A DNA stretch of 64,000 nucleotides from Alphaproteobacteria bacterium. GTDB taxonomy: Bacteria; Pseudomonadota; Alphaproteobacteria; Micropepsales; Micropepsaceae. Below, piece after piece: positions 1-64,000 of this stretch. The notes below the pieces were generated by a model. The model saw only the letters and a program-made list of their open reading frames with translations, did no database searches and was not told the DNA's origin. The number at the start of each line of letters is the position of its first letter. Positions within the stretch are counted from its first letter, which is position 1. The DNA is taken from contig CANIHD010000014.1 of NCBI GenBank assembly GCA_947467345.1, positions 19,156-83,155 on the forward strand. Reading direction: 5' to 3'. The translations under genes and the position numbers were made by a program.

Positions 1-294
1 TACCTTCGCATGCGGTTCGGGCCTCCCATTCCTTACACACGCCGTCTGGATGTCTACAGCTATGTCTACAGTTCCGCGACGTGGCGCTATACGCTGCATC
101 CATATTCGGGGCCGATCACGATGTTCGCCGCTATAGGCCGGGAAGAATATCAGCGCGCGCGGTGGTCGCGTGTGGCCAAAGGCCAATTGACAGTTCACGA
201 GATGCCAGGCGCGCATTTCGACATGGTCGAACCGCCGCACAGCACGGTCCTGGCAGCAAAGTTCGATGAATGCCTCGAGCGCATCGGCGCCTAA
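1..294 (+). CDS. Thioesterase-domain protein, C-terminal part (5' truncated by window edge)
   Basis: Frame is open to window start; YSGPITMFAA...W...G.LTVHEMPGAHFDMVEPPH resembles the C-terminus of NRPS-type thioesterase domains. Confidence 0.6.
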   Translation, partial: YLRMRFGPPIPYTRRLDVYSYVYSSATWRYTLHPYSGPITMFAAIGREEYQRARWSRVAKGQLTVHEMPGAHFDMVEPPHSTVLAAKFDECLERIGA

Positions 295-423
295 GGTTGG
301 CCACAACCGAGCTAGCGGCCACAACAGATCGTGGACAGACCTAGCGCAACGCAAGCGCGTGATTGACCGTTTGCGCAAGCTGGTGCAGGGGTAAAACAAC
401 GAAGAAAACTTCAGGGGGAATGC

Positions 424-1068
424 ATGGCGAAAGTCTCGCGCCTCAAATCCGATCTGTCCGCCAGCCACACTGGTCTTATTCTATTCGATGCGCTGCACGG
501 CTATTTGCACCCTGAAGATCCAGCGAAAGTAAAATTCCTTGCGGATCGCAACATTCTGCCGAACCTAATCCGCCTGCATCAGGGCGCGCGCAAAGCGGGT
601 CTGACCACGTTCTATCCGGCAGGCGCGCACGCCGTCGATGGATCCGATTTCATTCAACGCTTGACCGACACAGACATGGATTTGCAACCGGGCGGCGGCG
701 CCGACAAACCCATTCGTCCGTACTTCTATAAGGGCCACAAGAATTCCGAGATCGCCGCCGAGGTGGCGCCCGGCGATGGCGATGTGGTGATTCCCAAGCA
801 GCGCTGGAGTTCCTTTTTCCAGACCAATCTTGAATTGCACCTGCGCGCGCGCGGCATCGACACCATCGTGATTGCCGGCGGCTCCACCGATGTGGGCATT
901 GCTTCGACCGCGTTCGCGGCGCGGGATCTGGATTACAACATCGTGGTGATACGCGACGGCTGCTATTCGTCGCGCGGAAACAACAATGAATTCTTCATGG
1001 ACCGCGTCTTCCCGCGCATGGCGCGAGTTATGACTGTCGGTCAGGCGGTCGCGCTCATGCAGTCATGA
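424..1068 (+). CDS. Isochorismatase / cysteine hydrolase family protein
   Basis: GLILFDALHGY (catalytic Asp region), IPKQRWSSFFQTNLELHLRARGIDTIVIAGGSTDVGIASTAFAARDLDYNIVVIRD. Confidence 0.8.
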   Translation: MAKVSRLKSDLSASHTGLILFDALHGYLHPEDPAKVKFLADRNILPNLIRLHQGARKAGLTTFYPAGAHAVDGSDFIQRLTDTDMDLQPGGGADKPIRPYFYKGHKNSEIAAEVAPGDGDVVIPKQRWSSFFQTNLELHLRARGIDTIVIAGGSTDVGIASTAFAARDLDYNIVVIRDGCYSSRGNNNEFFMDRVFPRMARVMTVGQAVALMQS

Positions 1069-1280
1069 ACCTGACTGTCACATTCGCCGAACGCATATAT
1101 GCCGACGGACTATGATTTACTGAAAACCTGTTTTTCTCTTTGCCTTGAGGCACTTGCGCGGAAATTTCACGTTCTGCGCGTGCTAAAACCCTCGTCACGC
1201 TTAACCAATTTGAATTTCCTACCTATAAAATCTGCGGAAATCTAATATGTTAGCGACCGTACCGAACGGCCCACGCGACA

Positions 1281-2117
1281 ATGAACCTATCTTCGCAAAT
1301 CTCACCGTCTCCGGCGAACGACAATTCGCGTCTTTCGCGCGCCAAGACTTTGCGCTGGTTAGGGATTGCTATATTCGCTGGCCTAGTTGCGGCTATCGGA
1401 TTTTATCGCGGCGCGGCGGCGGCGCTCACCACTCCTGCCAGCCTTAGCGAGGGCTTGGTCGGATATTGGAATTTCGACGGGCCGCGCGATCGAATCGTCG
1501 ATGCCTCCGGCAATCACAACGACGGCGTATTCATCAACAGCACGCTGACTTCGGGGCGAAATTCACATGCGCTGAAATTGCTCGGCCGCGACGATTCCCA
1601 TGTCAGCATTCCGGCGACACCGAGTCTGAACAATTTTACGGACAAGATGACCATCAGCGCGTGGGTGATGCCCGAAACGCCGCCGGATGGTTTCGTCGTC
1701 GTCGCATCGCGCCAGATCAAGGCACTTAAGCACCCCGACCAATTTTATTTGGGCTTCGGCCGTCTGCACGGCAAGACGAACTACAAATGGCATATGGGAA
1801 CGCTGGTCGATGGCGTCGAGAAAGAAGGCTCGATCTATCGTGGTACGGCGGCCTCGCATCGCTGGATTTACATGGCCGGCGTCTATGACGGCGAATGGAT
1901 GATTCTCTATGTCGATGGCGTTGTCATCGGCAGGACACGCCACACCGGGCCAATTCAGGTCGATGACAATCCGCTCACCATCGGCGCCGAGGAAAACAGA
2001 TCGGAATCGCATGTCGTCGAGGGCGAATTCCAAGGCCAGATCGACGAAGTGCGGCTCTACAACCGCGCGCTGAGCGCCAGGGAAATCAAAGCGCTCTGGA
2101 GTCGCCGGCCGCTTTAA
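1281..2117 (+). CDS. LamG / concanavalin A-like lectin domain protein with N-terminal membrane segment
   Basis: GLVGYWNFDG..IVDASGNHNDG and IDEVRLYNRALSAREIKALW are hallmark LamG-fold segments; N-terminal TM helix. Confidence 0.85.
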   Translation: MNLSSQISPSPANDNSRLSRAKTLRWLGIAIFAGLVAAIGFYRGAAAALTTPASLSEGLVGYWNFDGPRDRIVDASGNHNDGVFINSTLTSGRNSHALKLLGRDDSHVSIPATPSLNNFTDKMTISAWVMPETPPDGFVVVASRQIKALKHPDQFYLGFGRLHGKTNYKWHMGTLVDGVEKEGSIYRGTAASHRWIYMAGVYDGEWMILYVDGVVIGRTRHTGPIQVDDNPLTIGAEENRSESHVVEGEFQGQIDEVRLYNRALSAREIKALWSRRPL

Positions 2118-2119
2118 AG

Positions 2120-4189
2120 CTATCGCGCCGTCAGTTCAGCCACCAAAGCCGTTTGGCCGTAAACCTTTTCCAATGCTTCCGTGATTGCGGCGGTTGAAAC
2201 GCTTATGCTGCGGTTCAACGCAGGGTCAAACGCGTAGCTGCCGCCCAGCGAATGGATGTTGCCATCGAAGATCGCGCCCAGCACTTCGCGGCGCGCGCCG
2301 ATCAGAGGCGAACCGGAATTCCCGCCCAGAATGTCATTGGTGGTGGAGATGTCGAACACCGTGTCGGGATTGAGCCGCGCTTCCGCAGCTACCCAGCGCG
2401 GCGCCAATTGAAATGGCGGCTCGCCGGTGGCGCGCTGATAAAGCCCGCGCACGGTGGTGAAGGCGGGAATGGTACGCCCCGGCTCGGTCCAGCCGGCAAT
2501 CTGGCCGTAAGACAAGCGCAAAGTGAACGTGGCATCTGGATAGACGCTGGTGCTGTAGGCCGCAAATCGCGCTTTCGCCAAACGCTCTGACGCGTGGTCG
2601 GTCAGGTTTTGAAAGCGCTCTTCATATTGTTTGCGCACCAGACGCGCCGTCGCGTCGGTCTTTAGCACGAAGCGGATCATGGGATCGTCGGAGGCACGGA
2701 TCGCGTCCATGCCGCCGTCCCACAGGCGCTTGCACAAAGCCGGATCGGCGAGACGCGAGACCGCGAGGGTGCGCGCCAGCGTCTCCGGCGATTCCTTGCC
2801 GAGGTAGAGAATTGTTTCCGGCGCGTCGGCCGTGAGGTTTTCGCGCAGCTTTAGAAACCAGAATTCGAGTAGAAGCTGTTCGAGGTCGGCTTCCACGGGC
2901 TCAGGATCGAGCGTGGTCTTTTCCAGAAGCGGTAGACGAGCATCAGCATATTCGGGAAGACGGTCGCCGTTGGCCTTGGCGCGCTCTTCGGCGGCGCGCA
3001 CCAGACGCCGTGCATAGGCATACAGCGACGAGCCCATTCCGGCCCGCCCTTCCAGCATGGTGTAAGGCAGATAAAGTTCGCCGCGGGCGGCTTGCGCCGC
3101 GGCGATTTCCGCCCAGGGATCGCCGATCTCGGCCGCAAGCCGCGCATCGGCGGCGACGCGCGCACGAAAATCCGTCTCGGCCTGGCGGCGGCCTTCAAAA
3201 AACGCCGGTTCGAGCAATGCCTTCAGCTGGCCCCGCTGACGCTTGATGTTGTTTTCCAGAAAGAAAAGCTCGCCCGTCGCAATGCGCGCGTGCTCAGGGC
3301 TTTCCTTCATGAATTGGATGAGACGGCCGCGCAGTTCGGCATTCAGCAGCAAGCTTTCCGGCTGCACGACATCACGCAATGAGGCGAGTTGCGCTGTGGT
3401 GAACAGGCGCTGCGACGCGCCGGGATTTCCCGCGACGAAGACCGGATCGCCATCCTTCGGCGGCGCAGTCGTCCATACAAGATGGTTCGGCGTCGCGACC
3501 GGCCGCCCGTTTTCGTAGAGCCGCACAAACGCGGAATCCAGGCAATAACGCGGAAAGTTGAAATTGTCGGGATCGCCGCCGAAAAACGCCGTTTGAATTT
3601 CGGGCGCGAAGGCGAGACGCACATCGGAATATTTGCGGTAGGTGTAAAGCTTATATTGCCCGCCTTGATAGAGCGTGACCACCTGACAGCGATTGGTGGC
3701 TTCGCGCCCCGCGCAGCGATCTTTCTCCAGCCCCGCCATGGCCGCATCACGGGCGCGGCCGTAAGCATCGCCGGTGCGCCCCACCGTGGCTGCGTTCACC
3801 AGCACGGTTACATCGTCGATCGACACCAGAATTTCCGCCTGCATGCCGGGGCAAAGGCGCTCTTCAGCGCGGCTCGCCGTGAGAAATCCGTTCTTGATGT
3901 GATCGCGTTCGGGCGTCGAGAGGTTCTCCACGCAATCTTCGACGCAATGATGGTTTGTAAGCACCAAGCCTTCGCGCGAGACCAGCGAGGCCGAGCAGCC
4001 GGTGGACAAGCGCACCGCGCTTTGCTGCACGGAATCCAGCCAGGCCTGATCAAGGGTGACGCCGTATTTGGCGCGCACCTCGGCGGCGGGAAAATTGTCG
4101 AAGGTCCAAAGCCCCTCGTCCGCCCGCGCCGAAAAAGCGATGCAGGCGAAAGCGGCGGTGGCGAGCAATTTCACGCGCATGGAATTCAC
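2120..4189 (-). CDS. S46 family peptidase (dipeptidyl-peptidase 7/11 type)
   Basis: Signal peptide; GCSASLVSREGLVLTNHHCVEDCV and ILGGNSGSPLIGARREVLGAIFDGN catalytic blocks. Confidence 0.92.
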   Translation of the reverse strand: MNSMRVKLLATAAFACIAFSARADEGLWTFDNFPAAEVRAKYGVTLDQAWLDSVQQSAVRLSTGCSASLVSREGLVLTNHHCVEDCVENLSTPERDHIKNGFLTASRAEERLCPGMQAEILVSIDDVTVLVNAATVGRTGDAYGRARDAAMAGLEKDRCAGREATNRCQVVTLYQGGQYKLYTYRKYSDVRLAFAPEIQTAFFGGDPDNFNFPRYCLDSAFVRLYENGRPVATPNHLVWTTAPPKDGDPVFVAGNPGASQRLFTTAQLASLRDVVQPESLLLNAELRGRLIQFMKESPEHARIATGELFFLENNIKRQRGQLKALLEPAFFEGRRQAETDFRARVAADARLAAEIGDPWAEIAAAQAARGELYLPYTMLEGRAGMGSSLYAYARRLVRAAEERAKANGDRLPEYADARLPLLEKTTLDPEPVEADLEQLLLEFWFLKLRENLTADAPETILYLGKESPETLARTLAVSRLADPALCKRLWDGGMDAIRASDDPMIRFVLKTDATARLVRKQYEERFQNLTDHASERLAKARFAAYSTSVYPDATFTLRLSYGQIAGWTEPGRTIPAFTTVRGLYQRATGEPPFQLAPRWVAAEARLNPDTVFDISTTNDILGGNSGSPLIGARREVLGAIFDGNIHSLGGSYAFDPALNRSISVSTAAITEALEKVYGQTALVAELTAR

Positions 4190-4195
4190 GTCCTA

Positions 4196-5470
4196 TTATT
4201 CGGCAGGAATTTTTTCCCGCGCTTCGGAATGCCCGGTGAAAACCTCGATCAGCTCGTCGGCAATGGGCGAGAAATGCGACATCTGCCTACGGAGCTGATT
4301 TTTGAATCCGTCGGAATACATATCTTTGCCTTTTTCGCGAGGCAAATCGATGACCCGGTTGTGCTGCTCTTCGCGCAAAATACCGATGGGATCTTCGCCG
4401 TTGGCGATTTTCTCCAGCTCGCGTTTCAGCATGTTGCGATACAGCACCAGGCCACGATCGCTGGCGCCGAGCCGCTCTTTGGTACGGTCGGCAATCGCGC
4501 CTTGCGTCACCCACGCCATGATGTCCTGCGCGTGGATGTAATCGAGCAGATATTCGCCGTTGGCGTCCTTGGCCGGTGGCTCGTAAACCGGAATACGATT
4601 TAAGAGATGCGACGGCACCGGAGCGTCAGCCGGCGGTACATAGGCGTGATACCAAAAATGCCGCGTGGCGGTGTCGTCCACCGGCACGCGAATTTGGAAA
4701 ATGAGCTGCTTCCACAGGCCGCCGCCGCTGCCGCCCGCCAGCGTATTGGGGAAAATCAGTGGATGGCCGGTGCGCCAATCGTCGGCGTCTTCCGATTGGC
4801 CTTCCAACAGGCGGCGCTTGATGATGCCGAATTCGAATTCGTCGAACGCGATTTTCGCGTGGTGCCGCGAGATCGCGACCTTCGCATTCTTATGTTCATT
4901 GCGAAATTCATAGAGCTGGCCGTGCAGCCATTCGGTGTGTACCGGATCGACCGAGTTCTCCATGATCTGAAGCCAGTTGCAGGGAATGATCGCCTTGCCG
5001 ATATGGCGGATGGCGCGCGACACGACATAGCCATCGAAGCGCGGCAGAACGGGCGCGGGCAGAGGACCCATATAGCAGAAGAGAAGCCCGCCCATTTCCT
5101 GAACCGGATAGGCGGTTGTAACGACCGTGCCTTTGAGCGCGTTGCGCTCGCTTTCATTCGGAAGCTCCACGCAGCGCCCGGCGGAATCGAATTTCCAGCC
5201 GTGATAGGCGCAGCGAATGCCATCTTCGGTGGGGATGCCATAGGCGAGCGAAACCGAACGGTGCGGGCATTGTTCGCCGATCAACCCAAACGTGCCGCCG
5301 CGCGTTTTGAAGAGGACCAGATCCTCGCCCATGATCCGGACGCGCATCGTCCAGCGGTCCTGCATCTCCGCGGTGGCGGCGACCGGCTGCCAATAGCGGC
5401 GCAGAAGCGCCCCCATTTCCGTGCCCGGTCCGACGCGGGTGAGGAGCTCGTTCTCTTCTGCCGTGAGCAT
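4196..5470 (-). CDS. Rieske 2Fe-2S aromatic ring-hydroxylating oxygenase (phthalate 4,5-dioxygenase-like)
   Basis: EQCPHRSVSLAYG..DGIRCAYHGWKFD Rieske motif; NWLQIMENSVDPVHTEWLHG iron-site region. Confidence 0.92.
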   Translation of the reverse strand: MLTAEENELLTRVGPGTEMGALLRRYWQPVAATAEMQDRWTMRVRIMGEDLVLFKTRGGTFGLIGEQCPHRSVSLAYGIPTEDGIRCAYHGWKFDSAGRCVELPNESERNALKGTVVTTAYPVQEMGGLLFCYMGPLPAPVLPRFDGYVVSRAIRHIGKAIIPCNWLQIMENSVDPVHTEWLHGQLYEFRNEHKNAKVAISRHHAKIAFDEFEFGIIKRRLLEGQSEDADDWRTGHPLIFPNTLAGGSGGGLWKQLIFQIRVPVDDTATRHFWYHAYVPPADAPVPSHLLNRIPVYEPPAKDANGEYLLDYIHAQDIMAWVTQGAIADRTKERLGASDRGLVLYRNMLKRELEKIANGEDPIGILREEQHNRVIDLPREKGKDMYSDGFKNQLRRQMSHFSPIADELIEVFTGHSEAREKIPAE

Positions 5471-5629
5471 GGTTTCCTCGTTCTATTTGCGTCGGATTAT
5501 GTCAGGCCAGGTGGCGCTGTCCAATGGCCACCACCGCCCGTTCAGGGCAGGCAGGACCTTCGACAAGGCACCGCCGAGGGAATAGTAACGCTATTGCAGC
5601 GATCCTGAGATGCGTGGGGAACCGACGGA

Positions 5630-6751
5630 ATGCCGGAATTGCGGGTTGCGATAGCGGGACTAGGGGCAGCGTCCAAACTGGTGCTGCCGAGCTTTAGCAG
5701 CGTCGAAGGCGTGAAGCTCGCGGCAGCTTCCGACCTTCGCGCCGAGGCCCGCGCCAAATTCACAACGACCTATGGCCTGCCCGCCTATGACGACATTGCG
5801 CAACTCTGCGCCGCGCCAGATATCGACGCGGTGTGGATTGAAACGCCGAACCATTTGCACTGCGAACACGCGATCCTCGCCGCAAGCCACGGCAAGCATG
5901 TGATCTGTGCCAAACCGCTGGCCACCACTTTGGATGAATGCGACCGTATGATTGCAGCAGCGAAGGAAAACGGCGTTCGCCTCCTAGTCGGCCATTCCAA
6001 AGTGCTCGACACGCCGGTTGCCGCGATGGCGGATATTGTGAAAAGCGGAAGACTGGGACGCGCCATTCAGATCGACACGCTTCTCTACAATGATTGGCTG
6101 CGCCGCCCTCGCCTGGCGGAGGAGTTGGACGAAAACCTAGGCGCCGGATTCATTCTGCGCCAGGCGCCGCATTTGATCGACATCGCCAGTGCGATTATGG
6201 GCGCGCGACCCACACAGGTGCGGGCGTTGACGGGAAGCTGGGATGACAAAATGCCCACTGCCGGCAATTGCGCCGCGCTGGTCCAATATGAAGGTGGCGC
6301 CTTCGCAAACATCAGCTTAAACGGCTATGGCTATTTCGACAGCAGCGAATTGACGTTCGGCATCGGCAGCATGGGTGATGCCAGAGCAGCGGGAGCAAAA
6401 CCAAAATCCCGCGGTACCCCCCTCAGCGCGGCAGAGAAATACGCCGCTGCGAGCGAAACGCGCGAGCGCGGACCGGCGCAACCGTTCTTCGGGCTCACCA
6501 TAGTATCTTGCGAGCGCGGGGTTATTCGCCAATCACCGAGTGGGCTTCTGGTTTACACCGATGATGGCTGCGAAGAGATTTCCCTGCCGCCACCCAAAGG
6601 CCGCGCCGCCGAACTGATCGAGTTGCTTGATGCCTTGCGAGAAAATCGCGATGTGTTTCCGAATGGCGCCTTCGGTAAACAGACGCTCGCCGTGTGCCTC
6701 GCAATCCTGCGTTCGGCGCGCGAGGGACGAGACGTGGCGCTACAGGGATAA
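5630..6751 (+). CDS. Gfo/Idh/MocA family oxidoreductase
   Basis: VAIAGLGAASKLVLPSF Rossmann start; AVWIETPNHLHCEHAILAASHGKHVICAKPLATTLDECDRMI. Confidence 0.92.
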   Translation: MPELRVAIAGLGAASKLVLPSFSSVEGVKLAAASDLRAEARAKFTTTYGLPAYDDIAQLCAAPDIDAVWIETPNHLHCEHAILAASHGKHVICAKPLATTLDECDRMIAAAKENGVRLLVGHSKVLDTPVAAMADIVKSGRLGRAIQIDTLLYNDWLRRPRLAEELDENLGAGFILRQAPHLIDIASAIMGARPTQVRALTGSWDDKMPTAGNCAALVQYEGGAFANISLNGYGYFDSSELTFGIGSMGDARAAGAKPKSRGTPLSAAEKYAAASETRERGPAQPFFGLTIVSCERGVIRQSPSGLLVYTDDGCEEISLPPPKGRAAELIELLDALRENRDVFPNGAFGKQTLAVCLAILRSAREGRDVALQG

Positions 6752-6776
6752 ATCTACACGATCCAAGCGTTTATCG

Positions 6777-6829
6777 ACCTGGATTCCCTTCCCCTCGCAT
6801 CGCTACGCGATGCTCGGCCGGGAATGACA
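6777..6829. repeat. Palindromic intergenic repeat, family A copy 1
   Basis: acctggattcccttcccctcgcatcgctacgcgatgctcggccgggaatgaca. Confidence 0.7.
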
Positions 6830-6835
6830 AGAACG

Positions 6836-6890
6836 ACCTGGATCCCCCTTCCCTTCGCCGCGCTAATGCGCGGCTCAGCCGGGGATGACA
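6836..6890. repeat. Palindromic intergenic repeat, family A copy 2
   Basis: acctggatcccccttcccttcgccgcgctaatgcgcggctcagccggggatgaca. Confidence 0.7.
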
Positions 6891-6964
6891 TCAAACCTAT
6901 AATTTCTGTCATCCGCGACCGAACTATGCGGAACATTTCGTATTTTCTCGACCAGAATGTCTTC

Positions 6965-7018
6965 TGTCATCCCCGGCCTCACGATGCGGAAGCATCGTGA
7001 GGGGAAGGGGATCCAGGT
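6965..7018. repeat. Palindromic intergenic repeat, family A copy 3 (inverted)
   Basis: tgtcatccccggcctcacgatgcggaagcatcgtgaggggaaggggatccaggt, reverse complement type of copies 1 and 2. Confidence 0.7.
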
Positions 7019-7029
7019 TGCTACGTCAC

Positions 7030-7320
7030 TCAGACATCAAGGCGTTCATAGAGATCATTCCAGCCGGAATTTCTTGCTTCGATCGCGTGAACTTTCCAGG
7101 CGCGATTCCAACGTTTGATCTTTTTCTCCCGCCGAATGGCAGCGTGCACATCCTCGTGGACCTCGTACCAGACCAAAATGTGCACACCATATTTCTTCGT
7201 GAAACCTTCGATAATCTCGCTTTTGTGTTGCCAGGTGCGGCCAATGAGGTCGCTGGTCATGCAGACATAGAGCGTGCCGTTGCGACCACTCGCCAATATG
7301 TAAACGTAATAGAGCTTCAC
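7030..7320 (-). CDS. Small GIY-YIG nuclease family protein
   Basis: MKLYYVYILASGRNGTLYVCMTSDL..H..GFTKKYGV..LVWYE.HED..AAIRREKKIKRWNRAWK..I. Confidence 0.85.
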   Translation of the reverse strand: MKLYYVYILASGRNGTLYVCMTSDLIGRTWQHKSEIIEGFTKKYGVHILVWYEVHEDVHAAIRREKKIKRWNRAWKVHAIEARNSGWNDLYERLDV

Positions 7321-7374
7321 GGACGGCCGCTTGCGTTTTTCTACGACCGCATTTCAGCTACGGATCGTGGCGCT

Positions 7375-8436
7375 TTAGCGGCCGCGGGCCTGGAAGATTT
7401 CTTGAAACTTACGGCGCCAGGCGGCGAATTCATCGACATAGCGCGCCATATCGGCAACGACGAGCTTCATGCCGGGCGGCAGGCGCTGCGCTTTCAAATT
7501 AGTGGGCACGTAATCGAAGCCGGCGAGAATGGTCTGCCCTTCGCTCAAATAGAAATCCATGAACAGCATCGCGGCATGCGGGTGCGGCGCGTTCTTGAGA
7601 ACAGCTAGACCCGTCGGCACCGCAATGACCGGATCGAGAATGGCAATGCCGATGGGCGCACCTTGGCGCTTAGCGCGCACGGCCTGTTCGTAATAGGCGG
7701 TGAAGGTGAGCGGCACCTCGCCTGAAGCCAGCATATTTGTGACAAGCCCGTGGCCGTTACGCACGGCAATGCCGTTCTTGGCAACAATATCGCGGAAGAG
7801 CTTGAGCGCGCGCTCCTGCCCCAAAGCATGCGACATGCCCATCAGCCAGTTGGAATCGCCTTGCTCTATCGTAAGCTTGCCCTTCCATTTCGGATCGAGC
7901 AGATCTTCAAACCGTTTGGGCGCATCGGCCGCGCGCACCAGATTTGTGTTGTAGGCGGTCACGAATACGATCTGCCGCGATGTCACCCAAGGGCGGCCCT
8001 TCACCACCGATCCCGGCATTAATTCGGCGAAGACCGGCGAGGACACTTCCTGCAACAAATGCTCGCGGCCGATAGCTTCAATTTCCGCCGCCGCGGATTC
8101 CACAAGATCGACGGCATGGCGCCCGCCGCGCCCTTCGGCAATGGTGCGCTGAAGAATTTCCTCGGAGCCGCCGCGCCAGACCTTGGCGCGAATACCGTAT
8201 TTCTTTTGAAATGCGCCCGTGATTGCCGCCATGACATCGACGGGGATCGACGAATAGATGCTAACACTGCCTTCGCGCTTGGCGCCCACCAAAATCCGCG
8301 CGGCGCGATCCGGCCCGGTGAATTGTCCCACCTGTGCTGACGTAAGTGTTAGCTGCGCCGCCGCCGCCGGCCATGCCAGCAACGCTGCGAGAAGAGCGAC
8401 GACGAAAGCATTCGCAAAGCGCGCCAAGAGTGCCAT
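7375..8436 (-). CDS. Extracellular solute-binding protein (Fe3+/thiamine-type ABC SBP)
   Basis: Signal peptide; EGSVSIYSSIPVDVMAAITGAFQKKYGIRAKVWRGGSEEILQRTIAE; GLAVLKNAPHPHAAMLFMDFYLSEGQ. Confidence 0.85.
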   Translation of the reverse strand: MALLARFANAFVVALLAALLAWPAAAAQLTLTSAQVGQFTGPDRAARILVGAKREGSVSIYSSIPVDVMAAITGAFQKKYGIRAKVWRGGSEEILQRTIAEGRGGRHAVDLVESAAAEIEAIGREHLLQEVSSPVFAELMPGSVVKGRPWVTSRQIVFVTAYNTNLVRAADAPKRFEDLLDPKWKGKLTIEQGDSNWLMGMSHALGQERALKLFRDIVAKNGIAVRNGHGLVTNMLASGEVPLTFTAYYEQAVRAKRQGAPIGIAILDPVIAVPTGLAVLKNAPHPHAAMLFMDFYLSEGQTILAGFDYVPTNLKAQRLPPGMKLVVADMARYVDEFAAWRRKFQEIFQARGR

Positions 8437-8503
8437 CCGCTGCGGGTTCACGCCGGGCACCACCTTAAGACGAAATTCGCCGCGATGGGAATTGCCGAGA
8501 GCG

Positions 8504-9619
8504 TTACGTCTTAGGCGGCAAAGTCAGCAATTCCTCAGCATAGACCTTCTCCATGCCGGACTTAACCCCATGCTTGGCAAGGTCTTGCACGAACATGCTG
8601 CGCACAATCTGACTCTCGTCGGCGTAATCGATCTGATTTCCGCCTTTGCGCCGGCTCACCCAAGAGAGCGGCACGCCTTGCGCATTGCGCGGCGAGAAAT
8701 GCTTGAAGGCGAGATAGCGCCCCGGCGTTGGCCCAGTATTGAAATGTTGGTGAAACCAGCGATTGGGCGGAACGATCAGCGTGCCAAGTTCCCAATCGTA
8801 GCGCTTCGGCTCTTCGCCTTCCGGCCACATCAGCGAATAGCCTTCGCCGGCGAGAAGAATGACATGCGCGCCCGGCCCGTGGCAGTGGCCCTTTTTATAG
8901 GTGCCGACGGGAAATTCGGAAATGTGACTGGGGATCGAACCCTTCGCCATGTTGAAGCGGATATGTCCGCCGCCGGCGCCGCGCTCTTTCGCCTGCAGCA
9001 AAGGCAATGACACGACGTCGTTGACGAAATTGGTTTCGAGAAGAAAGCCGTTCTGCTCGCCCTTGCGGCTGAAATAATCGGGTTCGCCAGAAAAGCGCCC
9101 GGCGAAATCATATGTGTGATTGAAGATAAAATCGGTGTCGTCATAGAGATTGATCACCGATGGGCCGTTGGTGACGGCGACATAGCGGACACGCTCAGTG
9201 CCCGAGCCATTGAAATGCTGATGCCAGCAATTCAGCGGCACGGCGAACATGGCGCCGGCCTTCCATTCAAAGGTCAGGCGCTGGCCGGCATCGTTCCATA
9301 CGGAGGTTGAGCCGCGGCCCTCCAGCACAAGCACCATTTCTTCAAAGAGCTGCCGATGTGGCGGCACTTTCTTCCCGGGCGCGATTTCGAGCACATAGCA
9401 ATCGTTCGAGGTTCGAGAGGCTTCATGATTGATGTAGACGCCTTTGGCGTCACGCCGCGCCCACGGCTTCAATTCGACATGGCGCAAATTGGGAATGTAA
9501 TGGGCCGCGATAATGTCGAGCCCCTGCGCCGTCACCCAGCGCACATAGGGCGTGTCTTTGTCTTTTTCGGTGGCGAATTTATTGGCCAGCTCGTCGGGAA
9601 CAGCGTTTTTCTCGGCCAT
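8504..9619 (-). CDS. Two-domain cupin protein
   Basis: Two cupin-like segments: PPHRQLFEEMVLVLEGRGSTSVW...GAMFAVPLNCWHQHFN and HCHGPGAHVILLAGEGYSLMW...LIVPPNRWFHQHFN. Confidence 0.8.
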   Translation of the reverse strand: MAEKNAVPDELANKFATEKDKDTPYVRWVTAQGLDIIAAHYIPNLRHVELKPWARRDAKGVYINHEASRTSNDCYVLEIAPGKKVPPHRQLFEEMVLVLEGRGSTSVWNDAGQRLTFEWKAGAMFAVPLNCWHQHFNGSGTERVRYVAVTNGPSVINLYDDTDFIFNHTYDFAGRFSGEPDYFSRKGEQNGFLLETNFVNDVVSLPLLQAKERGAGGGHIRFNMAKGSIPSHISEFPVGTYKKGHCHGPGAHVILLAGEGYSLMWPEGEEPKRYDWELGTLIVPPNRWFHQHFNTGPTPGRYLAFKHFSPRNAQGVPLSWVSRRKGGNQIDYADESQIVRSMFVQDLAKHGVKSGMEKVYAEELLTLPPKT

Positions 9620-9695
9620 GGAAATAGATCTGCTCTCGCGAAAGGCGGCCTAACGCGCAAAGGACAGCAGCGCCGGTCAGCAATGAAGGCAGGTA

Positions 9696-10196
9696 TTAGA
9701 GAATAAAGCTCACCGCGCCAAGGGAGCCAAGCTCATGGGTGTCGATAACCGCCCGGCGATGTTTGATCTTGAAGCCGTCTTCGCTGTGGCGAAGCACATA
9801 GCGATAGGCGCCGACATATTCGCGGATTTTCTCGTGCCGTCGGGCGCGATAGACGACGAAATTGGCCGCGACGGTTATGAGGTTACCCTCAGCGGCGAGA
9901 ATGCGGACATTGCTGATCATGCGGCGCGTGCGCGAATGCGGATGTTCGGCATGGCAATTGGGGCTTGAAAGCCGCTTCACGCGTTCGCGGATGCGCACGA
10001 TATCGTCGGAGAGAATAAACAGCGTGTCGGCTGGATTGGAATCAGGGCGGTCATTCGGCGGCACCTGGTAGGTGGCGTCTTCGGTGAGCAGCCCGAGCCA
10101 TTCTTCCAAGCGCCATTCGTCGAGAAGCGCCGCTTCTTGGAAAAGAAAGTCCTCCACTTCGGCGCGCGTGACAGGCGGATTCTTCACGCGGTCCAT
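9696..10196 (-). CDS. Aromatic-ring-hydroxylating dioxygenase beta subunit (small subunit)
   Basis: VEDFLFQEAALLDEWRLEEWLGLLTEDATYQVPP; start overlaps alpha stop as TGATG. Confidence 0.88.
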   Translation of the reverse strand: MDRVKNPPVTRAEVEDFLFQEAALLDEWRLEEWLGLLTEDATYQVPPNDRPDSNPADTLFILSDDIVRIRERVKRLSSPNCHAEHPHSRTRRMISNVRILAAEGNLITVAANFVVYRARRHEKIREYVGAYRYVLRHSEDGFKIKHRRAVIDTHELGSLGAVSFIL

Positions 10197-11476
10197 CACG
10201 GTGACTCCATCATCTGGCTCCAACGGCGCCAGAAAATGCGCAAATGATGTTCGTCGCTGTTGAGTTGCTGCTGATCTGGGCCACGGCCCATGCCGCGCGA
10301 CATTTCCGACCAGGGATCATCTTCCCAATTGGCGAGGCCTTGCTGCACGAGTTCGAGCGCTTCGACATCGTCGGGCGTGGCGAACCCGCCGGGTCCGTAA
10401 AAGGTGAGGAACGCATCCAGCCGACGGGCGCGCGCCGTGGGCGTTTCTTCCACCGGACCCAAAGCCCACGCGCGCACATTCATCTTGTTTGCGCTGGCGG
10501 GATAGAAGGTACGAACCGTTACCGACGAACCATCATTGATCACAAGATTTGGGAAGATCACCAAATTGCGGTTCGTATCGGCCACGCGCTGCGCGCGCTC
10601 GGCGCCCAAACGCGCCACCAGCTCTTTGCGGATTTCTTCCATCTCGGGCTTGGAGTCCTCGCCGTAAATGGGAATCCATTTCGCCACGGGACGGCCGCGG
10701 AAATTCACATTGTCGGTGGTGAAATTGCCATTGCCGAGATCAATCGCCCAGCCTTTGGTGGGCAGAACAAGCCCCTCGCCTTTCGGCACTTCAATGCTGA
10801 CGCCGGAGTTCGCCATATAGGCAAGCCAGGTCGAGTGCGTGGTCGGAATATGATAATCGTCGACGCTATTCTCGACCATCAGTTTCCAATTGGCGGCGAT
10901 GTCGTATTCCTGCGTGCCGGAAATGATCTCCATTTGGCCGGACGGCGATTGCTCGGTGACGAGATCGATATAATCAGTCGCGCGGCCCAAATAATCCTTC
11001 AGCGCCATCGCATTGGGATCGAGATTCATAAACCAGAAATCGCGATACGATTCGAAGCGTGCCGGTTTGCGCAAGCCGAGCTCCGATTTGTCGAAGGTCT
11101 CAGCATAGGCTTCAGCGCCGGGAACGCCTGCTAGATTGCCGTCATTGCGATAGGACCAGCCGTGATAGACGCATACGAAGCTGCGTCGATTGCCTTCGCG
11201 CTCCGCGCAAACAAGCGCGCCGCGATGACGGCAGGTATTGAAGAAGCATTGCACCGCGCCGGTCGCACTGCGCACAAAAATGACCGGCCGTCCCGCAACC
11301 AAACGTGTCTGAAAATCACCCGGCTTTTTTAGCTCGGAAGAATGACCGACATAAATCCAGCATTTCGAGAAAATATTCTTGATTTCACGCTTGAGCACAT
11401 CAGCCGAAACGAGCGCTTCGCGGTTGAGAAGAAATTTCTTTCCCACGGCGTCGTCGATAATGAAGCTGTCGCGCAT
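10196..11476 (-). CDS. Aromatic-ring-hydroxylating dioxygenase alpha subunit (Rieske)
   Basis: CFFNTCRHRGALVCAEREGNRRSFVCVYHGWSYRNDG; NWKLMVENSVDDYHIPTTH. Confidence 0.93.
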   Translation of the reverse strand: MRDSFIIDDAVGKKFLLNREALVSADVLKREIKNIFSKCWIYVGHSSELKKPGDFQTRLVAGRPVIFVRSATGAVQCFFNTCRHRGALVCAEREGNRRSFVCVYHGWSYRNDGNLAGVPGAEAYAETFDKSELGLRKPARFESYRDFWFMNLDPNAMALKDYLGRATDYIDLVTEQSPSGQMEIISGTQEYDIAANWKLMVENSVDDYHIPTTHSTWLAYMANSGVSIEVPKGEGLVLPTKGWAIDLGNGNFTTDNVNFRGRPVAKWIPIYGEDSKPEMEEIRKELVARLGAERAQRVADTNRNLVIFPNLVINDGSSVTVRTFYPASANKMNVRAWALGPVEETPTARARRLDAFLTFYGPGGFATPDDVEALELVQQGLANWEDDPWSEMSRGMGRGPDQQQLNSDEHHLRIFWRRWSQMMESP

Positions 11477-11514
11477 CGAATTCCGCGTGCCGAAAAGAGA
11501 GGCCGTTCTACTCG

Positions 11515-11559
11515 CTTGTAGGTGCGGCTAGAAAAAGTGTCAAGTCCCATATTATGGGA
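11515..11559 (-). promoter_or_regulatory. Candidate promoter (TTGACA-N17-TACAAG) with adjacent 15-bp perfect palindrome TCCCATATTATGGGA
   Basis: Palindrome at 11545-11559; -35 at 11543-11538; -10 at 11520-11515 on minus strand, upstream of Rieske alpha start 11476. Confidence 0.55.
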
Positions 11560-11584
11560 TTTTGTCACATAAATAATTTGCCTT

Positions 11585-12346
11585 CTAAGATACATGTCCT
11601 TGCACCGCTTTGGTGACGATGCGGGCGCAGAACATCACCCGCTCTCCGATCTCTTGAAGTTCGTTTTGATTGAGGTGTCCGCGGCCCACCGTGAGGCTCA
11701 AGCTTCCCAAAACCGACCCACGTTGATCGAACACCGGCGCAGCAATACCGGTGACGCCGCGGCGGACCTGCCCCTCGGTAAAGTCCCATCCCCGTTGGCG
11801 AATTTCCTTCAAAGTCACTTTCACCGCGGCGAGCGTGTCACCCAATTTTCCGTCGCGAAACGCATCCGGCTCGCTCTGGTAGAGTTTCCCGGTGGCGCGC
11901 GATCCGAGATTTGCGAGGATGATTCGTGATGCCGCGCCGCGTGTCAGCGGGCGCGCACGGCCCCGCTCATAACTGCTCACGAATCCCGTGACGCCACGCT
12001 CCTGATGCACGCATAAAACGGTGTTGCGATAGATCCGGCATAATAGCGCGATTCCGGGCGCCTGGCGAACCAATTCGGCCATTACCGGACGGCTGGCCGA
12101 GACGAGCGGATCATGGGTGCGCATCTGATAATCGAGCTCGGCAACGCGCGGGCCGAACGTGTAGCCGGTTCCCGGCAGCGAGGCGATAAGCCCTGCGGCA
12201 GAAAGGATTTTGAGATAGCGATAGAGCGTCGAACGTGTGAATCCGAGGCTTTGCAGCATGGCTTCCGGACCGACCGGGCCATCGCTGTCCTCGATCACGT
12301 CGAGCACGCGCAGCATTCTCTCTAGGCTGCTTTCAGTTCCCGTCAT
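11585..12346 (-). CDS. IclR family transcriptional regulator
   Basis: SSLERMLRVLDVIEDSDGPVGPEAMLQSLGFTRSTLYRYLKILSAAGLI wHTH; VRRGVTGIAAPVFDQRGSVLGSLSLTV effector domain. Confidence 0.93.
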   Translation of the reverse strand: MTGTESSLERMLRVLDVIEDSDGPVGPEAMLQSLGFTRSTLYRYLKILSAAGLIASLPGTGYTFGPRVAELDYQMRTHDPLVSASRPVMAELVRQAPGIALLCRIYRNTVLCVHQERGVTGFVSSYERGRARPLTRGAASRIILANLGSRATGKLYQSEPDAFRDGKLGDTLAAVKVTLKEIRQRGWDFTEGQVRRGVTGIAAPVFDQRGSVLGSLSLTVGRGHLNQNELQEIGERVMFCARIVTKAVQGHVS

Positions 12347-12478
12347 CGGCTCGTCTTTTGAGGCGTTCGCCAGCCGCACGGGGACAAGAACACGTCATTC
12401 GTCCAAAGGCCAGTAATGATTGCGCGCTCCTGTTTCGCCTACTAAGTTTCCCACAACAACTGTGCGGGAGATGCCGTC

Positions 12479-13312
12479 GTGCGTTCGACCGTGAAGCATT
12501 TGGGCACGCTCTGCCTGATCGTAGGCGGGACCCTTTTGGTAGGCGTTTCAGCGGCCCAAATTCCGCCCGAGCGCCAAGCTGAAGGTTTGTCAGTTCCGGA
12601 TTTTTCCGGCTTCTGGAATCATACCGTCCCGCAAATCGATTTCGAGAATCCGCCGGGGGGCGGACCGGGCCCGGTGAAAAACACCTTGCCCATTATCGGA
12701 AACAATCCCGTCTGGGTCGGCAACCACGCCAACCCCATCCTAAAGCCGCATGCGGCCGATGCGGTCAGACGTTTCGGCGAGCTGGAGAAAATCGGCCAGG
12801 GTCCGCCGACCGCGCAGATGGTGTGCATGATGTCCGGCGTGCCCAACGCTTACACGCTCATGGGCAGTATTCAGATTTTGCAGACACCGGAGATGGTGAT
12901 GCTCGTGCACCAGCGCGATCATCAAGTGCGCCGCATCTATATGAATGTCGCGCACACTGCGAACCCCAAGCCGAGCTGGTACGGTGAATCCGTCGGTCAT
13001 TATGAAGGTGATGCGCTGGTGGTCGATACGATCGGCCTCAATGATCGCACTGTCACCGACCGCAACGGCACGCCGCATAGCGACGCGATGCATGTGGTGG
13101 AGCGCATTCGCCTGATCGAAGAGGGACGGCGGCTGGAAGTGCAGTTTACCGTTACAGACCCAGAAACATTCAACATGCCGTGGTCCGCGATGGTGCGCTA
13201 TCAGCGCAACCGCCAGACGATCATCGAAGAAGAGATCTGCGCCGAAAACAATTTCGACGTGATCACCAAAAAAATGTTTCCGATTCCCATCGCGGAAAAA
13301 CCGGACTTCTGA
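12479..13312 (+). CDS. Conserved secreted protein of unknown function (VPDFSGFW family), paralog of 58882..59748
   Basis: Signal peptide; shares VPDFSGFW, NPILKP, QRDHQVRR..MN..HTAN.KPSWYGES.G.YEGD.LV.DTIGLNDR, EEICAENN with 58882..59748. Confidence 0.8.
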   Translation: MRSTVKHLGTLCLIVGGTLLVGVSAAQIPPERQAEGLSVPDFSGFWNHTVPQIDFENPPGGGPGPVKNTLPIIGNNPVWVGNHANPILKPHAADAVRRFGELEKIGQGPPTAQMVCMMSGVPNAYTLMGSIQILQTPEMVMLVHQRDHQVRRIYMNVAHTANPKPSWYGESVGHYEGDALVVDTIGLNDRTVTDRNGTPHSDAMHVVERIRLIEEGRRLEVQFTVTDPETFNMPWSAMVRYQRNRQTIIEEEICAENNFDVITKKMFPIPIAEKPDF

Positions 13313-13331
13313 ACAGCGCGCCGGATAAACG

Positions 13332-13361
13332 AAAAAGGCCGCGATCGCTCGCGGCCTTTTT
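13332..13361. terminator. Bidirectional rho-independent terminator
   Basis: AAAAAGGCCGCGA-TCGC-TCGCGGCCTTTTT perfect 13-bp stem between convergent genes. Confidence 0.9.
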
Positions 13362-13379
13362 CTAGCCCACCCGTAAGAC

Positions 13380-16300
13380 TTACCAATTCTTGGTGATCTG
13401 GAATGCAATCGCGCGGCCCAGCGGGCTGCCGCCGATTACCGCCGTGCTGCCGCCATTGGCTGCAACGCGATAGGCAAATGGCGCATAGCGGTCCGTGATG
13501 TTGTTGATGTTGAGCTGCAGCTCGATGTTATGCAGGTAGGTGTTCTCAAACGTTTCGCCGGTGTCGTAGCCGATCGACAAATCCATCGTGTAAACGGACG
13601 GATGGATGTTGCCGTAGTTTGGGAAGGCCGGCGTGATGCCGGGACAGTTCGTTCCCGCCGAGATATAGCAGGACGGCGGGGCCACCTGGGTGTGGTGGAA
13701 ATGGGACGTGTAATTCACGAAGCCGGTGACGCGCCAGCCATCGTGCTTCCAACCCAAACGGCCGCGATAACGGAAACGCGGCACAGTGGAATTGCCGATG
13801 CCCGCATTTTTGTTTGTGCCTTCGAGCGGGCTGTCGCCGTTGGTTTCCTGCTTGATGCGGTAGTTGCCATCGAGGCCGATATTAAAGACCCCCATGTCGT
13901 CCGTGTCGTAGTCATAAGCAGTGGTGAAATCGATGCCGGTTTGAGTCTGGGTGCCTTCGTTGCGTGGCGAGCCGTCAAGCAGGAAGCGAACCTGATTGAC
14001 CAGGTTCGGCGGCACTTGTGATTGCGCACTGTTGCCGATCGCCGCGATAGCGGCGTCAAATTCGGCCTGGCTGACAATATTGTCGCCATCGGGCGTTGCC
14101 CAGGTGGTCGCCTTCCCCGCCACCAAGATGAAATCAAGACATCTCGGGTCGTTCAAATCCGTGCAACCGCCGCTGATTAAATCGTCAATGACGACATGAT
14201 AATAGGTCATGTGAATATCGAGACCGGAAAGGAATCCGTCCGACGGCGTGAAGCTGAAGCCGGTGGTCCAGGTCTTCGACTTCTCAGGGCCGAGAACGAA
14301 CCCTACAGGACGCGTGAGGCCATCGAGCGCGTCTTCCAGAATCTGCGTGCCGCCGATGGCATTGATGCCGCCAGGAAATTGCAGCGCTGCCGTGCAGGTT
14401 GGATTTAACAATGCCGCCGCTGAACCCGGCGTTGCCGCGGTGCCCAACTGGCCGTTGGTGCAAGCCGGCGTGCTGTTCGACCCGCCTGTCGGCGTATTGG
14501 CTTGCTGATAAGAACGTCCCTGCACTTCGGCTGTATCAGCGAACGGCGGGGCACGGAAAGACGTGCCATAGGAGCCGCGCAGCATGACACCATCGAACGG
14601 CATCCAATCGACGGCGAAGCGCGGATTCTTAGTGGTGCCGAAATCGTTGTATTTGTCCCAGCGATAGGACGCTTGAACGGTCAGCCTTTGAATGAGGGGC
14701 ATCGCATTGGCATCGCCCACCAATGGAATATTCAACTCACCGAAGGCAGAATAGAAATCGCGCCGGCGAAATTCCGGCGTGTCGGCCGGGATATCGGTAC
14801 GATATTGCAGATAGGAGACGACGCGGCGGAAATCGAATGCGTCTTGGGTAAAGCCACCGCCGATTGCTGCCCGCAACTCGCCCCCCGGAAGTGCAAGGAG
14901 CCCGCCGTCGAACTGCACGCCCATCTGGCGCTGATACCAATGGGTGTTGTCGTGCCGATAGCCGCGAATATATTCAAGCGTCCTGGGATCGTTGCAATTC
15001 TCGAAAGCGAGCGAGTCGCAGAACGGATTGAAGAACGGAATATTGGCCGGCTTGGAGAACGGACCCACGGGTCCGGTTCCAACGAGAAGGCTGGCAACGG
15101 TATTTCCCAGTGCCGCGGCAAGATGATTGAAGTTGGGATTATGCTCTTGGTAGGCGAAGCCGTCTTCTTCGTTGACGACGTAGAACGCTTTACCAGCCCA
15201 ATCATAGGGCAATTCGAAATTGAACCCCGCGTTCCAGCGCTTCGACACCACCGAGGTGATGAAGAGGGACGGGAATTCCGCCGAGATGTTGTAGGCCACG
15301 CGCAAGGGGCCGGTGGCACCCGTAGGGAGCGGCCCAGTGGGGAAATACGGATTGTTGGTCGGAACCACGGCGACGAACGTGTTGTTGACGCCGGTGTTGA
15401 AACCGCCCGCAACAATGCCGCGCGACTTGCGGTTGGAATAGAATGCATCGACGAAGAGTTCGACGCCCGGCATGATCATTTGATCGAAAGTGACCGCGAA
15501 TGCTGAACGCTTCTGCCACGGCGTCAAATCGGAATTGAAATAGGGGTTGACCAGATTCTCCACGCCGGGATGGCCAGCGATCGTCGCCCATGTCAGGCCG
15601 GTGCCGTTTTGCCCTTTCGGTATCGAATAGCAGCGTATGGCATCGCTTGCGCCCACCGTGTTCGGCGCGATGATGTCAGGCAGAATGTCGGCATCGCAAG
15701 CAGACCCCGTTTGCGGGCTCGGATTGGTCCCGCCGAAAAATAGAGTTGCCGGAATAGACGAGCGCACCGGCGTGCGGTCGTCTAGGCCCCACGCCGTGAA
15801 ATCGAACGTGTAGAAATCACGGTTTTTTGCCAGCAGCGGCGCACGCCAGTAAAATTCCAAACCGATCGTAATATCGCCCGTATCCCAGCGCGTGCCGTAT
15901 AATTGGCTGGCGTCCCAATCGGGACCCATATCCGCGTGATGGACGATCCGGGCCTGTGTGACAGCGCCTTCGAAGCGCCGTTTCAAAATGACATTGACGA
16001 CGCCGGCGACGGCATCTGAGCCGTAAATGGCGGATGCGCCATCGGCCAAAACGTCGACGCGTTGCGTCATGATGGCAGGAATGGTGGAAGGGTCGGTCTG
16101 CGAGTTGTCGTTGCCCTGCAGCGGGAAACGATAACCATCGAACAGCACCAGAGTTCGCGGCGTGGAACCGTTGAGATCGTGAATATTGACGCCGGCGGCC
16201 TTGGTGAAATTCCCGGTTCCGGTGGCGAGCGAGAAACCTTCGGCCATCACGGTGATGGAAGGAACGCTGCGCAAAACGTCCGAAACAGTGAGCGCGCCCT

Positions 16301-16517
16301 GTTCCTGAAATGCTTCGGCATCTAAAGCCGTTACGGGAACGCCGACCGCAGCTGCGCCGCGAATGAGCGTGCCGGTAATCAACACCTCTTCTTCACCAAC
16401 TGGTGGTGGCGGTGCCGCCGGCTGCGCGAATGCTGCGCTTGAGAGGGTGAGAGCGGAGACGGAGCCAAGAAGCGCTGCGGCAACGGACATACGCAAAGGC
16501 GTGATTGTCGAAGACAT
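13380..16517 (-). CDS. TonB-dependent receptor
   Basis: Signal peptide; plug EEVLITGTLIRG..TVSDVLRSVPSI..., VDVLADGASAIYGSDAVAGVVNVILKR; C-terminal beta-strand ending in aromatic W. Confidence 0.95.
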   Translation of the reverse strand: MSSTITPLRMSVAAALLGSVSALTLSSAAFAQPAAPPPPVGEEEVLITGTLIRGAAAVGVPVTALDAEAFQEQGALTVSDVLRSVPSITVMAEGFSLATGTGNFTKAAGVNIHDLNGSTPRTLVLFDGYRFPLQGNDNSQTDPSTIPAIMTQRVDVLADGASAIYGSDAVAGVVNVILKRRFEGAVTQARIVHHADMGPDWDASQLYGTRWDTGDITIGLEFYWRAPLLAKNRDFYTFDFTAWGLDDRTPVRSSIPATLFFGGTNPSPQTGSACDADILPDIIAPNTVGASDAIRCYSIPKGQNGTGLTWATIAGHPGVENLVNPYFNSDLTPWQKRSAFAVTFDQMIMPGVELFVDAFYSNRKSRGIVAGGFNTGVNNTFVAVVPTNNPYFPTGPLPTGATGPLRVAYNISAEFPSLFITSVVSKRWNAGFNFELPYDWAGKAFYVVNEEDGFAYQEHNPNFNHLAAALGNTVASLLVGTGPVGPFSKPANIPFFNPFCDSLAFENCNDPRTLEYIRGYRHDNTHWYQRQMGVQFDGGLLALPGGELRAAIGGGFTQDAFDFRRVVSYLQYRTDIPADTPEFRRRDFYSAFGELNIPLVGDANAMPLIQRLTVQASYRWDKYNDFGTTKNPRFAVDWMPFDGVMLRGSYGTSFRAPPFADTAEVQGRSYQQANTPTGGSNSTPACTNGQLGTAATPGSAAALLNPTCTAALQFPGGINAIGGTQILEDALDGLTRPVGFVLGPEKSKTWTTGFSFTPSDGFLSGLDIHMTYYHVVIDDLISGGCTDLNDPRCLDFILVAGKATTWATPDGDNIVSQAEFDAAIAAIGNSAQSQVPPNLVNQVRFLLDGSPRNEGTQTQTGIDFTTAYDYDTDDMGVFNIGLDGNYRIKQETNGDSPLEGTNKNAGIGNSTVPRFRYRGRLGWKHDGWRVTGFVNYTSHFHHTQVAPPSCYISAGTNCPGITPAFPNYGNIHPSVYTMDLSIGYDTGETFENTYLHNIELQLNINNITDRYAPFAYRVAANGGSTAVIGGSPLGRAIAFQITKNW

Positions 16518-16681
16518 TCGTTTACCCCCCGGTTTATCTGTTCGCGTGTCCCGACTGGTGTTTCCAGTTCGAGCCAGAATTCTTGTATTTTGAGAAATGT
16601 GTGCGGGAACCACGGCATCGGTCAAGACGGAACGATGCACCGGGCCGTTTGGCCGGACATTGTTGCAGAACGGATACAGAA

Positions 16682-16713
16682 TTAGGCGGCTAAGGTGGTG
16701 TTAGGCGGCTAAG
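16682..16713. repeat. Short tandem direct repeat TTAGGCGGCTAAG x2
   Basis: 13-bp identical units at 16682-16694 and 16701-16713, 19-bp period. Confidence 0.8.
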
Positions 16714-16724
16714 TCCGCCGCTGA

Positions 16725-17498
16725 CTACGGCAGGTAGGCGCCGCCGTTCACGTGGATGGTCTGGCCGGTGAGATAGCGACCATTCGGACCGACCAAATGC
16801 CGAATCATCGCGGCAACCTCCTCAGGACGTCCCCGCCGCCCGAGAACCATCGCGGCATGCTTCTTATGGTGGTCGGGTGCGAGCGTGGAATGGCCGCCCC
16901 GCACCGTGTCGATTAGCCCAGGGGAGACCAGATTGACCGTGATGCCCCGGGGCGCGAGCTCCAGCGCGAGTGCCTTTGTCAGGCCGTCCAGCCCCGCTTT
17001 GGCGGACACGACATGGGCCCGGTGCGCGGCTCCGGTATAGGCGGTGAGTCCGCCAATATTGACGATCGCTGCGGTATCGCTTTTGACCAGATGCGGCAGC
17101 GCCGCTTGGATGGTGAAAAAGGGTGCGTCGAGGATGACGCTAAAGACCTGGCGCCATTCGGCGAAGGTCAGGTCCTCGATCTTGGATTCGGGGCGGACGC
17201 CGGCATTGTTGACCAATATGTCGAGCTGCCCGAAGGCTCCGATGGTTTCGGCCACCATGCGCTTGATCCCCTCGGGATCGGCGATGTCCGCGACCACTGT
17301 GATAGCGCGCCCGCCTAGCCCCTCTATCTCCGCAACGACGCCGCTGGCGGCAGCGATATCGCTTTTCGTCACCACGGCGACAGAGGCTCCTGCACCGGCC
17401 AATTCGAGCGCGATGGCGCGGCCGATATTGCGCGAGGCGCCGGTGACCAGAGCAACCCGGCCTTTCAATTCCTGATTGGCGGTATTTGACATGTTCAA
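16725..17498 (-). CDS. SDR family oxidoreductase
   Basis: GRVALVTGASRNIGRAIA; NNAG; S..Y-type active site variant region; GRRGRPEEVAAMI..L; TGQTIHVNGG. Confidence 0.93.
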   Translation of the reverse strand: MNMSNTANQELKGRVALVTGASRNIGRAIALELAGAGASVAVVTKSDIAAASGVVAEIEGLGGRAITVVADIADPEGIKRMVAETIGAFGQLDILVNNAGVRPESKIEDLTFAEWRQVFSVILDAPFFTIQAALPHLVKSDTAAIVNIGGLTAYTGAAHRAHVVSAKAGLDGLTKALALELAPRGITVNLVSPGLIDTVRGGHSTLAPDHHKKHAAMVLGRRGRPEEVAAMIRHLVGPNGRYLTGQTIHVNGGAYLP

Positions 17499-18850
17499 CC
17501 CCGTGCACTGTTCAAATTGACCGCCGCGCCGCGTGCGGCGTTTTCGAGCGCGGCCGCGACATTTTCCGTACGTGCTTTATCCCAGCCGCCGAAGGCGGCA
17601 TTGTCGTGATATTTGGAACGAATTTCGGATTCCGGCAGCGGCTCATGCGCCCCGCCCCGCATATGGGCTTTGCGGATCTCGCGCACGCTGCCGTCTTTCA
17701 GGACGGCGCGGATATGGCCGGTGAAATTCTTCGGATAGGGATTGCCCGGATCGATGACGTAAGAAATCTTCGCCATCAACGCACGCAACACGGGATCCTT
17801 CACGCGTTCATCCGTGAATTGACCAAATCCGGCGCGGCCGTCGACAAAGCCCACCGCAATGCAATAGGGCGTCGAGAATTTCCCGGCGTAGCCGTTGGGC
17901 GGCGATTGCTTCAGCGCCAGCGGCGCCCAGAGCCGATGCACTGTACCCTCGCCCACTTCGCATTCCATGCTGACAATGTCGTCCGCCCGCACGCCTGAGG
18001 CGGCCAGTTGAATAGCGCAGTCGATAAAGGGTTGCGTCATGGTTCCGCAGGCATAGGGCTTGAACGCCAGCGTTTCGGTGACCCAGGTTTTGCCGAGCCC
18101 ATCCAGCAGCGGCGCGAAATCCGGCTTACGTGACGGCGCAAACGCGCGGTAAAAACCGTGTTCGCCTTCCAGTACCGTGGCGGGACCGGTGAATCCGCCT
18201 TCGGCCAGAAGCGCGGCGCGCAATCCCGATTGCGCGGCAGCGCCGGCGTGCAATCTCTTGGTCCAAGTGCCGTCCGCAAGATATTCGATGATGCCGGAAG
18301 CAAGGCTGCCTGAAATGCCGATGGCATTGGCGGTTTGCGCCGGATCGAAATTCAAAGCGGTGGCGACAGCGACCGCCGCTGCCGGCGCGCCGATCACTGC
18401 GGTGGGATGGAAACAGGCTTTGTGAATGGCCTGCGGCGTTACCAGGCTCATGCGGCACATGATTTCGACACCGGCGGCAATGCCCAGCATCACCGCTTCA
18501 CCGGAAAGCCTACGCTGTTCGGCAATCGCAAGAACCGCCGGAACAATGACTGCACCGGCATGCACAGGACCGCCTTCAAACGTGTCGTCGTAATCTTCAC
18601 CGTGCGCGGCAGTGCCATTGATGAGCGCCGCATCGTAAGGCGAGAAACCACCGGCGTGACCGATCGCCGTGGCGCGGCCTTCAGTGAGGGCGCTCTTCAT
18701 CGAGGCCTGGATGTAATCGCTGTTGCGCGCTGCGACGCAGAGCCCGGCAACATCGAACAGAAGATTGTGGATGGTCGCCTGAACCGGCGCCGGCAGGCCG
18801 CCACTTTTTAGCCCGGCGGCAAAACAGCCGAGGTCTTCACTGACAGTCAC
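17495..18850 (-). CDS. MmgE/PrpD family protein
   Basis: GHAGGFSPYDAALINGTAAHGEDYDDTFEGGPVHAGAVIVPAVLA; GTG start overlaps tctA stop (GTGA). Confidence 0.92.
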   Translation of the reverse strand: MTVSEDLGCFAAGLKSGGLPAPVQATIHNLLFDVAGLCVAARNSDYIQASMKSALTEGRATAIGHAGGFSPYDAALINGTAAHGEDYDDTFEGGPVHAGAVIVPAVLAIAEQRRLSGEAVMLGIAAGVEIMCRMSLVTPQAIHKACFHPTAVIGAPAAAVAVATALNFDPAQTANAIGISGSLASGIIEYLADGTWTKRLHAGAAAQSGLRAALLAEGGFTGPATVLEGEHGFYRAFAPSRKPDFAPLLDGLGKTWVTETLAFKPYACGTMTQPFIDCAIQLAASGVRADDIVSMECEVGEGTVHRLWAPLALKQSPPNGYAGKFSTPYCIAVGFVDGRAGFGQFTDERVKDPVLRALMAKISYVIDPGNPYPKNFTGHIRAVLKDGSVREIRKAHMRGGAHEPLPESEIRSKYHDNAAFGGWDKARTENVAAALENAARGAAVNLNSARG

Positions 18851-20337
18851 GTAGATACCTTTCGTTTGGATGTGGCGTCGCGCCATTCGCGCACCAACGC
18901 TCCCACCACAATGAGAGAGGCGGCAACCAGGAAGCCAATAGCAATAGGATCTTCAAGGAAAATTCCGATGTCGCCGCCGGAAAGCTGCAGCGAGCGGCGA
19001 TAATTGGATTCCACCAGCTCGCCGAGCACGAGCCCGAGCACCGCAGGTAAGAAGGGAAAACCGAAACTGCGTAAGAGATAACCGACAAGCCCCGCGGCGA
19101 GCACTAATCCGACATCGAACAACGCCATGTTCAAGGTGAAGATGCCGGAGACGACAAGCGCGAATATAAAAGCCGCGAGATAAGGACGCGGCCGGTTCAC
19201 CAGCCACAAACACACCGGCAGAATGAGAAAGCCGACGGCCAATTGCGCAATAGTTGCAACCAGCGATCCGACATAGAGCCCGCCGATGACATCGGTGTTT
19301 TCCTCGAACAAACGCGGGCCCGGCAAAAGTCCATGAATGAGTAGCCCGCCCAAAAGCACCGCCGCTGAATTCGAACCCGGAATGCCGAAACTGAGAAGCG
19401 GAATAAGCGCCGTACTGGCCACCGTGTTGTTCGCGGTTTCGGGCGCGGCAACGCCCTCTTCGGCGCCCTTGCCGAAACGCTCGGGATTTTTCGACCAGCG
19501 CTTCGCTTCGTTATAGGCGAGGAATGATGCGATGGCGCCGCCGCCGCCGGGCGTCAGCCCTTCCAGCGTGCCGAAGACGCAGCCAATGGCTTGCGCCGGC
19601 CATAGTTTTTTCATCATGGCGAAATTCGGCAGGCGCAAACGAATTTCCTGGCGACCGATTTCAGTGCCGCTGGTGCCCGAGCGTGTCATCAACTCGCTGA
19701 CTGCGAACAGGCCGACCATGGCGAAGATGGGAGCAACACCATCCAACAGATCGGCTGTGCCGAACGTAAAGCGGCTGACGCCATCGACGGGATCGGTGCC
19801 GATAGTTGCCACCATCATGCCGAGCACGGCGGCGATGCAGCCTTTCAGCAGCGACTTGCCAGAGAGCGAAGCAATGACGGAAAGGCCGAGAATCCCCAGC
19901 GCGCAATAGGTCGTAGGCCGAAACAATAAAGCGATACGCGATAAAGGTTCGGTCAGCGTCATCAACATGAGAAGGCCGAAAAGACTTCCGATGACACCAG
20001 ACCAAAGCGAAATGCCCAAGGCTTCGCCCGCGCGGCCCTGCCGCTTCATCTCGTAGCCATCGAGAACAGTGGCGGCAGCAGAATTGGTGCCGGGCGTGCG
20101 CACAAGAATGGCCGGAATGGAGCCGCCATATTCAGCGCCGATATAGCAGGTGGCGAGCATGACAATCGCCATCGACGGTTCGAGCGTGTAGGTGAACGGC
20201 AGCAGCAGCGCCATGGTGATGGAGGCCGAAAGCCCCGGCATGGCGCCGCCAAGAATGCCCCACACCAAGCCGCCGATGGCGACAAACACGAGCGGCGTCG
20301 ACACCAGCATTTGCAGGCCGTGGAGAAATTCGTTCAT
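18847..20337 (-). CDS. tctA: Tripartite tricarboxylate transporter permease, TctA family
   Basis: GGAMPGLSASITMALLLPFTYTLEPSMAIVMLATCYIGAEYGGSIPAILVRTPGTNSAAATVLDGYEMKRQG. Confidence 0.95.
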   Translation of the reverse strand: MNEFLHGLQMLVSTPLVFVAIGGLVWGILGGAMPGLSASITMALLLPFTYTLEPSMAIVMLATCYIGAEYGGSIPAILVRTPGTNSAAATVLDGYEMKRQGRAGEALGISLWSGVIGSLFGLLMLMTLTEPLSRIALLFRPTTYCALGILGLSVIASLSGKSLLKGCIAAVLGMMVATIGTDPVDGVSRFTFGTADLLDGVAPIFAMVGLFAVSELMTRSGTSGTEIGRQEIRLRLPNFAMMKKLWPAQAIGCVFGTLEGLTPGGGGAIASFLAYNEAKRWSKNPERFGKGAEEGVAAPETANNTVASTALIPLLSFGIPGSNSAAVLLGGLLIHGLLPGPRLFEENTDVIGGLYVGSLVATIAQLAVGFLILPVCLWLVNRPRPYLAAFIFALVVSGIFTLNMALFDVGLVLAAGLVGYLLRSFGFPFLPAVLGLVLGELVESNYRRSLQLSGGDIGIFLEDPIAIGFLVAASLIVVGALVREWRDATSKRKVST

Positions 20338-20822
20338 AGCCGGAACTCGCTGAACATACTGGGCAGCAACACGCCGTCCGGCTGCGGAATGCCGAGCGCC
20401 TGCACGAAGAGAAGCCAGAAGATCGCGGCGCCGCCAGCGGCCACCGCGAAGAGGCGCCAGCTCACGCGCGCGCCTTCATAGGCTGCGATCGCTACAACGA
20501 GCAGAAAAATCGCGGGCACGTAACCCAGCGCATAGGCAGCAGGGACGTAAAGTGCGCCGACAAGAAGAAGGCCGAAGGCGCGCAAAGTTGACGCTTCTTT
20601 TTCCTTGTCGTCTTCAATTTCGGGCGCCGCGACCGGTGCAGCAAGAAGCGCGCGCGCGCCAAGGCCAATTGCCAGTAAGGCGAGAAGAATCGACAGCACA
20701 TTGGGAAGTCCACGCGGCCCGATATCATCAGACAATGTGGTTGTCGGTATGTCGGTTGTCGCCCAATAATAAAGGCTGGCAACAAGCAGCAGCACGGCGC
20801 TGGCGACCAGATCCTTACGCAC
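20334..20822 (-). CDS. tctB: Tripartite tricarboxylate transporter TctB family protein
   Basis: Four predicted TM segments, DDIGPRGLPNVLSILLALLAIGLG; overlaps tctA start. Confidence 0.88.
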   Translation of the reverse strand: MRKDLVASAVLLLVASLYYWATTDIPTTTLSDDIGPRGLPNVLSILLALLAIGLGARALLAAPVAAPEIEDDKEKEASTLRAFGLLLVGALYVPAAYALGYVPAIFLLVVAIAAYEGARVSWRLFAVAAGGAAIFWLLFVQALGIPQPDGVLLPSMFSEFRL

Positions 20823-20841
20823 CCGCCAAATTCCTTTCCGC

Positions 20842-21822
20842 TTACCGAATAACGCCGTTCTGTTTCAGGAACTGCGTCGTGTTGTCGGCGAACTTGGCAA
20901 TGAACGGTGCGTAGCGATCATGCGCCATGTAGTTCGGGATCAACGCTTCGTTTTCATAGGCGCGTTTGTAGTCCGGATCGGCGAGAACGCGCTGTGCCGC
21001 CTGCTCCCAGATGGCGATGATATTGGCCGGCATGCCCTTCGGCCCGGCTAGGCCGCGGAATTTCTCCATCACTACCGGATAGCCGAGATCCTTGATGGTG
21101 GGCACGTCAGGGAAGGACGGCAGGCGCGCCGGATTGAAGGTGGCAAGCACGCGAATTTTATTGCCCTGCAATTGCGCGCGTGTTTCGGCGATTTCGCCGA
21201 CGCCGATATCGAGCGTGCCGTTGAGCACGTTGATCATCAGATCGCCGCCGCCTTCATGGCTGACGATGGCGGCATTGACCTTCGCTTGACGTTTCAATTC
21301 TTCCGCCGCCTGACGTTCCAGCGAGGCCGGATTGGCGGCACCCCAACGGCCGCGCGCAGTCTTGGCCTTGTAGATGACATCTTTCATCGTACGGAAGGGA
21401 CCGTCGGCGCGCGTATAGACGATTTCGGAATCGGTGAAGAGATTCACCACCGGTTCAAGGTCACGAAACGTATGCGGCGTGCGCGACATCAACGAGGCGT
21501 AAATATAAGTGGGCGTCGTCGCGTAGAGGATGCTGCCATCCGGTTTGCCGGCAGCCACGCGTGTAATCGAGCGGGCGCCGCTGCCTCCCGTGACGTTCTC
21601 TATGATGAACGTTGCGTTTATATATTTGCGCAAATGCCGGATTAATTCCCGCAAGAACACATCGCTGCCGCCGCCTGGGGACGAATGGGTGACCAGCGTG
21701 ACGACGCGGTGCGGATAGGCGACAGGCGCCGGGGCCGCCGCAAGTGCGGAAGCCGAAATGGCCGGCCCGGACAGCACGGCCCCGAGAGCGAGGCCACCAA
21801 AGCTACGCCGGTTCATATCCAT
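20842..21822 (-). CDS. tctC: Tripartite tricarboxylate transporter substrate-binding protein (Bug/TctC)
   Basis: YPHRVVTLVTHSSPGGGSDVFLRELIRHL; DVPTIKDLGYPVVMEKFRGLAGPKGMPANIIAIWEQA. Confidence 0.92.
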   Translation of the reverse strand: MDMNRRSFGGLALGAVLSGPAISASALAAAPAPVAYPHRVVTLVTHSSPGGGSDVFLRELIRHLRKYINATFIIENVTGGSGARSITRVAAGKPDGSILYATTPTYIYASLMSRTPHTFRDLEPVVNLFTDSEIVYTRADGPFRTMKDVIYKAKTARGRWGAANPASLERQAAEELKRQAKVNAAIVSHEGGGDLMINVLNGTLDIGVGEIAETRAQLQGNKIRVLATFNPARLPSFPDVPTIKDLGYPVVMEKFRGLAGPKGMPANIIAIWEQAAQRVLADPDYKRAYENEALIPNYMAHDRYAPFIAKFADNTTQFLKQNGVIR

Positions 21823-22033
21823 CGCAGATAGGTTCCCAAAAAAATGCGGCCCGAGATTTAAGGCCTACAGCCTAGCAAATATTGGAGGATTTGTCCGAGC
21901 CGCTCGTTTCGTCCCCCGACATCCGTAAATTTTGCGGGCCGCATTTAGAGCATACTTAATCCCGGTATTTTACATGAGATGCAAGACGACGTGATCTGGC
22001 CGCCAATCCTCGCACATTCAGCCCAAGGACCCC

Positions 22034-23869
22034 ATGACCGACCCGCGTACGGACTCCGGCAATGAGCGGCGACGCGCCAAAAGGCAGGACGCCCAACCCG
22101 GAATATTGGAAGCCGCGCGGCGCCTCCTTGAGACGCGCGAGGCCGCGGACCTGACCTTGGAAGAGGTGGCGGCCGAGGCCGGCATCGATCTGAAAACGAT
22201 GACCGAGCTTTACCGCAACAAGAACGAATTGGTGGTGTCGCTGGCGGCGGACGAACTCACCGGCGTGGCGCGGCAAATGTATTCCGGTAATGCCGATGAC
22301 GGCGAGTGGCTGACTGCATCCTCGGGCGCATTGGGCCTGTTGCGTACCGCCAAGAAAGTATTGGGTCTGGCCGGCGAAGGCGAAGTGGGCGAAGCCGCTC
22401 CACCGGTGTTTGGAAAACGGCCGCCGCGTGAATTCTCGTTGCAAGAGAACGAAGACGTGATGCGGCTCGAAGACCGCATCGAGGCGGTAGAAAACTTTCT
22501 CGCTGAAAACAGGAATGAGAGCGACCGGAGCGGCGCCAACGCCTCGGTCCTGGTCGATGAAAGCGTCGCCAATCTCAATGCACGTTTGAACGCAATGGAA
22601 GCCCGCCAGAACGAGGCAGTGGCATCCTTACATAAGAGCGTGGTCGAATTGGGAACGCGCTTGCGACTGGTGGAAGCTTTGCCGCCGTCGCCAGTTGCGG
22701 TGGCTGAAGCGCATCAACAGGCGCAGCAGCAGATCTCCGTGCCGATCGTAACGCCGCTGGTGACGACGATCGCGGCACCGGCAAAAGCCCCGATAGAGCC
22801 GACATTCGACTTAAGCGCCGCGAACGAAGCGGACACGCATGATTTGTTTTTTGACGCAGAGCTGCGCGAGGCCGGCGAGATTGCGGATGAGGCATCAGGC
22901 GAAACGGCATCGGCGGCCGAGATCCGCGTGCGCCGAACCGACATGCCATATGAAGGCTTCCTGGCAGCAGCGCGCCGCGCCGCCAATGAAGCCGCCGCGC
23001 ACCACAATTCACTGCGCGAAAAAGATTCGAAATACGCACTGGCCGTGAAGCGCGCCTATTTGTCGTTCTTCGGTAAGCGGGCGGGTGACCGTAAACGTCT
23101 GCAGATGCTTGGCGCTGCCACGATTTGCTTTGCCGGCGTCGCTACTGCCGTTGTGCTCACAATGCCGCCGCAACAAAGGCCGCAAACCGCGGCGGTCGCG
23201 CCGAAGATTACGAGTGAAATCCGCCCCGTCAACATCAATGCGCCGGAAATGGCGCAATTGGTGGAGCTGGCGACCGCCGGCAATGCCAAAGCGGAAACGC
23301 TGATCGGCCTGCATTATCTCCGAGGCGAAGGCGTGGCCCACGACGATGGCAAAGCCTTTTATTGGTTCGAGCGCGCAGCGCAATCGAACCAAGCCGTCGC
23401 GCAATATTGGCTTGCCAATCTGCATAGCCGTCCCGGCGGCGCCTTTATGGATTCCGCGCAGTCCGTGCGCTGGAATCTGACGGCGGCGAAGAACGGCAAT
23501 CGGATGGCGATGAACGATCTCGCGGTGGCTTACGCGCAAGGCGCGGGCGTTCCTTTGGATATGCGCCAGGCTGCCAATTGGTTCGAGCAGGCGGCGAAGC
23601 ACGGTCACGCCGTGGCGCAGTTCAACCTTGCCGTTCTGTATGAACGCGGCGACGGCGTGAACCAGAGCTTCGACGAGGCGTATAAATGGTACGCGGTCGC
23701 AGCACGCGCAGGCGATGAAGAAGCCGCCAAACGGCTTGAGATATTGGGTGGGAGCCTCGGCCCCGCCGCGCTGCAAGCGGCACAAGAGGCGGCTGAGCAG
23801 TTCGCACCGGTGCCGCTCGACCGCGCCGCGAACATCGAACCCACGCTGGCGGAACTCCGCGGCACGTAG
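22034..23869 (+). CDS. TetR-like HTH / coiled-coil / transmembrane / Sel1-repeat fusion protein
   Basis: GILEAARRLLETREAADLTLEEVAAEAGIDLKTMTELYRNKNELV (TetR HTH); TM LGAATICFAGVATAVVLTM; Sel1 repeats KAFYWFERAAQSN..AQYWLANL and QAANWFEQAAKHGHAVAQFNLAVLYERGDGV. Confidence 0.85.
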   Translation: MTDPRTDSGNERRRAKRQDAQPGILEAARRLLETREAADLTLEEVAAEAGIDLKTMTELYRNKNELVVSLAADELTGVARQMYSGNADDGEWLTASSGALGLLRTAKKVLGLAGEGEVGEAAPPVFGKRPPREFSLQENEDVMRLEDRIEAVENFLAENRNESDRSGANASVLVDESVANLNARLNAMEARQNEAVASLHKSVVELGTRLRLVEALPPSPVAVAEAHQQAQQQISVPIVTPLVTTIAAPAKAPIEPTFDLSAANEADTHDLFFDAELREAGEIADEASGETASAAEIRVRRTDMPYEGFLAAARRAANEAAAHHNSLREKDSKYALAVKRAYLSFFGKRAGDRKRLQMLGAATICFAGVATAVVLTMPPQQRPQTAAVAPKITSEIRPVNINAPEMAQLVELATAGNAKAETLIGLHYLRGEGVAHDDGKAFYWFERAAQSNQAVAQYWLANLHSRPGGAFMDSAQSVRWNLTAAKNGNRMAMNDLAVAYAQGAGVPLDMRQAANWFEQAAKHGHAVAQFNLAVLYERGDGVNQSFDEAYKWYAVAARAGDEEAAKRLEILGGSLGPAALQAAQEAAEQFAPVPLDRAANIEPTLAELRGT

Positions 23870-23880
23870 CAGCGCGCGAA

Positions 23881-23905
23881 CTCATCCTTCGAGACGCGCG
23901 CTGGC
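23881..23905. repeat. Family C intergenic repeat fragment (ctcatccttcgagacgcgcgctggc)
   Basis: Matches the core of copies at 27587 and 60308. Confidence 0.6.
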
Positions 23906-23933
23906 GGGGCTTGGCGACGCACCTTCCCCTTAA

Positions 23934-24033
23934 TGTCATGGCCCGCAACAGCGGGCCATCCAGGTGATCATAAACTCTATTGCTCACGCCGACGCGTGAG
24001 CGCTGGATGGCCCGGTCAAGCCGGGCCATGACA
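23934..24033. repeat. Palindromic intergenic repeat, family B copy 1
   Basis: TGTCATGGCCCGC...CGGGCCATGACA ends with internal palindromes; reverse complement closely matches 31213 copy. Confidence 0.8.
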
Positions 24034-24103
24034 CGTAAAGTAGGAGAGAGGAAAACGTTCCTTAGTGACCGTCTCACCATGAGCAGCGAAGCGTGAGGTA
24101 ACG

Positions 24104-25390
24104 CTAATCCTGCGCTGAACCCAGGCGCAAAGCAGGCGCGCCGGACGGCGGCGCGACTTTAGGGGCAATGACTGTCGGAGCAATTGCAGGCTTGGCCACC
24201 GACGCTTTCGGGGCCACTGGGGCTGCCGAAACGGAAACCGTCGTCGGGGCCGCATCTGCGATGAGGCGAGCGTCGGGATAACCCAGCGCCTGTACGCGCG
24301 CGAGAATGGCAGGGACGTTGTCGCTCTCTTTCAGCGGCCCAATGCGCACGCGGTGGAAGACCACGCCATCGCGCTCGGCCTCCGTTGAAGTGGCGCCGAG
24401 TGCGTTCAATTTTCCGAGTGCGCGACCCGCGGAGTCTTCCGACGAAAAAGCACCGACTTGCACGAAAATGGCGCCACCACGCGGCACCGCCACACGCGGC
24501 GCCAGAGGGCGCTCCGGAGCGACGGCTATTTGCGTATGAGCGGCGATAGCCGGTCCGACGATGTTTGCGGGCGGCTGCGTTGCGACGGCCGGCGTGGCAA
24601 CAGCCTGCGTCGTTTCGGGGGCCGCCGCGACAGGCTGCAGCGCCGGAGTAGGCGGGTTTACTGCGGGCGCGGCCGGGGCCGGCGCGGGCAAACGGGCTTG
24701 AACGATCGGCGCAGGTGGCGCGACGGCAACGACAGGCTCCGGTGCCGGTGTTACAGCCGGTGTGACGGGAACAGCGGCGGCCAATTGCGGTCGTGGCTGT
24801 TGCGCTGTGGCGCTGGCGCGCAGTTTACGAACCAGCGCTAAATTCTGTGCCACGCGCGGGTGATCTGCCCCCGCGGGGCTGGCCCGGAGCAACAACGCTT
24901 CGGCTTCATCGAGCTTGCCGGCCTGCAATTGCGCCATGGCGAAATTGTTCAGAATCGCCGGATCGTCCACCTTCATCGCGAGAGCGCGCTGAAAGGCCAT
25001 CTCGGCATGCGGATAATCTTCTGACTGCGCGTAAGCGACGCCTTGCGCGGAATAGGTGTTCGCGTCGGGCTGCAATTCGAGCGATCGCTGCAGGAACGCC
25101 AGAGCATCATTCGTCGCGCCCTTGTCGAGCAGCACCTTGCCGTATTCGCTGAGTACGCGCGGATCGTCCGGCAACGCGAGAACAAGCTGGCTGAGCGTGC
25201 GCGTTGCCGATTCAAAATCGCGGTTCATGCGCTGCTTCTGCGCGGCCTTCAGCATAGCATCGATATCGACGGGCGCATCGATGTCGAGACGCTTGGGCAG
25301 CGCCGCTACATCTTGGTCTGGCTGCGTAGCGCAGGCGCTAAGCGCCAACGCGCATAGAAATGCGCTTTGTTTCAAACCATGAAATCGCAT
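24104..25390 (-). CDS. Tetratricopeptide-repeat lipoprotein with C-terminal SPOR domain
   Basis: Lipobox LSACATQ; TPR region (DDPRVLSEYGKVLLDKGATNDALAFLQRSLELQPDANTYSAQGVAYAQSEDYPHAEMAFQRAL); SPOR IFVQVGAFSSEDSAGRALGKLNALG...RVRIGPLKESDNVPAILARVQALGYPDARLI. Confidence 0.9.
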   Translation of the reverse strand: MRFHGLKQSAFLCALALSACATQPDQDVAALPKRLDIDAPVDIDAMLKAAQKQRMNRDFESATRTLSQLVLALPDDPRVLSEYGKVLLDKGATNDALAFLQRSLELQPDANTYSAQGVAYAQSEDYPHAEMAFQRALAMKVDDPAILNNFAMAQLQAGKLDEAEALLLRASPAGADHPRVAQNLALVRKLRASATAQQPRPQLAAAVPVTPAVTPAPEPVVAVAPPAPIVQARLPAPAPAAPAVNPPTPALQPVAAAPETTQAVATPAVATQPPANIVGPAIAAHTQIAVAPERPLAPRVAVPRGGAIFVQVGAFSSEDSAGRALGKLNALGATSTEAERDGVVFHRVRIGPLKESDNVPAILARVQALGYPDARLIADAAPTTVSVSAAPVAPKASVAKPAIAPTVIAPKVAPPSGAPALRLGSAQD

Positions 25391-25591
25391 GAGTCCGCCT
25401 GCCCTTAGCTCACCGTCGCAGGGACTATGGGGAAGAAACTCTTGCAGGCCGCTAAATACCGGAACAAAGCCTGTTCCGACGCTGTTAGGGAATTGTTAAC
25501 GAAACCCCTTCGGATCCGCGCCGCTATCGCGTAGCGTGGCCGGAAAATGGGGGGCCGGAGGAAACCCGCGCGCCCAGGGAGAACTCTTCCA

Positions 25592-27574
25592 ATGTCCGGC
25601 ACCGCGCCATTTGGCGGCGATCCGCCTTGGGTTTTGGGACTTAGCCTTTCCCATAACGGGGCGGCGTGCCTGATGCGCGGCAACGACATCGTGGTGGCCG
25701 TGCAGGAGGAGCGCCTGGCGCGCAAGAAGCGAGCCCGCCTCGATCCCGATCAGCACAGCCTGGCGGTGCAATATTGTCTAAGTACAGCGGGGATCGGCGC
25801 TCCCGACCTTGCCGCCATTGGCATGTGCAGCCAATTGCATGCCTCACGCGCACGGGGCAGTCATCTTTTGGAGTCGCAGCTCGCGGCCGGTGCGAACGGC
25901 ACGCCGGTTTTTCATCTTTCCCATCATGCCGGCCATGCCGTGCATGCATTCGCCACCTCCGGCTTCACGGATGCAGGCGTGCTGGTGATCGACGGCATGG
26001 GGTCTCCAGCCGAAGATCTAAGCGCCGACGAGCGCCGGGTCTGCATCGAGGAGGTAGAAAACGGCTGGGAACAGATCTCGCTTTATCGTGCCGAAGGAAC
26101 GCAGCTGACGCCGCTGGAAAAACATCTCGTTCCTAAAGGCGAATGGCTTGGGCGCGGTCAAAGCGGCATGGCGTCGTTCCGAAGCCTCGGCGGCATGTAT
26201 TCGGCGGTCGCGCAGCAAGTGTTCGGCGAAGATATGGACGCCGGGCACGTGATGGGCCTTGCGGCCTACGGCAGGGCCGATATTTCGGCGGCGGAATTCT
26301 TTGCATTCGAGAACGAAAATCTGCGCTTTTTGGATTGGGTTCCGGCTCGTTTCCGTCACGGCAAGCGTTGGCCCGACAACGAACGCGCCTATGAAAACCT
26401 GGCGGCGTCGGTGCAAGCGGCTTTGGAAGAAGCGGTGCTGCATCTCGCGGGGCGGCTTGTGGCATTGAGCGGAAACACGCGGCTTTGCTATGCCGGCGGT
26501 GTGGCACTGAACGTCACCACCAATGAGCGGCTGCACCGCGAATCTACGTTCCACGACATCTATATTCCAGCGGCGGCGGAAGATAGCGGCCCCGCCGTCG
26601 GCGCCGCCTTTCATGCGCTGTGGCAAATCACGGGCAGACATGGACCCGCACACATTCACACGGATTCATTCGGCAAGAGTTACAGTACGCAGGAGATCGA
26701 CGACGCTATCGCGGACACGCCGGGATTACGAACCGTGTCTACCAACGATGTATTGCGCGAGGCAGCGATGCGTCTTGCGAATGGAGAAATCGGCGGCTGG
26801 TTTCACGGCGGCGCTGAGCTTGGTCCGCGCGCGCTTGGCAATCGCAGCATTCTGGCCGATCCGCGCGACCCCGAAACGAAGAACCGCCTCAATGCCAAAG
26901 TGAAATTCCGGCAGGGCTTTCGTCCCTTCGCGCCCGCCGTTCTAAACGAGCGCGCAGACGCCTGGTTCGAACTCGCGCGTGACGATAACGACAGTGAATT
27001 CATGCTGCGATCTTGGAAGGTAAGAGAGCACGCGAAGGCCATCGTTCCCGCCGTCGTGCATGCGGACGGAACGGGGCGCGCGCAAACGGTCGACCGTGCC
27101 CATTTGCCCCGCTTTCACGCGTTGATATCGAAATTTCACGATCTCACCGGCGTGCCGATGCTGGTGAACACGTCGTTCAACGTGAACAAAGAACCCATTG
27201 TCGAAACACCGGAGGATGCGCTGTGGTGCTTCCTCTTTACCGGCATCGATTTCTGCGTACTCGAAGACCACCTCGTCGTCAAAACAGAAGGCCTTGCAGC
27301 CGTTCGAAATTGCCGCCCTCGCCTTATCGCGCGCGGCATCACAACTGACGGCGCTGCGCTGTCGGCTAATGTCGATACGCCATGGGGGAAACAGCGCGTG
27401 CAACTGTCCGCGAAAGTGTTGCCCTTGCTCGACATCATCGACGGCAAGAAACGTATTGCGGATATCGCGGATTCGCTCCGCCGCGCCACCACGGAGCCAA
27501 TTTCCGACGAGGCATTGGTGGAATTGTTCGCCAGCCTGCGGCGGCTGCGCGTGGTTTCTCTTTCACCCAGGTAA
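25592..27574 (+). CDS. NodU/CmcH-type carbamoyltransferase with extra C-terminal domain
   Basis: WVLGLSLSHNGAACLMRGNDIVVAVQEERLARKKR; HHAGHAVHAFATSGF; GGVALNVTTNERL; GGWFHGGAELGPRALGNRSILADPRDP; VPMLVNTSFNVNKEPIVETPEDA. Confidence 0.93.
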   Translation: MSGTAPFGGDPPWVLGLSLSHNGAACLMRGNDIVVAVQEERLARKKRARLDPDQHSLAVQYCLSTAGIGAPDLAAIGMCSQLHASRARGSHLLESQLAAGANGTPVFHLSHHAGHAVHAFATSGFTDAGVLVIDGMGSPAEDLSADERRVCIEEVENGWEQISLYRAEGTQLTPLEKHLVPKGEWLGRGQSGMASFRSLGGMYSAVAQQVFGEDMDAGHVMGLAAYGRADISAAEFFAFENENLRFLDWVPARFRHGKRWPDNERAYENLAASVQAALEEAVLHLAGRLVALSGNTRLCYAGGVALNVTTNERLHRESTFHDIYIPAAAEDSGPAVGAAFHALWQITGRHGPAHIHTDSFGKSYSTQEIDDAIADTPGLRTVSTNDVLREAAMRLANGEIGGWFHGGAELGPRALGNRSILADPRDPETKNRLNAKVKFRQGFRPFAPAVLNERADAWFELARDDNDSEFMLRSWKVREHAKAIVPAVVHADGTGRAQTVDRAHLPRFHALISKFHDLTGVPMLVNTSFNVNKEPIVETPEDALWCFLFTGIDFCVLEDHLVVKTEGLAAVRNCRPRLIARGITTDGAALSANVDTPWGKQRVQLSAKVLPLLDIIDGKKRIADIADSLRRATTEPISDEALVELFASLRRLRVVSLSPR

Positions 27575-27586
27575 AAAGTCATGAAT

Positions 27587-27687
27587 CTCACACCCTTCGA
27601 GACGCACGCTACGCGTGCTCCTCAGGGTGAGGATGAGATTAGTCCCATGGAGAGGAGGCCGCGCGAGCGGCCGTCTCGAACCATGAG
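27587..27687. repeat. Family C palindromic intergenic repeat
   Basis: ctcacacccttcgagacgcacgctacgcgtgctcctcagggtgagg...gaggaggccgcgcgagcggccgtctcgaaccatgag. Confidence 0.75.
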
Positions 27688-27727
27688 ACGCATGCTCATC
27701 AGCATAACGAAGTGACTAGGCGAATAG

Positions 27728-27759
27728 AAAAGGCCGCGGGTTTGCCGCCCACGGCCTTT
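27728..27759 (-). terminator. Probable terminator of the TonB receptor gene
   Basis: AAAGGCCGCGGG..CCCACGGCCTTT hairpin between convergent genes. Confidence 0.65.
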
Positions 27760-27781
27760 CGCTTTCACAGCAAAGCCAATT

Positions 27782-30700
27782 CTACCAGGTCTTGGTCACC
27801 GTGATCGAGAGCGTGCGTCCATTCGGACTGATGGATGAATCATGCGCGAACGTGCCGCCATTATTGGCGATGCGGTAGACAAAGGCGCCGCGCTTATCCA
27901 ACACGTTGTTCACATTGAGATTGAACCTGAGATTCTTGAGGTAATCATTCGCAGGTTTGTCCATCAGATCGTAAGCGACAGCGAAGTCGAAGAGATAATA
28001 AGACGGCACGAAATTATTATAGTCCGGGAACTGCTCAGCGCCCGCATAGCAGACCGGACCGCTGATGAAGCACCCCGGCGGATAGGCCTGGTTATGAAAA
28101 TAATGCGAGCGGTAATTCATGATCGCCGTCACATTTAAGCCCTCGCCACTGTCCCAATTCAGCCGCGCACGATAACGAAAACGCGGATCGCGCGTTTCAC
28201 CCGGGAGGGAATCTCCAGAGTCATAGGCGTCTTCCGCCGGCTGTCCCGGCCCACCAACCGTTTCGCGGTTGATGTAATAGGTGCCGGTGATCGAAGCGCC
28301 GAACGAGCCCCAATCGTCCATCTGCCAATCGTAACCGGCGTGAAAGTCGATACCGTCGAGCTTCAGACTGCCGATATTGCGCGCCGCACCGTCGGTGACG
28401 AATTGGATCACCGGCGCGAGCGTCGGGCTGACCGTGGACAGCGGGTTTGCCAGCACCGCCTGAACGGCAGCGTCGAATCCTGCGTCGCCGCGAATATAGA
28501 TGTTGGGACGATCGAACGGATTGAGAAGATCCGTGCCGCCGCCTTGAATCGTGTTGGTCAGGTTCACCCAGAAATAGGTGGCGTGAATATCGAGGCCCGG
28601 AAGGAAAGTCGGCATGAACTGGAAGCCGTACGAAAAGCTCTCCGCTTCTTCGGGTCCAAGCGCATAACCCGCATCGCGCGTAACGCCTTGCAGCCCATCC
28701 GAACCGCCGCCGACACTGACGCCGCCGGGGGAACTGGCGCAGGTTAAACCGAAGCCACCATTGATAAGCGCTTCACCCGCCGAACCCGCAACCGGCGTCG
28801 TCGCGCCGACTGCACACAGACGCACATTGTTGTTCGCGGCACCGGCCGGCGTGTTCTGAGGCATGATCAGACGCCCCGCGACCGCCGAAGTCTCGGCAAA
28901 GGCGGGCGCGCGGAACGACGTTCCCCAGCTGCCGCGCAACGTGAGCGATTCAAATGGCATGTAATCGACTGCAACACGCGGGTTCGAAGTGCCGCCAAAA
29001 TCATTGTAATGGTCGTGGCGCCAAGAGGCCTGCAGATCCAACGAATAAATGCCTGGAATGCGATTGGCTTCGCCGAAGATCGGCGCGTTGATTTCGCCGT
29101 ACGCGGCCCAAATATTGCGCACGCCGATGGACGGCGTGGTTGTGGCAAGCGCTTTCGACACCGAATTGATGCTGTTGGTGTCGATGAATTTGTAGTGATT
29201 GGTCACTTTGTCGGCGCCGATGGCGGCGCGTAAGGGTCCGCCCGGAAGCTCGAAGACCGGACCGTCGAACACAGCCGCGAATTGCCGCAAATTCCATTTC
29301 TGGTCGAAGATTTCGTTGCCGTTGATATAGGCCAACGTCACCGGGCTGTTACACTCATAGACCTGCGGATCGCAGAACACATTCAGGAACGGAACGTTCG
29401 CGGGCTTTGAGAAGGCTGCCTGATTGCCGGAAGCGACAACAGTATTGCCCAAAGCCGCGAGCACCATGTTGGTGTTCGCGCTATTATTCGTGATGGCGTA
29501 GTTCGCTTCTTCACTCGTGTTGAAGAAGAGCCGGCCGTTCCATTCATATGGCAGATCCACATTGAAGCCGCCTGCATAGCGCGAATTGCGCGAATGACCG
29601 CTCGTATAGGGGCGGAGTTCGTCTGTGAGGAGGTAGGAAATGCGAAGGCCCGCCGGCGCACCGGTTGGGTAATAAGGGTTTGTGGTCGGCACCGTGATGG
29701 CGTTCAGCGCGGTGTTCGCCGGGCGATTATGCGTACCGCTGTAGAAGAACTGCGCGCGCCGATTGGAATAGAAGGCGTCGGCGAAGAATTCGACGCCTTC
29801 TACAATTTCCTGATCGAACGTCACGGTCGCCGCGTTGCGCTGCTGAGCGGCCTGCTCGTCGGCATAGCGATAGGAATTGATTTCGTTCTTGACGCCTTTG
29901 TTGGCAAGAAGCGCCGTCCATGTTGTCGTGGCTGCGCTGCTCCCGACCGTTGGATTTGTGTGTGCAGCCGTGTCGCCATAATTCCAGCCCACGCCTTGTG
30001 GAATGGAATAGCAATTGTTGCACCACATCGTGCCGGACGCGGCAGAGAAGCCGGACGGCGCGCCGGCAATTGTCTGCAATGCGCCGGTCGAAACGATACC
30101 GGGCAGCGATGAACGCACGAGTGTGCGATCGTCCAGCCCCCACGGCGTGAAATCATAGGTGAAGGTATCGATGGTGGAGCGCGGGACGCGCTTGGCGTCG
30201 TAAAATTCATAGACCAGCGTGACGTCGCCGCCTTCCCACGTCGTGCCCCAGAGTTGGCTGGCTTGATAGGTGGGGGCGCCCACGGCGGAACGCGAATATT
30301 TCAATTGCGAAATGGCGCCTTCATAGCCGCGCCGCATGACGACATTGAGAACGCCAGCGATAGCGTCGGAGCCATAGGTGGCCGAGGCGCCATCGACAAG
30401 AATGTCGATGTGATCGAGCGCAAGTGACGGGATGATCGAGGGATCGAGCTGGCAGGTGCCATGCCCTTGCACGGGATAGCGCATGGAATCGATCAACATC
30501 AGTGTGCGCACGCCGGCATTGGTGGAAAGCCCGCGCAGATCAACCGACGTCAGACGTTCCCAATTGCCCGGGCTGGAGCCCGCGCCGGTGGAAGCATCAA
30601 CTTCGACAGCGGGAACATTGCGCAAGAGTTCGGACACCGTGAGCGCGCCGGTTTCCTGAAACTCCGCCTCGCCGAGATTGGTGACCGGCACACCAACCGC

Positions 30701-30871
30701 CGGTGCGCCGCGGATGAGCGAACCAGTGACCAGAACTTCTTCTTCCGGTACCGCGGCCGGGGCCGCTTGCGGGGCTTGCGCATGCGCCGCATTAGCGAGC
30801 ACGACAAATGAGGCAGTACTCAGAAGCGCAGCGAATTTAGCCACGACACGCGCATGCGATGTCTGTTCCAC
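27782..30871 (-). CDS. TonB-dependent receptor
   Basis: Plug EEEVLVTGSLIRGAPAVGVPVTNL...TVSELLRNVPAVEV; IDILVDGASATYGSDAIAGVLNVVMRR; C-terminal SITVTKTW; start probably GTG. Confidence 0.94.
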   Translation of the reverse strand: MEQTSHARVVAKFAALLSTASFVVLANAAHAQAPQAAPAAVPEEEVLVTGSLIRGAPAVGVPVTNLGEAEFQETGALTVSELLRNVPAVEVDASTGAGSSPGNWERLTSVDLRGLSTNAGVRTLMLIDSMRYPVQGHGTCQLDPSIIPSLALDHIDILVDGASATYGSDAIAGVLNVVMRRGYEGAISQLKYSRSAVGAPTYQASQLWGTTWEGGDVTLVYEFYDAKRVPRSTIDTFTYDFTPWGLDDRTLVRSSLPGIVSTGALQTIAGAPSGFSAASGTMWCNNCYSIPQGVGWNYGDTAAHTNPTVGSSAATTTWTALLANKGVKNEINSYRYADEQAAQQRNAATVTFDQEIVEGVEFFADAFYSNRRAQFFYSGTHNRPANTALNAITVPTTNPYYPTGAPAGLRISYLLTDELRPYTSGHSRNSRYAGGFNVDLPYEWNGRLFFNTSEEANYAITNNSANTNMVLAALGNTVVASGNQAAFSKPANVPFLNVFCDPQVYECNSPVTLAYINGNEIFDQKWNLRQFAAVFDGPVFELPGGPLRAAIGADKVTNHYKFIDTNSINSVSKALATTTPSIGVRNIWAAYGEINAPIFGEANRIPGIYSLDLQASWRHDHYNDFGGTSNPRVAVDYMPFESLTLRGSWGTSFRAPAFAETSAVAGRLIMPQNTPAGAANNNVRLCAVGATTPVAGSAGEALINGGFGLTCASSPGGVSVGGGSDGLQGVTRDAGYALGPEEAESFSYGFQFMPTFLPGLDIHATYFWVNLTNTIQGGGTDLLNPFDRPNIYIRGDAGFDAAVQAVLANPLSTVSPTLAPVIQFVTDGAARNIGSLKLDGIDFHAGYDWQMDDWGSFGASITGTYYINRETVGGPGQPAEDAYDSGDSLPGETRDPRFRYRARLNWDSGEGLNVTAIMNYRSHYFHNQAYPPGCFISGPVCYAGAEQFPDYNNFVPSYYLFDFAVAYDLMDKPANDYLKNLRFNLNVNNVLDKRGAFVYRIANNGGTFAHDSSISPNGRTLSITVTKTW

Positions 30872-31212
30872 GGCAATCCCCCGGTTGTCGGACCACCGTT
30901 TTCCGGTTGGTCCCACATATAGCTCCCCGTCTGTCGGCGCTTGCGCACCTGTCCAGACCTCCGCCGCCTTTTGAACGCGGCGGTTCGGCAGGCGCCTTTG
31001 CAGCATGGAATTCGTGGGCGGTCAATCTTCGTATGCTAAGAATGGCGCGATCTTAACATGGCTGTGTGAAACTGTGGGCGCTCGGCATCACAGCATCGAT
31101 CGGCGCCCGTTCCAGCTTTGATCTCTAATGGTTCTTCTCATAGTTCGAGGCGGTCGCTACCCGACCCCCTCACCAGGAAGCAGTATTTCCTTCGTCCTAT
31201 GCGGCACTTCTT

Positions 31213-31357
31213 TGTCATGGCCCGGCTTGACCGGGCCATCCAGCGCTCACGCGTCCGCGTGAGCAATAGAACCTACGATCGCCTGGATGGCCTCGCCAGC
31301 GTGCTTCGCACGCAGATCAATGATTGGCGCGCAAAGCGCGCCGGGCGGGCCATAACA
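31213..31357. repeat. Palindromic intergenic repeat, family B copy 2 (inverted relative to copy 1, with inserted hairpin)
   Basis: tgtcatggcccggcttgaccgggccatccagcgctcacgcgtccgcgtgagcaatagaacctacgatcgcctggatggcc... Confidence 0.8.
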
Positions 31358-31393
31358 AAGAGAGAATAGGACGCGCAAGGCGCGCCAGAGAAC

Positions 31394-31412
31394 GCGCGTC
31401 TCGAAGGATGAG
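31394..31412. repeat. Family C repeat fragment (inverted)
   Basis: gcgcgtctcgaaggatgag, reverse complement of the 23881 fragment core. Confidence 0.6.
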
Positions 31413-31481
31413 GGACGCCCGCACTTCCTTTGTTCGCCGCCTTGGGCTGATATAGGCTTCAAGCCCAAACAGAGGTGAGCG

Positions 31482-32360
31482 ATGGCTTGGCGTATTTCCA
31501 ACATCGTAAGAGCGGCTGCCATGGCAGCCGTGCTGCCACTTCTGGTTGCCGAACCGGCGTCAGCGGCGCCGGCTGCCGGTACTGGTCCTGTGGTGGATTT
31601 GGCCCTCGTCCTCGCGGTCGACGTCTCCGCCAGCATCGACTGGTCCGAGGCCCAATTGCAGCGTAAGGGCCTGGCCGACGCCTTTGTCAGCTCAGAGGTC
31701 CTCCGCGCGATCAGCTCAGGCACCAATGGCCGCATCGGCGTGGCGGTGGTGTTCTTCTCAAGCTACGGCCGTGGCGTGATGGACGTGCCCATCCCCTGGA
31801 CGGTCCTCAGCGACCAAGCCAGCGCCGTGGCCTTTGCCAAGGCGATTATCGCGGCGCCCCCGATGTCGGGCCGAGGCACCTCGATTTCCGATGCGCTGAA
31901 CCTCTCCCTCCAGGTTTTCGCCGCCATGCCGCTGCGCGCCTCCAAGCGCGTGATCGACGTTTCCGGCGACGGCATGAACAGCGCGGGGCCGCCCATCACG
32001 GGCGTGCGCGAGAAGGTTCTCGCGCAAGGAATTTCGATCAACGCGCTGCCGATCAGCGAAGACTATATGGGCGATTATCTGGAACAATATTTCAAAGGGT
32101 GCGTGGTCGGCGGGCCGGGCTCGTTCATGCTGCCGGCCAAAGGGTTCACCGATTTCGCCCGCGCCATTCGGCGCAAATTGGTGCTGGAAATTTCCGGACT
32201 GACGCCCGCCGAGATGCCAGAGCGCCAGGCGCGCTTGATCAGGACGGCAGGCGCGCCCTTGACGGGGCGCGATCTGCTCCCGCGCAACAACGAGCCGGCA
32301 GAAACGCCCTTTCAGGGCGATTGCGACTTTCCGATGTTCGGCGGCTTCGGACGGTTCTAA
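31482..32360 (+). CDS. DUF1194 (von Willebrand factor A-like) secreted protein
   Basis: Signal peptide; VDLALVLAVDVSASIDWSEAQLQRKGLADAF; RVIDVSGDGMNSAGPPI. Confidence 0.9.
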   Translation: MAWRISNIVRAAAMAAVLPLLVAEPASAAPAAGTGPVVDLALVLAVDVSASIDWSEAQLQRKGLADAFVSSEVLRAISSGTNGRIGVAVVFFSSYGRGVMDVPIPWTVLSDQASAVAFAKAIIAAPPMSGRGTSISDALNLSLQVFAAMPLRASKRVIDVSGDGMNSAGPPITGVREKVLAQGISINALPISEDYMGDYLEQYFKGCVVGGPGSFMLPAKGFTDFARAIRRKLVLEISGLTPAEMPERQARLIRTAGAPLTGRDLLPRNNEPAETPFQGDCDFPMFGGFGRF

Positions 32361-32369
32361 ATCGCGCCC

Positions 32370-34532
32370 TTACTGAGAGCGCGACTTCACCTCTTTGCGG
32401 GCGGCGTGGAGAATCCACTCGGTGTAGCCGTTCGGCTGCACGCGGCCTTTGAAGATGAGATCGCTCGCCGCGCGAAAGGCCACGCCGTCAAAGCCCGGCG
32501 CCATCGGTTTGTACAGCGGATCGCCTGCGTTCTGACTGTCGACGATGGCAGCCATGCGGCGCAGCGTTTCCGTGATGTCGGCTTCGCTGACCACGCCATG
32601 ATGCAGCCAATTGGCCAGATGTTGGCTGGAAATGCGCAAGGTGGCGCGGTCTTCCATCAAGCCGACATTGTTGATGTCCGGCACTTTGGAACAGCCGATG
32701 CCCTGGTCGATCCAGCGCACGACATAACCGAGAATGCCTTGCGCGTTGTTGTCGAGTTCCTGGCGCACGTCGGCCGGCGCCCAATTCGAACGCGACACCG
32801 GTATGTTGAGAATGTCCGACAATTTCGCGCGGGCACGCTTCTCCAATTCCTTCTGGCGCGCGAACACATCGACGCGGTGATAATGCATCGCGTGTAGCGT
32901 GGCGGCGGTTGGAGACGGCACCCAGGCTGTGTTGGCGCCCGCCTGCAAATGGCCGATCTTTTGCGTCATCATATCGGCCATTTTGTCAGGCGCCGCCCAC
33001 ATGCCCTTACCGATTTGCGCGCGGCCCGGAAGCCCGGCGAGAAGACCCGTATCCACGTTCCAATCTTCGTACGCCTTGATCCATTGAAGCGTCTTCATGT
33101 CGTTCTTACGCACCATGGGACCAGCTTCCATGGAGGTGTGGATTTCGTCGCCGGTGCGATCGAGGAAGCCAGTGTTGATGAACACGACGCGGGCGCGCAC
33201 CGCGAGAATGGCTGCTTTCAGATTGACTGTGGTGCGACGCTCTTCGTCCATGATGCCGATTTTCATCGTGTTGGGACGAAGGCCCACGATGTTTTCGACG
33301 CGTGCGAACAATTCACCGGCGAATGCGACCTCCTCCGGGCCGTGCATTTTCGGCTTTACGATATAGAGCGAACCGGTGCGGCTGTTGCGAAAGGCGGTCT
33401 TGCCGCGCAGTTCGCGCGACGCAATCGCCGCGCTGACCAGAGCGTCGAGGAAACTTTCTGGAATGGACTGGCCGGAAGAGTCGCGAACCGCATCCGTATA
33501 CATATGGCTGCCGACATTGCGTACCAGCATGAGGCTGCGGCCCGGCAGGATGATTTCCGCTTCACCAGGCGCGCGGAATTTGCGGTCGGCACGCGGCCGC
33601 CGATCGAGCGATTGACCGCCTTTGTCGAATTTTGCGGAAAGATCGCCGGTGTAGAGGCCGAGGAGATTGCGATAGATGAGAATCTTATCTTCGGCATCGA
33701 CGGCAGCGACGCTGTCTTCCATATCCACGATGGCGGTGAGCGCGGATTCCAGCACGACATCGGCAACGCCAGCGGGATCGGCCTTACCGACCGGCTTGCT
33801 GCGGTCGATGACGATTTCGATATGCATCCCGTTGTTGCGGAAGAGAAGCGATGTCGGCGCAGCATTCTCACCGAGATAGCCGACAAATTTTTCCGCCGAC
33901 ACAATGCGCGCCGCGCCATTCTTGGTGCGGGCACTGAGCTGCCCGCCGGGACCAACCGAATATGCCACAACATCGGCGTGCGATGCGCCTTCAAGCGGCA
34001 CTGCTTGATCAAGGAAAGCCTTGGCAGCGGCAACGACGCGCGCGCCGCGAACGACGTTATATCCTGTCCCGCGCGCCGCGCCGCCTTCATCAGAAATGGC
34101 ATCGGTTCCGTAGAGCGCGTCGTAAAGACTGCCCCAACGCGCATTCAGCGCATTCAGCGCATAGCGCGCATTCGAGAGCGGCACGACAAGTTGCGGGCCA
34201 GCGGTGTGTGCGATTTCCGCGTCAACGCCTTCGGTCGTGATTCTCGCGTCGGGCGGTTCCGGCAGGAGATAGCCGATCTTCTTGAGAAAGGCCTCATAGG
34301 CGGCGGCATCGAGTTCGCCGCGATGCTCGCGATGATAGGTGTCCAGCGAGGCCTGCAGCGCATCGCGCCTTTCCAAGAGCGCGCGATTGCGCGGTCCGAG
34401 CTCACCGACAATGGCGGCCAACCCGCTCCAGAAAGAGTCCTCGGATATGCGCGTTCCGGGCAAAAGCTCTTTGCCGACAAAATCATGCAAAGAACGGACG
34501 ATTTTCAGACCATGGACTTCGACAATGTTCAT
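32370..34532 (-). CDS. glcB: Malate synthase G
   Basis: Near full-length match by eye: [101 protein letters not shown]. Confidence 0.97.
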
Positions 34533-34539
34533 AAAACTC

Positions 34540-36207
34540 TCACGGATGGAGGACCATTAGATTGAACGGCCAGACATAGGCCTGGAGCATTACCAGAACG
34601 CCTACAAGAGATGCCAGGACAATCGAGTGCAAGAAAACGAAGCGCAAAATCGTCGATTCATGGCCGAACCAGCCTGTTGCCGTGGAAGCAACAACGATGG
34701 ATTGTGCGTCAATCATTTTGCCCATGACGCCGCCGGAAGAATTCGCTGCCGCCATCAATATCGGTGAAATGCCCAGCTGCTCCGACGTGACGCGCTGCAA
34801 ACCGCCGAACAGCACATTGGACGCCGTGTCCGAGCCGGTTAACGCGACGCCGAGCCATCCCAAAAGCGTTCCGAAGAACGGATAGAACACGCCGGTTTGT
34901 GCGAATGAAAGGCCGAGCGTCGCGTCGATGCCAGAGTAGCGTGTGAGCGTTCCAAGCGCGAGCATGGCGGCAATCGTCACCAGCGAATAGCGCACGATGA
35001 CAAGCGTTTCGACATAGGCGCGCACAATACGCACCGGCGAAAAGCGCATGTAGAACGCCGCGATCAGCGCGGCGACCAGAATGCCGGTGCCGGTATAAGA
35101 AAGAAATGAGAAGGTGAAAACCGCGCCTTCAGCGGCCGGCATGGGAACAACCGGCGGCACTTTCTGAATCAGATTGTGCAAACCCTCAATCGGAATAGCG
35201 GGCGCGAAATAGGCGTTCACCGCGTTACGGAAATCGCCTGAACCCCAGATGACAACGATGCTGCAAAGAATCGCCCACGGCATCCACGCGGTGATGATTT
35301 CCTTGCGGCTCGCATTCGGCAGCGCTTTGGGCACCGGCATGGTGGAGGCGGAATCGTCGCGCTGGCGCAATTTCGGCGACAGCCACAATTCTTTCGGCTG
35401 CCAAATCTGCAAGAAGCCGAGCAGGCAGAGAATGGAGATGATCGACGCGCCGATATCGACAATCCACGGATTGATGAAATTGGAGATCAGAAATTGCGGG
35501 ACGGCGAACGACACGCCGCAGACCAGAATGGCCGGCCAGATTTCCTTCATGCCGCGCCAGCCGGCGAAGGCCCAGATCAGCCAAAACGGAACGATGACTG
35601 AGAAGAACGGCAATTGGCGTCCGACCATGGCGCCGAGAATGTAGGGATCGTAGCCTGTGGCGGTGGCGAGACCTTGGATCGGCGTGCCCAGAGCGCCGAA
35701 CGCGACCGGTGCGGTGTTGGCAATGAGCGAAAGGCCGGCAGCGGCGAGGGGCGAGAAGCCGAGCCCCATCAGCATGGCCCCGGTGACGGCGACCGGTGTA
35801 CCGAATCCCGAAGCGCCCTCGAAGAAGGCGCCGAGGCAAAAGGCAATGAGGAGAAGCTGTAGCCTTCGGTCGGCAGTGATGCTGCCGATGGACGATTGCA
35901 GGATGGCGAACCAGCCCTTCTCCACCGTCAGGCGATAGAGAAAAATGACATTGAGGATGATCCAGCCGATCGGGAAGAACCCGGTCACGGCACCAAGCCC
36001 AGCGGCCCTGAGTGCCATCCCCGCCGGCATGGTGAAGGCAAAAATGGCGACCAGCAGCGCGACGCCAAGGGCCAGGATTGCCGCTATATGCACCTTCATC
36101 TTCCCGGACGCGATCAGGCTGAGAAGGAAGACCACCGGGACCGCGGCGGCGAGCGTAGAAAGCGCCGCACTGCCAAACGGATTATAGACCTGTGCCCAGG
36201 TTTCCAT
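34540..36207 (-). CDS. L-lactate/glycolate permease (LctP/GlcA family)
   Basis: [51 protein letters not shown]. Confidence 0.95.
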
Positions 36208-36307
36208 GAACGCTGCCCGCCCTTCCCCCTGGCGCCTCTTGCCCCACCGGGGAATTACTCCCGGGCCGGGCGCCTTGTCTCAGCTTGTCACCCCTCCGGC
36301 GAGGCGC

Positions 36308-36349
36308 GCAAGTGAGGCTTTGGTAGGAGTTGCGAGCCTCACCACTTGC
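36308..36349. promoter_or_regulatory. Imperfect inverted repeat in the lldP-glcD intergenic region, candidate operator
   Basis: GCAAGTGAGGC ... GCCTCACCACTTGC. Confidence 0.45.
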
Positions 36350-36365
36350 CTGTCTATAAGGGGCT

Positions 36366-37853
36366 ATGATCGATCTTCCCATTCCCGATGAGAAAGTGCT
36401 CGCGCGGCGGCAGGAGATTGCGAACGCGCTGCTCCGCATCGTTCCCGACGGTGTGGTGGCGGATCGCGCAACCCTGACCGCCTATGACAGCGACGCGCTG
36501 AACGGCTATCGGCAGATTCCGCTGGTGTGCGTGTTGCCGCGCAATGCCCAGCAGGTGTCGGCGGTGCTGAGTTTTGCAGCGCGCGAAAATATCCGCATCG
36601 TGCCGCGTGGCGCCGGAACCTCACTTTCGGGCGGCGCGCTGCCTTTGGCGGACGGCATACTTCTCAGCCTCACACGCATGAACAACATTTTGGATATCGA
36701 TTACGAAAACCGCTGCGTGGTGGTTCAGCCGGGCGTGACAAATGCAGGCGTCACGCGCGCAGTTGAGGCGCGCGGCTTCTACTACGCGCCCGACCCGTCG
36801 AGCCAGATCGCCTGCACCATTGGCGGCAATGTGGCGGAGAATTCCGGCGGCATTCACTGCCTGAAATACGGCCTGACGACGCATAATCTCATGGGCGTCG
36901 AACTCGTTCTGATCAACGGCGAGCGCGTTCGCATCGGCGGCAAACATGCCGGCGATTGCGGGCTGGATATTCTGGGTGTCATTGCCGGCTCCGAAGGCCT
37001 TCTCGGTGTGGTGACGGAAGCGACATTGCGCATCCTCCCGCGCGCGCCGGTGACGCGAACATTCCTGATCGCTTTCGCCGACACGGAATCGGCCGCGCGC
37101 GCCGTGGGCGAAATCATCGCCGATGGAATTGTTCCCGCAGCGCTGGAATTCATGGACCGGCGCTGCGTCGATGCCGTGGAAGCATTTTGCGCCCCCGGCT
37201 ATCCGCCCGGCGCCGAAGCGATTTTGATCATCGAACTCGACGGCATGGAGGTCGAAGCCGAGGACGTGTGCCGCCGCGTCTCCGCCATCGCCGCCCGAAA
37301 CCACGCTATCTCCTCGCGCGAATGCGCCAGTGCGGAAGAACGCACGCGCGTGTGGTCGGGGCGCAAAGCCGCGTTTGCCGCCATGGGTCGGTTGCAGCCC
37401 GACATGCTATGCATGGACGGAACCATTCCACGCCGCGCTTTGCCATTTGTCTTGGGCGAAATCGCCGCCATGTCGGAGCGCTACGGGCTCGGCTGCTGCA
37501 ATGTATTTCACGCCGGCGACGGAAATTTGCATCCACTCATCGTGTTCGACGTGATGAAAGACGACGAGCTGGAACGCGCGGAAGCGTTCGGCGCCGAAAT
37601 CTTGAAACTCTGCGTCAAAGTTGGCGGCGTTCTGACCGGCGAGCACGGCGTCGGCGTTGAGAAAAAGGCGCTGATGGGCGAGATGTTTTCGCCGACCGAT
37701 CTAGGCCAGCAGGAGCGGCTGAAATGCGCCTTCGATGCGCGCGGGCTTCTGAACCCCGGAAAAGTATTTCCCATTCTCCATGCCTGCGTCGAGCAGGGCC
37801 ACATGCATGTGCGAAATGGCCGGATACCATTCGCCAATCTGCCGCGAATGTAG
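36366..37853 (+). CDS. glcD: Glycolate oxidase subunit GlcD (FAD-linked)
   Basis: RGAGTSLSGGALPLADGILLSLTRMNNIL; GNVAENSGGIHCLKYGLTTHNLMGVELVLINGE; NVFHAGDGNLHPLIVFD; GEHGVGVEKKALM. Confidence 0.96.
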   Translation: MIDLPIPDEKVLARRQEIANALLRIVPDGVVADRATLTAYDSDALNGYRQIPLVCVLPRNAQQVSAVLSFAARENIRIVPRGAGTSLSGGALPLADGILLSLTRMNNILDIDYENRCVVVQPGVTNAGVTRAVEARGFYYAPDPSSQIACTIGGNVAENSGGIHCLKYGLTTHNLMGVELVLINGERVRIGGKHAGDCGLDILGVIAGSEGLLGVVTEATLRILPRAPVTRTFLIAFADTESAARAVGEIIADGIVPAALEFMDRRCVDAVEAFCAPGYPPGAEAILIIELDGMEVEAEDVCRRVSAIAARNHAISSRECASAEERTRVWSGRKAAFAAMGRLQPDMLCMDGTIPRRALPFVLGEIAAMSERYGLGCCNVFHAGDGNLHPLIVFDVMKDDELERAEAFGAEILKLCVKVGGVLTGEHGVGVEKKALMGEMFSPTDLGQQERLKCAFDARGLLNPGKVFPILHACVEQGHMHVRNGRIPFANLPRM

Positions 37854-37856
37854 CGC

Positions 37857-39035
37857 GTGCAGAAACTTTCCCCTCGCGACGAAACGGAAATCGCCGACAT
37901 TGTGCGCGCGGCAGCGGACGGCGCGTCCTTCGAGATTGTCTCCGGCGGCAGCAAGCGGAATATGGGCCGCGCCACTGAGGCAGGCACTCTTTTGGACGTC
38001 AGCGCTCTTTCCGGAATTGTGGCCTATGAGCCGGACGAGCTGGTGTTGACGGTGCGCGCGGCAACAACGCTCACTGAAGTGACCGCGTTGCTTGCAAGCC
38101 GCAATCAGATGCTGGGCTTTGCGCCGGCAGATTGGGGGCCACTTTTGGGAGCGGAGCAAGGCTCCGCAACGATGGCAGGAATTGTCGGCAGCAATTCCAG
38201 CGGCGCGCGGCGCGTGAAGGCTGGCGCGGTGCGCGATCATCTGATTGGCGCGCGCTTCGTTAACGGGGCCGGCGAAATCATCAAGGCCGGCGGACGCGTG
38301 GTGAAAAATGTTACCGGCTTCGACATCGCTAAATTGATGGCCGGCGCATTCGGCACGCTCGGTGTTTTGACGGAACTGACCTTCCGCGTAGTACCCGCGC
38401 CGCAGGCCGCGCCTGTTGTAGCCTTACGCGATTGCACGCCTGAGTCAGGGTTGCAGGCATTGCGCGACGCGGCTTCATTGCCGCTGGAGGCGACGGGACT
38501 TGCCTATTTGCCAAGCTCGATCTCAGGCCCGCAATTCCCGAACGGCGTGGCTTTGATCCGCGTCGAGGGTTCGCATGACGCCGTGGCCGATAAAACGGCG
38601 CGATTGATGAAAGCTTTTGTGGCGCATGATCCCATCATGCTCGCGGAAGATACAGGCGCGGCTCTGTTTCGCGAGATCGACAATGGCGGCGTCTTCCGCG
38701 GCACAGGCTCCGATCTTTGGCGCCTATGTGTTCCCACCTCGGCGTCTGCCGAGGCTTTGTCAGCCAGCGGTGCTACGAACTGGTATGCCGATTGGGCCGG
38801 TGGGCTTCTCTGGTTGGAATTGCCGGCCACGGAGTCAGTTGCCGCACACCTTCGTGCGATCACGGCCAAGCATGGCGGGCACGCAATGCTGATGCGGGCG
38901 GCAGTGCAGTCACGTAAAACGCTTGCCGTATTCGAACCCGAGCCACCGGCGCGTGCTGGTCTAACGCGGTCGATCAAAGCCGCGTTCGACCCCAAGCATG
39001 TCTTGAACCCCGGTCGGATGTACGAGGATCTCTAA
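37857..39035 (+). CDS. glcE: Glycolate oxidase subunit GlcE (FAD-binding); GTG start
   Basis: GGSKRNMGRATEAGTLLDVSALSGIVAYEPDELVLTVRAATTLTEVTALLASRNQMLGFAPADWG; GRVVKNVTGFDIAKLMAGAFGTLGVLTELTFRV. Confidence 0.95.
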   Translation: MQKLSPRDETEIADIVRAAADGASFEIVSGGSKRNMGRATEAGTLLDVSALSGIVAYEPDELVLTVRAATTLTEVTALLASRNQMLGFAPADWGPLLGAEQGSATMAGIVGSNSSGARRVKAGAVRDHLIGARFVNGAGEIIKAGGRVVKNVTGFDIAKLMAGAFGTLGVLTELTFRVVPAPQAAPVVALRDCTPESGLQALRDAASLPLEATGLAYLPSSISGPQFPNGVALIRVEGSHDAVADKTARLMKAFVAHDPIMLAEDTGAALFREIDNGGVFRGTGSDLWRLCVPTSASAEALSASGATNWYADWAGGLLWLELPATESVAAHLRAITAKHGGHAMLMRAAVQSRKTLAVFEPEPPARAGLTRSIKAAFDPKHVLNPGRMYEDL

Positions 39036-40300
39036 TGCGTACGGCGTTCAGCGAGGAGTTGCTTAAAGATCCGCATCTGAAAGATGCCGAACGTAATTTG
39101 CGTAAATGCGTGCATTGCGGATTTTGCACCGCCACCTGCCCGACCTATCTGGTACTGGGTGACGAGCGCGACTCCCCGCGCGGTCGCATCGCGCTGATGC
39201 AGAACATGCTGGAAAGCGGCACTGCGCCTTCGCCGGAAACGGTGAAACATCTCGACCGCTGCCTCTCATGCCTTGGATGCCGCACCACCTGCCCGTCCGG
39301 TGTCGACTACGCGTCGCTGATCGACACCTCGCGCGTTCATATCGAAAAGCATTATCGGAGGCCGTGGCGCGAACGCATGCTCCGTGCCTTTGTGCTGCAT
39401 ATGCTGATGCGCCCTCGCCTATTCGGGCTCATGGCGCGGGCGGCGCAACTCTTCCACCCACTGACGCCATTGCTTCCGAAAGAATTACGCGCGATGGCTT
39501 CCAAAGCGCCCCGCTTACAGTCTCTTTCGTCAGCACATCGCGAAGAGATCGCGCTCACTTCCGCGGCAACACGCGTTGCTGTTCTGCCCGGTTGCGTGCA
39601 GCGCGAAATGGCGCCGTCCATCGATTTGGCGGCCCGGCGTGTGCTGGCGCGGCGGAATATTTCCGCTGTGCCTCTCACGCAAACTGGCTGCTGCGGTTCA
39701 CTGGCGCTTCATATGGGCCAAGAAGAACTGGCCAAATCTTGCGCCCGCAAAATGATCGCTGCGGTCGAAGCGGAAAACGTAAAATCGCCGTTGGACGGCG
39801 TTCTTATCAACGCGACCGGCTGCGCCGCCTATATGAAGGATTACCCGCGTCTTTTCGCAGGTGACCCGGAGTGGCAAGCGCGTGCTGAACGCTTCGTGTC
39901 CACACTTAAAGATTTCTCGGAAGTCGCAGTCCCTCGCACCGCATCAAACAAAGGCATACGCATCGCCTATCATCCGCCCTGCTCGCTGCAGCACGGACAA
40001 CGCATTCACGGCCTAGGAGAAAAACTTCTGGCCGCAGCCGGCTATGAACTCACCGCTATTCCCGACAGCCATTTGTGCTGCGGTTCGGCGGGCAGCTACA
40101 GCCTATTGCAGCCCGAAATTTCCTCCGAATTGCGAGAACGCAAACTCGCGGCGATACGAAGCACCGGCGCCGAGATCGTGGCGTCAGGAAATCTCGGTTG
40201 CCTGTCGCAGCTTGCGGGCGAGGATGAAGCTCCAACCGTCCATATCGCCGAACTTATCGATTGGGCTGAGGGTGGCCCTAAGCCGGTTTCGCTGCGTTAA
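39035..40300 (+). CDS. glcF: Glycolate oxidase iron-sulfur subunit GlcF
   Basis: CVHCGFCTATCPTYLVLGDERDSPRGRIALM; CLSCLGCRTTCPSGVDY; start overlaps glcE stop (TAATG). Confidence 0.96.
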   Translation: MRTAFSEELLKDPHLKDAERNLRKCVHCGFCTATCPTYLVLGDERDSPRGRIALMQNMLESGTAPSPETVKHLDRCLSCLGCRTTCPSGVDYASLIDTSRVHIEKHYRRPWRERMLRAFVLHMLMRPRLFGLMARAAQLFHPLTPLLPKELRAMASKAPRLQSLSSAHREEIALTSAATRVAVLPGCVQREMAPSIDLAARRVLARRNISAVPLTQTGCCGSLALHMGQEELAKSCARKMIAAVEAENVKSPLDGVLINATGCAAYMKDYPRLFAGDPEWQARAERFVSTLKDFSEVAVPRTASNKGIRIAYHPPCSLQHGQRIHGLGEKLLAAAGYELTAIPDSHLCCGSAGSYSLLQPEISSELRERKLAAIRSTGAEIVASGNLGCLSQLAGEDEAPTVHIAELIDWAEGGPKPVSLR

Positions 40301-40871
40301 AATGGCTGATGAAGCGAAAGCGGCCCGCAGCAACCGGCGTGTGATAGGCGCGCGCGGCCAAAGCAAGGCCCCAGATCAGGCCCATATTTATGTAGAGATG
40401 GCGCCAATGATTGCTGTCGATCAAAAAGCCCTGAAGCGCGTGTACAACGAAACTCGCCAGCGCCACCACCGCAATACCGCGCAATGAAGGCGGCAATTTC
40501 AGCGCGCGGATCCCAGCGCCAATCGTCAGGACTGTAAGCCCGCCCCAGCCGGCAATCGACATCAGTCCGCCCGAGACGAATACATTCACATAAACATTGT
40601 GCGGCATGAGTCCCCAAATATGCGGCCACTGGAAAAGGCCGATGCCGAGGGGATGCTGCAACGCCATCCAGAAAGCCGCCTGCATGCTTTCGAAGCGTCC
40701 GCCGGCGGCGGTGTCATAGGATTGCGCTAGAGCGAAGCGCTGCACAAAGAGATCACGCACCTCGGGCAGTGTCAGTGCCCAGCCAATGGCGATTGTAGCA
40801 ATCGCAGTCAGCGCAAGAACGAAGCCGGCGAGCCGCGTACGTTGCCCGCCATTGGCCGATCTGATCTTCAA
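40278..40871 (-). pseudogene. O-antigen ligase (Wzy_C-like) C-terminal remnant
   Basis: RFALAQSYDTAAGGRFESMQAAFWMALQHPLGIG...PHNVYVNVFVSGG...IDSNHWRHLYINMGLIWGL resembles only the C-terminal half of O-antigen ligases; no N-terminal half upstream. Confidence 0.65.
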
Positions 40872-40902
40872 GCGATGAAGAATGATTGGGCGACGTCATC
40901 GC

Positions 40903-41265
40903 TTATGCTCCTCGCGGAAGCGCTACGGGAGCGATTACGAGCGCGCCCCAGATGTTTTGCAGTGTGGCGTCCACCGCTTGCCATTGCTGGCGCTCTTCGG
41001 CGAGCTGAGCGCGGCCCTGTTCCGTGATGCGATAATATTTGCGGCGGCGGCCCGTTTCGGCGACCTCCCACTCGGCCTCGATATGGCCGAGCCGCTCGAG
41101 CCGATGGAGGACCGGGTAGAGCATTCCGTCCGTCCACTCCATGCGCCCGCGCGAAAGCTCCCGCACGCGCTTGAGGATGGCGTAGCCATAGCCCTCCCCC
41201 TCCGCCAGGATCGCCAAAACGATCGGGGTCGAGGACGCGGCTATCAAGTCTTTGTTTATTTTCAT
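40903..41265 (-). CDS. PadR family transcriptional regulator
   Basis: STPIVLAILAEGEGYGYAILKRVRELSRGRMEWTDGMLYPVLHRLERLGHIEAEWEVAETGRRRKYYRITEQGRAQLAEE. Confidence 0.94.
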   Translation of the reverse strand: MKINKDLIAASSTPIVLAILAEGEGYGYAILKRVRELSRGRMEWTDGMLYPVLHRLERLGHIEAEWEVAETGRRRKYYRITEQGRAQLAEERQQWQAVDATLQNIWGALVIAPVALPRGA

Positions 41266-41301
41266 GATTCTTAACGCACGGCGATGGCGGATATGCCCAC
41301 C

Positions 41302-41337
41302 ATACATACCAGCATTATACATAGCAGTGTTATGTAT
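41302..41337. promoter_or_regulatory. Candidate PadR operator: perfect IR ATACATA-N7-TATGTAT plus an extra ATACATA half-site
   Basis: ATACATA at 41302-41308 and 41317-41323; TATGTAT at 41331-41337, between padR and cytochrome gene. Confidence 0.6.
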
Positions 41338-41401
41338 TCAAGTCGTCAGACGTCATAGGCGCATGGCAGAATGCGTCGGACGCTTCACCGCCGAGTTCTC
41401 G

Positions 41402-41707
41402 ATGCTTCGCCTCTCCGCGCTCATTGCTGCGCTCGCCCTGTTGCCGTTCATGGCGCCAGCACGAGCCCAAACGCCGTTGGAAGCGGGCGCGCGGATCTAC
41501 GCGAAGAAATGTTCCGAATGTCACGGCGCGCGCCTGCGCAATCCGGGCACCTCGTTCGACCTCAAGAAATTGAAAGCCGATGAGCGCGCACGCTTCGAGA
41601 AATCGGTGCTGGACGGCAAAGGGCAGATGCCGCCCTGGCGCGGCGCGCTCAGCGAAGAACAAATCGGCCAGCTCTGGGCCTATGTCCGCGAATACGCTTA
41701 CGAGTAA
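41402..41707 (+). CDS. Small periplasmic c-type cytochrome
   Basis: Signal peptide; ARIYAKKCSECHGARLRNPG (CxxCH); GQMPPWRGALSEEQIGQLWAYVREY. Confidence 0.9.
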   Translation: MLRLSALIAALALLPFMAPARAQTPLEAGARIYAKKCSECHGARLRNPGTSFDLKKLKADERARFEKSVLDGKGQMPPWRGALSEEQIGQLWAYVREYAYE

Positions 41708-41746
41708 TTTAAGTTGGAAGTGCCGGCCGTTGTGCCCAAACGGAAA

Positions 41747-41770
41747 CGGGCGACCGTTGCCGGCCGCCCG
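41747..41770 (-). terminator. Probable terminator downstream of csp gene
   Basis: CGGGCG...CGCCCG stem followed by GTTTCCGTTT on the minus strand. Confidence 0.5.
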
Positions 41771-41793
41771 CTCCAATCAACAAACGATGCGAA

Positions 41794-41997
41794 TTACACC
41801 GCTTTCAGATTGACCGCTTTGACGCCGCGCGGGTCGGGCTGAACGTCGAACGAGACCTTCTGCCCTTCCGTCAGCGTACGCAGACCAGCCGCTTCGACAG
41901 CGGTGGCATGGACGAACACGTCCTTGCCGCCGGTCTCCGGGGCGATAAAACCGAAGCCTTTGGTTGCGTTGAAAAACTTTACGGTTCCGATTGCCAT
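41794..41997 (-). CDS. Cold-shock protein, CspA family
   Basis: [64 protein letters not shown]. Confidence 0.96.
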
Positions 41998-42187
41998 GAC
42001 AATGCTCCTAACGTGAAAACCGCCCGTGCAACATGCGCGGACGCTACGAAGGCGCAATCATTGGGAAGTCTACCGTCTTGCCAGGCGCGCATAACGCGGG
42101 TCGGGGTCTTAACAGGTGCGCTTCGTCTAACGGGACGCCTCGTATCTGCGTTATATGGCCCCGTTTGCCCGGGCGGCAAGCCAAGTT

Positions 42188-42457
42188 CTAGTGACTGGGC
42201 GCTTTTTTCATAGCGCGCTTACGGAGCCGCGCGGCCGGCGCGGGCTCTTTGCCGGCCTTCACAGCCGCGTCGCTTTCAGCGCGTTCGTCCTCTTCCTTGG
42301 CGAGGCGCAGCGCCTTCAGCCGCGCAATCTTGCCGGTGTCGGCTGCGTGGGCGCGCTCGCGCTCGTGGCGGAACACATCATCGCGTTGGGAGATTTTGGC
42401 GAACTGGTCTTGAGCCTTGCGGCGCCCCACATTCCGGCGTGAATCATTCTCGGCCAT
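42188..42457 (-). CDS. Small charged conserved hypothetical protein
   Basis: ORF MAENDSRRNVGRRKAQDQFAKISQRDDVFRHERERAHAADTGKIARLKALRLAKEEDERAESDA, Lys/Arg rich. Confidence 0.55.
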   Translation of the reverse strand: MAENDSRRNVGRRKAQDQFAKISQRDDVFRHERERAHAADTGKIARLKALRLAKEEDERAESDAAVKAGKEPAPAARLRKRAMKKAPSH

Positions 42458-42592
42458 TGGGGCAGTCCCTTTCCCACGGGTAGCTGAGCCCAGCATAGCG
42501 GAAGGGGCCCGAATTTCCACCGGGTGGACGCGGTTTTGCAGCGTCTTGGGTCGCGAAACCGCAGATTTGTTAGGTTAACGGGCCTAGCGAGA

Positions 42593-43003
42593 CTAGATCG
42601 TGCTCATGGTCCGCGCAGCGTAAAAGCCAATCGCAGCGGAGACACCAGTGATCATCGATCCCCAGGCAATGTCGACAATCGCCACCTTCACGGACCAGAG
42701 CTTGAGCACGGCAAGATTGGTCAGATCGAAGGTCATGTAGCAGAAGAATCCGAACAGAGCGCCGTAGATGAAGGCGCTTGAGACGGTGCCGATCTTGAAC
42801 GCCGGCGCCACCGCGAAAATCATCAGACCGACAACCTACAAAAGATAGAACAGCACGGCAGCGACAATGTTGGGATTGTCGGTGAGCATCTCGCCGATCT
42901 CGGCGCGAAATATCGCGCCGCCCAACGTGCGCAGCCAGATAAGATCGAACACGATCATGAAGAGCGCGGCGGCAACATAGGCGATCGCGAAGGGCAGCAT
43001 GCG
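42593..43003 (-). pseudogene. DUF2177 family membrane protein interrupted by in-frame TAG
   Basis: Two same-frame ORFs MLPFAIAYVAAALFMIVFDLIWLRTLGGAIFRAEIGEMLTDNPNIVAAVLFYLL-TAG-VVGLMIFAVAPAFKIGTVSSAFIYGALFGFFCYMTFDLTNLAVLK...; stop at 42836-42838. Confidence 0.8.
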
Positions 43004-43014
43004 GAATCCTTCGC

Positions 43015-43635
43015 TCACATGAATTGGCGGACGACCCACCCGGCAATACCGGGAAGACGCGGCGTGCCTTGCGAGCCGATGAGACAGACGCAGGCCTCGT
43101 CGGACGAAACGACGGGACTATGCGCGTGCGTTCCGTCCAGTTCCTGAAAATCGCCCGGACCGTATTCCACGCCGTTGTCGCTGAAGCGGCCGCACAGCAC
43201 CAAGGTCATTTCAACGCCGTCATGACCATGATGCGGCAAAGCGCGACCCGCGCCGGCATAAAGAAGATAGGCGCGCAAATCGGTGGTGCGGTCGTCGATC
43301 ACCGACGCCATTCGGATGCTCGGCCCGATCCAACGCGACTGGCGAAATTTTTCATCGATGCCGGCGAGAACCGATGTCGCCATCAGCGGCACGGCTTCCA
43401 CCGGCGCCGGTGAATCAAGCCTCTCGAGCGCTACGGACAAAGCTTCTTTGCTCAATTCCGGTTGCGGCAGCGATTCCAAATAGGCGCCGCCGAATGCGTT
43501 CCAGACATGTCCTGCACGGCGGCAAACCTCGCAGAGATGAAGATGCGCGGCGGCGACCAATTCCAGCGCCGGAGGCAACGAACGCGCGGCGAAGGCCATA
43601 AGCGTGGAATCGGAAGGGTGATGCAACGCGGTCAT
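43015..43635 (-). CDS. chrR: ChrR-type anti-sigma factor (zinc-binding N-terminus plus cupin)
   Basis: HHPSDSTLMAFAARSLPPALELVAAAHLHLCEVCRRAGHVWNAFGG; C-terminal cupin HHGHDGVEMTLVLCGRFSDNGVEYGPGDFQELDGTHAHSPVV; follows sigma gene. Confidence 0.92.
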   Translation of the reverse strand: MTALHHPSDSTLMAFAARSLPPALELVAAAHLHLCEVCRRAGHVWNAFGGAYLESLPQPELSKEALSVALERLDSPAPVEAVPLMATSVLAGIDEKFRQSRWIGPSIRMASVIDDRTTDLRAYLLYAGAGRALPHHGHDGVEMTLVLCGRFSDNGVEYGPGDFQELDGTHAHSPVVSSDEACVCLIGSQGTPRLPGIAGWVVRQFM

Positions 43636-44204
43636 AGAATGTCTCCAAGGGACGCACGCAACCGCGCCATCGCAAGACGCAGGCGGGATTTGACGGTGCC
43701 GAGCGGAATGCCGAGATCACGCGCGATTTCGGCATGCGGCTTCTCTTCAAAAAACGACAGGCGAACAACTTCCATTTGATCCGCAGACAACTCACGCATG
43801 GCGACGCGCACACACGTCTCGCGCTCTGCAGCAAAGACCGACGCGCTTGCATCGTCGCTTTCCGGAAAAGCGGCGGGGTCTATCGCGTAGGCCTGGAGAC
43901 GGGGCGTGCGCCGCAAGAGGTCGATACGCAGGTTTCGCCCAACCGCGAAAATCCAGGTCGATGCCGAACTGCGCGAAGGATCGAAACGATCGGCTTTGCG
44001 CCACACGGTAAGCATTGTTTCTTGAACCAGCTCTTCGGCCTGCGCGGAATTCATTCCAAGCCGCATAAAATAAGATTTCAAACGCGGCGCGAATTCCAGG
44101 AACAAAGTCGCGAAAGCCACGCGATCTTTTGTAGACGCTATTGACGCCAACAAGAGCGAGCCGACCTCCAGGGGGGGCTGAGGCGGTTCGGCCTGCGCCG
44201 GCAT
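43632..44204 (-). CDS. ECF sigma-70 family factor (RpoE/ECF11 type)
   Basis: YFMRLGMNSAQAEELVQETMLTVWRKADRFDPSRSSASTWIFAVGRNLRIDLLRR; MRELSADQMEVVRLSFFEEKPHAEIARDLGIPLGTVKSRLRLAMARLR. Confidence 0.93.
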   Translation of the reverse strand: MPAQAEPPQPPLEVGSLLLASIASTKDRVAFATLFLEFAPRLKSYFMRLGMNSAQAEELVQETMLTVWRKADRFDPSRSSASTWIFAVGRNLRIDLLRRTPRLQAYAIDPAAFPESDDASASVFAAERETCVRVAMRELSADQMEVVRLSFFEEKPHAEIARDLGIPLGTVKSRLRLAMARLRASLGDIL

Positions 44205-44292
44205 CAGGCTTGGCACCCGCAACACAATGGCGAATTGCGCAGGCGCATAGGCCCGACAAGCAACGGCGTGATGGTCAATAGCGTCCACAATT

Positions 44293-44322
44293 TCATTACG
44301 GACGTGAACGGAAAATGGATCA
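44293..44322 (-). promoter_or_regulatory. Candidate ECF11 promoter of sigma-chrR: TGATCC-N18-TAATGA
   Basis: Exact motif on minus strand upstream of 44204 start. Confidence 0.7.
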
Positions 44323-44411
44323 CCTTGGCCTCAGCTTGGGACTTTCCAAGTCTTACTCCAGACGCGAGCAGCAGCGAATAGCGGGATAGTTCCCAGGGCC
44401 GGCGCGATTTG

Positions 44412-44441
44412 TGATCCAGGCCTGGAAATCCCGCGTATAAG
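44412..44441 (+). promoter_or_regulatory. Candidate ECF11 promoter of FAD oxidoreductase operon: TGATCC-N18-TATAAG
   Basis: Exact motif ending 6 nt before the ATG at 44448. Confidence 0.7.
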
Positions 44442-44447
44442 CTGCCG

Positions 44448-45812
44448 ATGAAGAAAATAGCTATTGTCGGCACCGGCATCTCGGGCTTGGGCGCGGCCTA
44501 TCTGCTCCGCTCCGAGAACAACATCACCGTCTATGAAAAAGCCAAGCAGATCGGTGGTCACTCGCGAACGATGTCTGTGGCATACGGCGGCAGGACTATT
44601 CCAGTCGATACGGGCTTCATTGTCTTCAACAAACCCAATTACCCAAACTTCTCGGCGCTGCTGAAGCATCTAAACGTCAAGGTGCATGAGAGCGACATGA
44701 CCTTCGCAGCCACGGTGCGCGACGGCTGGCTGGAATGGGGCGCCAAAGATGTTCGCTCGATTTTAGCGCAACGGCGCAATCTGCTGCGGCCGCAATTCTA
44801 TCGCCTCTTCCGCGACATCTTGCGCTTCAATGCGCGCGCGCTTGAAACGGTGGAAACGCATCCGAACCTGACGCTCGGTGAACTCATCGGCAAGCTTGGC
44901 CTCGGCAGATGGTTTCAGCAGCATTATTTGCTGCCGATGGGCGGCGCGATCTGGAGCTGCCCCACGCATCAAATGCTGGAATTTCCGGCCGAGAGCTTTG
45001 TGCGCTTCTTCGCCAATCACGGGCTTCTAGCACTGAACGGGCAGCCGCAATGGTACACGGTTACCGGCGGCGCGCAGGAATATGTGAGAAAACTGACGGC
45101 GGAATTTGCGCAGCGTATTCGCACCAATTGCGGCGCGGCGCGGATTACGCGCACCGACGGCAGAGTGGTGATCACTGACACGAACGGCGAGACGGAAACC
45201 TACGACGATGTCGTGCTTGCCTGCCACGGCGATGAAGCGTTGTCGTTACTTGCCGATCCGAGCGAGCGCGAGACCGCGCTGCTCAGTGCTTTCCGCTACC
45301 AGGCCAACCGCGCGATATTGCACAAGGATTGCAGCGTGATGCCCAAGCGAAAATCCTGCTGGGCAAGCTGGGTTTACCGCTCAGATGGACACGCGGTGGA
45401 GCCTTCCATCAGCGTTTCATATTGGATGAATTGCCTGCAAGGCATCGACGCGAATTATCCTTTGTTCGTCACGCTCAATCCGACGCGGCCCATTCGCGAC
45501 GAGGACATTTTCGACGAGCATCTCTTCATGCATCCGGTGTTCGACCGCGCCGCGATCGAGGCACAACCGCAAATCCAGAAACTCCAGGGCGCGCGCAACA
45601 CCTGGTATTGCGGCGCTTACTTGCGCCATGGATTTCACGAAGACGGGCTTTGGAGCGCCATTCAAGTGGCGACGGGCCTGGGCGCGCGCGTGCCATGGGC
45701 AGAAGCGCACGCGGAAGCCTCCGAGACCTCTGCGGGGGAGCGCGCCCGCCGTCGCGTGACTGACCCCTTGCGTCCAGCGCTGACACCTGCCGGCGCCACA
45801 GCGGGGACCTGA
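44448..45812 (+). CDS. FAD-dependent oxidoreductase (amine-oxidase/NAD(P)-binding type)
   Basis: KKIAIVGTGISGLGAAYLLRSENNITVYEKAKQIGGHSRTM; GARNTWYCGAYLRHGFHEDGLWSAIQVA. Confidence 0.94.
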   Translation: MKKIAIVGTGISGLGAAYLLRSENNITVYEKAKQIGGHSRTMSVAYGGRTIPVDTGFIVFNKPNYPNFSALLKHLNVKVHESDMTFAATVRDGWLEWGAKDVRSILAQRRNLLRPQFYRLFRDILRFNARALETVETHPNLTLGELIGKLGLGRWFQQHYLLPMGGAIWSCPTHQMLEFPAESFVRFFANHGLLALNGQPQWYTVTGGAQEYVRKLTAEFAQRIRTNCGAARITRTDGRVVITDTNGETETYDDVVLACHGDEALSLLADPSERETALLSAFRYQANRAILHKDCSVMPKRKSCWASWVYRSDGHAVEPSISVSYWMNCLQGIDANYPLFVTLNPTRPIRDEDIFDEHLFMHPVFDRAAIEAQPQIQKLQGARNTWYCGAYLRHGFHEDGLWSAIQVATGLGARVPWAEAHAEASETSAGERARRRVTDPLRPALTPAGATAGT

Positions 45813-45813
45813 G

Positions 45814-46566
45814 ATGGCGCAGATCTTACAGGGGCGCGTTTTTCACGCACGGATGAGGCCGAAGCATAACGCGTTCGGCTATAGCGCGTTCTACCTGCTG
45901 CTGCCGATAGAAGAACTGATCGACGGCATTCGCTGCGCCTTCCTCTCCCTCAATCGCTTCAATCTCTTCAGCGTCTATTTCAAAGATTATGACGCCGGCG
46001 CGCGTCCGCGCACATGGATTCGCGATCTCCTCGCGCAATGGGATGTGAAAGAAGCGGATGGCAAAATTCTGCTTCTCACTATGCCGCGTGTGTTGGGATA
46101 CGCGTTCAATCCCGTCAGCTTCTGGATGTGCTTCGACCGGCAGAAGGAACTCCGCGCCGTCATCGCCGAAGTGAACAACACCTTCGGCGAGCGCCATTCT
46201 TATTTATGCCTGCACGACGATCATCGGCCGATCGCCGGTTCCGACTGGTTGCACAATGAAAAGAATTTCTACGTGTCGCCGTTTCTATCGGTCGAGGGGC
46301 ACTATCGTTTCCGCTTCGATTGCAGCGACAGCAAAATATCGGTTTGGATCAATCATTTCGGCGCCGAGGGTCTCCGGCTTTCGACCTCCCTCATCGGCGA
46401 GCGCAAACCTTTGACCTCGCTTGGTCTTTTGGGGTGCTTCTTCCGCTACCCGCTGGTGACGCTAAAAGTTATTGCGCTCATCCATTACCAGGCGGCAATC
46501 TTAATTCTCAAAGGGGTCCGGCGGCAGGACAAACCTGCGCCGCCGGCCGTGGATGTGACGCGATGA
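45814..46566 (+). CDS. DUF1365 family protein
   Basis: QGRVFHARMRPKHNAFGYSAFYLLLPIEEL; MPRVLGYAFNPVSFWMCFD; AVIAEVNNTFGERHSYLC. Confidence 0.94.
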   Translation: MAQILQGRVFHARMRPKHNAFGYSAFYLLLPIEELIDGIRCAFLSLNRFNLFSVYFKDYDAGARPRTWIRDLLAQWDVKEADGKILLLTMPRVLGYAFNPVSFWMCFDRQKELRAVIAEVNNTFGERHSYLCLHDDHRPIAGSDWLHNEKNFYVSPFLSVEGHYRFRFDCSDSKISVWINHFGAEGLRLSTSLIGERKPLTSLGLLGCFFRYPLVTLKVIALIHYQAAILILKGVRRQDKPAPPAVDVTR

Positions 46567-47732
46567 ATTTGATTCCTCCAGCTCTGATCGAGAAGCGTTG
46601 GTACGAAGCAGCGGCCTCCATCGAATACGGCACACTGCATTTCATGGGCCCGGACGGAGCGAAGCGTAGCTTCACGGGCGTTCGGCCCGGCCCGGAAGCG
46701 AAGTTCGCGATCTTCGAATGGGAGGTGCTGCGGCGCCTGGCTTCACGCGGCGATATCGCGCTCGGTGAGGATTTTATTTCCGGAGCCTGGCACACCGACG
46801 ATGTCGAGGCGCTGGTATCTTTGTTCTTGCTCAATCTCGATCATTTCGGCGGCTTCGCGCATGGCAATATGCTGAACCGCATTGGCTTTGTCGTGAAGGA
46901 CCAGTTCCTGCGCCGCAACAGTGTGGCGAACGCCAAGCGCAATATCCGCGCGCACTACGATGTCGGGAATGATTTCTACCGGCTGTGGCTCGACGAAACG
47001 ATGACCTATTCGTCGGCTTTATTCTCCGGACGCGAACAAGCTCTCGCCGATGCGCAGCGCAACAAATACGGCCGCATACTGTCCAAATTTGTGAATCCCC
47101 GTTCCTCCGTGCTGGAGATCGGCTGTGGCTGGGGTGGTTTCGCCGAAGAAGCGAGCAAGCAGGACCACGAGGTGACGGGCCTGACCATTTCACCGGCGCA
47201 GCATGGCTTCGCGCGCGATAGGCTGGGCTCGAAAGCGGATATACGTCTGGAGGATTATCGCCACGTCCGCGGCGCCTTCGACATGATCGTCTCAATCGAA
47301 ATGTTCGAAGCTGTGGGCGAGAATTATTGGCGCCGCTACTTCGATACGATTTCGCAGCGGCTTCGCCGAGGCGGGCGCGCTGTGGTGCAAACCATCACTA
47401 TCGGGGACGAGTTCTTTCCCGGCTATCGCACTCGCAGCGATTTCATCCGGCACTACGTATTCCCGGGCGGGATGCTGCCTTCGCTCAAGCGCTTCCGCGA
47501 GGAAGCGGAGTCAGCCGGATTAAAAATCGTTGAGGCATTTACCTTCGGCCAGGATTATTGCCGCACCTTGCGGCAATGGAGCGAGCGCTTGAAAGACCAG
47601 GAAAAGCAGGTTCTGGCGTTGGGCCATGACGACGCGTTTATGCGCAATTGGCAGTTTTATCTTGGTATTTCAGCGGCCTCGTTTGCCGTTTCCCGGGCCG
47701 ATGTGGCACAGGTGGAACTGGTTCACGCCTAG
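46563..47732 (+). CDS. Cyclopropane-fatty-acyl-phospholipid synthase family methyltransferase
   Basis: NIRAHYDVGNDFYRLWLDETMTYSSALF; SSVLEIGCGWGGFAEEA; IVSIEMFEAVGENYWRRYFDTISQRLRRGGRAVVQTITI; start overlaps DUF1365 stop (ATGA). Confidence 0.95.
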   Translation: MNLIPPALIEKRWYEAAASIEYGTLHFMGPDGAKRSFTGVRPGPEAKFAIFEWEVLRRLASRGDIALGEDFISGAWHTDDVEALVSLFLLNLDHFGGFAHGNMLNRIGFVVKDQFLRRNSVANAKRNIRAHYDVGNDFYRLWLDETMTYSSALFSGREQALADAQRNKYGRILSKFVNPRSSVLEIGCGWGGFAEEASKQDHEVTGLTISPAQHGFARDRLGSKADIRLEDYRHVRGAFDMIVSIEMFEAVGENYWRRYFDTISQRLRRGGRAVVQTITIGDEFFPGYRTRSDFIRHYVFPGGMLPSLKRFREEAESAGLKIVEAFTFGQDYCRTLRQWSERLKDQEKQVLALGHDDAFMRNWQFYLGISAASFAVSRADVAQVELVHA

Positions 47733-47908
47733 GCATCGAGATCCCATAAAGCGCGACTCTGTCCTTTTCCGTCCTGCCGGTGCCACGACAGCACCTTTTC
47801 TGTCAGCTTCCTTTCAGCTAGGCGTCAGCCTCCCGCCAGCCGGGATGCCCATGTTCAACGCTAAGTGGACGGCGAGGTTTTGCCGCCCCGGAGTTCGGAA
47901 GAAGTAGA

Positions 47909-48310
47909 ATGATTTCGAGAAACATAGTTCTTGCGGGCCTCGCGGCCGCGTTGTTCGCCGGGCCGGCTTTGGCCCACCATTCCTTTGCCATGTTCGATGC
48001 CGCCAAGACCGTGAACCTCGAAGGGACGGTGAAGGAATTCGAATGGATCAACCCGCATAGCTGGGTCCATCTGGCGGTTGCCGATGCGGCCGGCAAGATA
48101 GAGACGTGGTCGTTCGAATGCGGCTCAACCGGTCAGTTGATGCAATCGGGCTGGACACGCGACATCATCAAAGTCGGCGACAAGATCAATATCGGCTTCC
48201 ATCCTTTGAAGGACGGCTCGAATGGCGGTCAATTGCTGACCGCGAAGCTGTCCGACGGTAAAGAGCTTTGCCAAGGCGGCGCGTGCCGCGCGGCTAACCG
48301 CCCGCAGTAA
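47909..48310 (+). CDS. DUF6152-like secreted protein
   Basis: Signal peptide ending LAHHSFAMFD; VNLEGTVKEFEWINPHSWVHLAVADAAGKIETWSFECGST. Confidence 0.8.
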   Translation: MISRNIVLAGLAAALFAGPALAHHSFAMFDAAKTVNLEGTVKEFEWINPHSWVHLAVADAAGKIETWSFECGSTGQLMQSGWTRDIIKVGDKINIGFHPLKDGSNGGQLLTAKLSDGKELCQGGACRAANRPQ

Positions 48311-48321
48311 ATTTGAGTTTG

Positions 48322-48349
48322 GAGAGATCGGCCTAACGGCCGGTCTCTC
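48322..48349. terminator. Hairpin between convergent genes, probable terminator
   Basis: GAGAGATCGGCC-TAAC-GGCCGGTCTCTC. Confidence 0.6.
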
Positions 48350-49655
48350 AGATTGCTTCGATGGCGCGTTCGCGTTTGGCCGCTTGGGTGGCGAGAACCG
48401 CCGCGGCCAGCGCCGGAATACCCAGCACGGCCCACGATACCGGCCGCGACCAATTCGCTTCGATCAGCATACCCCCGACATAGGGACCGACGACGGCGCC
48501 CAACCTCCCGATGCCGATGGCGACGCCGGTTCCGGTGGCACGCACATGGGTGGGAAACACCACGGCGACAATGGTGTAGAGGCCCGACATCGTTCCGATC
48601 ATGAAAAATCCGAGCAGCGCCGAGACGGCGAGGAGCACGGGAATATTTGCCGGCAGGTTCGAGAATAAAATCATGGTTGCGTACATCAGCACCATGAAGA
48701 CCGACGTGGCGCGGCCCACCGGGAAGCGATTGGCCCACACGCCGAGCAGCACGCCGCCGAGAAATCCGGCGAGGTTCATATAGGTCGACGCAAGAATCCC
48801 GACATTGGGCGTTTGCCCCATCGACACGATGACACGCGGCGTCCAGCTCAGCACGAAATAGAACGTCATCATGTTCATGAAATAAGTAGCGCAGATGAGC
48901 GCCGTTCCGACGCGCATATCGGGTTTGAAAATGTCGAACAGGCTTGGCTTGGCGCCGGCCTTCTGTGCGGGCAAGGCGGCGAGTGCAGGCCGCCCCGTCG
49001 CGGCCATGACCATGTTTACACGCGCCAGCGCGTTTTTCGGCTTACCGGAGAGGAGGAACGCCAGCGATTCCGGAAGCGCGAAATACACGATCGGAATCAT
49101 GATCAGCGACAATATTCCGCCGAACATGAATACGGCGTGCCAGCCGAATTCCGCGATCAGCCGAATGGAGGCAAAGCCTCCGAGCGTGGCACCCAGCGAA
49201 TAGGACGCGGTCACCAGACCAATGGCGAATTTACGCTGATGCGCCGGCGCGTATTCCGCGGCCACCGTGTTGAGACCCGACAACAAACCACCAATGCCGA
49301 GGCCGGTGAGGAAGCGCAAACCCACAAGCTGCATCAGCTCGGTTGCGAAGGCGGACAGCATCATGCCGGCCGTGACGATGCCGAGACACAGCAGCAAAAC
49401 CGCGCGGCGGCCGATCGTGTCCGCGATCGGCGACAGCGACAGAGAACCCACCACCATGCCGGCCAATCCGGCGCTGAAGAGAAGGCCGAGTTCGGTCGGC
49501 GCCAGGCCCCATTCGAGTTCGATCAGCGGTGCGGTGAACGCCATCGCCAGGATGTCGAAGCCATCCAGCATATTGATGACAAAGCAAACCCAAACCGCGA
49601 GCCACGAAGCACCCGTTGCCGCGCGCGGCGCTGTCTGCGAAACCGCCTGAACCAT
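48348..49655 (-). CDS. MFS transporter, aromatic acid:H+ symporter (AAHS)-like
   Basis: CFVINMLDGFDILAMAFTAPLIELEWGLAPTELGLLFSAGLAGMVVGSLSLSPIADTIGRR. Confidence 0.92.
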   Translation of the reverse strand: MVQAVSQTAPRAATGASWLAVWVCFVINMLDGFDILAMAFTAPLIELEWGLAPTELGLLFSAGLAGMVVGSLSLSPIADTIGRRAVLLLCLGIVTAGMMLSAFATELMQLVGLRFLTGLGIGGLLSGLNTVAAEYAPAHQRKFAIGLVTASYSLGATLGGFASIRLIAEFGWHAVFMFGGILSLIMIPIVYFALPESLAFLLSGKPKNALARVNMVMAATGRPALAALPAQKAGAKPSLFDIFKPDMRVGTALICATYFMNMMTFYFVLSWTPRVIVSMGQTPNVGILASTYMNLAGFLGGVLLGVWANRFPVGRATSVFMVLMYATMILFSNLPANIPVLLAVSALLGFFMIGTMSGLYTIVAVVFPTHVRATGTGVAIGIGRLGAVVGPYVGGMLIEANWSRPVSWAVLGIPALAAAVLATQAAKRERAIEAI

Positions 49656-49821
49656 AGATACCCCCGGTAAGATCTTGATACGTCTTTTGCCGGAGCTTGG
49701 CACAGTTTCGGGCGGCGCGTCTCTTCGCCTTTGCGTGCTTTCTGACGGAGCCCTGCCCGTCTATCCTGCGCTATGACAAACGGGGGATTGTAAGATGGCT
49801 ATGATGATGGGCGCAGACTAA

Positions 49822-50778
49822 ATGGACGCAGGCCGCATCGACGTTCATTTCCATGCGATACCGGAATTCTATCGCAGCGCCCTCAAGCTCGCGGGGCGCG
49901 GCGCCACGATCAGCACCGGCACGCCGCGCTGGAGCGTTGCCGAAGCCCTGGCGACGATGGATGCCAATGACATCGCCGCCGCCATACTTTCCATTTCGCA
50001 GCCGGGCACGCATTTCGGCGATCTGGCGGAGGCACGGGCGCTTGCGCGCAACTGCAATAATTTCTTTGCCGATCTGATCGCGGAGCGTCCCACGCGCTTC
50101 GGCGCTTTCGCGGTCACCCCGCTGCCTGACATTGATGGCGCGCTCGCGGAAATCGCGTACGGGCTGGACGTGCTGCATTTGGACGGCGTGGGATTACTCG
50201 CCAGCTATGGCGACCGATTCCTTGGCGATGCGTTTTTCGATCCTGTTCTCGAAGAGCTGAACCGCCGCCACGCCGCCGTATTCGTGCATCCCAATTTTCA
50301 TCCCGCGAGTCGCAGCTTGAGTTTGAACATTCCGGGCTTCGTGATGGAGTTTCCGTTCGACACCACGCGCGCCGCGATAAATCTCATTCTGTCAGGCGCG
50401 CTGGAGCGCTATCTGCACATCAATTTCATTCTCGCGCATGCCGGCGGCACACTTCCTTATCTGGCGTCACGGCTAGAGGCGGCGAGCTATATCGACGCCA
50501 AATATCGCGCGTTCACGCCGGCGCGCATGAAGGAAGCACTGGCGCATTTCTGGTACGACACCGCCCTTTCCTCCGGCGATGCAACCCTCGCGGCGTTGGG
50601 TGCGGTAGCGCGCCCCGAACGCATCCTTTTCGGGAGCGATTTTCCCTATGCGCCGGCAGAGCTGGTGGCGCGCTCGGTTTCAAATCTGGAACATTCACGC
50701 ATTTTGGATGCAGTGCAGCAAAAACAGATCGGCCGGACCAATAGCTTAGCCCTCTTTCCACGGTTGGCTGAATCGTAA
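49822..50778 (+). CDS. Amidohydrolase family protein (ACMSD / 2,3-DHBA-type decarboxylase-like)
   Basis: RIDVHFHAIPEFYRSAL; VFVHPNFHP; FILAHAGGTLPYLASRLE; ILFGSDFPYAP. Confidence 0.9.
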   Translation: MDAGRIDVHFHAIPEFYRSALKLAGRGATISTGTPRWSVAEALATMDANDIAAAILSISQPGTHFGDLAEARALARNCNNFFADLIAERPTRFGAFAVTPLPDIDGALAEIAYGLDVLHLDGVGLLASYGDRFLGDAFFDPVLEELNRRHAAVFVHPNFHPASRSLSLNIPGFVMEFPFDTTRAAINLILSGALERYLHINFILAHAGGTLPYLASRLEAASYIDAKYRAFTPARMKEALAHFWYDTALSSGDATLAALGAVARPERILFGSDFPYAPAELVARSVSNLEHSRILDAVQQKQIGRTNSLALFPRLAES

Positions 50779-50839
50779 CGAGTGATGGTCAAGACCGCTC
50801 CGTTTGCGTTAGGCTTCGCAAAAGACCGGGGGGGCGAAT

Positions 50840-52210
50840 ATGGCGACGCAGCGCAGCATCGATGTTGGCGCCCTTATCGAGCGCAAAACTTTCTCGCCAC
50901 TGCAGGTCAGCGTGGTGGCGCTGCTCTGCCTGCTGATGTCGCTTGAAGGCTATGACATGCAGGCGCTGGCCTTCGCCGCGCCGGCCATCATGAAAGAGTG
51001 GGGCACGGATCGCGCGGCCTTTGGTTGGGTGCTCAGCGCAAGCCTGTTCGGTTATTTGATCGGCGCGTTGGTGCTGACACAATTCAGCGACACGATCGGA
51101 CGCAAGAAGCTTCTCATCGCCGGCACGTTGGTGTTCAGCCTGCTTACGCTGGCGACGGCTTTCGCCTCGTCGCCGATGGAAATTTGGGGCTTGCGCTTTT
51201 TCGCCGGCATGGGATTGGGCGGCACGATCCCAACTTGCATCGCGCTCGTTGCCGAATATGTACCGGCACGCAAACGCGGGCTCATCATCGGCCTGTTATT
51301 CGCCGGCTACACTTTAGGTTCGGCACTCGGCGGGTTTCTGGCGGCGTGGATGGTTCCGACATTCGGCTGGCATACGGTCTTTCTGGTCGGCGGGTTGGCG
51401 CCATTGCCGATCATCGCGTGCATCGCGCTTTTCCTGCCTGAATCCATTCGCTTCCTGATTGTGAGCAACGCGCCGCATGCGCGCATTTCCGCGATTGTGC
51501 GCCGGCTGGGTCACGATACGCCATTGACGGGCGATGAGCACTTTATTGTGCAGGAAGAAACCAAGCAGAAAGTGCCGGTGGTCGGCCTCTTCAGCAATGG
51601 CCGCTCAGCCATGACGGCGCTTTTGTGGTTCGCCTTCATCGCCAGCTTCATGGGCCATCACTTCCTTACCACATGGCTGCCCACGCTGATGACCGACGCG
51701 GGACTCTCCATCGCCTGGGCAACATCGGTGGGCGCGGTTTTCCAATTGGGCGGCACAGTGGGAAGCCTCGTCGTGGGCATGATGCTGGACCGCTGGGGCA
51801 TTCGCACGGTCGCCGCCACCTTCATATTCGCAGGCCTGTTCGTGGCGCCCCTGGGATTGCTGACCGGCGCTGGCCCCGCACTTCTGCTTCTGGCGTTCAT
51901 CGCCGGACTCTGTGTGCTGGGCGGACAGAACGGGTTGAATGCGCTCTCAGGATCGCTGTATCCGACATCGATGCGCGCCAGCGGCGCGGGCTGGGCGCTG
52001 GGCGTCGGACGTATCGGTGCCGCGGCCGGACCCATCATCGGCGGACATCTGATGAATGCCGGCGTGTCGCACGCGTCACTCTTCGTGCTGGCGTCCATTC
52101 CGCTGGTCATTTGTGCCTGCGCGCTGCTTGCGCTGGTAGGCACGACACGCCGTGCTCAAGCGCATGAGACGCGCGCGACTGTTCCAGCTGGCCGGCAATT
52201 CGCGCGGTAA
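50840..52210 (+). CDS. MFS transporter, AAHS-like
   Basis: LLCLLMSLEGYDMQALAFAAPAIMKEWGTDRAAFGWVLSASLFGYLIGALVLTQFSDTIGRKKLLI. Confidence 0.93.
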   Translation: MATQRSIDVGALIERKTFSPLQVSVVALLCLLMSLEGYDMQALAFAAPAIMKEWGTDRAAFGWVLSASLFGYLIGALVLTQFSDTIGRKKLLIAGTLVFSLLTLATAFASSPMEIWGLRFFAGMGLGGTIPTCIALVAEYVPARKRGLIIGLLFAGYTLGSALGGFLAAWMVPTFGWHTVFLVGGLAPLPIIACIALFLPESIRFLIVSNAPHARISAIVRRLGHDTPLTGDEHFIVQEETKQKVPVVGLFSNGRSAMTALLWFAFIASFMGHHFLTTWLPTLMTDAGLSIAWATSVGAVFQLGGTVGSLVVGMMLDRWGIRTVAATFIFAGLFVAPLGLLTGAGPALLLLAFIAGLCVLGGQNGLNALSGSLYPTSMRASGAGWALGVGRIGAAAGPIIGGHLMNAGVSHASLFVLASIPLVICACALLALVGTTRRAQAHETRATVPAGRQFAR

Positions 52211-52265
52211 AAATTATCTGATATTGCCTGTCTTGCACGCACTATTGTTTGCGTAGGGAGTTGTT

Positions 52266-53255
52266 GTGAACGAAATTCCGCTGACCGCCGCGCTTTGCGA
52301 CTACGACCATGTGCGCGATCTCGTGATGGGCCGCGTGAACGCGCAAGGCATTCGCCTGACGGCGCTGACATTGCCGGTTGAAGAGATTTTCTATCGTTTC
52401 CTGTTTCACAAGGAATGGGAGATTTCCGAACTCTCTTTCGCGAAATACACGTCGTTGCGCGCGTCCGGCGACGACAGCTTCGTGGCGATTCCGGTGTTTC
52501 CCTCGCGCGTCTTCCGGCATTCGTCTTTGTTTGTGCGCGACGGCGGACCGATCAAAAACATTTCCGATCTTAAGGGCCGCAAAGTCGGCCTCCCCGAATG
52601 GGCACAGACGGCGGCCGTCTATTCGCGCGGATTTTTGGTCGATCAATTCGGGCTCGATCTCACCAGCATCGAATGGGTGCAGTCGGGCGTGAACCAGGCG
52701 GGGCGCAAAGAGAAGGTTCAACTGAACCTGCCGCGCGGTTTGAAACTGACTCCGCGTCCCGAACGCTCGCTGAACGACATGTTGCTGGACGGCGAGATCG
52801 ACGCGGTGTTGGCGGCGCGCCCGCCGACTGCCTTCAGCGAAGGCGACAAACGGATAAAGCGGTTCTTCGACGACACGTTGGAAGTGGAGCAGGCCTATTA
52901 CCGCGAGACCGGTGTGTTTCCCATCATGCATGCGGTGGTGATCCGCAAACATGTGCTAGAGGCCAATCCCTGGGTAGCGCGCAACCTCATGGACGCGTTC
53001 GAGGAAGCCAAGGTCCGCAGCATCGAGCGCACGCTGGATGCGACCGCCTCGCTGGTCCCCATTCCCTGGGGCGCAGAATATGCGCGCCGGATGCACGAGA
53101 TGATGGGGAGCGATTTCTTCCCCTATGGCGTGGAGAATAACCGCCGGACTCTGGAATCCTTCCTTGCCCATGCCTTCGCGCAAGGGGTGACGAAGCGTCA
53201 CCTCAGCGTCGAGGAATTATTCCCGGCCAGCACGATGGGCGGGCACAAAGTCTAA
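52266..53255 (+). CDS. 4,5-dihydroxyphthalate decarboxylase-like / SBP-fold protein (GTG start)
   Basis: LTAALCDYDHVRDLVMGRVNAQGIRLTALTLPVEEIFYRFLFHKEWEISELSFAKYTSLRASGDDSFVAIPVFPSRVFRHSSLFV; LKGRKVGLPEWAQTAAVYSRGFL. Confidence 0.85.
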   Translation: MNEIPLTAALCDYDHVRDLVMGRVNAQGIRLTALTLPVEEIFYRFLFHKEWEISELSFAKYTSLRASGDDSFVAIPVFPSRVFRHSSLFVRDGGPIKNISDLKGRKVGLPEWAQTAAVYSRGFLVDQFGLDLTSIEWVQSGVNQAGRKEKVQLNLPRGLKLTPRPERSLNDMLLDGEIDAVLAARPPTAFSEGDKRIKRFFDDTLEVEQAYYRETGVFPIMHAVVIRKHVLEANPWVARNLMDAFEEAKVRSIERTLDATASLVPIPWGAEYARRMHEMMGSDFFPYGVENNRRTLESFLAHAFAQGVTKRHLSVEELFPASTMGGHKV

Positions 53256-53330
53256 TAGCCGGCGCCCAGGAAACTGCCCATTTTCGCAGCTGTCCTTGCC
53301 CTTTAAGCACCAATCGGGTTAGTTGAGCCC

Positions 53331-53684
53331 ATGTTCGGCACCTCTTCCCGGCCCGTATTCCGCTGGCTGATGGCAGCATTGCTGCTTCTGCAATGGAACG
53401 CGGCTGGCGCAGGCTTCCGCACCATCGACGAATCCCGTAGCGCCGCCGCCAAAGCCGGCGCCAGCGATAGCACGCTGCGGCTGCCGCGCGCTTCGTTGCC
53501 GAATGAGAACCTGAAGTCTGCGCTGCGCGAATTCAGCTCGGGCAATCTCGACGGAGTGCTGGCAGCGGGACCCGCCATTCTTCCTGTAGCGCAAGATTTT
53601 GCGCGCGCAACGCTCTTCGTAAATGAAGCGCCGATCACATCTCGGCACAGCTTCGACTCCCGCGCACCGCCTCCGCGCGTGTGA
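53331..53684 (+). CDS. Small secreted hypothetical protein
   Basis: ORF with N-terminal hydrophobic segment WLMAALLLLQWNAAGAG. Confidence 0.4.
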   Translation: MFGTSSRPVFRWLMAALLLLQWNAAGAGFRTIDESRSAAAKAGASDSTLRLPRASLPNENLKSALREFSSGNLDGVLAAGPAILPVAQDFARATLFVNEAPITSRHSFDSRAPPPRV

Positions 53685-53788
53685 GCCTGCCGCGCGAAGC
53701 GGCACACAATTTTCCACACATCAGTCCTAGCGACTCGTGATGGCCGGCATGCCGGCGAGCGAGCACGCATCACCCGGAGTCGACGCGT

Positions 53789-56344
53789 ATGCGCACGCCA
53801 GCTTGGAAACTCTATCTCTATCTCGCCATCATCCTGATCGGAATTCTGACGGCGCTTCCCAATCTCTTTACGAAGGAACAGCTGGCACAATTGCCAGGTT
53901 GGGTTCCCAAGCAACAGGTGAGCCTTGGTCTCGATTTGCGCGGCGGCTCGCATCTCGTTCTTGAGGTGGACTCGGCCGCTTTGGTGCGTGAACGCGCGCA
54001 AGCGCTTGTCGGCGATTCCCGGCGCGTACTGAGAGCGGCGGACATAGATACGACCAGCATCCGGCGTGACGGCAATGTCGTCGATATCGTGCTGCAAGAC
54101 CCCACCAAACGCGATGCTGCCATCACCACCTTGCGCCAGCTCGGCGCGCCTATCGGCACATTGGGTGCTTTGGGCGGCGTCACGGACCTTGGCATCGCCA
54201 ACGGTCCTGAGGGACAGATACGCCTCTCTTTGACCGAACAGGGCATCAAGGACCGCGTTACGGCCGCCATCGAACAAAGCCTTGAAATCGTGCGCCGCCG
54301 CATCGACAATGTTGGCGTTGCCGAACCGACCATTCAGCAAGTGGGCACTGACCGCATCCTGGTGCAGCTGCCCGGCGTGCAGGACCCAGAGCGCGTGAAG
54401 CTGCTTTTGGGCAGTACCGCGAAGTTGACCTTTCATATGTTGAGCCCGGACCCGACCGCGCAAGTTGCGCCGCCCGGTTACACGATTATGCCCGGCCAAG
54501 ACGGTATCGCGCGTTACATCATCAATGATCAGGTTGCGGTGGCTGGCGATCGCTTGACCGATGCGCGCCTCGGCTTCGACGGACAGACCAAAGAGCCGGT
54601 GGTGACCTTCCGCTTTGACGGCCTGGGCGCCAAGCAATTCGGCGACATCACGCGCGCCAATGTCGGCAAGCCCTTCGCTATCGTGCTCGACGGCAAGGTT
54701 TTGACCGCACCCGTCATTCAAGGACCCATTTTGGGCGGCTCGGGGCAGATCACCGGCAATTTCACAGTGGAAAGCGCCACCGATCTTTCGGCGCTGCTGC
54801 GCGCAGGCGCATTGCCCGCGCCGTTGACGGTTATCGAAGAACGCACCGTGGGCGCCGATCTAGGCGCTGATGCCATCGCGAGCGGCATTCAAACCGGCGT
54901 GGTGGGCTTCGGCCTCGTCGTCGCCTTCATGTTCTTCCTCTACGGACCGTGGGGCATGCTGGCCAACTTCGCGCTCGCCTTGAACGTGGTGCTCACCTTC
55001 GCGGCGCTTACGCTGCTGGGCGCGACACTCACACTTCCCGGCATCGCCGGTATCGTGCTCGGCATCGGCCTCGCGGTGGATGCCAACGTGCTCATCAACG
55101 AGCGTATCCGAGAGGAAACGCGCAAAGGTTCGCGCGCCATCGTGGCGTTGGATGCGGGCTTCAAGCGCGCTTACTCCACCATCGTTGACTCCAACCTCAC
55201 GGCGTTGATCGCCACACTGCTTCTCTTTCAGTTCGGCTCGGGCCCGGTGCGCGGCTTCGCGGTCACCATGGGCCTCGGCATCGCCATCTCCATGTTCACT
55301 GCGGTGTCCATCGTGCGCGTGGTGATGTTCGCCATCGTCAAGGCGCGCAAATTGAAAGTGCTGCGGATCGAACCGATGTTTGGCGCCAAGCTGGTGCCGG
55401 ATAACACCGTCATTCGCTTCATGAGCTGGCGCCGTTTCGGCATCGCGGTGTCCGCCGTGCTGTCGATTGCCTCGATAATTTTGTTCTTCACACCGGGCCT
55501 CAATTACGGCGTCGATTTCAAAGGCGGCATCCAGATGGAAGTCACCACGCAAGGACCTGCCAATCTCGGCGCTTTGCGCGAGGGCTTGGAGAAACTTGGC
55601 ATTGGCGAAATCGCGTTGCAGGAATTCGGCGGACCTTCGCAAGTCTTGATCCGCGCCGAGCGGCAGCAAGGCGGCGAAGAGATGCAAACACAAGCAGTGC
55701 AAAAGATCCGCGCCGGATTGGAGCAAATCGCGCCCAATTCCAAGGTCGAACGCACCGAAGTCGTGGGACCGAAAGTCAGCGGTGAACTTGCCACCGCGGG
55801 CTTCCTCTCGGTCTTCCTCGCCAGCCTCGCGATGCTCTTCTACATCTGGGCCCGGTTCGAATGGCCCTTCGCGGTGGGCGCCATTGCCACGCTGATCTTG
55901 GACGTCACCAAGACCGTGGGCTTCTTTGCCCTCACCGGCCTTGAGTTCAACCTCACGGCTATCGCCGCACTGCTAACGCTCATCGGCTATTCGGTGAACG
56001 ACAAAGTCGTCGTCTATGACCGCATGCGTGAAAACATGCGCCTCTACAAAAAGATGCCTATGGAAGAGATGATCGACCGCAGCATCAACGAGACGCTGGC
56101 CCGAAGCCTGTACACCTCGGTTACGGCCTTCCTCGCGCTTCTGCCGATGGCGCTGTTCGGCGGCAGTGCGGTGTCCAGCTTCGCCATTCCCATGGTGTTC
56201 GGCATCGTGATTGCTGCGACCTCATCGGTGTTCATCGCGGCGCCGATTCTGCTCTATCTCGGCGACTGGAGAACCAAGCGCCGGGTCCGCAAAGCCAGCG
56301 AAGCCGCCTCCGTTACGGACGCGACCGAATTGCCGGCGGCCTAA
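53789..56344 (+). CDS. secDF: Protein translocase subunit SecDF (SecD-SecF fusion)
   Basis: PKQQVSLGLDLRGGSHLVLEVD; GIGLAVDANVLINERIREE; second half FKGGIQMEVTT, GYSVNDKVVVYDRMREN. Confidence 0.96.
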   Translation: MRTPAWKLYLYLAIILIGILTALPNLFTKEQLAQLPGWVPKQQVSLGLDLRGGSHLVLEVDSAALVRERAQALVGDSRRVLRAADIDTTSIRRDGNVVDIVLQDPTKRDAAITTLRQLGAPIGTLGALGGVTDLGIANGPEGQIRLSLTEQGIKDRVTAAIEQSLEIVRRRIDNVGVAEPTIQQVGTDRILVQLPGVQDPERVKLLLGSTAKLTFHMLSPDPTAQVAPPGYTIMPGQDGIARYIINDQVAVAGDRLTDARLGFDGQTKEPVVTFRFDGLGAKQFGDITRANVGKPFAIVLDGKVLTAPVIQGPILGGSGQITGNFTVESATDLSALLRAGALPAPLTVIEERTVGADLGADAIASGIQTGVVGFGLVVAFMFFLYGPWGMLANFALALNVVLTFAALTLLGATLTLPGIAGIVLGIGLAVDANVLINERIREETRKGSRAIVALDAGFKRAYSTIVDSNLTALIATLLLFQFGSGPVRGFAVTMGLGIAISMFTAVSIVRVVMFAIVKARKLKVLRIEPMFGAKLVPDNTVIRFMSWRRFGIAVSAVLSIASIILFFTPGLNYGVDFKGGIQMEVTTQGPANLGALREGLEKLGIGEIALQEFGGPSQVLIRAERQQGGEEMQTQAVQKIRAGLEQIAPNSKVERTEVVGPKVSGELATAGFLSVFLASLAMLFYIWARFEWPFAVGAIATLILDVTKTVGFFALTGLEFNLTAIAALLTLIGYSVNDKVVVYDRMRENMRLYKKMPMEEMIDRSINETLARSLYTSVTAFLALLPMALFGGSAVSSFAIPMVFGIVIAATSSVFIAAPILLYLGDWRTKRRVRKASEAASVTDATELPAA

Positions 56345-56389
56345 ACGACCGCCGCCGGGCTGCCGGCGCCAGGAAAAGGCAGGAATTCC

Positions 56390-56440
56390 ATGGGGTGCTG
56401 GGGTGGCAAAACCCTCCCTGGCACCCCATGTCCCGTCTGA
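56390..56440 (+). other. Putative leader ORF (MGCWGGKTLPGTPCPV) in the leuC 5' region
   Basis: ATG preceded by AGGA; start codon lies in a 9-bp stem ATGGGGTGC/GCACCCCAT. Confidence 0.3.
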
Positions 56441-56533
56441 CGGCCTCCCCTCTCAAGGGGCTTGAGTCCAGGCACTTGAGTCCTTGGGTCTTCTCATGTT
56501 GATTGCCCCCGCCTTAGCCAGGACCACAAACCC

Positions 56534-57955
56534 GTGAGCACGAAACCGACGACCCTGTACGACAAGATCTGGAAGAGCCATCTGGTCCACGAGGCCCCCG
56601 GGGAGTCATCGGTCCTTTATATTGACCGCCACATCATTCACGAGGTCACCAGCGCCCAGGCCTTTGAAGGCTTGCGGCAGTCAGGCCGTAAGGCGCGTAG
56701 GCCGGAGCTGGCTCTGGCTGTGGCCGATCACAACGTGCCCACCACCAACCGCCACAACGGCATCTCCGAGCCGGAATCGCGCCTGTCGGTCGACACGCTC
56801 GAGAAAAACGTCCGCGAGCTCGGGATCGAGTATTTCGGGTTCAACGACAAACGCCATGGCATCGTTCACATCATCGGTCCCGAGCAGGGCTTCACCCTGC
56901 CCGGCACGACCATTGTGTGCGGCGACTCTCACACAGCTACGCATGGCGCCTTCGGCGCGCTGGCCTTCGGCATCGGCACCAGCGAGGTCGAGCACGTACT
57001 CGCCACCCAGACGCTGCTGACGTCGCGCAGTAAGAACATGCGCGTGACGGTAGAAGGCAAGCTGCACACCGGCGTACACGCGAAGGATATCATCCTGGCG
57101 ATCATCGCCAAGATCGGCACGGCTGGCGGCACCGGCTATGTCATCGAGTTTGCCGGCGATGCCATTCGCGCACTTTCCATGGAAGGCCGCATGACGGTCT
57201 GCAACATGACCATCGAAGGCGGCGCCCGCGCCGGCCTGATCGCGCCCGACGAAACGACCTTTGCCTATCTCAAAGGCCGTCCCAAATCGCCGAAGGGCGC
57301 CGATTGGGACAAGGCCGTCGCCTATTGGAAGACGCTGAAATCGGACTCCGACGCCAAATTCGACCTCGAGGTGACGATCAACGCGTCCGATATCGTCCCG
57401 ATGGTCACCTGGGGCACGAGCCCCGAGCAAGCACTGCCGATTAGCGGCAGCGTTCCAGACCCCAAGGCCGAACCCGATCCGGGCAAGCGCCAGGGCATGG
57501 AGCGTGCGCTGGAATATATGGACCTCGCGCCCGGCACGAAATTGAGCAGCGTGAAGATCGACCGCGCCTTCATCGGCTCCTGCACGAATGGCCGGATCGA
57601 GGATTTGCGAGAAGCGGCAGAGATCGTTTCCGCCGAGCTCGCGCGCGGGCGCAAAGTGGCCTCGCATGTCGGCGCAATGGTGGTGCCCGGCTCCGGCCTA
57701 GTGAAAGAACAGGCCGAGAAAGAGGGCTTGGACAAGATATTCCTCGAGGCCGGTTTTGAATGGCGCGAGTCCGGTTGCTCGATGTGCTTAGCCATGAATG
57801 CCGACCGCCTTGAACCCGGCGAACGCTGCGCCTCGACTTCCAACCGCAATTTCGAGGGACGTCAGGGCCGCGGCGGGCGCACGCATTTGATGAGCGCAGG
57901 CATGGCGGCGGCAGCGGCTATCGCCGGACATCTGGCCGACGTACGGGACGTTTGA
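56534..57955 (+). CDS. leuC: 3-isopropylmalate dehydratase large subunit
   Basis: [103 protein letters not shown]. Confidence 0.97.
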
Positions 57956-58002
57956 TTTTAGCCGTCACGCCGCAACACGATTCTTCTGAAAGGTTTCTCG
58001 CC

Positions 58003-58515
58003 ATGACGCTCTCGATGTACCAGGCCTCGGTTCCGGCCTTTAAGCAGATGCTCGCCTGCCAAACCGCCATCATCGACAAGGCCGTGGCATATGCCGCTGC
58101 GAAGAAAATCGAACCGGCCGCGCTGCTGAATGTGCGGCTCTTCCCGGACATGTTTCCGTTCACCCGCCAAATCCAAATCATGTGCGATTTCGCCAAAGGC
58201 GCGACCGCGCGCCTCGCCGGCGCTGAAGTGCCGAGCTACGCCGACACAGAAACGACCTTCGATGAGCTGAAGCAGCGCATCGCCAAGACCGACGCCTTCA
58301 TTTCTTCGTTCAAGCCCGCGCAATTCGACGGCGCGGAAACCCGTGAGATCAAACTCAAGATCGGCGGCCAGGACATGCAGTTTTCAGGGAAGGATTATTT
58401 GGTCAGCTTCGTGCTGCCCAATCTCTATTTCCACGCCACAACCGCTTACGCGATCCTGCGCCATTCCGGTCTGGAACTCGGCAAGCGCGATTTCATGATG
58501 CCACCCACCGCCTAA
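58003..58515 (+). CDS. DUF1993 domain-containing protein
   Basis: MTLSMYQASVPAFKQMLACQTAIIDKA; NVRLFPDMFPFTRQIQIMCDFAKGATARLAG; NLYFHATTAYAILRHSGLELGKRDFM. Confidence 0.93.
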   Translation: MTLSMYQASVPAFKQMLACQTAIIDKAVAYAAAKKIEPAALLNVRLFPDMFPFTRQIQIMCDFAKGATARLAGAEVPSYADTETTFDELKQRIAKTDAFISSFKPAQFDGAETREIKLKIGGQDMQFSGKDYLVSFVLPNLYFHATTAYAILRHSGLELGKRDFMMPPTA

Positions 58516-58533
58516 TCATAGATTTGAGAAACG

Positions 58534-58562
58534 AAAACGGGGCCTATCAGGCCCCGTTTTTT
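58534..58562 (+). terminator. Rho-independent terminator
   Basis: AAAACGGGGCC-TATCA-GGCCCCGTTTT followed by TT. Confidence 0.93.
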
Positions 58563-58581
58563 ATTGTGCGATGCGCTGCTC

Positions 58582-58776
58582 TTATGCAGCGGCTTGTGCG
58601 CCCTTGCGACGACGGCGTAGCGCCGCGAAGCCGACGAGACCTGCGCCGAACAGCGCCAGCGTCGCGGGCTCCGGCACCGCATTCAGTCTCACATTCACAA
58701 GCGCCGGATCGACCCCTGCAATCGTCAGATTGGATTGCAGTTTGCGCATGTGAACTCCCATCGACTTTCGCGGCAC
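58582..58776 (-). CDS. Tiny PEP-CTERM sorting-domain ORF
   Basis: VPEPATLALFGAGLVGFAALRRRRK: PEP motif, TM helix, Arg cluster; about 64 aa at most, no signal peptide. Confidence 0.6.
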   Translation of the reverse strand: MPRKSMGVHMRKLQSNLTIAGVDPALVNVRLNAVPEPATLALFGAGLVGFAALRRRRKGAQAAA

Positions 58777-58881
58777 GATTAACAGTTCGTTGCAAAATCG
58801 ATGGCGACAGTTTTATGAAATGTCGGACGCGCCTGCTCGAAATCACGACAGTTTTGTGAAGGCATGCGCGCTGAGTATGGC

Positions 58882-59748
58882 TTACGGAAACGCCATGTCG
58901 CGCCATTGCCGGTATTCGGCATCCGACGCCGTGGGCAGCGGCAGCACGCCATCCGTCGTTTCCGCTACGCGGTTGTTCTCGGCGCAAATTTCTTCGGCCA
59001 ACACGGGAAGATTGGCATTGCGCGCAAACGTAATGGTGCCGGACCATGGCATCGTGAAAACATTCGGATCGTCGACTGTAATATGGGCGACAAGCGAGCG
59101 CCCGTCCGCAGAGATGCGATAACGCTCGACGACGTGTGTCGTTTCCGTTTGCGGCGCGCCGAAGCGGTCGATGGTGGAACGGTCATTAAGACCGATCGTG
59201 TCGATCACCAGAATATCGCCTTCATAGCGTCCGATGGATTCGCCGTACCAGCTTGGCTTGAGATTGGCCGTATGCGGACGATTCATCCACACGCGGCGCA
59301 CTTGATGGTCGCGCTGATAAAGAATGGTGATTTGATCCGGCGTTTGCAAAAACTGCACCGGCCCAAACACGGTGGTGATGTGCGGTACACCGGAAGGCGC
59401 GCATAATTCGGTGGCGGCATTGACGATTTCGCCGGAGCGCCAGAGGTCGCCATTGGCTTTCACAGCCGCCGCCGCGTTCGGCTTCAAAATGGGATTGGTA
59501 TGATCGCCGATAAAATGCTGTCCAGCAGGACGCGGCGGGCAATTGGGTGTGCAGGCAATGTTCAGAACATCGATCACCGGGCCTGCAGCGGCGCCGGGAA
59601 TGGGCTGATAGACGATCTGCGTTACGCCATGGGCCCAGAAACCTGAAAAATCGGGAACGCGCGCAGGGTCATCGGCAGCGCGTGCTAACCCAGCGACCGC
59701 TACACACATGACCACCAACGTGGCTCGCTTCCAGGCGATTTGGCGCAT
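58882..59748 (-). CDS. Conserved secreted protein of unknown function (VPDFSGFW family), paralog of 12479..13312
   Basis: Signal peptide; same conserved blocks as 12479..13312. Confidence 0.8.
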   Translation of the reverse strand: MRQIAWKRATLVVMCVAVAGLARAADDPARVPDFSGFWAHGVTQIVYQPIPGAAAGPVIDVLNIACTPNCPPRPAGQHFIGDHTNPILKPNAAAAVKANGDLWRSGEIVNAATELCAPSGVPHITTVFGPVQFLQTPDQITILYQRDHQVRRVWMNRPHTANLKPSWYGESIGRYEGDILVIDTIGLNDRSTIDRFGAPQTETTHVVERYRISADGRSLVAHITVDDPNVFTMPWSGTITFARNANLPVLAEEICAENNRVAETTDGVLPLPTASDAEYRQWRDMAFP

Positions 59749-59936
59749 GCCAACAGCCCCCCGGCTTTCCTCTTCAGTCTATGCCGAACCTGAACTGCCT
59801 GCCAGCGTGAGCTGAGTTCATTTGCGCTTTACACGCCTTGGTTGACAAACGCGGCGTTGGACGTGATGGAAGATAGGCCATCGCGTTCGCGCGCCCAGCG
59901 CAGACGGTCTCGGATGGCGGGTTTCGAGGTGCCTCC

Positions 59937-60296
59937 ATGTTCGATTGTTCGAAATGCCCCGGCTATTGCTGCTCCTATCCGCTCATCGAATTGAACAAGC
60001 GTGACGTCGCGCGCCTGGGTAAACATTTCGGTCTAAGCTTCGAGAAGGCGCAAAAGAAATTCACCGTCGAACGCTGGGGCGCGAAATATTCCATGCGCCG
60101 CAAGGCCGACAAGATCTTCGGCCGCATCTGCCAGTTCTTCGACACCAAAGAGCGGCGCTGCACGATTTATGAAGCACGCCCCTCCACCTGCCGGTCTTAT
60201 CCTGGCGGGCGCTGCGGCTATTATGATTTCCTATCGTCGGAACGCTCCATGCAGCGCGATCCCAAATTCATCGCTACGACCTGGAATAAGTCGTAA
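59937..60296 (+). CDS. YkgJ family cysteine-cluster protein
   Basis: FDCSKCPGYCCSYPLIEL; GRICQFFDTKERRCTIYEARPSTCRSYP. Confidence 0.92.
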   Translation: MFDCSKCPGYCCSYPLIELNKRDVARLGKHFGLSFEKAQKKFTVERWGAKYSMRRKADKIFGRICQFFDTKERRCTIYEARPSTCRSYPGGRCGYYDFLSSERSMQRDPKFIATTWNKS

Positions 60297-60307
60297 GGAT
60301 ACCCGTC

Positions 60308-60406
60308 TCTCATCCTTCGAGACGCGCACTGCGTGCGCTCCTCAGGATGAGGAGTGGTGCCTATCCTCATGGTGAGGAGGCCGCAAAGCGGCCGCCTCGA
60401 ACCATG
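60308..60406. repeat. Family C palindromic intergenic repeat
   Basis: ctcatccttcgagacgcgcactgcgtgcgctcctcaggatgagg...gaggaggccgcaaagcggccgcctcgaaccatg. Confidence 0.75.
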
Positions 60407-60415
60407 GGGTTGTCG

Positions 60416-61306
60416 TTAGGGCTGCGCAGCCGCCTTGTCTCGCGCCAGACGGGCGAGATAGGCCTTCTCGTATTCAGCGATCTTCTCTTGATAGCCGCCG
60501 CTGAAGCGCTTCGGGTCATAGGAATCGCCCGGCTTATGCCGTTCATGCAGATCGAATTGCCCGGCATGTGAACCCACCCAGACATCAGGGTGGAGGAGCT
60601 TCTGGGCCGCGAAGGTTTTGGCGTAGTCCTCGGCGATGTTGGGATAGCCGACCTGGTTCACGAGTCTTACCCCCTCGTTCACCGTGGCCATGTTCAGGAT
60701 GGCGATATTCACCGGCTGGCCATTCTCTTGAGCCGTGTAGGTGAAGCTGGTGGCGCCCTTGGTATGACCAGCATGCAAATGAGCCGTCAGTTCGACATTG
60801 CCGAGGCGGATTTTGTCGCCGTCCTTGAAGGGATGCTCGACTTTGACCGGCTCGAAAATCAGGCCACGCCCTTCGGGGCGGCGATAGTCGTAATTGCCGC
60901 CGGTCTCCAGAATCGAAAGGTCGTTCTCCTCTATATACATAGTCGCGCCCGTCATGCGCTTGATTTCGCCGAGACCGGATACGTGATCCTGGTGCCCGTG
61001 GGTGGCCGTGATGATCTTGATGTCGCTGAACTTGAAGCCGAGTTGTTCGACGCTCGCTTTGATCATGGGCACCGAACTGGCGACCCCGGAATTGATCAGA
61101 ATATGGCCCTCGGGCGTGGTGATCAGGAAACATCCCAGATCGTAGGTGCCGACATAATAAAGATTGGCCGCGATGTGAAACGCCGGATAGGGCTTTTCCC
61201 ATTCGGCGTTGGTCACCGGTATCGGCGTCAGCTTCAGGGCGGTGTCTGCTGCTATGGCGGCGGAGGCAATCGCCAACGCACCAACGAAAACAAATCCAAA
61301 TCGCAT
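60416..61306 (-). CDS. Subclass B3-type metallo-beta-lactamase fold protein
   Basis: Signal peptide; ATHGHQDHVSG (HxHxDH); HLHAGHTKGATSFTY; VGSHAGQFDLHERH. Confidence 0.88.
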   Translation of the reverse strand: MRFGFVFVGALAIASAAIAADTALKLTPIPVTNAEWEKPYPAFHIAANLYYVGTYDLGCFLITTPEGHILINSGVASSVPMIKASVEQLGFKFSDIKIITATHGHQDHVSGLGEIKRMTGATMYIEENDLSILETGGNYDYRRPEGRGLIFEPVKVEHPFKDGDKIRLGNVELTAHLHAGHTKGATSFTYTAQENGQPVNIAILNMATVNEGVRLVNQVGYPNIAEDYAKTFAAQKLLHPDVWVGSHAGQFDLHERHKPGDSYDPKRFSGGYQEKIAEYEKAYLARLARDKAAAQP

Positions 61307-61472
61307 TGAGCACTCCCTGAAAGCTCGAGGCCGTTTCGCCCGCCGCAAGCTAGAGCGTGGAGCCATCCGCGATCAAGCCACCCGCACTTCCGGGCCCCAC
61401 CGGAACCGCCTATCGTGGGTTGTAACGCGGACCGGGTTCAACGTGAGAGTTCGCGCTTAGGGAGGGCAGACC

Positions 61473-61997
61473 GTGGAACGACACATTGACGCTCTTATAA
61501 AAGATTTAGAGAGCGGGAAGATCAACCGCCGTGAATTTTGTGAGGCCGTAGCCATCGCCGCCGCAATGTTCGCCGCAAGCGGCCCCGCCAATGCAGCCGC
61601 GCCGCGCGGCTTCAAAGTGATTGGCATCAATCATCTCACCTATGATTGCGCCGACTATCGCAAGGCGCGTGATTTCTACACGTCCGTGTTCGGAATGCAG
61701 ACACTCAAAGACGACGGCCGCACGCATGCCAATCTCGGCTTTGGTCCGGCGCAAGGCCAAGGCGGCAGTTTCCTCACCGTGCGTAATGCGCCAGCCAATG
61801 CACCGAAGCCCGGAGCAACCATTGATCATGTTTGCTACACGATTCCCAATTGGGACGAAGGCAAAGTGGTCGCCGCGCTGAACGCGCGCAATCTTCCGCA
61901 AACAGGGCGCCCCGGCAGTTGGCACGTCTACGATCCGTTCGATTTCGACGTGCAGATTGGCAATAGCGTCGAAGAAAACGCGTTTCGTCGCGGCTGA
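61473..61997 (+). CDS. VOC family protein with twin-arginine-like leader
   Basis: ESGKINRREFCEAVAIAAAMFAASGPANA then INHLTYDCADYRKARDFYTSVFGMQTL. Confidence 0.85.
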   Translation: MERHIDALIKDLESGKINRREFCEAVAIAAAMFAASGPANAAAPRGFKVIGINHLTYDCADYRKARDFYTSVFGMQTLKDDGRTHANLGFGPAQGQGGSFLTVRNAPANAPKPGATIDHVCYTIPNWDEGKVVAALNARNLPQTGRPGSWHVYDPFDFDVQIGNSVEENAFRRG

Positions 61998-62011
61998 AGG
62001 GAGAAACGATC

Positions 62012-62596
62012 ATGCAAGGCTTTGTCGCTTCAAAGCTCGATGAATTCGAGAAGGGTAAGATCAGCCGGCGGATGTTGCTGGAATCGCTGACTGTCGCTGC
62101 AACCACGACGTATGCCACTGGCGCGATGGCCGCGGCGGCGCCAGATCCGGCGCTAAAAGTTTCGATCGTCAATCACGTGTCTTATATCTGTCCTGATTTT
62201 AAGCGGGCAGCGGATTGGTACACGCGCGTTTTGAATCTGGAGCAGATCGGCGAGACCAATCGCGATGTCAACATGCCGTTCGGCAAGCAAGGCGAAAAAC
62301 CTTACGGCGTCACAGCGAACGATATTCCGCTGACATTTCTGCTGACACGCACGCGCGATCCAAATGCCGTACCGGCGCCGAACGCCGCTCCGCCGCACCG
62401 TCCCGGCACTGCCTTTATCAGCAGCGTTGCTTACACCGTGGCGGATTACGATCGCGCGCGCGCGACAGCGGATTTGCGCGCATTGGGATTGACCGACATT
62501 CGCAATGATGGACCGAACAGCATCGCTGTCACCGATCCTTACGGCATCGGCGTGAAGATCACCGGTCTGTCCAACACCGCACTGACGGACGTCTAA
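62012..62596 (+). CDS. VOC family protein with twin-arginine-like leader
   Basis: EKGKISRRMLLESLTVAATTTYATGAMAAA then VNHVSYICPDFKRAADWYTRVLNLEQI. Confidence 0.85.
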   Translation: MQGFVASKLDEFEKGKISRRMLLESLTVAATTTYATGAMAAAAPDPALKVSIVNHVSYICPDFKRAADWYTRVLNLEQIGETNRDVNMPFGKQGEKPYGVTANDIPLTFLLTRTRDPNAVPAPNAAPPHRPGTAFISSVAYTVADYDRARATADLRALGLTDIRNDGPNSIAVTDPYGIGVKITGLSNTALTDV

Positions 62597-62613
62597 TTCG
62601 GTAGTTGTAAATC

Positions 62614-63186
62614 TTAGATGGGCGGTGCCTTCGGATACCAATAGGTCCGATGGCACTGCTCACACGCCACATCGAGCGCTTCACCCGAAGCGAGCAGACG
62701 TTCTACGTCCTTGGCTTCGATGGCGGCGAGCGCCTCCACGCTGGCGTCGTGCAGCCCCATTGCATAGGCATTGAATGCCGGACGATTGGCGTCGATGGCT
62801 TTCTGGATGTCTTCCGGCGCTTCGCTGGCGAGCTCTTCTTCATCCAGAGCATTGCCCGCCTTGGCGACCTTACGCCCATCGATGAGAAGCAAATTGCTCG
62901 CCTCGATCAGAATGAGCGCGTTGCGGCGCGCCAATTCCCAATCCATGTCGGTCTTGGGCCGCCGGTCTTCGATTCCGGCCTTAGTGGCGATGTAGGCGAC
63001 CGTACCCCAAAGATAATCGGCGGCGGGATCGACCTCGGCATCCATGAGATCCTGGATGGTCGCGGTGGGGCGAAATTGCACCGGCGGCACTGCCGCAGTG
63101 ACAGCCGGTGGCGCGGCCGGTTCCGAGCAGGCCGCGACGCCTAGCAGCGCCACAGAAGCCAGAGACAATGCCAAACCGTGCCTCAT
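62614..63186 (-). CDS. Monoheme c-type cytochrome lipoprotein (c556/c'-like)
   Basis: Lipobox SVALLGVAAC; C-terminal ACEQCHRTYWYP heme motif. Confidence 0.75.
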   Translation of the reverse strand: MRHGLALSLASVALLGVAACSEPAAPPAVTAAVPPVQFRPTATIQDLMDAEVDPAADYLWGTVAYIATKAGIEDRRPKTDMDWELARRNALILIEASNLLLIDGRKVAKAGNALDEEELASEAPEDIQKAIDANRPAFNAYAMGLHDASVEALAAIEAKDVERLLASGEALDVACEQCHRTYWYPKAPPI

Positions 63187-63398
63187 TCGCCGTTCTCCCT
63201 CATGCCCTATGGCAGATGCAGCGCACCCTATAGGGGCGCGCGGCCGCAATCCATGGTTCCATAGCCCATAAAATGTGCCTAACCCCTTGCTCTTCATTAA
63301 GAAGGCGTCATGGAGGCCATAGTGGACCGGGGCTGCGGCGGCCGGGTTTCTGCTCCTCGGTAAAGTCCTTGGTAAGCGCTTGGAGGCACAATGGCCCC

Positions 63399-63629
63399 AT
63401 GCACGCACAGTCCGAAGGCTTGGTTTCAAACCTCGCCCCCGACCAAATGTTGAGAGTGACATGCGGACGCTGCCACAAGGCGGGCGAACTTTCCGCGCGG
63501 ACAATTGCCATCGCCTTTGGGCTCGACGCGACGGCCCAAGACGTGCTCGAAAAGCTTCTGCACTGCCCCAAACAAAACGGGGCCGGCCCGTGTCAGGCAA
63601 AAATCGAGAAGCCCGAATCCGTTTTATAA
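63399..63629 (+). CDS. Small Cys-containing hypothetical protein
   Basis: ORF MHAQSEGLVSNLAPDQMLRVTCGRCHKAGELSARTIAIAFGLDATAQDVLEKLLHCPKQNGAGPC, CxxC plus C..C. Confidence 0.5.
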   Translation: MHAQSEGLVSNLAPDQMLRVTCGRCHKAGELSARTIAIAFGLDATAQDVLEKLLHCPKQNGAGPCQAKIEKPESVL

Positions 63630-63751
63630 ACGGGAGCAGTTCGGTTCGCGAAACGTGCAAATTTTATAGCTGCTCAGCGGCAGATCGCAGCGCCATTTAA
63701 GTTGCAACGCATTGCCATCGCCGCCGCACGATAGGTTTTCGAGCGGCTAGA

Positions 63752-63844
63752 TCAGAATAGATATTTCAGCAACGCGTAAATCCAAACCAGAAGCAGTATC
63801 GACGTTACGGCTTCGAGCGTCGCGAATGTGAGCCACGCTCCCAT
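63752..63844 (-). pseudogene. Short hydrophobic ORF next to IS end (possible C-terminal remnant of a membrane protein, or microprotein)
   Basis: MGAWLTFATLEAVTSILLLVWIYALLKYLF*, below the ORF-track cutoff. Confidence 0.4.
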
Positions 63845-63851
63845 TCCAGCT

Positions 63852-64000
63852 TGACCTGACCGGGCTTTTTTGGACCAAGGGTTTTGATAGAAACCGTCTT
63901 GGAAAGGAGCCTGGTCATGCCGAAGAAGAGGTTCAGCGCGGAGCAGATTGTGACGTTGCTTCGCCAGATCGAAGTCGCGATGGGTCAGGGCAAATCGACC
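63852..64000 (+). mobile_element. Left end of an IS3-family insertion sequence (truncated by window edge)
   Basis: TGACCTGACCGGGCTTTTTTGGACC terminal-type sequence followed by MPKKRFSAEQIVTLLRQIEVAMGQGKST (OrfA start at 63917). Confidence 0.85.

Follow-up and report, generated by a model that had tools for sequence, protein, structure and literature searches.

A TetR-type helix-turn-helix joined to a PodJ-like, predicted membrane protein in one alphaproteobacterial family

The window, a stretch of 64,000 nucleotides from an alphaproteobacterial genome (G000), carries a gene whose product joins an N-terminal TetR-type helix-turn-helix (HTH) domain to a helical middle region, a single predicted transmembrane helix and C-terminal Sel1 repeats (Table 1). 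The reading frame was intact, and direct reading of the sequence agreed with the coordinates and strand given in an initial annotation made from the letters alone. The convergent gene for a TPR-SPOR lipoprotein, also named in that annotation, was confirmed. Within the genus, the lipoprotein gene and the window gene or its homologue, a PodJ paralogue (see below), converge in five genomes: G000, G002, G004, G005, and G001, where a Sel1 fragment lies at a contig end. In G001, the Sel1 repeats of the locus are cut by the ends of two contigs (L188 and L074) and the HTH-Sel1 join is frameshifted at the contig end, probably representing one gene split in assembly. Divergent upstream of the window gene, positions 18847-21822 hold a tripartite tricarboxylate transporter-like set (TctC-, TctB- and TctA-like by eye), which also adjoins the G004 homologue.

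Table 1 Features of the locus, with positions in the window and residues of the encoded protein.
Feature	Position	Strand	Basis
Shine-Dalgarno-like AAGGA, 4 nt 5' of the ATG	22025..22029	+	Read directly
TetR_N-helical region-TM-Sel1 protein, whole gene, 611 aa	22034..23869	+	Pfam, AlphaFold, ORF read
TetR-type HTH domain, residues 1-84 (TetR_N at 24-68; recognition helix 53-59)	22034..22285	+	Pfam, AlphaFold, Foldseek
Helix, residues 89-110, probable remnant of TetR C-terminal domain	22298..22363	+	Alignment with stand-alone TetR near podJ; AlphaFold helix
Long helices, probable coiled coil, residues 140-232	22451..22729	+	AlphaFold, alignments
Pro/Ala/acid-rich linker, low confidence, residues 233-305	22730..22948	+	AlphaFold
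Conserved FLAAARRAA motif N-terminal to the membrane helix, residues 310-322	22961..22999	+	Sequence comparison
Single transmembrane helix, residues 353-377, basic residues on N-terminal side	23090..23164	+	Hydropathy, AlphaFold
Sel1-repeat solenoid, predicted periplasmic, residues 404-589	23243..23800	+	Pfam, AlphaFold, Foldseek, profile search
TPR-SPOR lipoprotein gene, convergent with the window gene	24104..25390	-	Pfam, locus comparison

The N-terminus scored 27.6 bits with the Pfam family TetR_N, whose curated cut-off is 24, and 30.5 bits when the N-terminal fragment was used as the query. This was the best HTH match, and HTH_25, HTH_3 and HTH_31 all scored far under their cut-offs in the window protein. 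The whole-protein AlphaFold model, built from an alignment of eight sequences, placed HTH helices at residues 6-34, 42-49, 53-59 and 63-83, with pLDDT values of ~75-92 over the block, falling to 59-60 where the last helix ends. Modelled separately, the N-terminal 112 residues reached a pLDDT of 86.5, and the best 50 Foldseek matches of this model in the PDB were all TetR-family regulators with a probability of 1.00 (best E-value 0.0018, none below 0.001). The initial annotation had read a TetR HTH here and suggested structure prediction as a check, and the predicted structures indeed contain one. A chance match was ruled out by the curated cut-off, the fold, a profile search and the recurrence of the domain in homologues.

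The net charge of the window HTH is -2 over 58 residues, while stand-alone TetRs average +3.4, and the domain has Thr where TetR proteins typically have the Tyr of the recognition helix. Its TetR_N score was the second-weakest among the first eight homologues examined, and in the HTH tree it sits on a long branch. Because the domain is acidic and the usual Tyr is missing, DNA binding by the window copy is only putative.

Residues 85-112 align with the stretch directly after the HTH in stand-alone TetRs, and the helix at 89-110 probably marks a fusion junction at about residue 112-120. The all-helical C-terminal ligand and dimerisation domain of TetR proteins is absent from both the model and the alignment; the remnant helix is followed by long helices, the membrane helix and the Sel1 repeats. 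Pfam and AlphaFold thus bore out the annotated order of coil, membrane helix and Sel1 repeats, the coil being the helical middle region and probable as such. The one hydrophobic segment of the protein (Kyte-Doolittle 2.0) spans residues 359-377, slightly later than the 355-375 first proposed, and the AlphaFold helix spans 353-375. The Lys/Arg-rich stretch before it predicts a topology with the HTH inside and the Sel1 repeats outside. Three Sel1 repeats were matched in Pfam (86.3 bits), the solenoid block was modelled with pLDDT values mostly of 88-98, and Foldseek searches with the full-length model returned Sel1 proteins. A peptidoglycan-binding domain had no Pfam match in the window protein or in its family's long PodJ-like paralogue.

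A search of 96 genomes of the window's family (f1), together with locus retrieval, yielded 41 HTH-bearing homologues, the window protein included. At E ≤ 0.01, Pfam assigned TetR_N to 40 of them and Sel1 to all 41, and in the PDB a profile of the 41 matched structures of both TetR proteins (E about 1e-13) and Sel1 proteins. The fusion recurs, with every row from f1. Since many genomes share the architecture, G462 in a single contig among them, and the window gene is intact, a gene-fusion or assembly artefact was ruled out. Across 61 genomes, the C-terminal half was matched nearly everywhere and the N-terminal part was joined to it only in f1; a scan of genome contigs gave Sel1 matches only. 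A wide distribution of the fusion was also ruled out, as none of the matches listed from 386 genomes of the class spanned the HTH outside f1.

The genomes with the fused protein also encode a longer PodJ-like protein, which in the window genome is L058 on contig G000:C7. The window protein is 42% identical to L058 over residues 366-607 (the membrane helix and Sel1 part), and its C-terminal half is 42-49% identical to the long PodJ-like proteins of f1. Both proteins have AARRAA before the membrane helix, where the FLAAARRAA of the window protein resembles YISAARRAA in the paralogue. At the position of the HTH, L058 starts instead with PWNVMGIPPEAREAAR, and it has an N-terminal P-W-x-V-x-G-I motif that is shared with L051 and L192-L195 and absent from the window protein. 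Long proteins from other families of the class carry similar N-terminal motifs. These comparisons and the phylogeny support the view that the window protein has the C-terminal half of a paralogue of the f1 PodJ-like protein in which the N-terminal motif was swapped for a TetR HTH. This is close to one reading in the initial annotation, which had likened the layout to PodJ-like polarity factors carrying an extra HTH. The N-termini of L058, L051, L192, L193, L194 and L195 follow a PW(S/N)VxGIxPxAREx...ARRxGxxLGxWL-type pattern with no Pfam match above cut-off. The pattern looks ribbon-helix-helix-like, and a FitA-like_RHH match (E = 0.07) was seen in the related L050 only.

In a tree of the C-terminal parts, a branch with 81/92 support separates the fused lineage, HTH-less members included, from the rest. 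The HTH changes state about five times on this tree, interpreted here as a single gain and about four losses; the gain probably occurred once in an ancestor within f1, although this is not strongly supported. In G461, G463 and G420, all genomes of one to three contigs, no frame of the stretch taken showed an HTH and the rest of the gene was kept. G462 retains the HTH beside the HTH-less G461 and G463, and G002, from the same genus as the window genome, has a homologue without it.

The closest relative of the window HTH and its remnant helix in the window genome is a stand-alone TetR encoded ~6 kb from podJ. The window HTH scored 56.5 bits with a profile of stand-alone TetRs (most of them near podJ) versus 37.8 bits with other TetRs of these genomes. 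Most fused HTHs group with podJ-linked TetRs (98/87) in the HTH tree, which is short and poorly resolved. About half of them, the window's included, clearly favour the podJ-linked profile; the scores of the others were ambiguous, and we do not claim this descent for all.

In ten close homologue pairs, some of which share sequences and none of which includes the window protein, the HTH had a dN/dS of 0.08-0.22. The Sel1 part had comparable or higher ratios, and those of the linkers were usually higher. These ratios indicate that the HTH is under purifying selection in all ten pairs. At the positions that contact DNA in TetR structures, the phosphate-contact residue was Lys or Arg in 39 of the 41 fused HTHs, and the first recognition-helix contact was Arg in 27. 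The position of the recognition-helix Tyr held Tyr in 21/41, Arg in 12/41 and Phe in 5/41. The HTH fold is thus kept and under selection in the family, with DNA binding a putative property of the window copy.

Searches of upstream DNA gave no operator candidate. Only 6-bp palindromes were found before the window gene, no operator-like k-mer common to the promoters of 33 fused genes stood clearly above shuffle level, and conserved upstream blocks were found between close pairs only. One motif, CGAATCAYNTATSATG, lies directly 5' of the stand-alone TetR gene near podJ (G000:C7:65796-65811, L197; L069:3797; L062:1837), and its L062 copy is an imperfect inverted repeat, GAATCA-N4-TGATTC. Allowing up to one mismatch, it occurred once per genome in five of eight genomes and in none of the other three. 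It is possibly an auto-operator or -10 element of the stand-alone TetR; being absent 5' of the fused genes, it was rejected as their operator.

The fused protein shares features with several known systems. PodJ of Caulobacter, which recruits PleC, combines coiled coils, a disordered region, a transmembrane helix and periplasmic repeats (PMC8980812). The window protein resembles it in the helical or coiled cytoplasmic region, single membrane helix and periplasmic TPR/Sel1-type repeats (all predicted), the AARRAA before the membrane helix and a C-terminal part homologous to that of the PodJ-like protein in its own genome. It differs in having a TetR HTH instead of the PWNVxGIPPEARE-type motif, a shorter coil and no Pfam peptidoglycan-binding domain. 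Like the TetR repressors EthR, MexZ and TtgR, it has an N-terminal HTH, by sequence and fold, followed by a helix; unlike them, it lacks the ligand-binding and dimerisation domain, is predicted to be membrane-anchored and is missing the recognition-helix Tyr. RodZ has an HTH of the Cro/C1 type. The window protein is like RodZ in its predicted cytoplasmic HTH, single membrane helix and periplasmic domain, but its HTH is TetR-type, its periplasmic part is Sel1, and no sequence relation was found.

Transmembrane transcription regulators form a common class, defined as having both a DNA-binding domain and a transmembrane region (PMC10269533). With a predicted DNA-binding domain and at least one transmembrane helix, the window protein fits this definition. 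Its predicted layout of cytoplasmic HTH, one membrane helix and periplasmic domain is that of the ToxR/CadC/TcpP class, from which it differs in HTH type, long coiled spacer and Sel1 solenoid. The CadC/ToxR-like reading of the initial annotation thus holds for the layout, but the window HTH has lost typical contact features. In the mostly open-access literature searched, we found no description of a fusion of TetR_N with Sel1 or with a protein of the PodJ type. Membrane-anchored HTH proteins are already known; the TetR-Sel1 combination, the PodJ ancestry and the history of gain and loss appear to be new.

With moderate confidence, we regard the family as membrane-tethered DNA-binding proteins, regulators or anchors, built on a PodJ chassis, and this is our most likely reading. 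In a PodJ-type scaffold paralogue, the first ~115 residues of a TetR regulator would have taken the place of the original N-terminus. The coiled coil would provide dimerisation in place of the missing ligand domain, the basic residues before the membrane helix would hold the HTH in the cytoplasm, and the periplasmic Sel1 solenoid would bind a partner at the envelope or pole. Held at the membrane, the HTH dimer would bind DNA, so that a single promoter or a few promoters could be controlled by the state of the envelope or pole, or a DNA site could be kept at the pole. That the same fusion is under selection in dozens of related species suggests that it may link cell-envelope events to DNA. More tentatively, the protein may be a cell-pole scaffold turned DNA-binding, whose PodJ chassis positions the HTH and couples the local envelope state to a promoter or locus, so that transcription or DNA anchoring would be under spatial control. 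If the HTH does bind DNA, the scaffold may set the cellular place of a regulator or anchor, a point relevant to the question of why some regulators remain membrane-bound.

Several observations count against DNA binding: Tyr is present in just 21 of the 41 HTHs, the window HTH is acidic, the HTH has been lost repeatedly, no shared operator-like motif was found upstream of the fused genes and CGAATCAYNTATSATG is absent there. The missing hallmark Tyr in about half of the members, the acidic window copy and the lineages that dispense with the HTH also suit the main rival, a possible but less favoured spatial scaffold in which the HTH fold has ceased to bind DNA and instead docks a cytoskeletal, polarity or signalling protein in the cytoplasm. 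RodZ, with a cytoplasmic HTH, one membrane helix and a periplasmic domain, provides the precedent: MreB is the target of its cytoplasmic domain (PMC6052060), showing that an HTH anchored in the membrane can work on another protein. PodJ, from which the chassis of the fused protein derives, is itself a protein scaffold and recruits PleC (PMC8980812). However, the basic phosphate-contact residue is kept in nearly all members, the recognition helices are basic and subfamily-specific, and no partner is known. The natural losses, G461 and G463 against the HTH-keeping G462, allow a direct test of what the HTH contributes to this polarity-type scaffold, which apparently gained a DNA-binding-type head once, under selection in dozens of species and lost in others.

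A sub-case of the DNA-binding reading, in which the HTH holds a DNA locus at the membrane or pole and has no transcriptional role, seems improbable. PodJ ancestry favours such an anchor, as does a PopZ homologue in the window genome, where a polar system therefore probably exists; among 14 control genomes, the PopZ family matched only Caulobacter. On the other hand, the position of the fused gene is not kept between the two main genera. In four of the genomes looked at in the other genus, it lies near genes for an FTR1-like iron permease and a cupredoxin-like protein (L042, L045, L046 and L047; named by eye).

It is similarly improbable that the HTH is decaying in the window species with little function, leaving only the coil, membrane helix and Sel1 part to matter: the weak TetR_N score, long branch, acidic surface and HTH-less G002 of the same genus fit such decay, but the fold model is confident, the reading frame is intact and the HTH was under purifying selection in all ten pairs, which did not include the window protein.

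Between the two convergent genes of the window, positions 23934-24033 contain nested inverted repeats, TGTCATGGCCCG/CGGGCCATGACA and CGGGCCATCCAG/CTGGATGGCCCG. A 31-bp part of these repeats has an exact copy on the opposite strand at 31214-31244, and by their sequence the repeats are a dispersed REP/MITE-like element.
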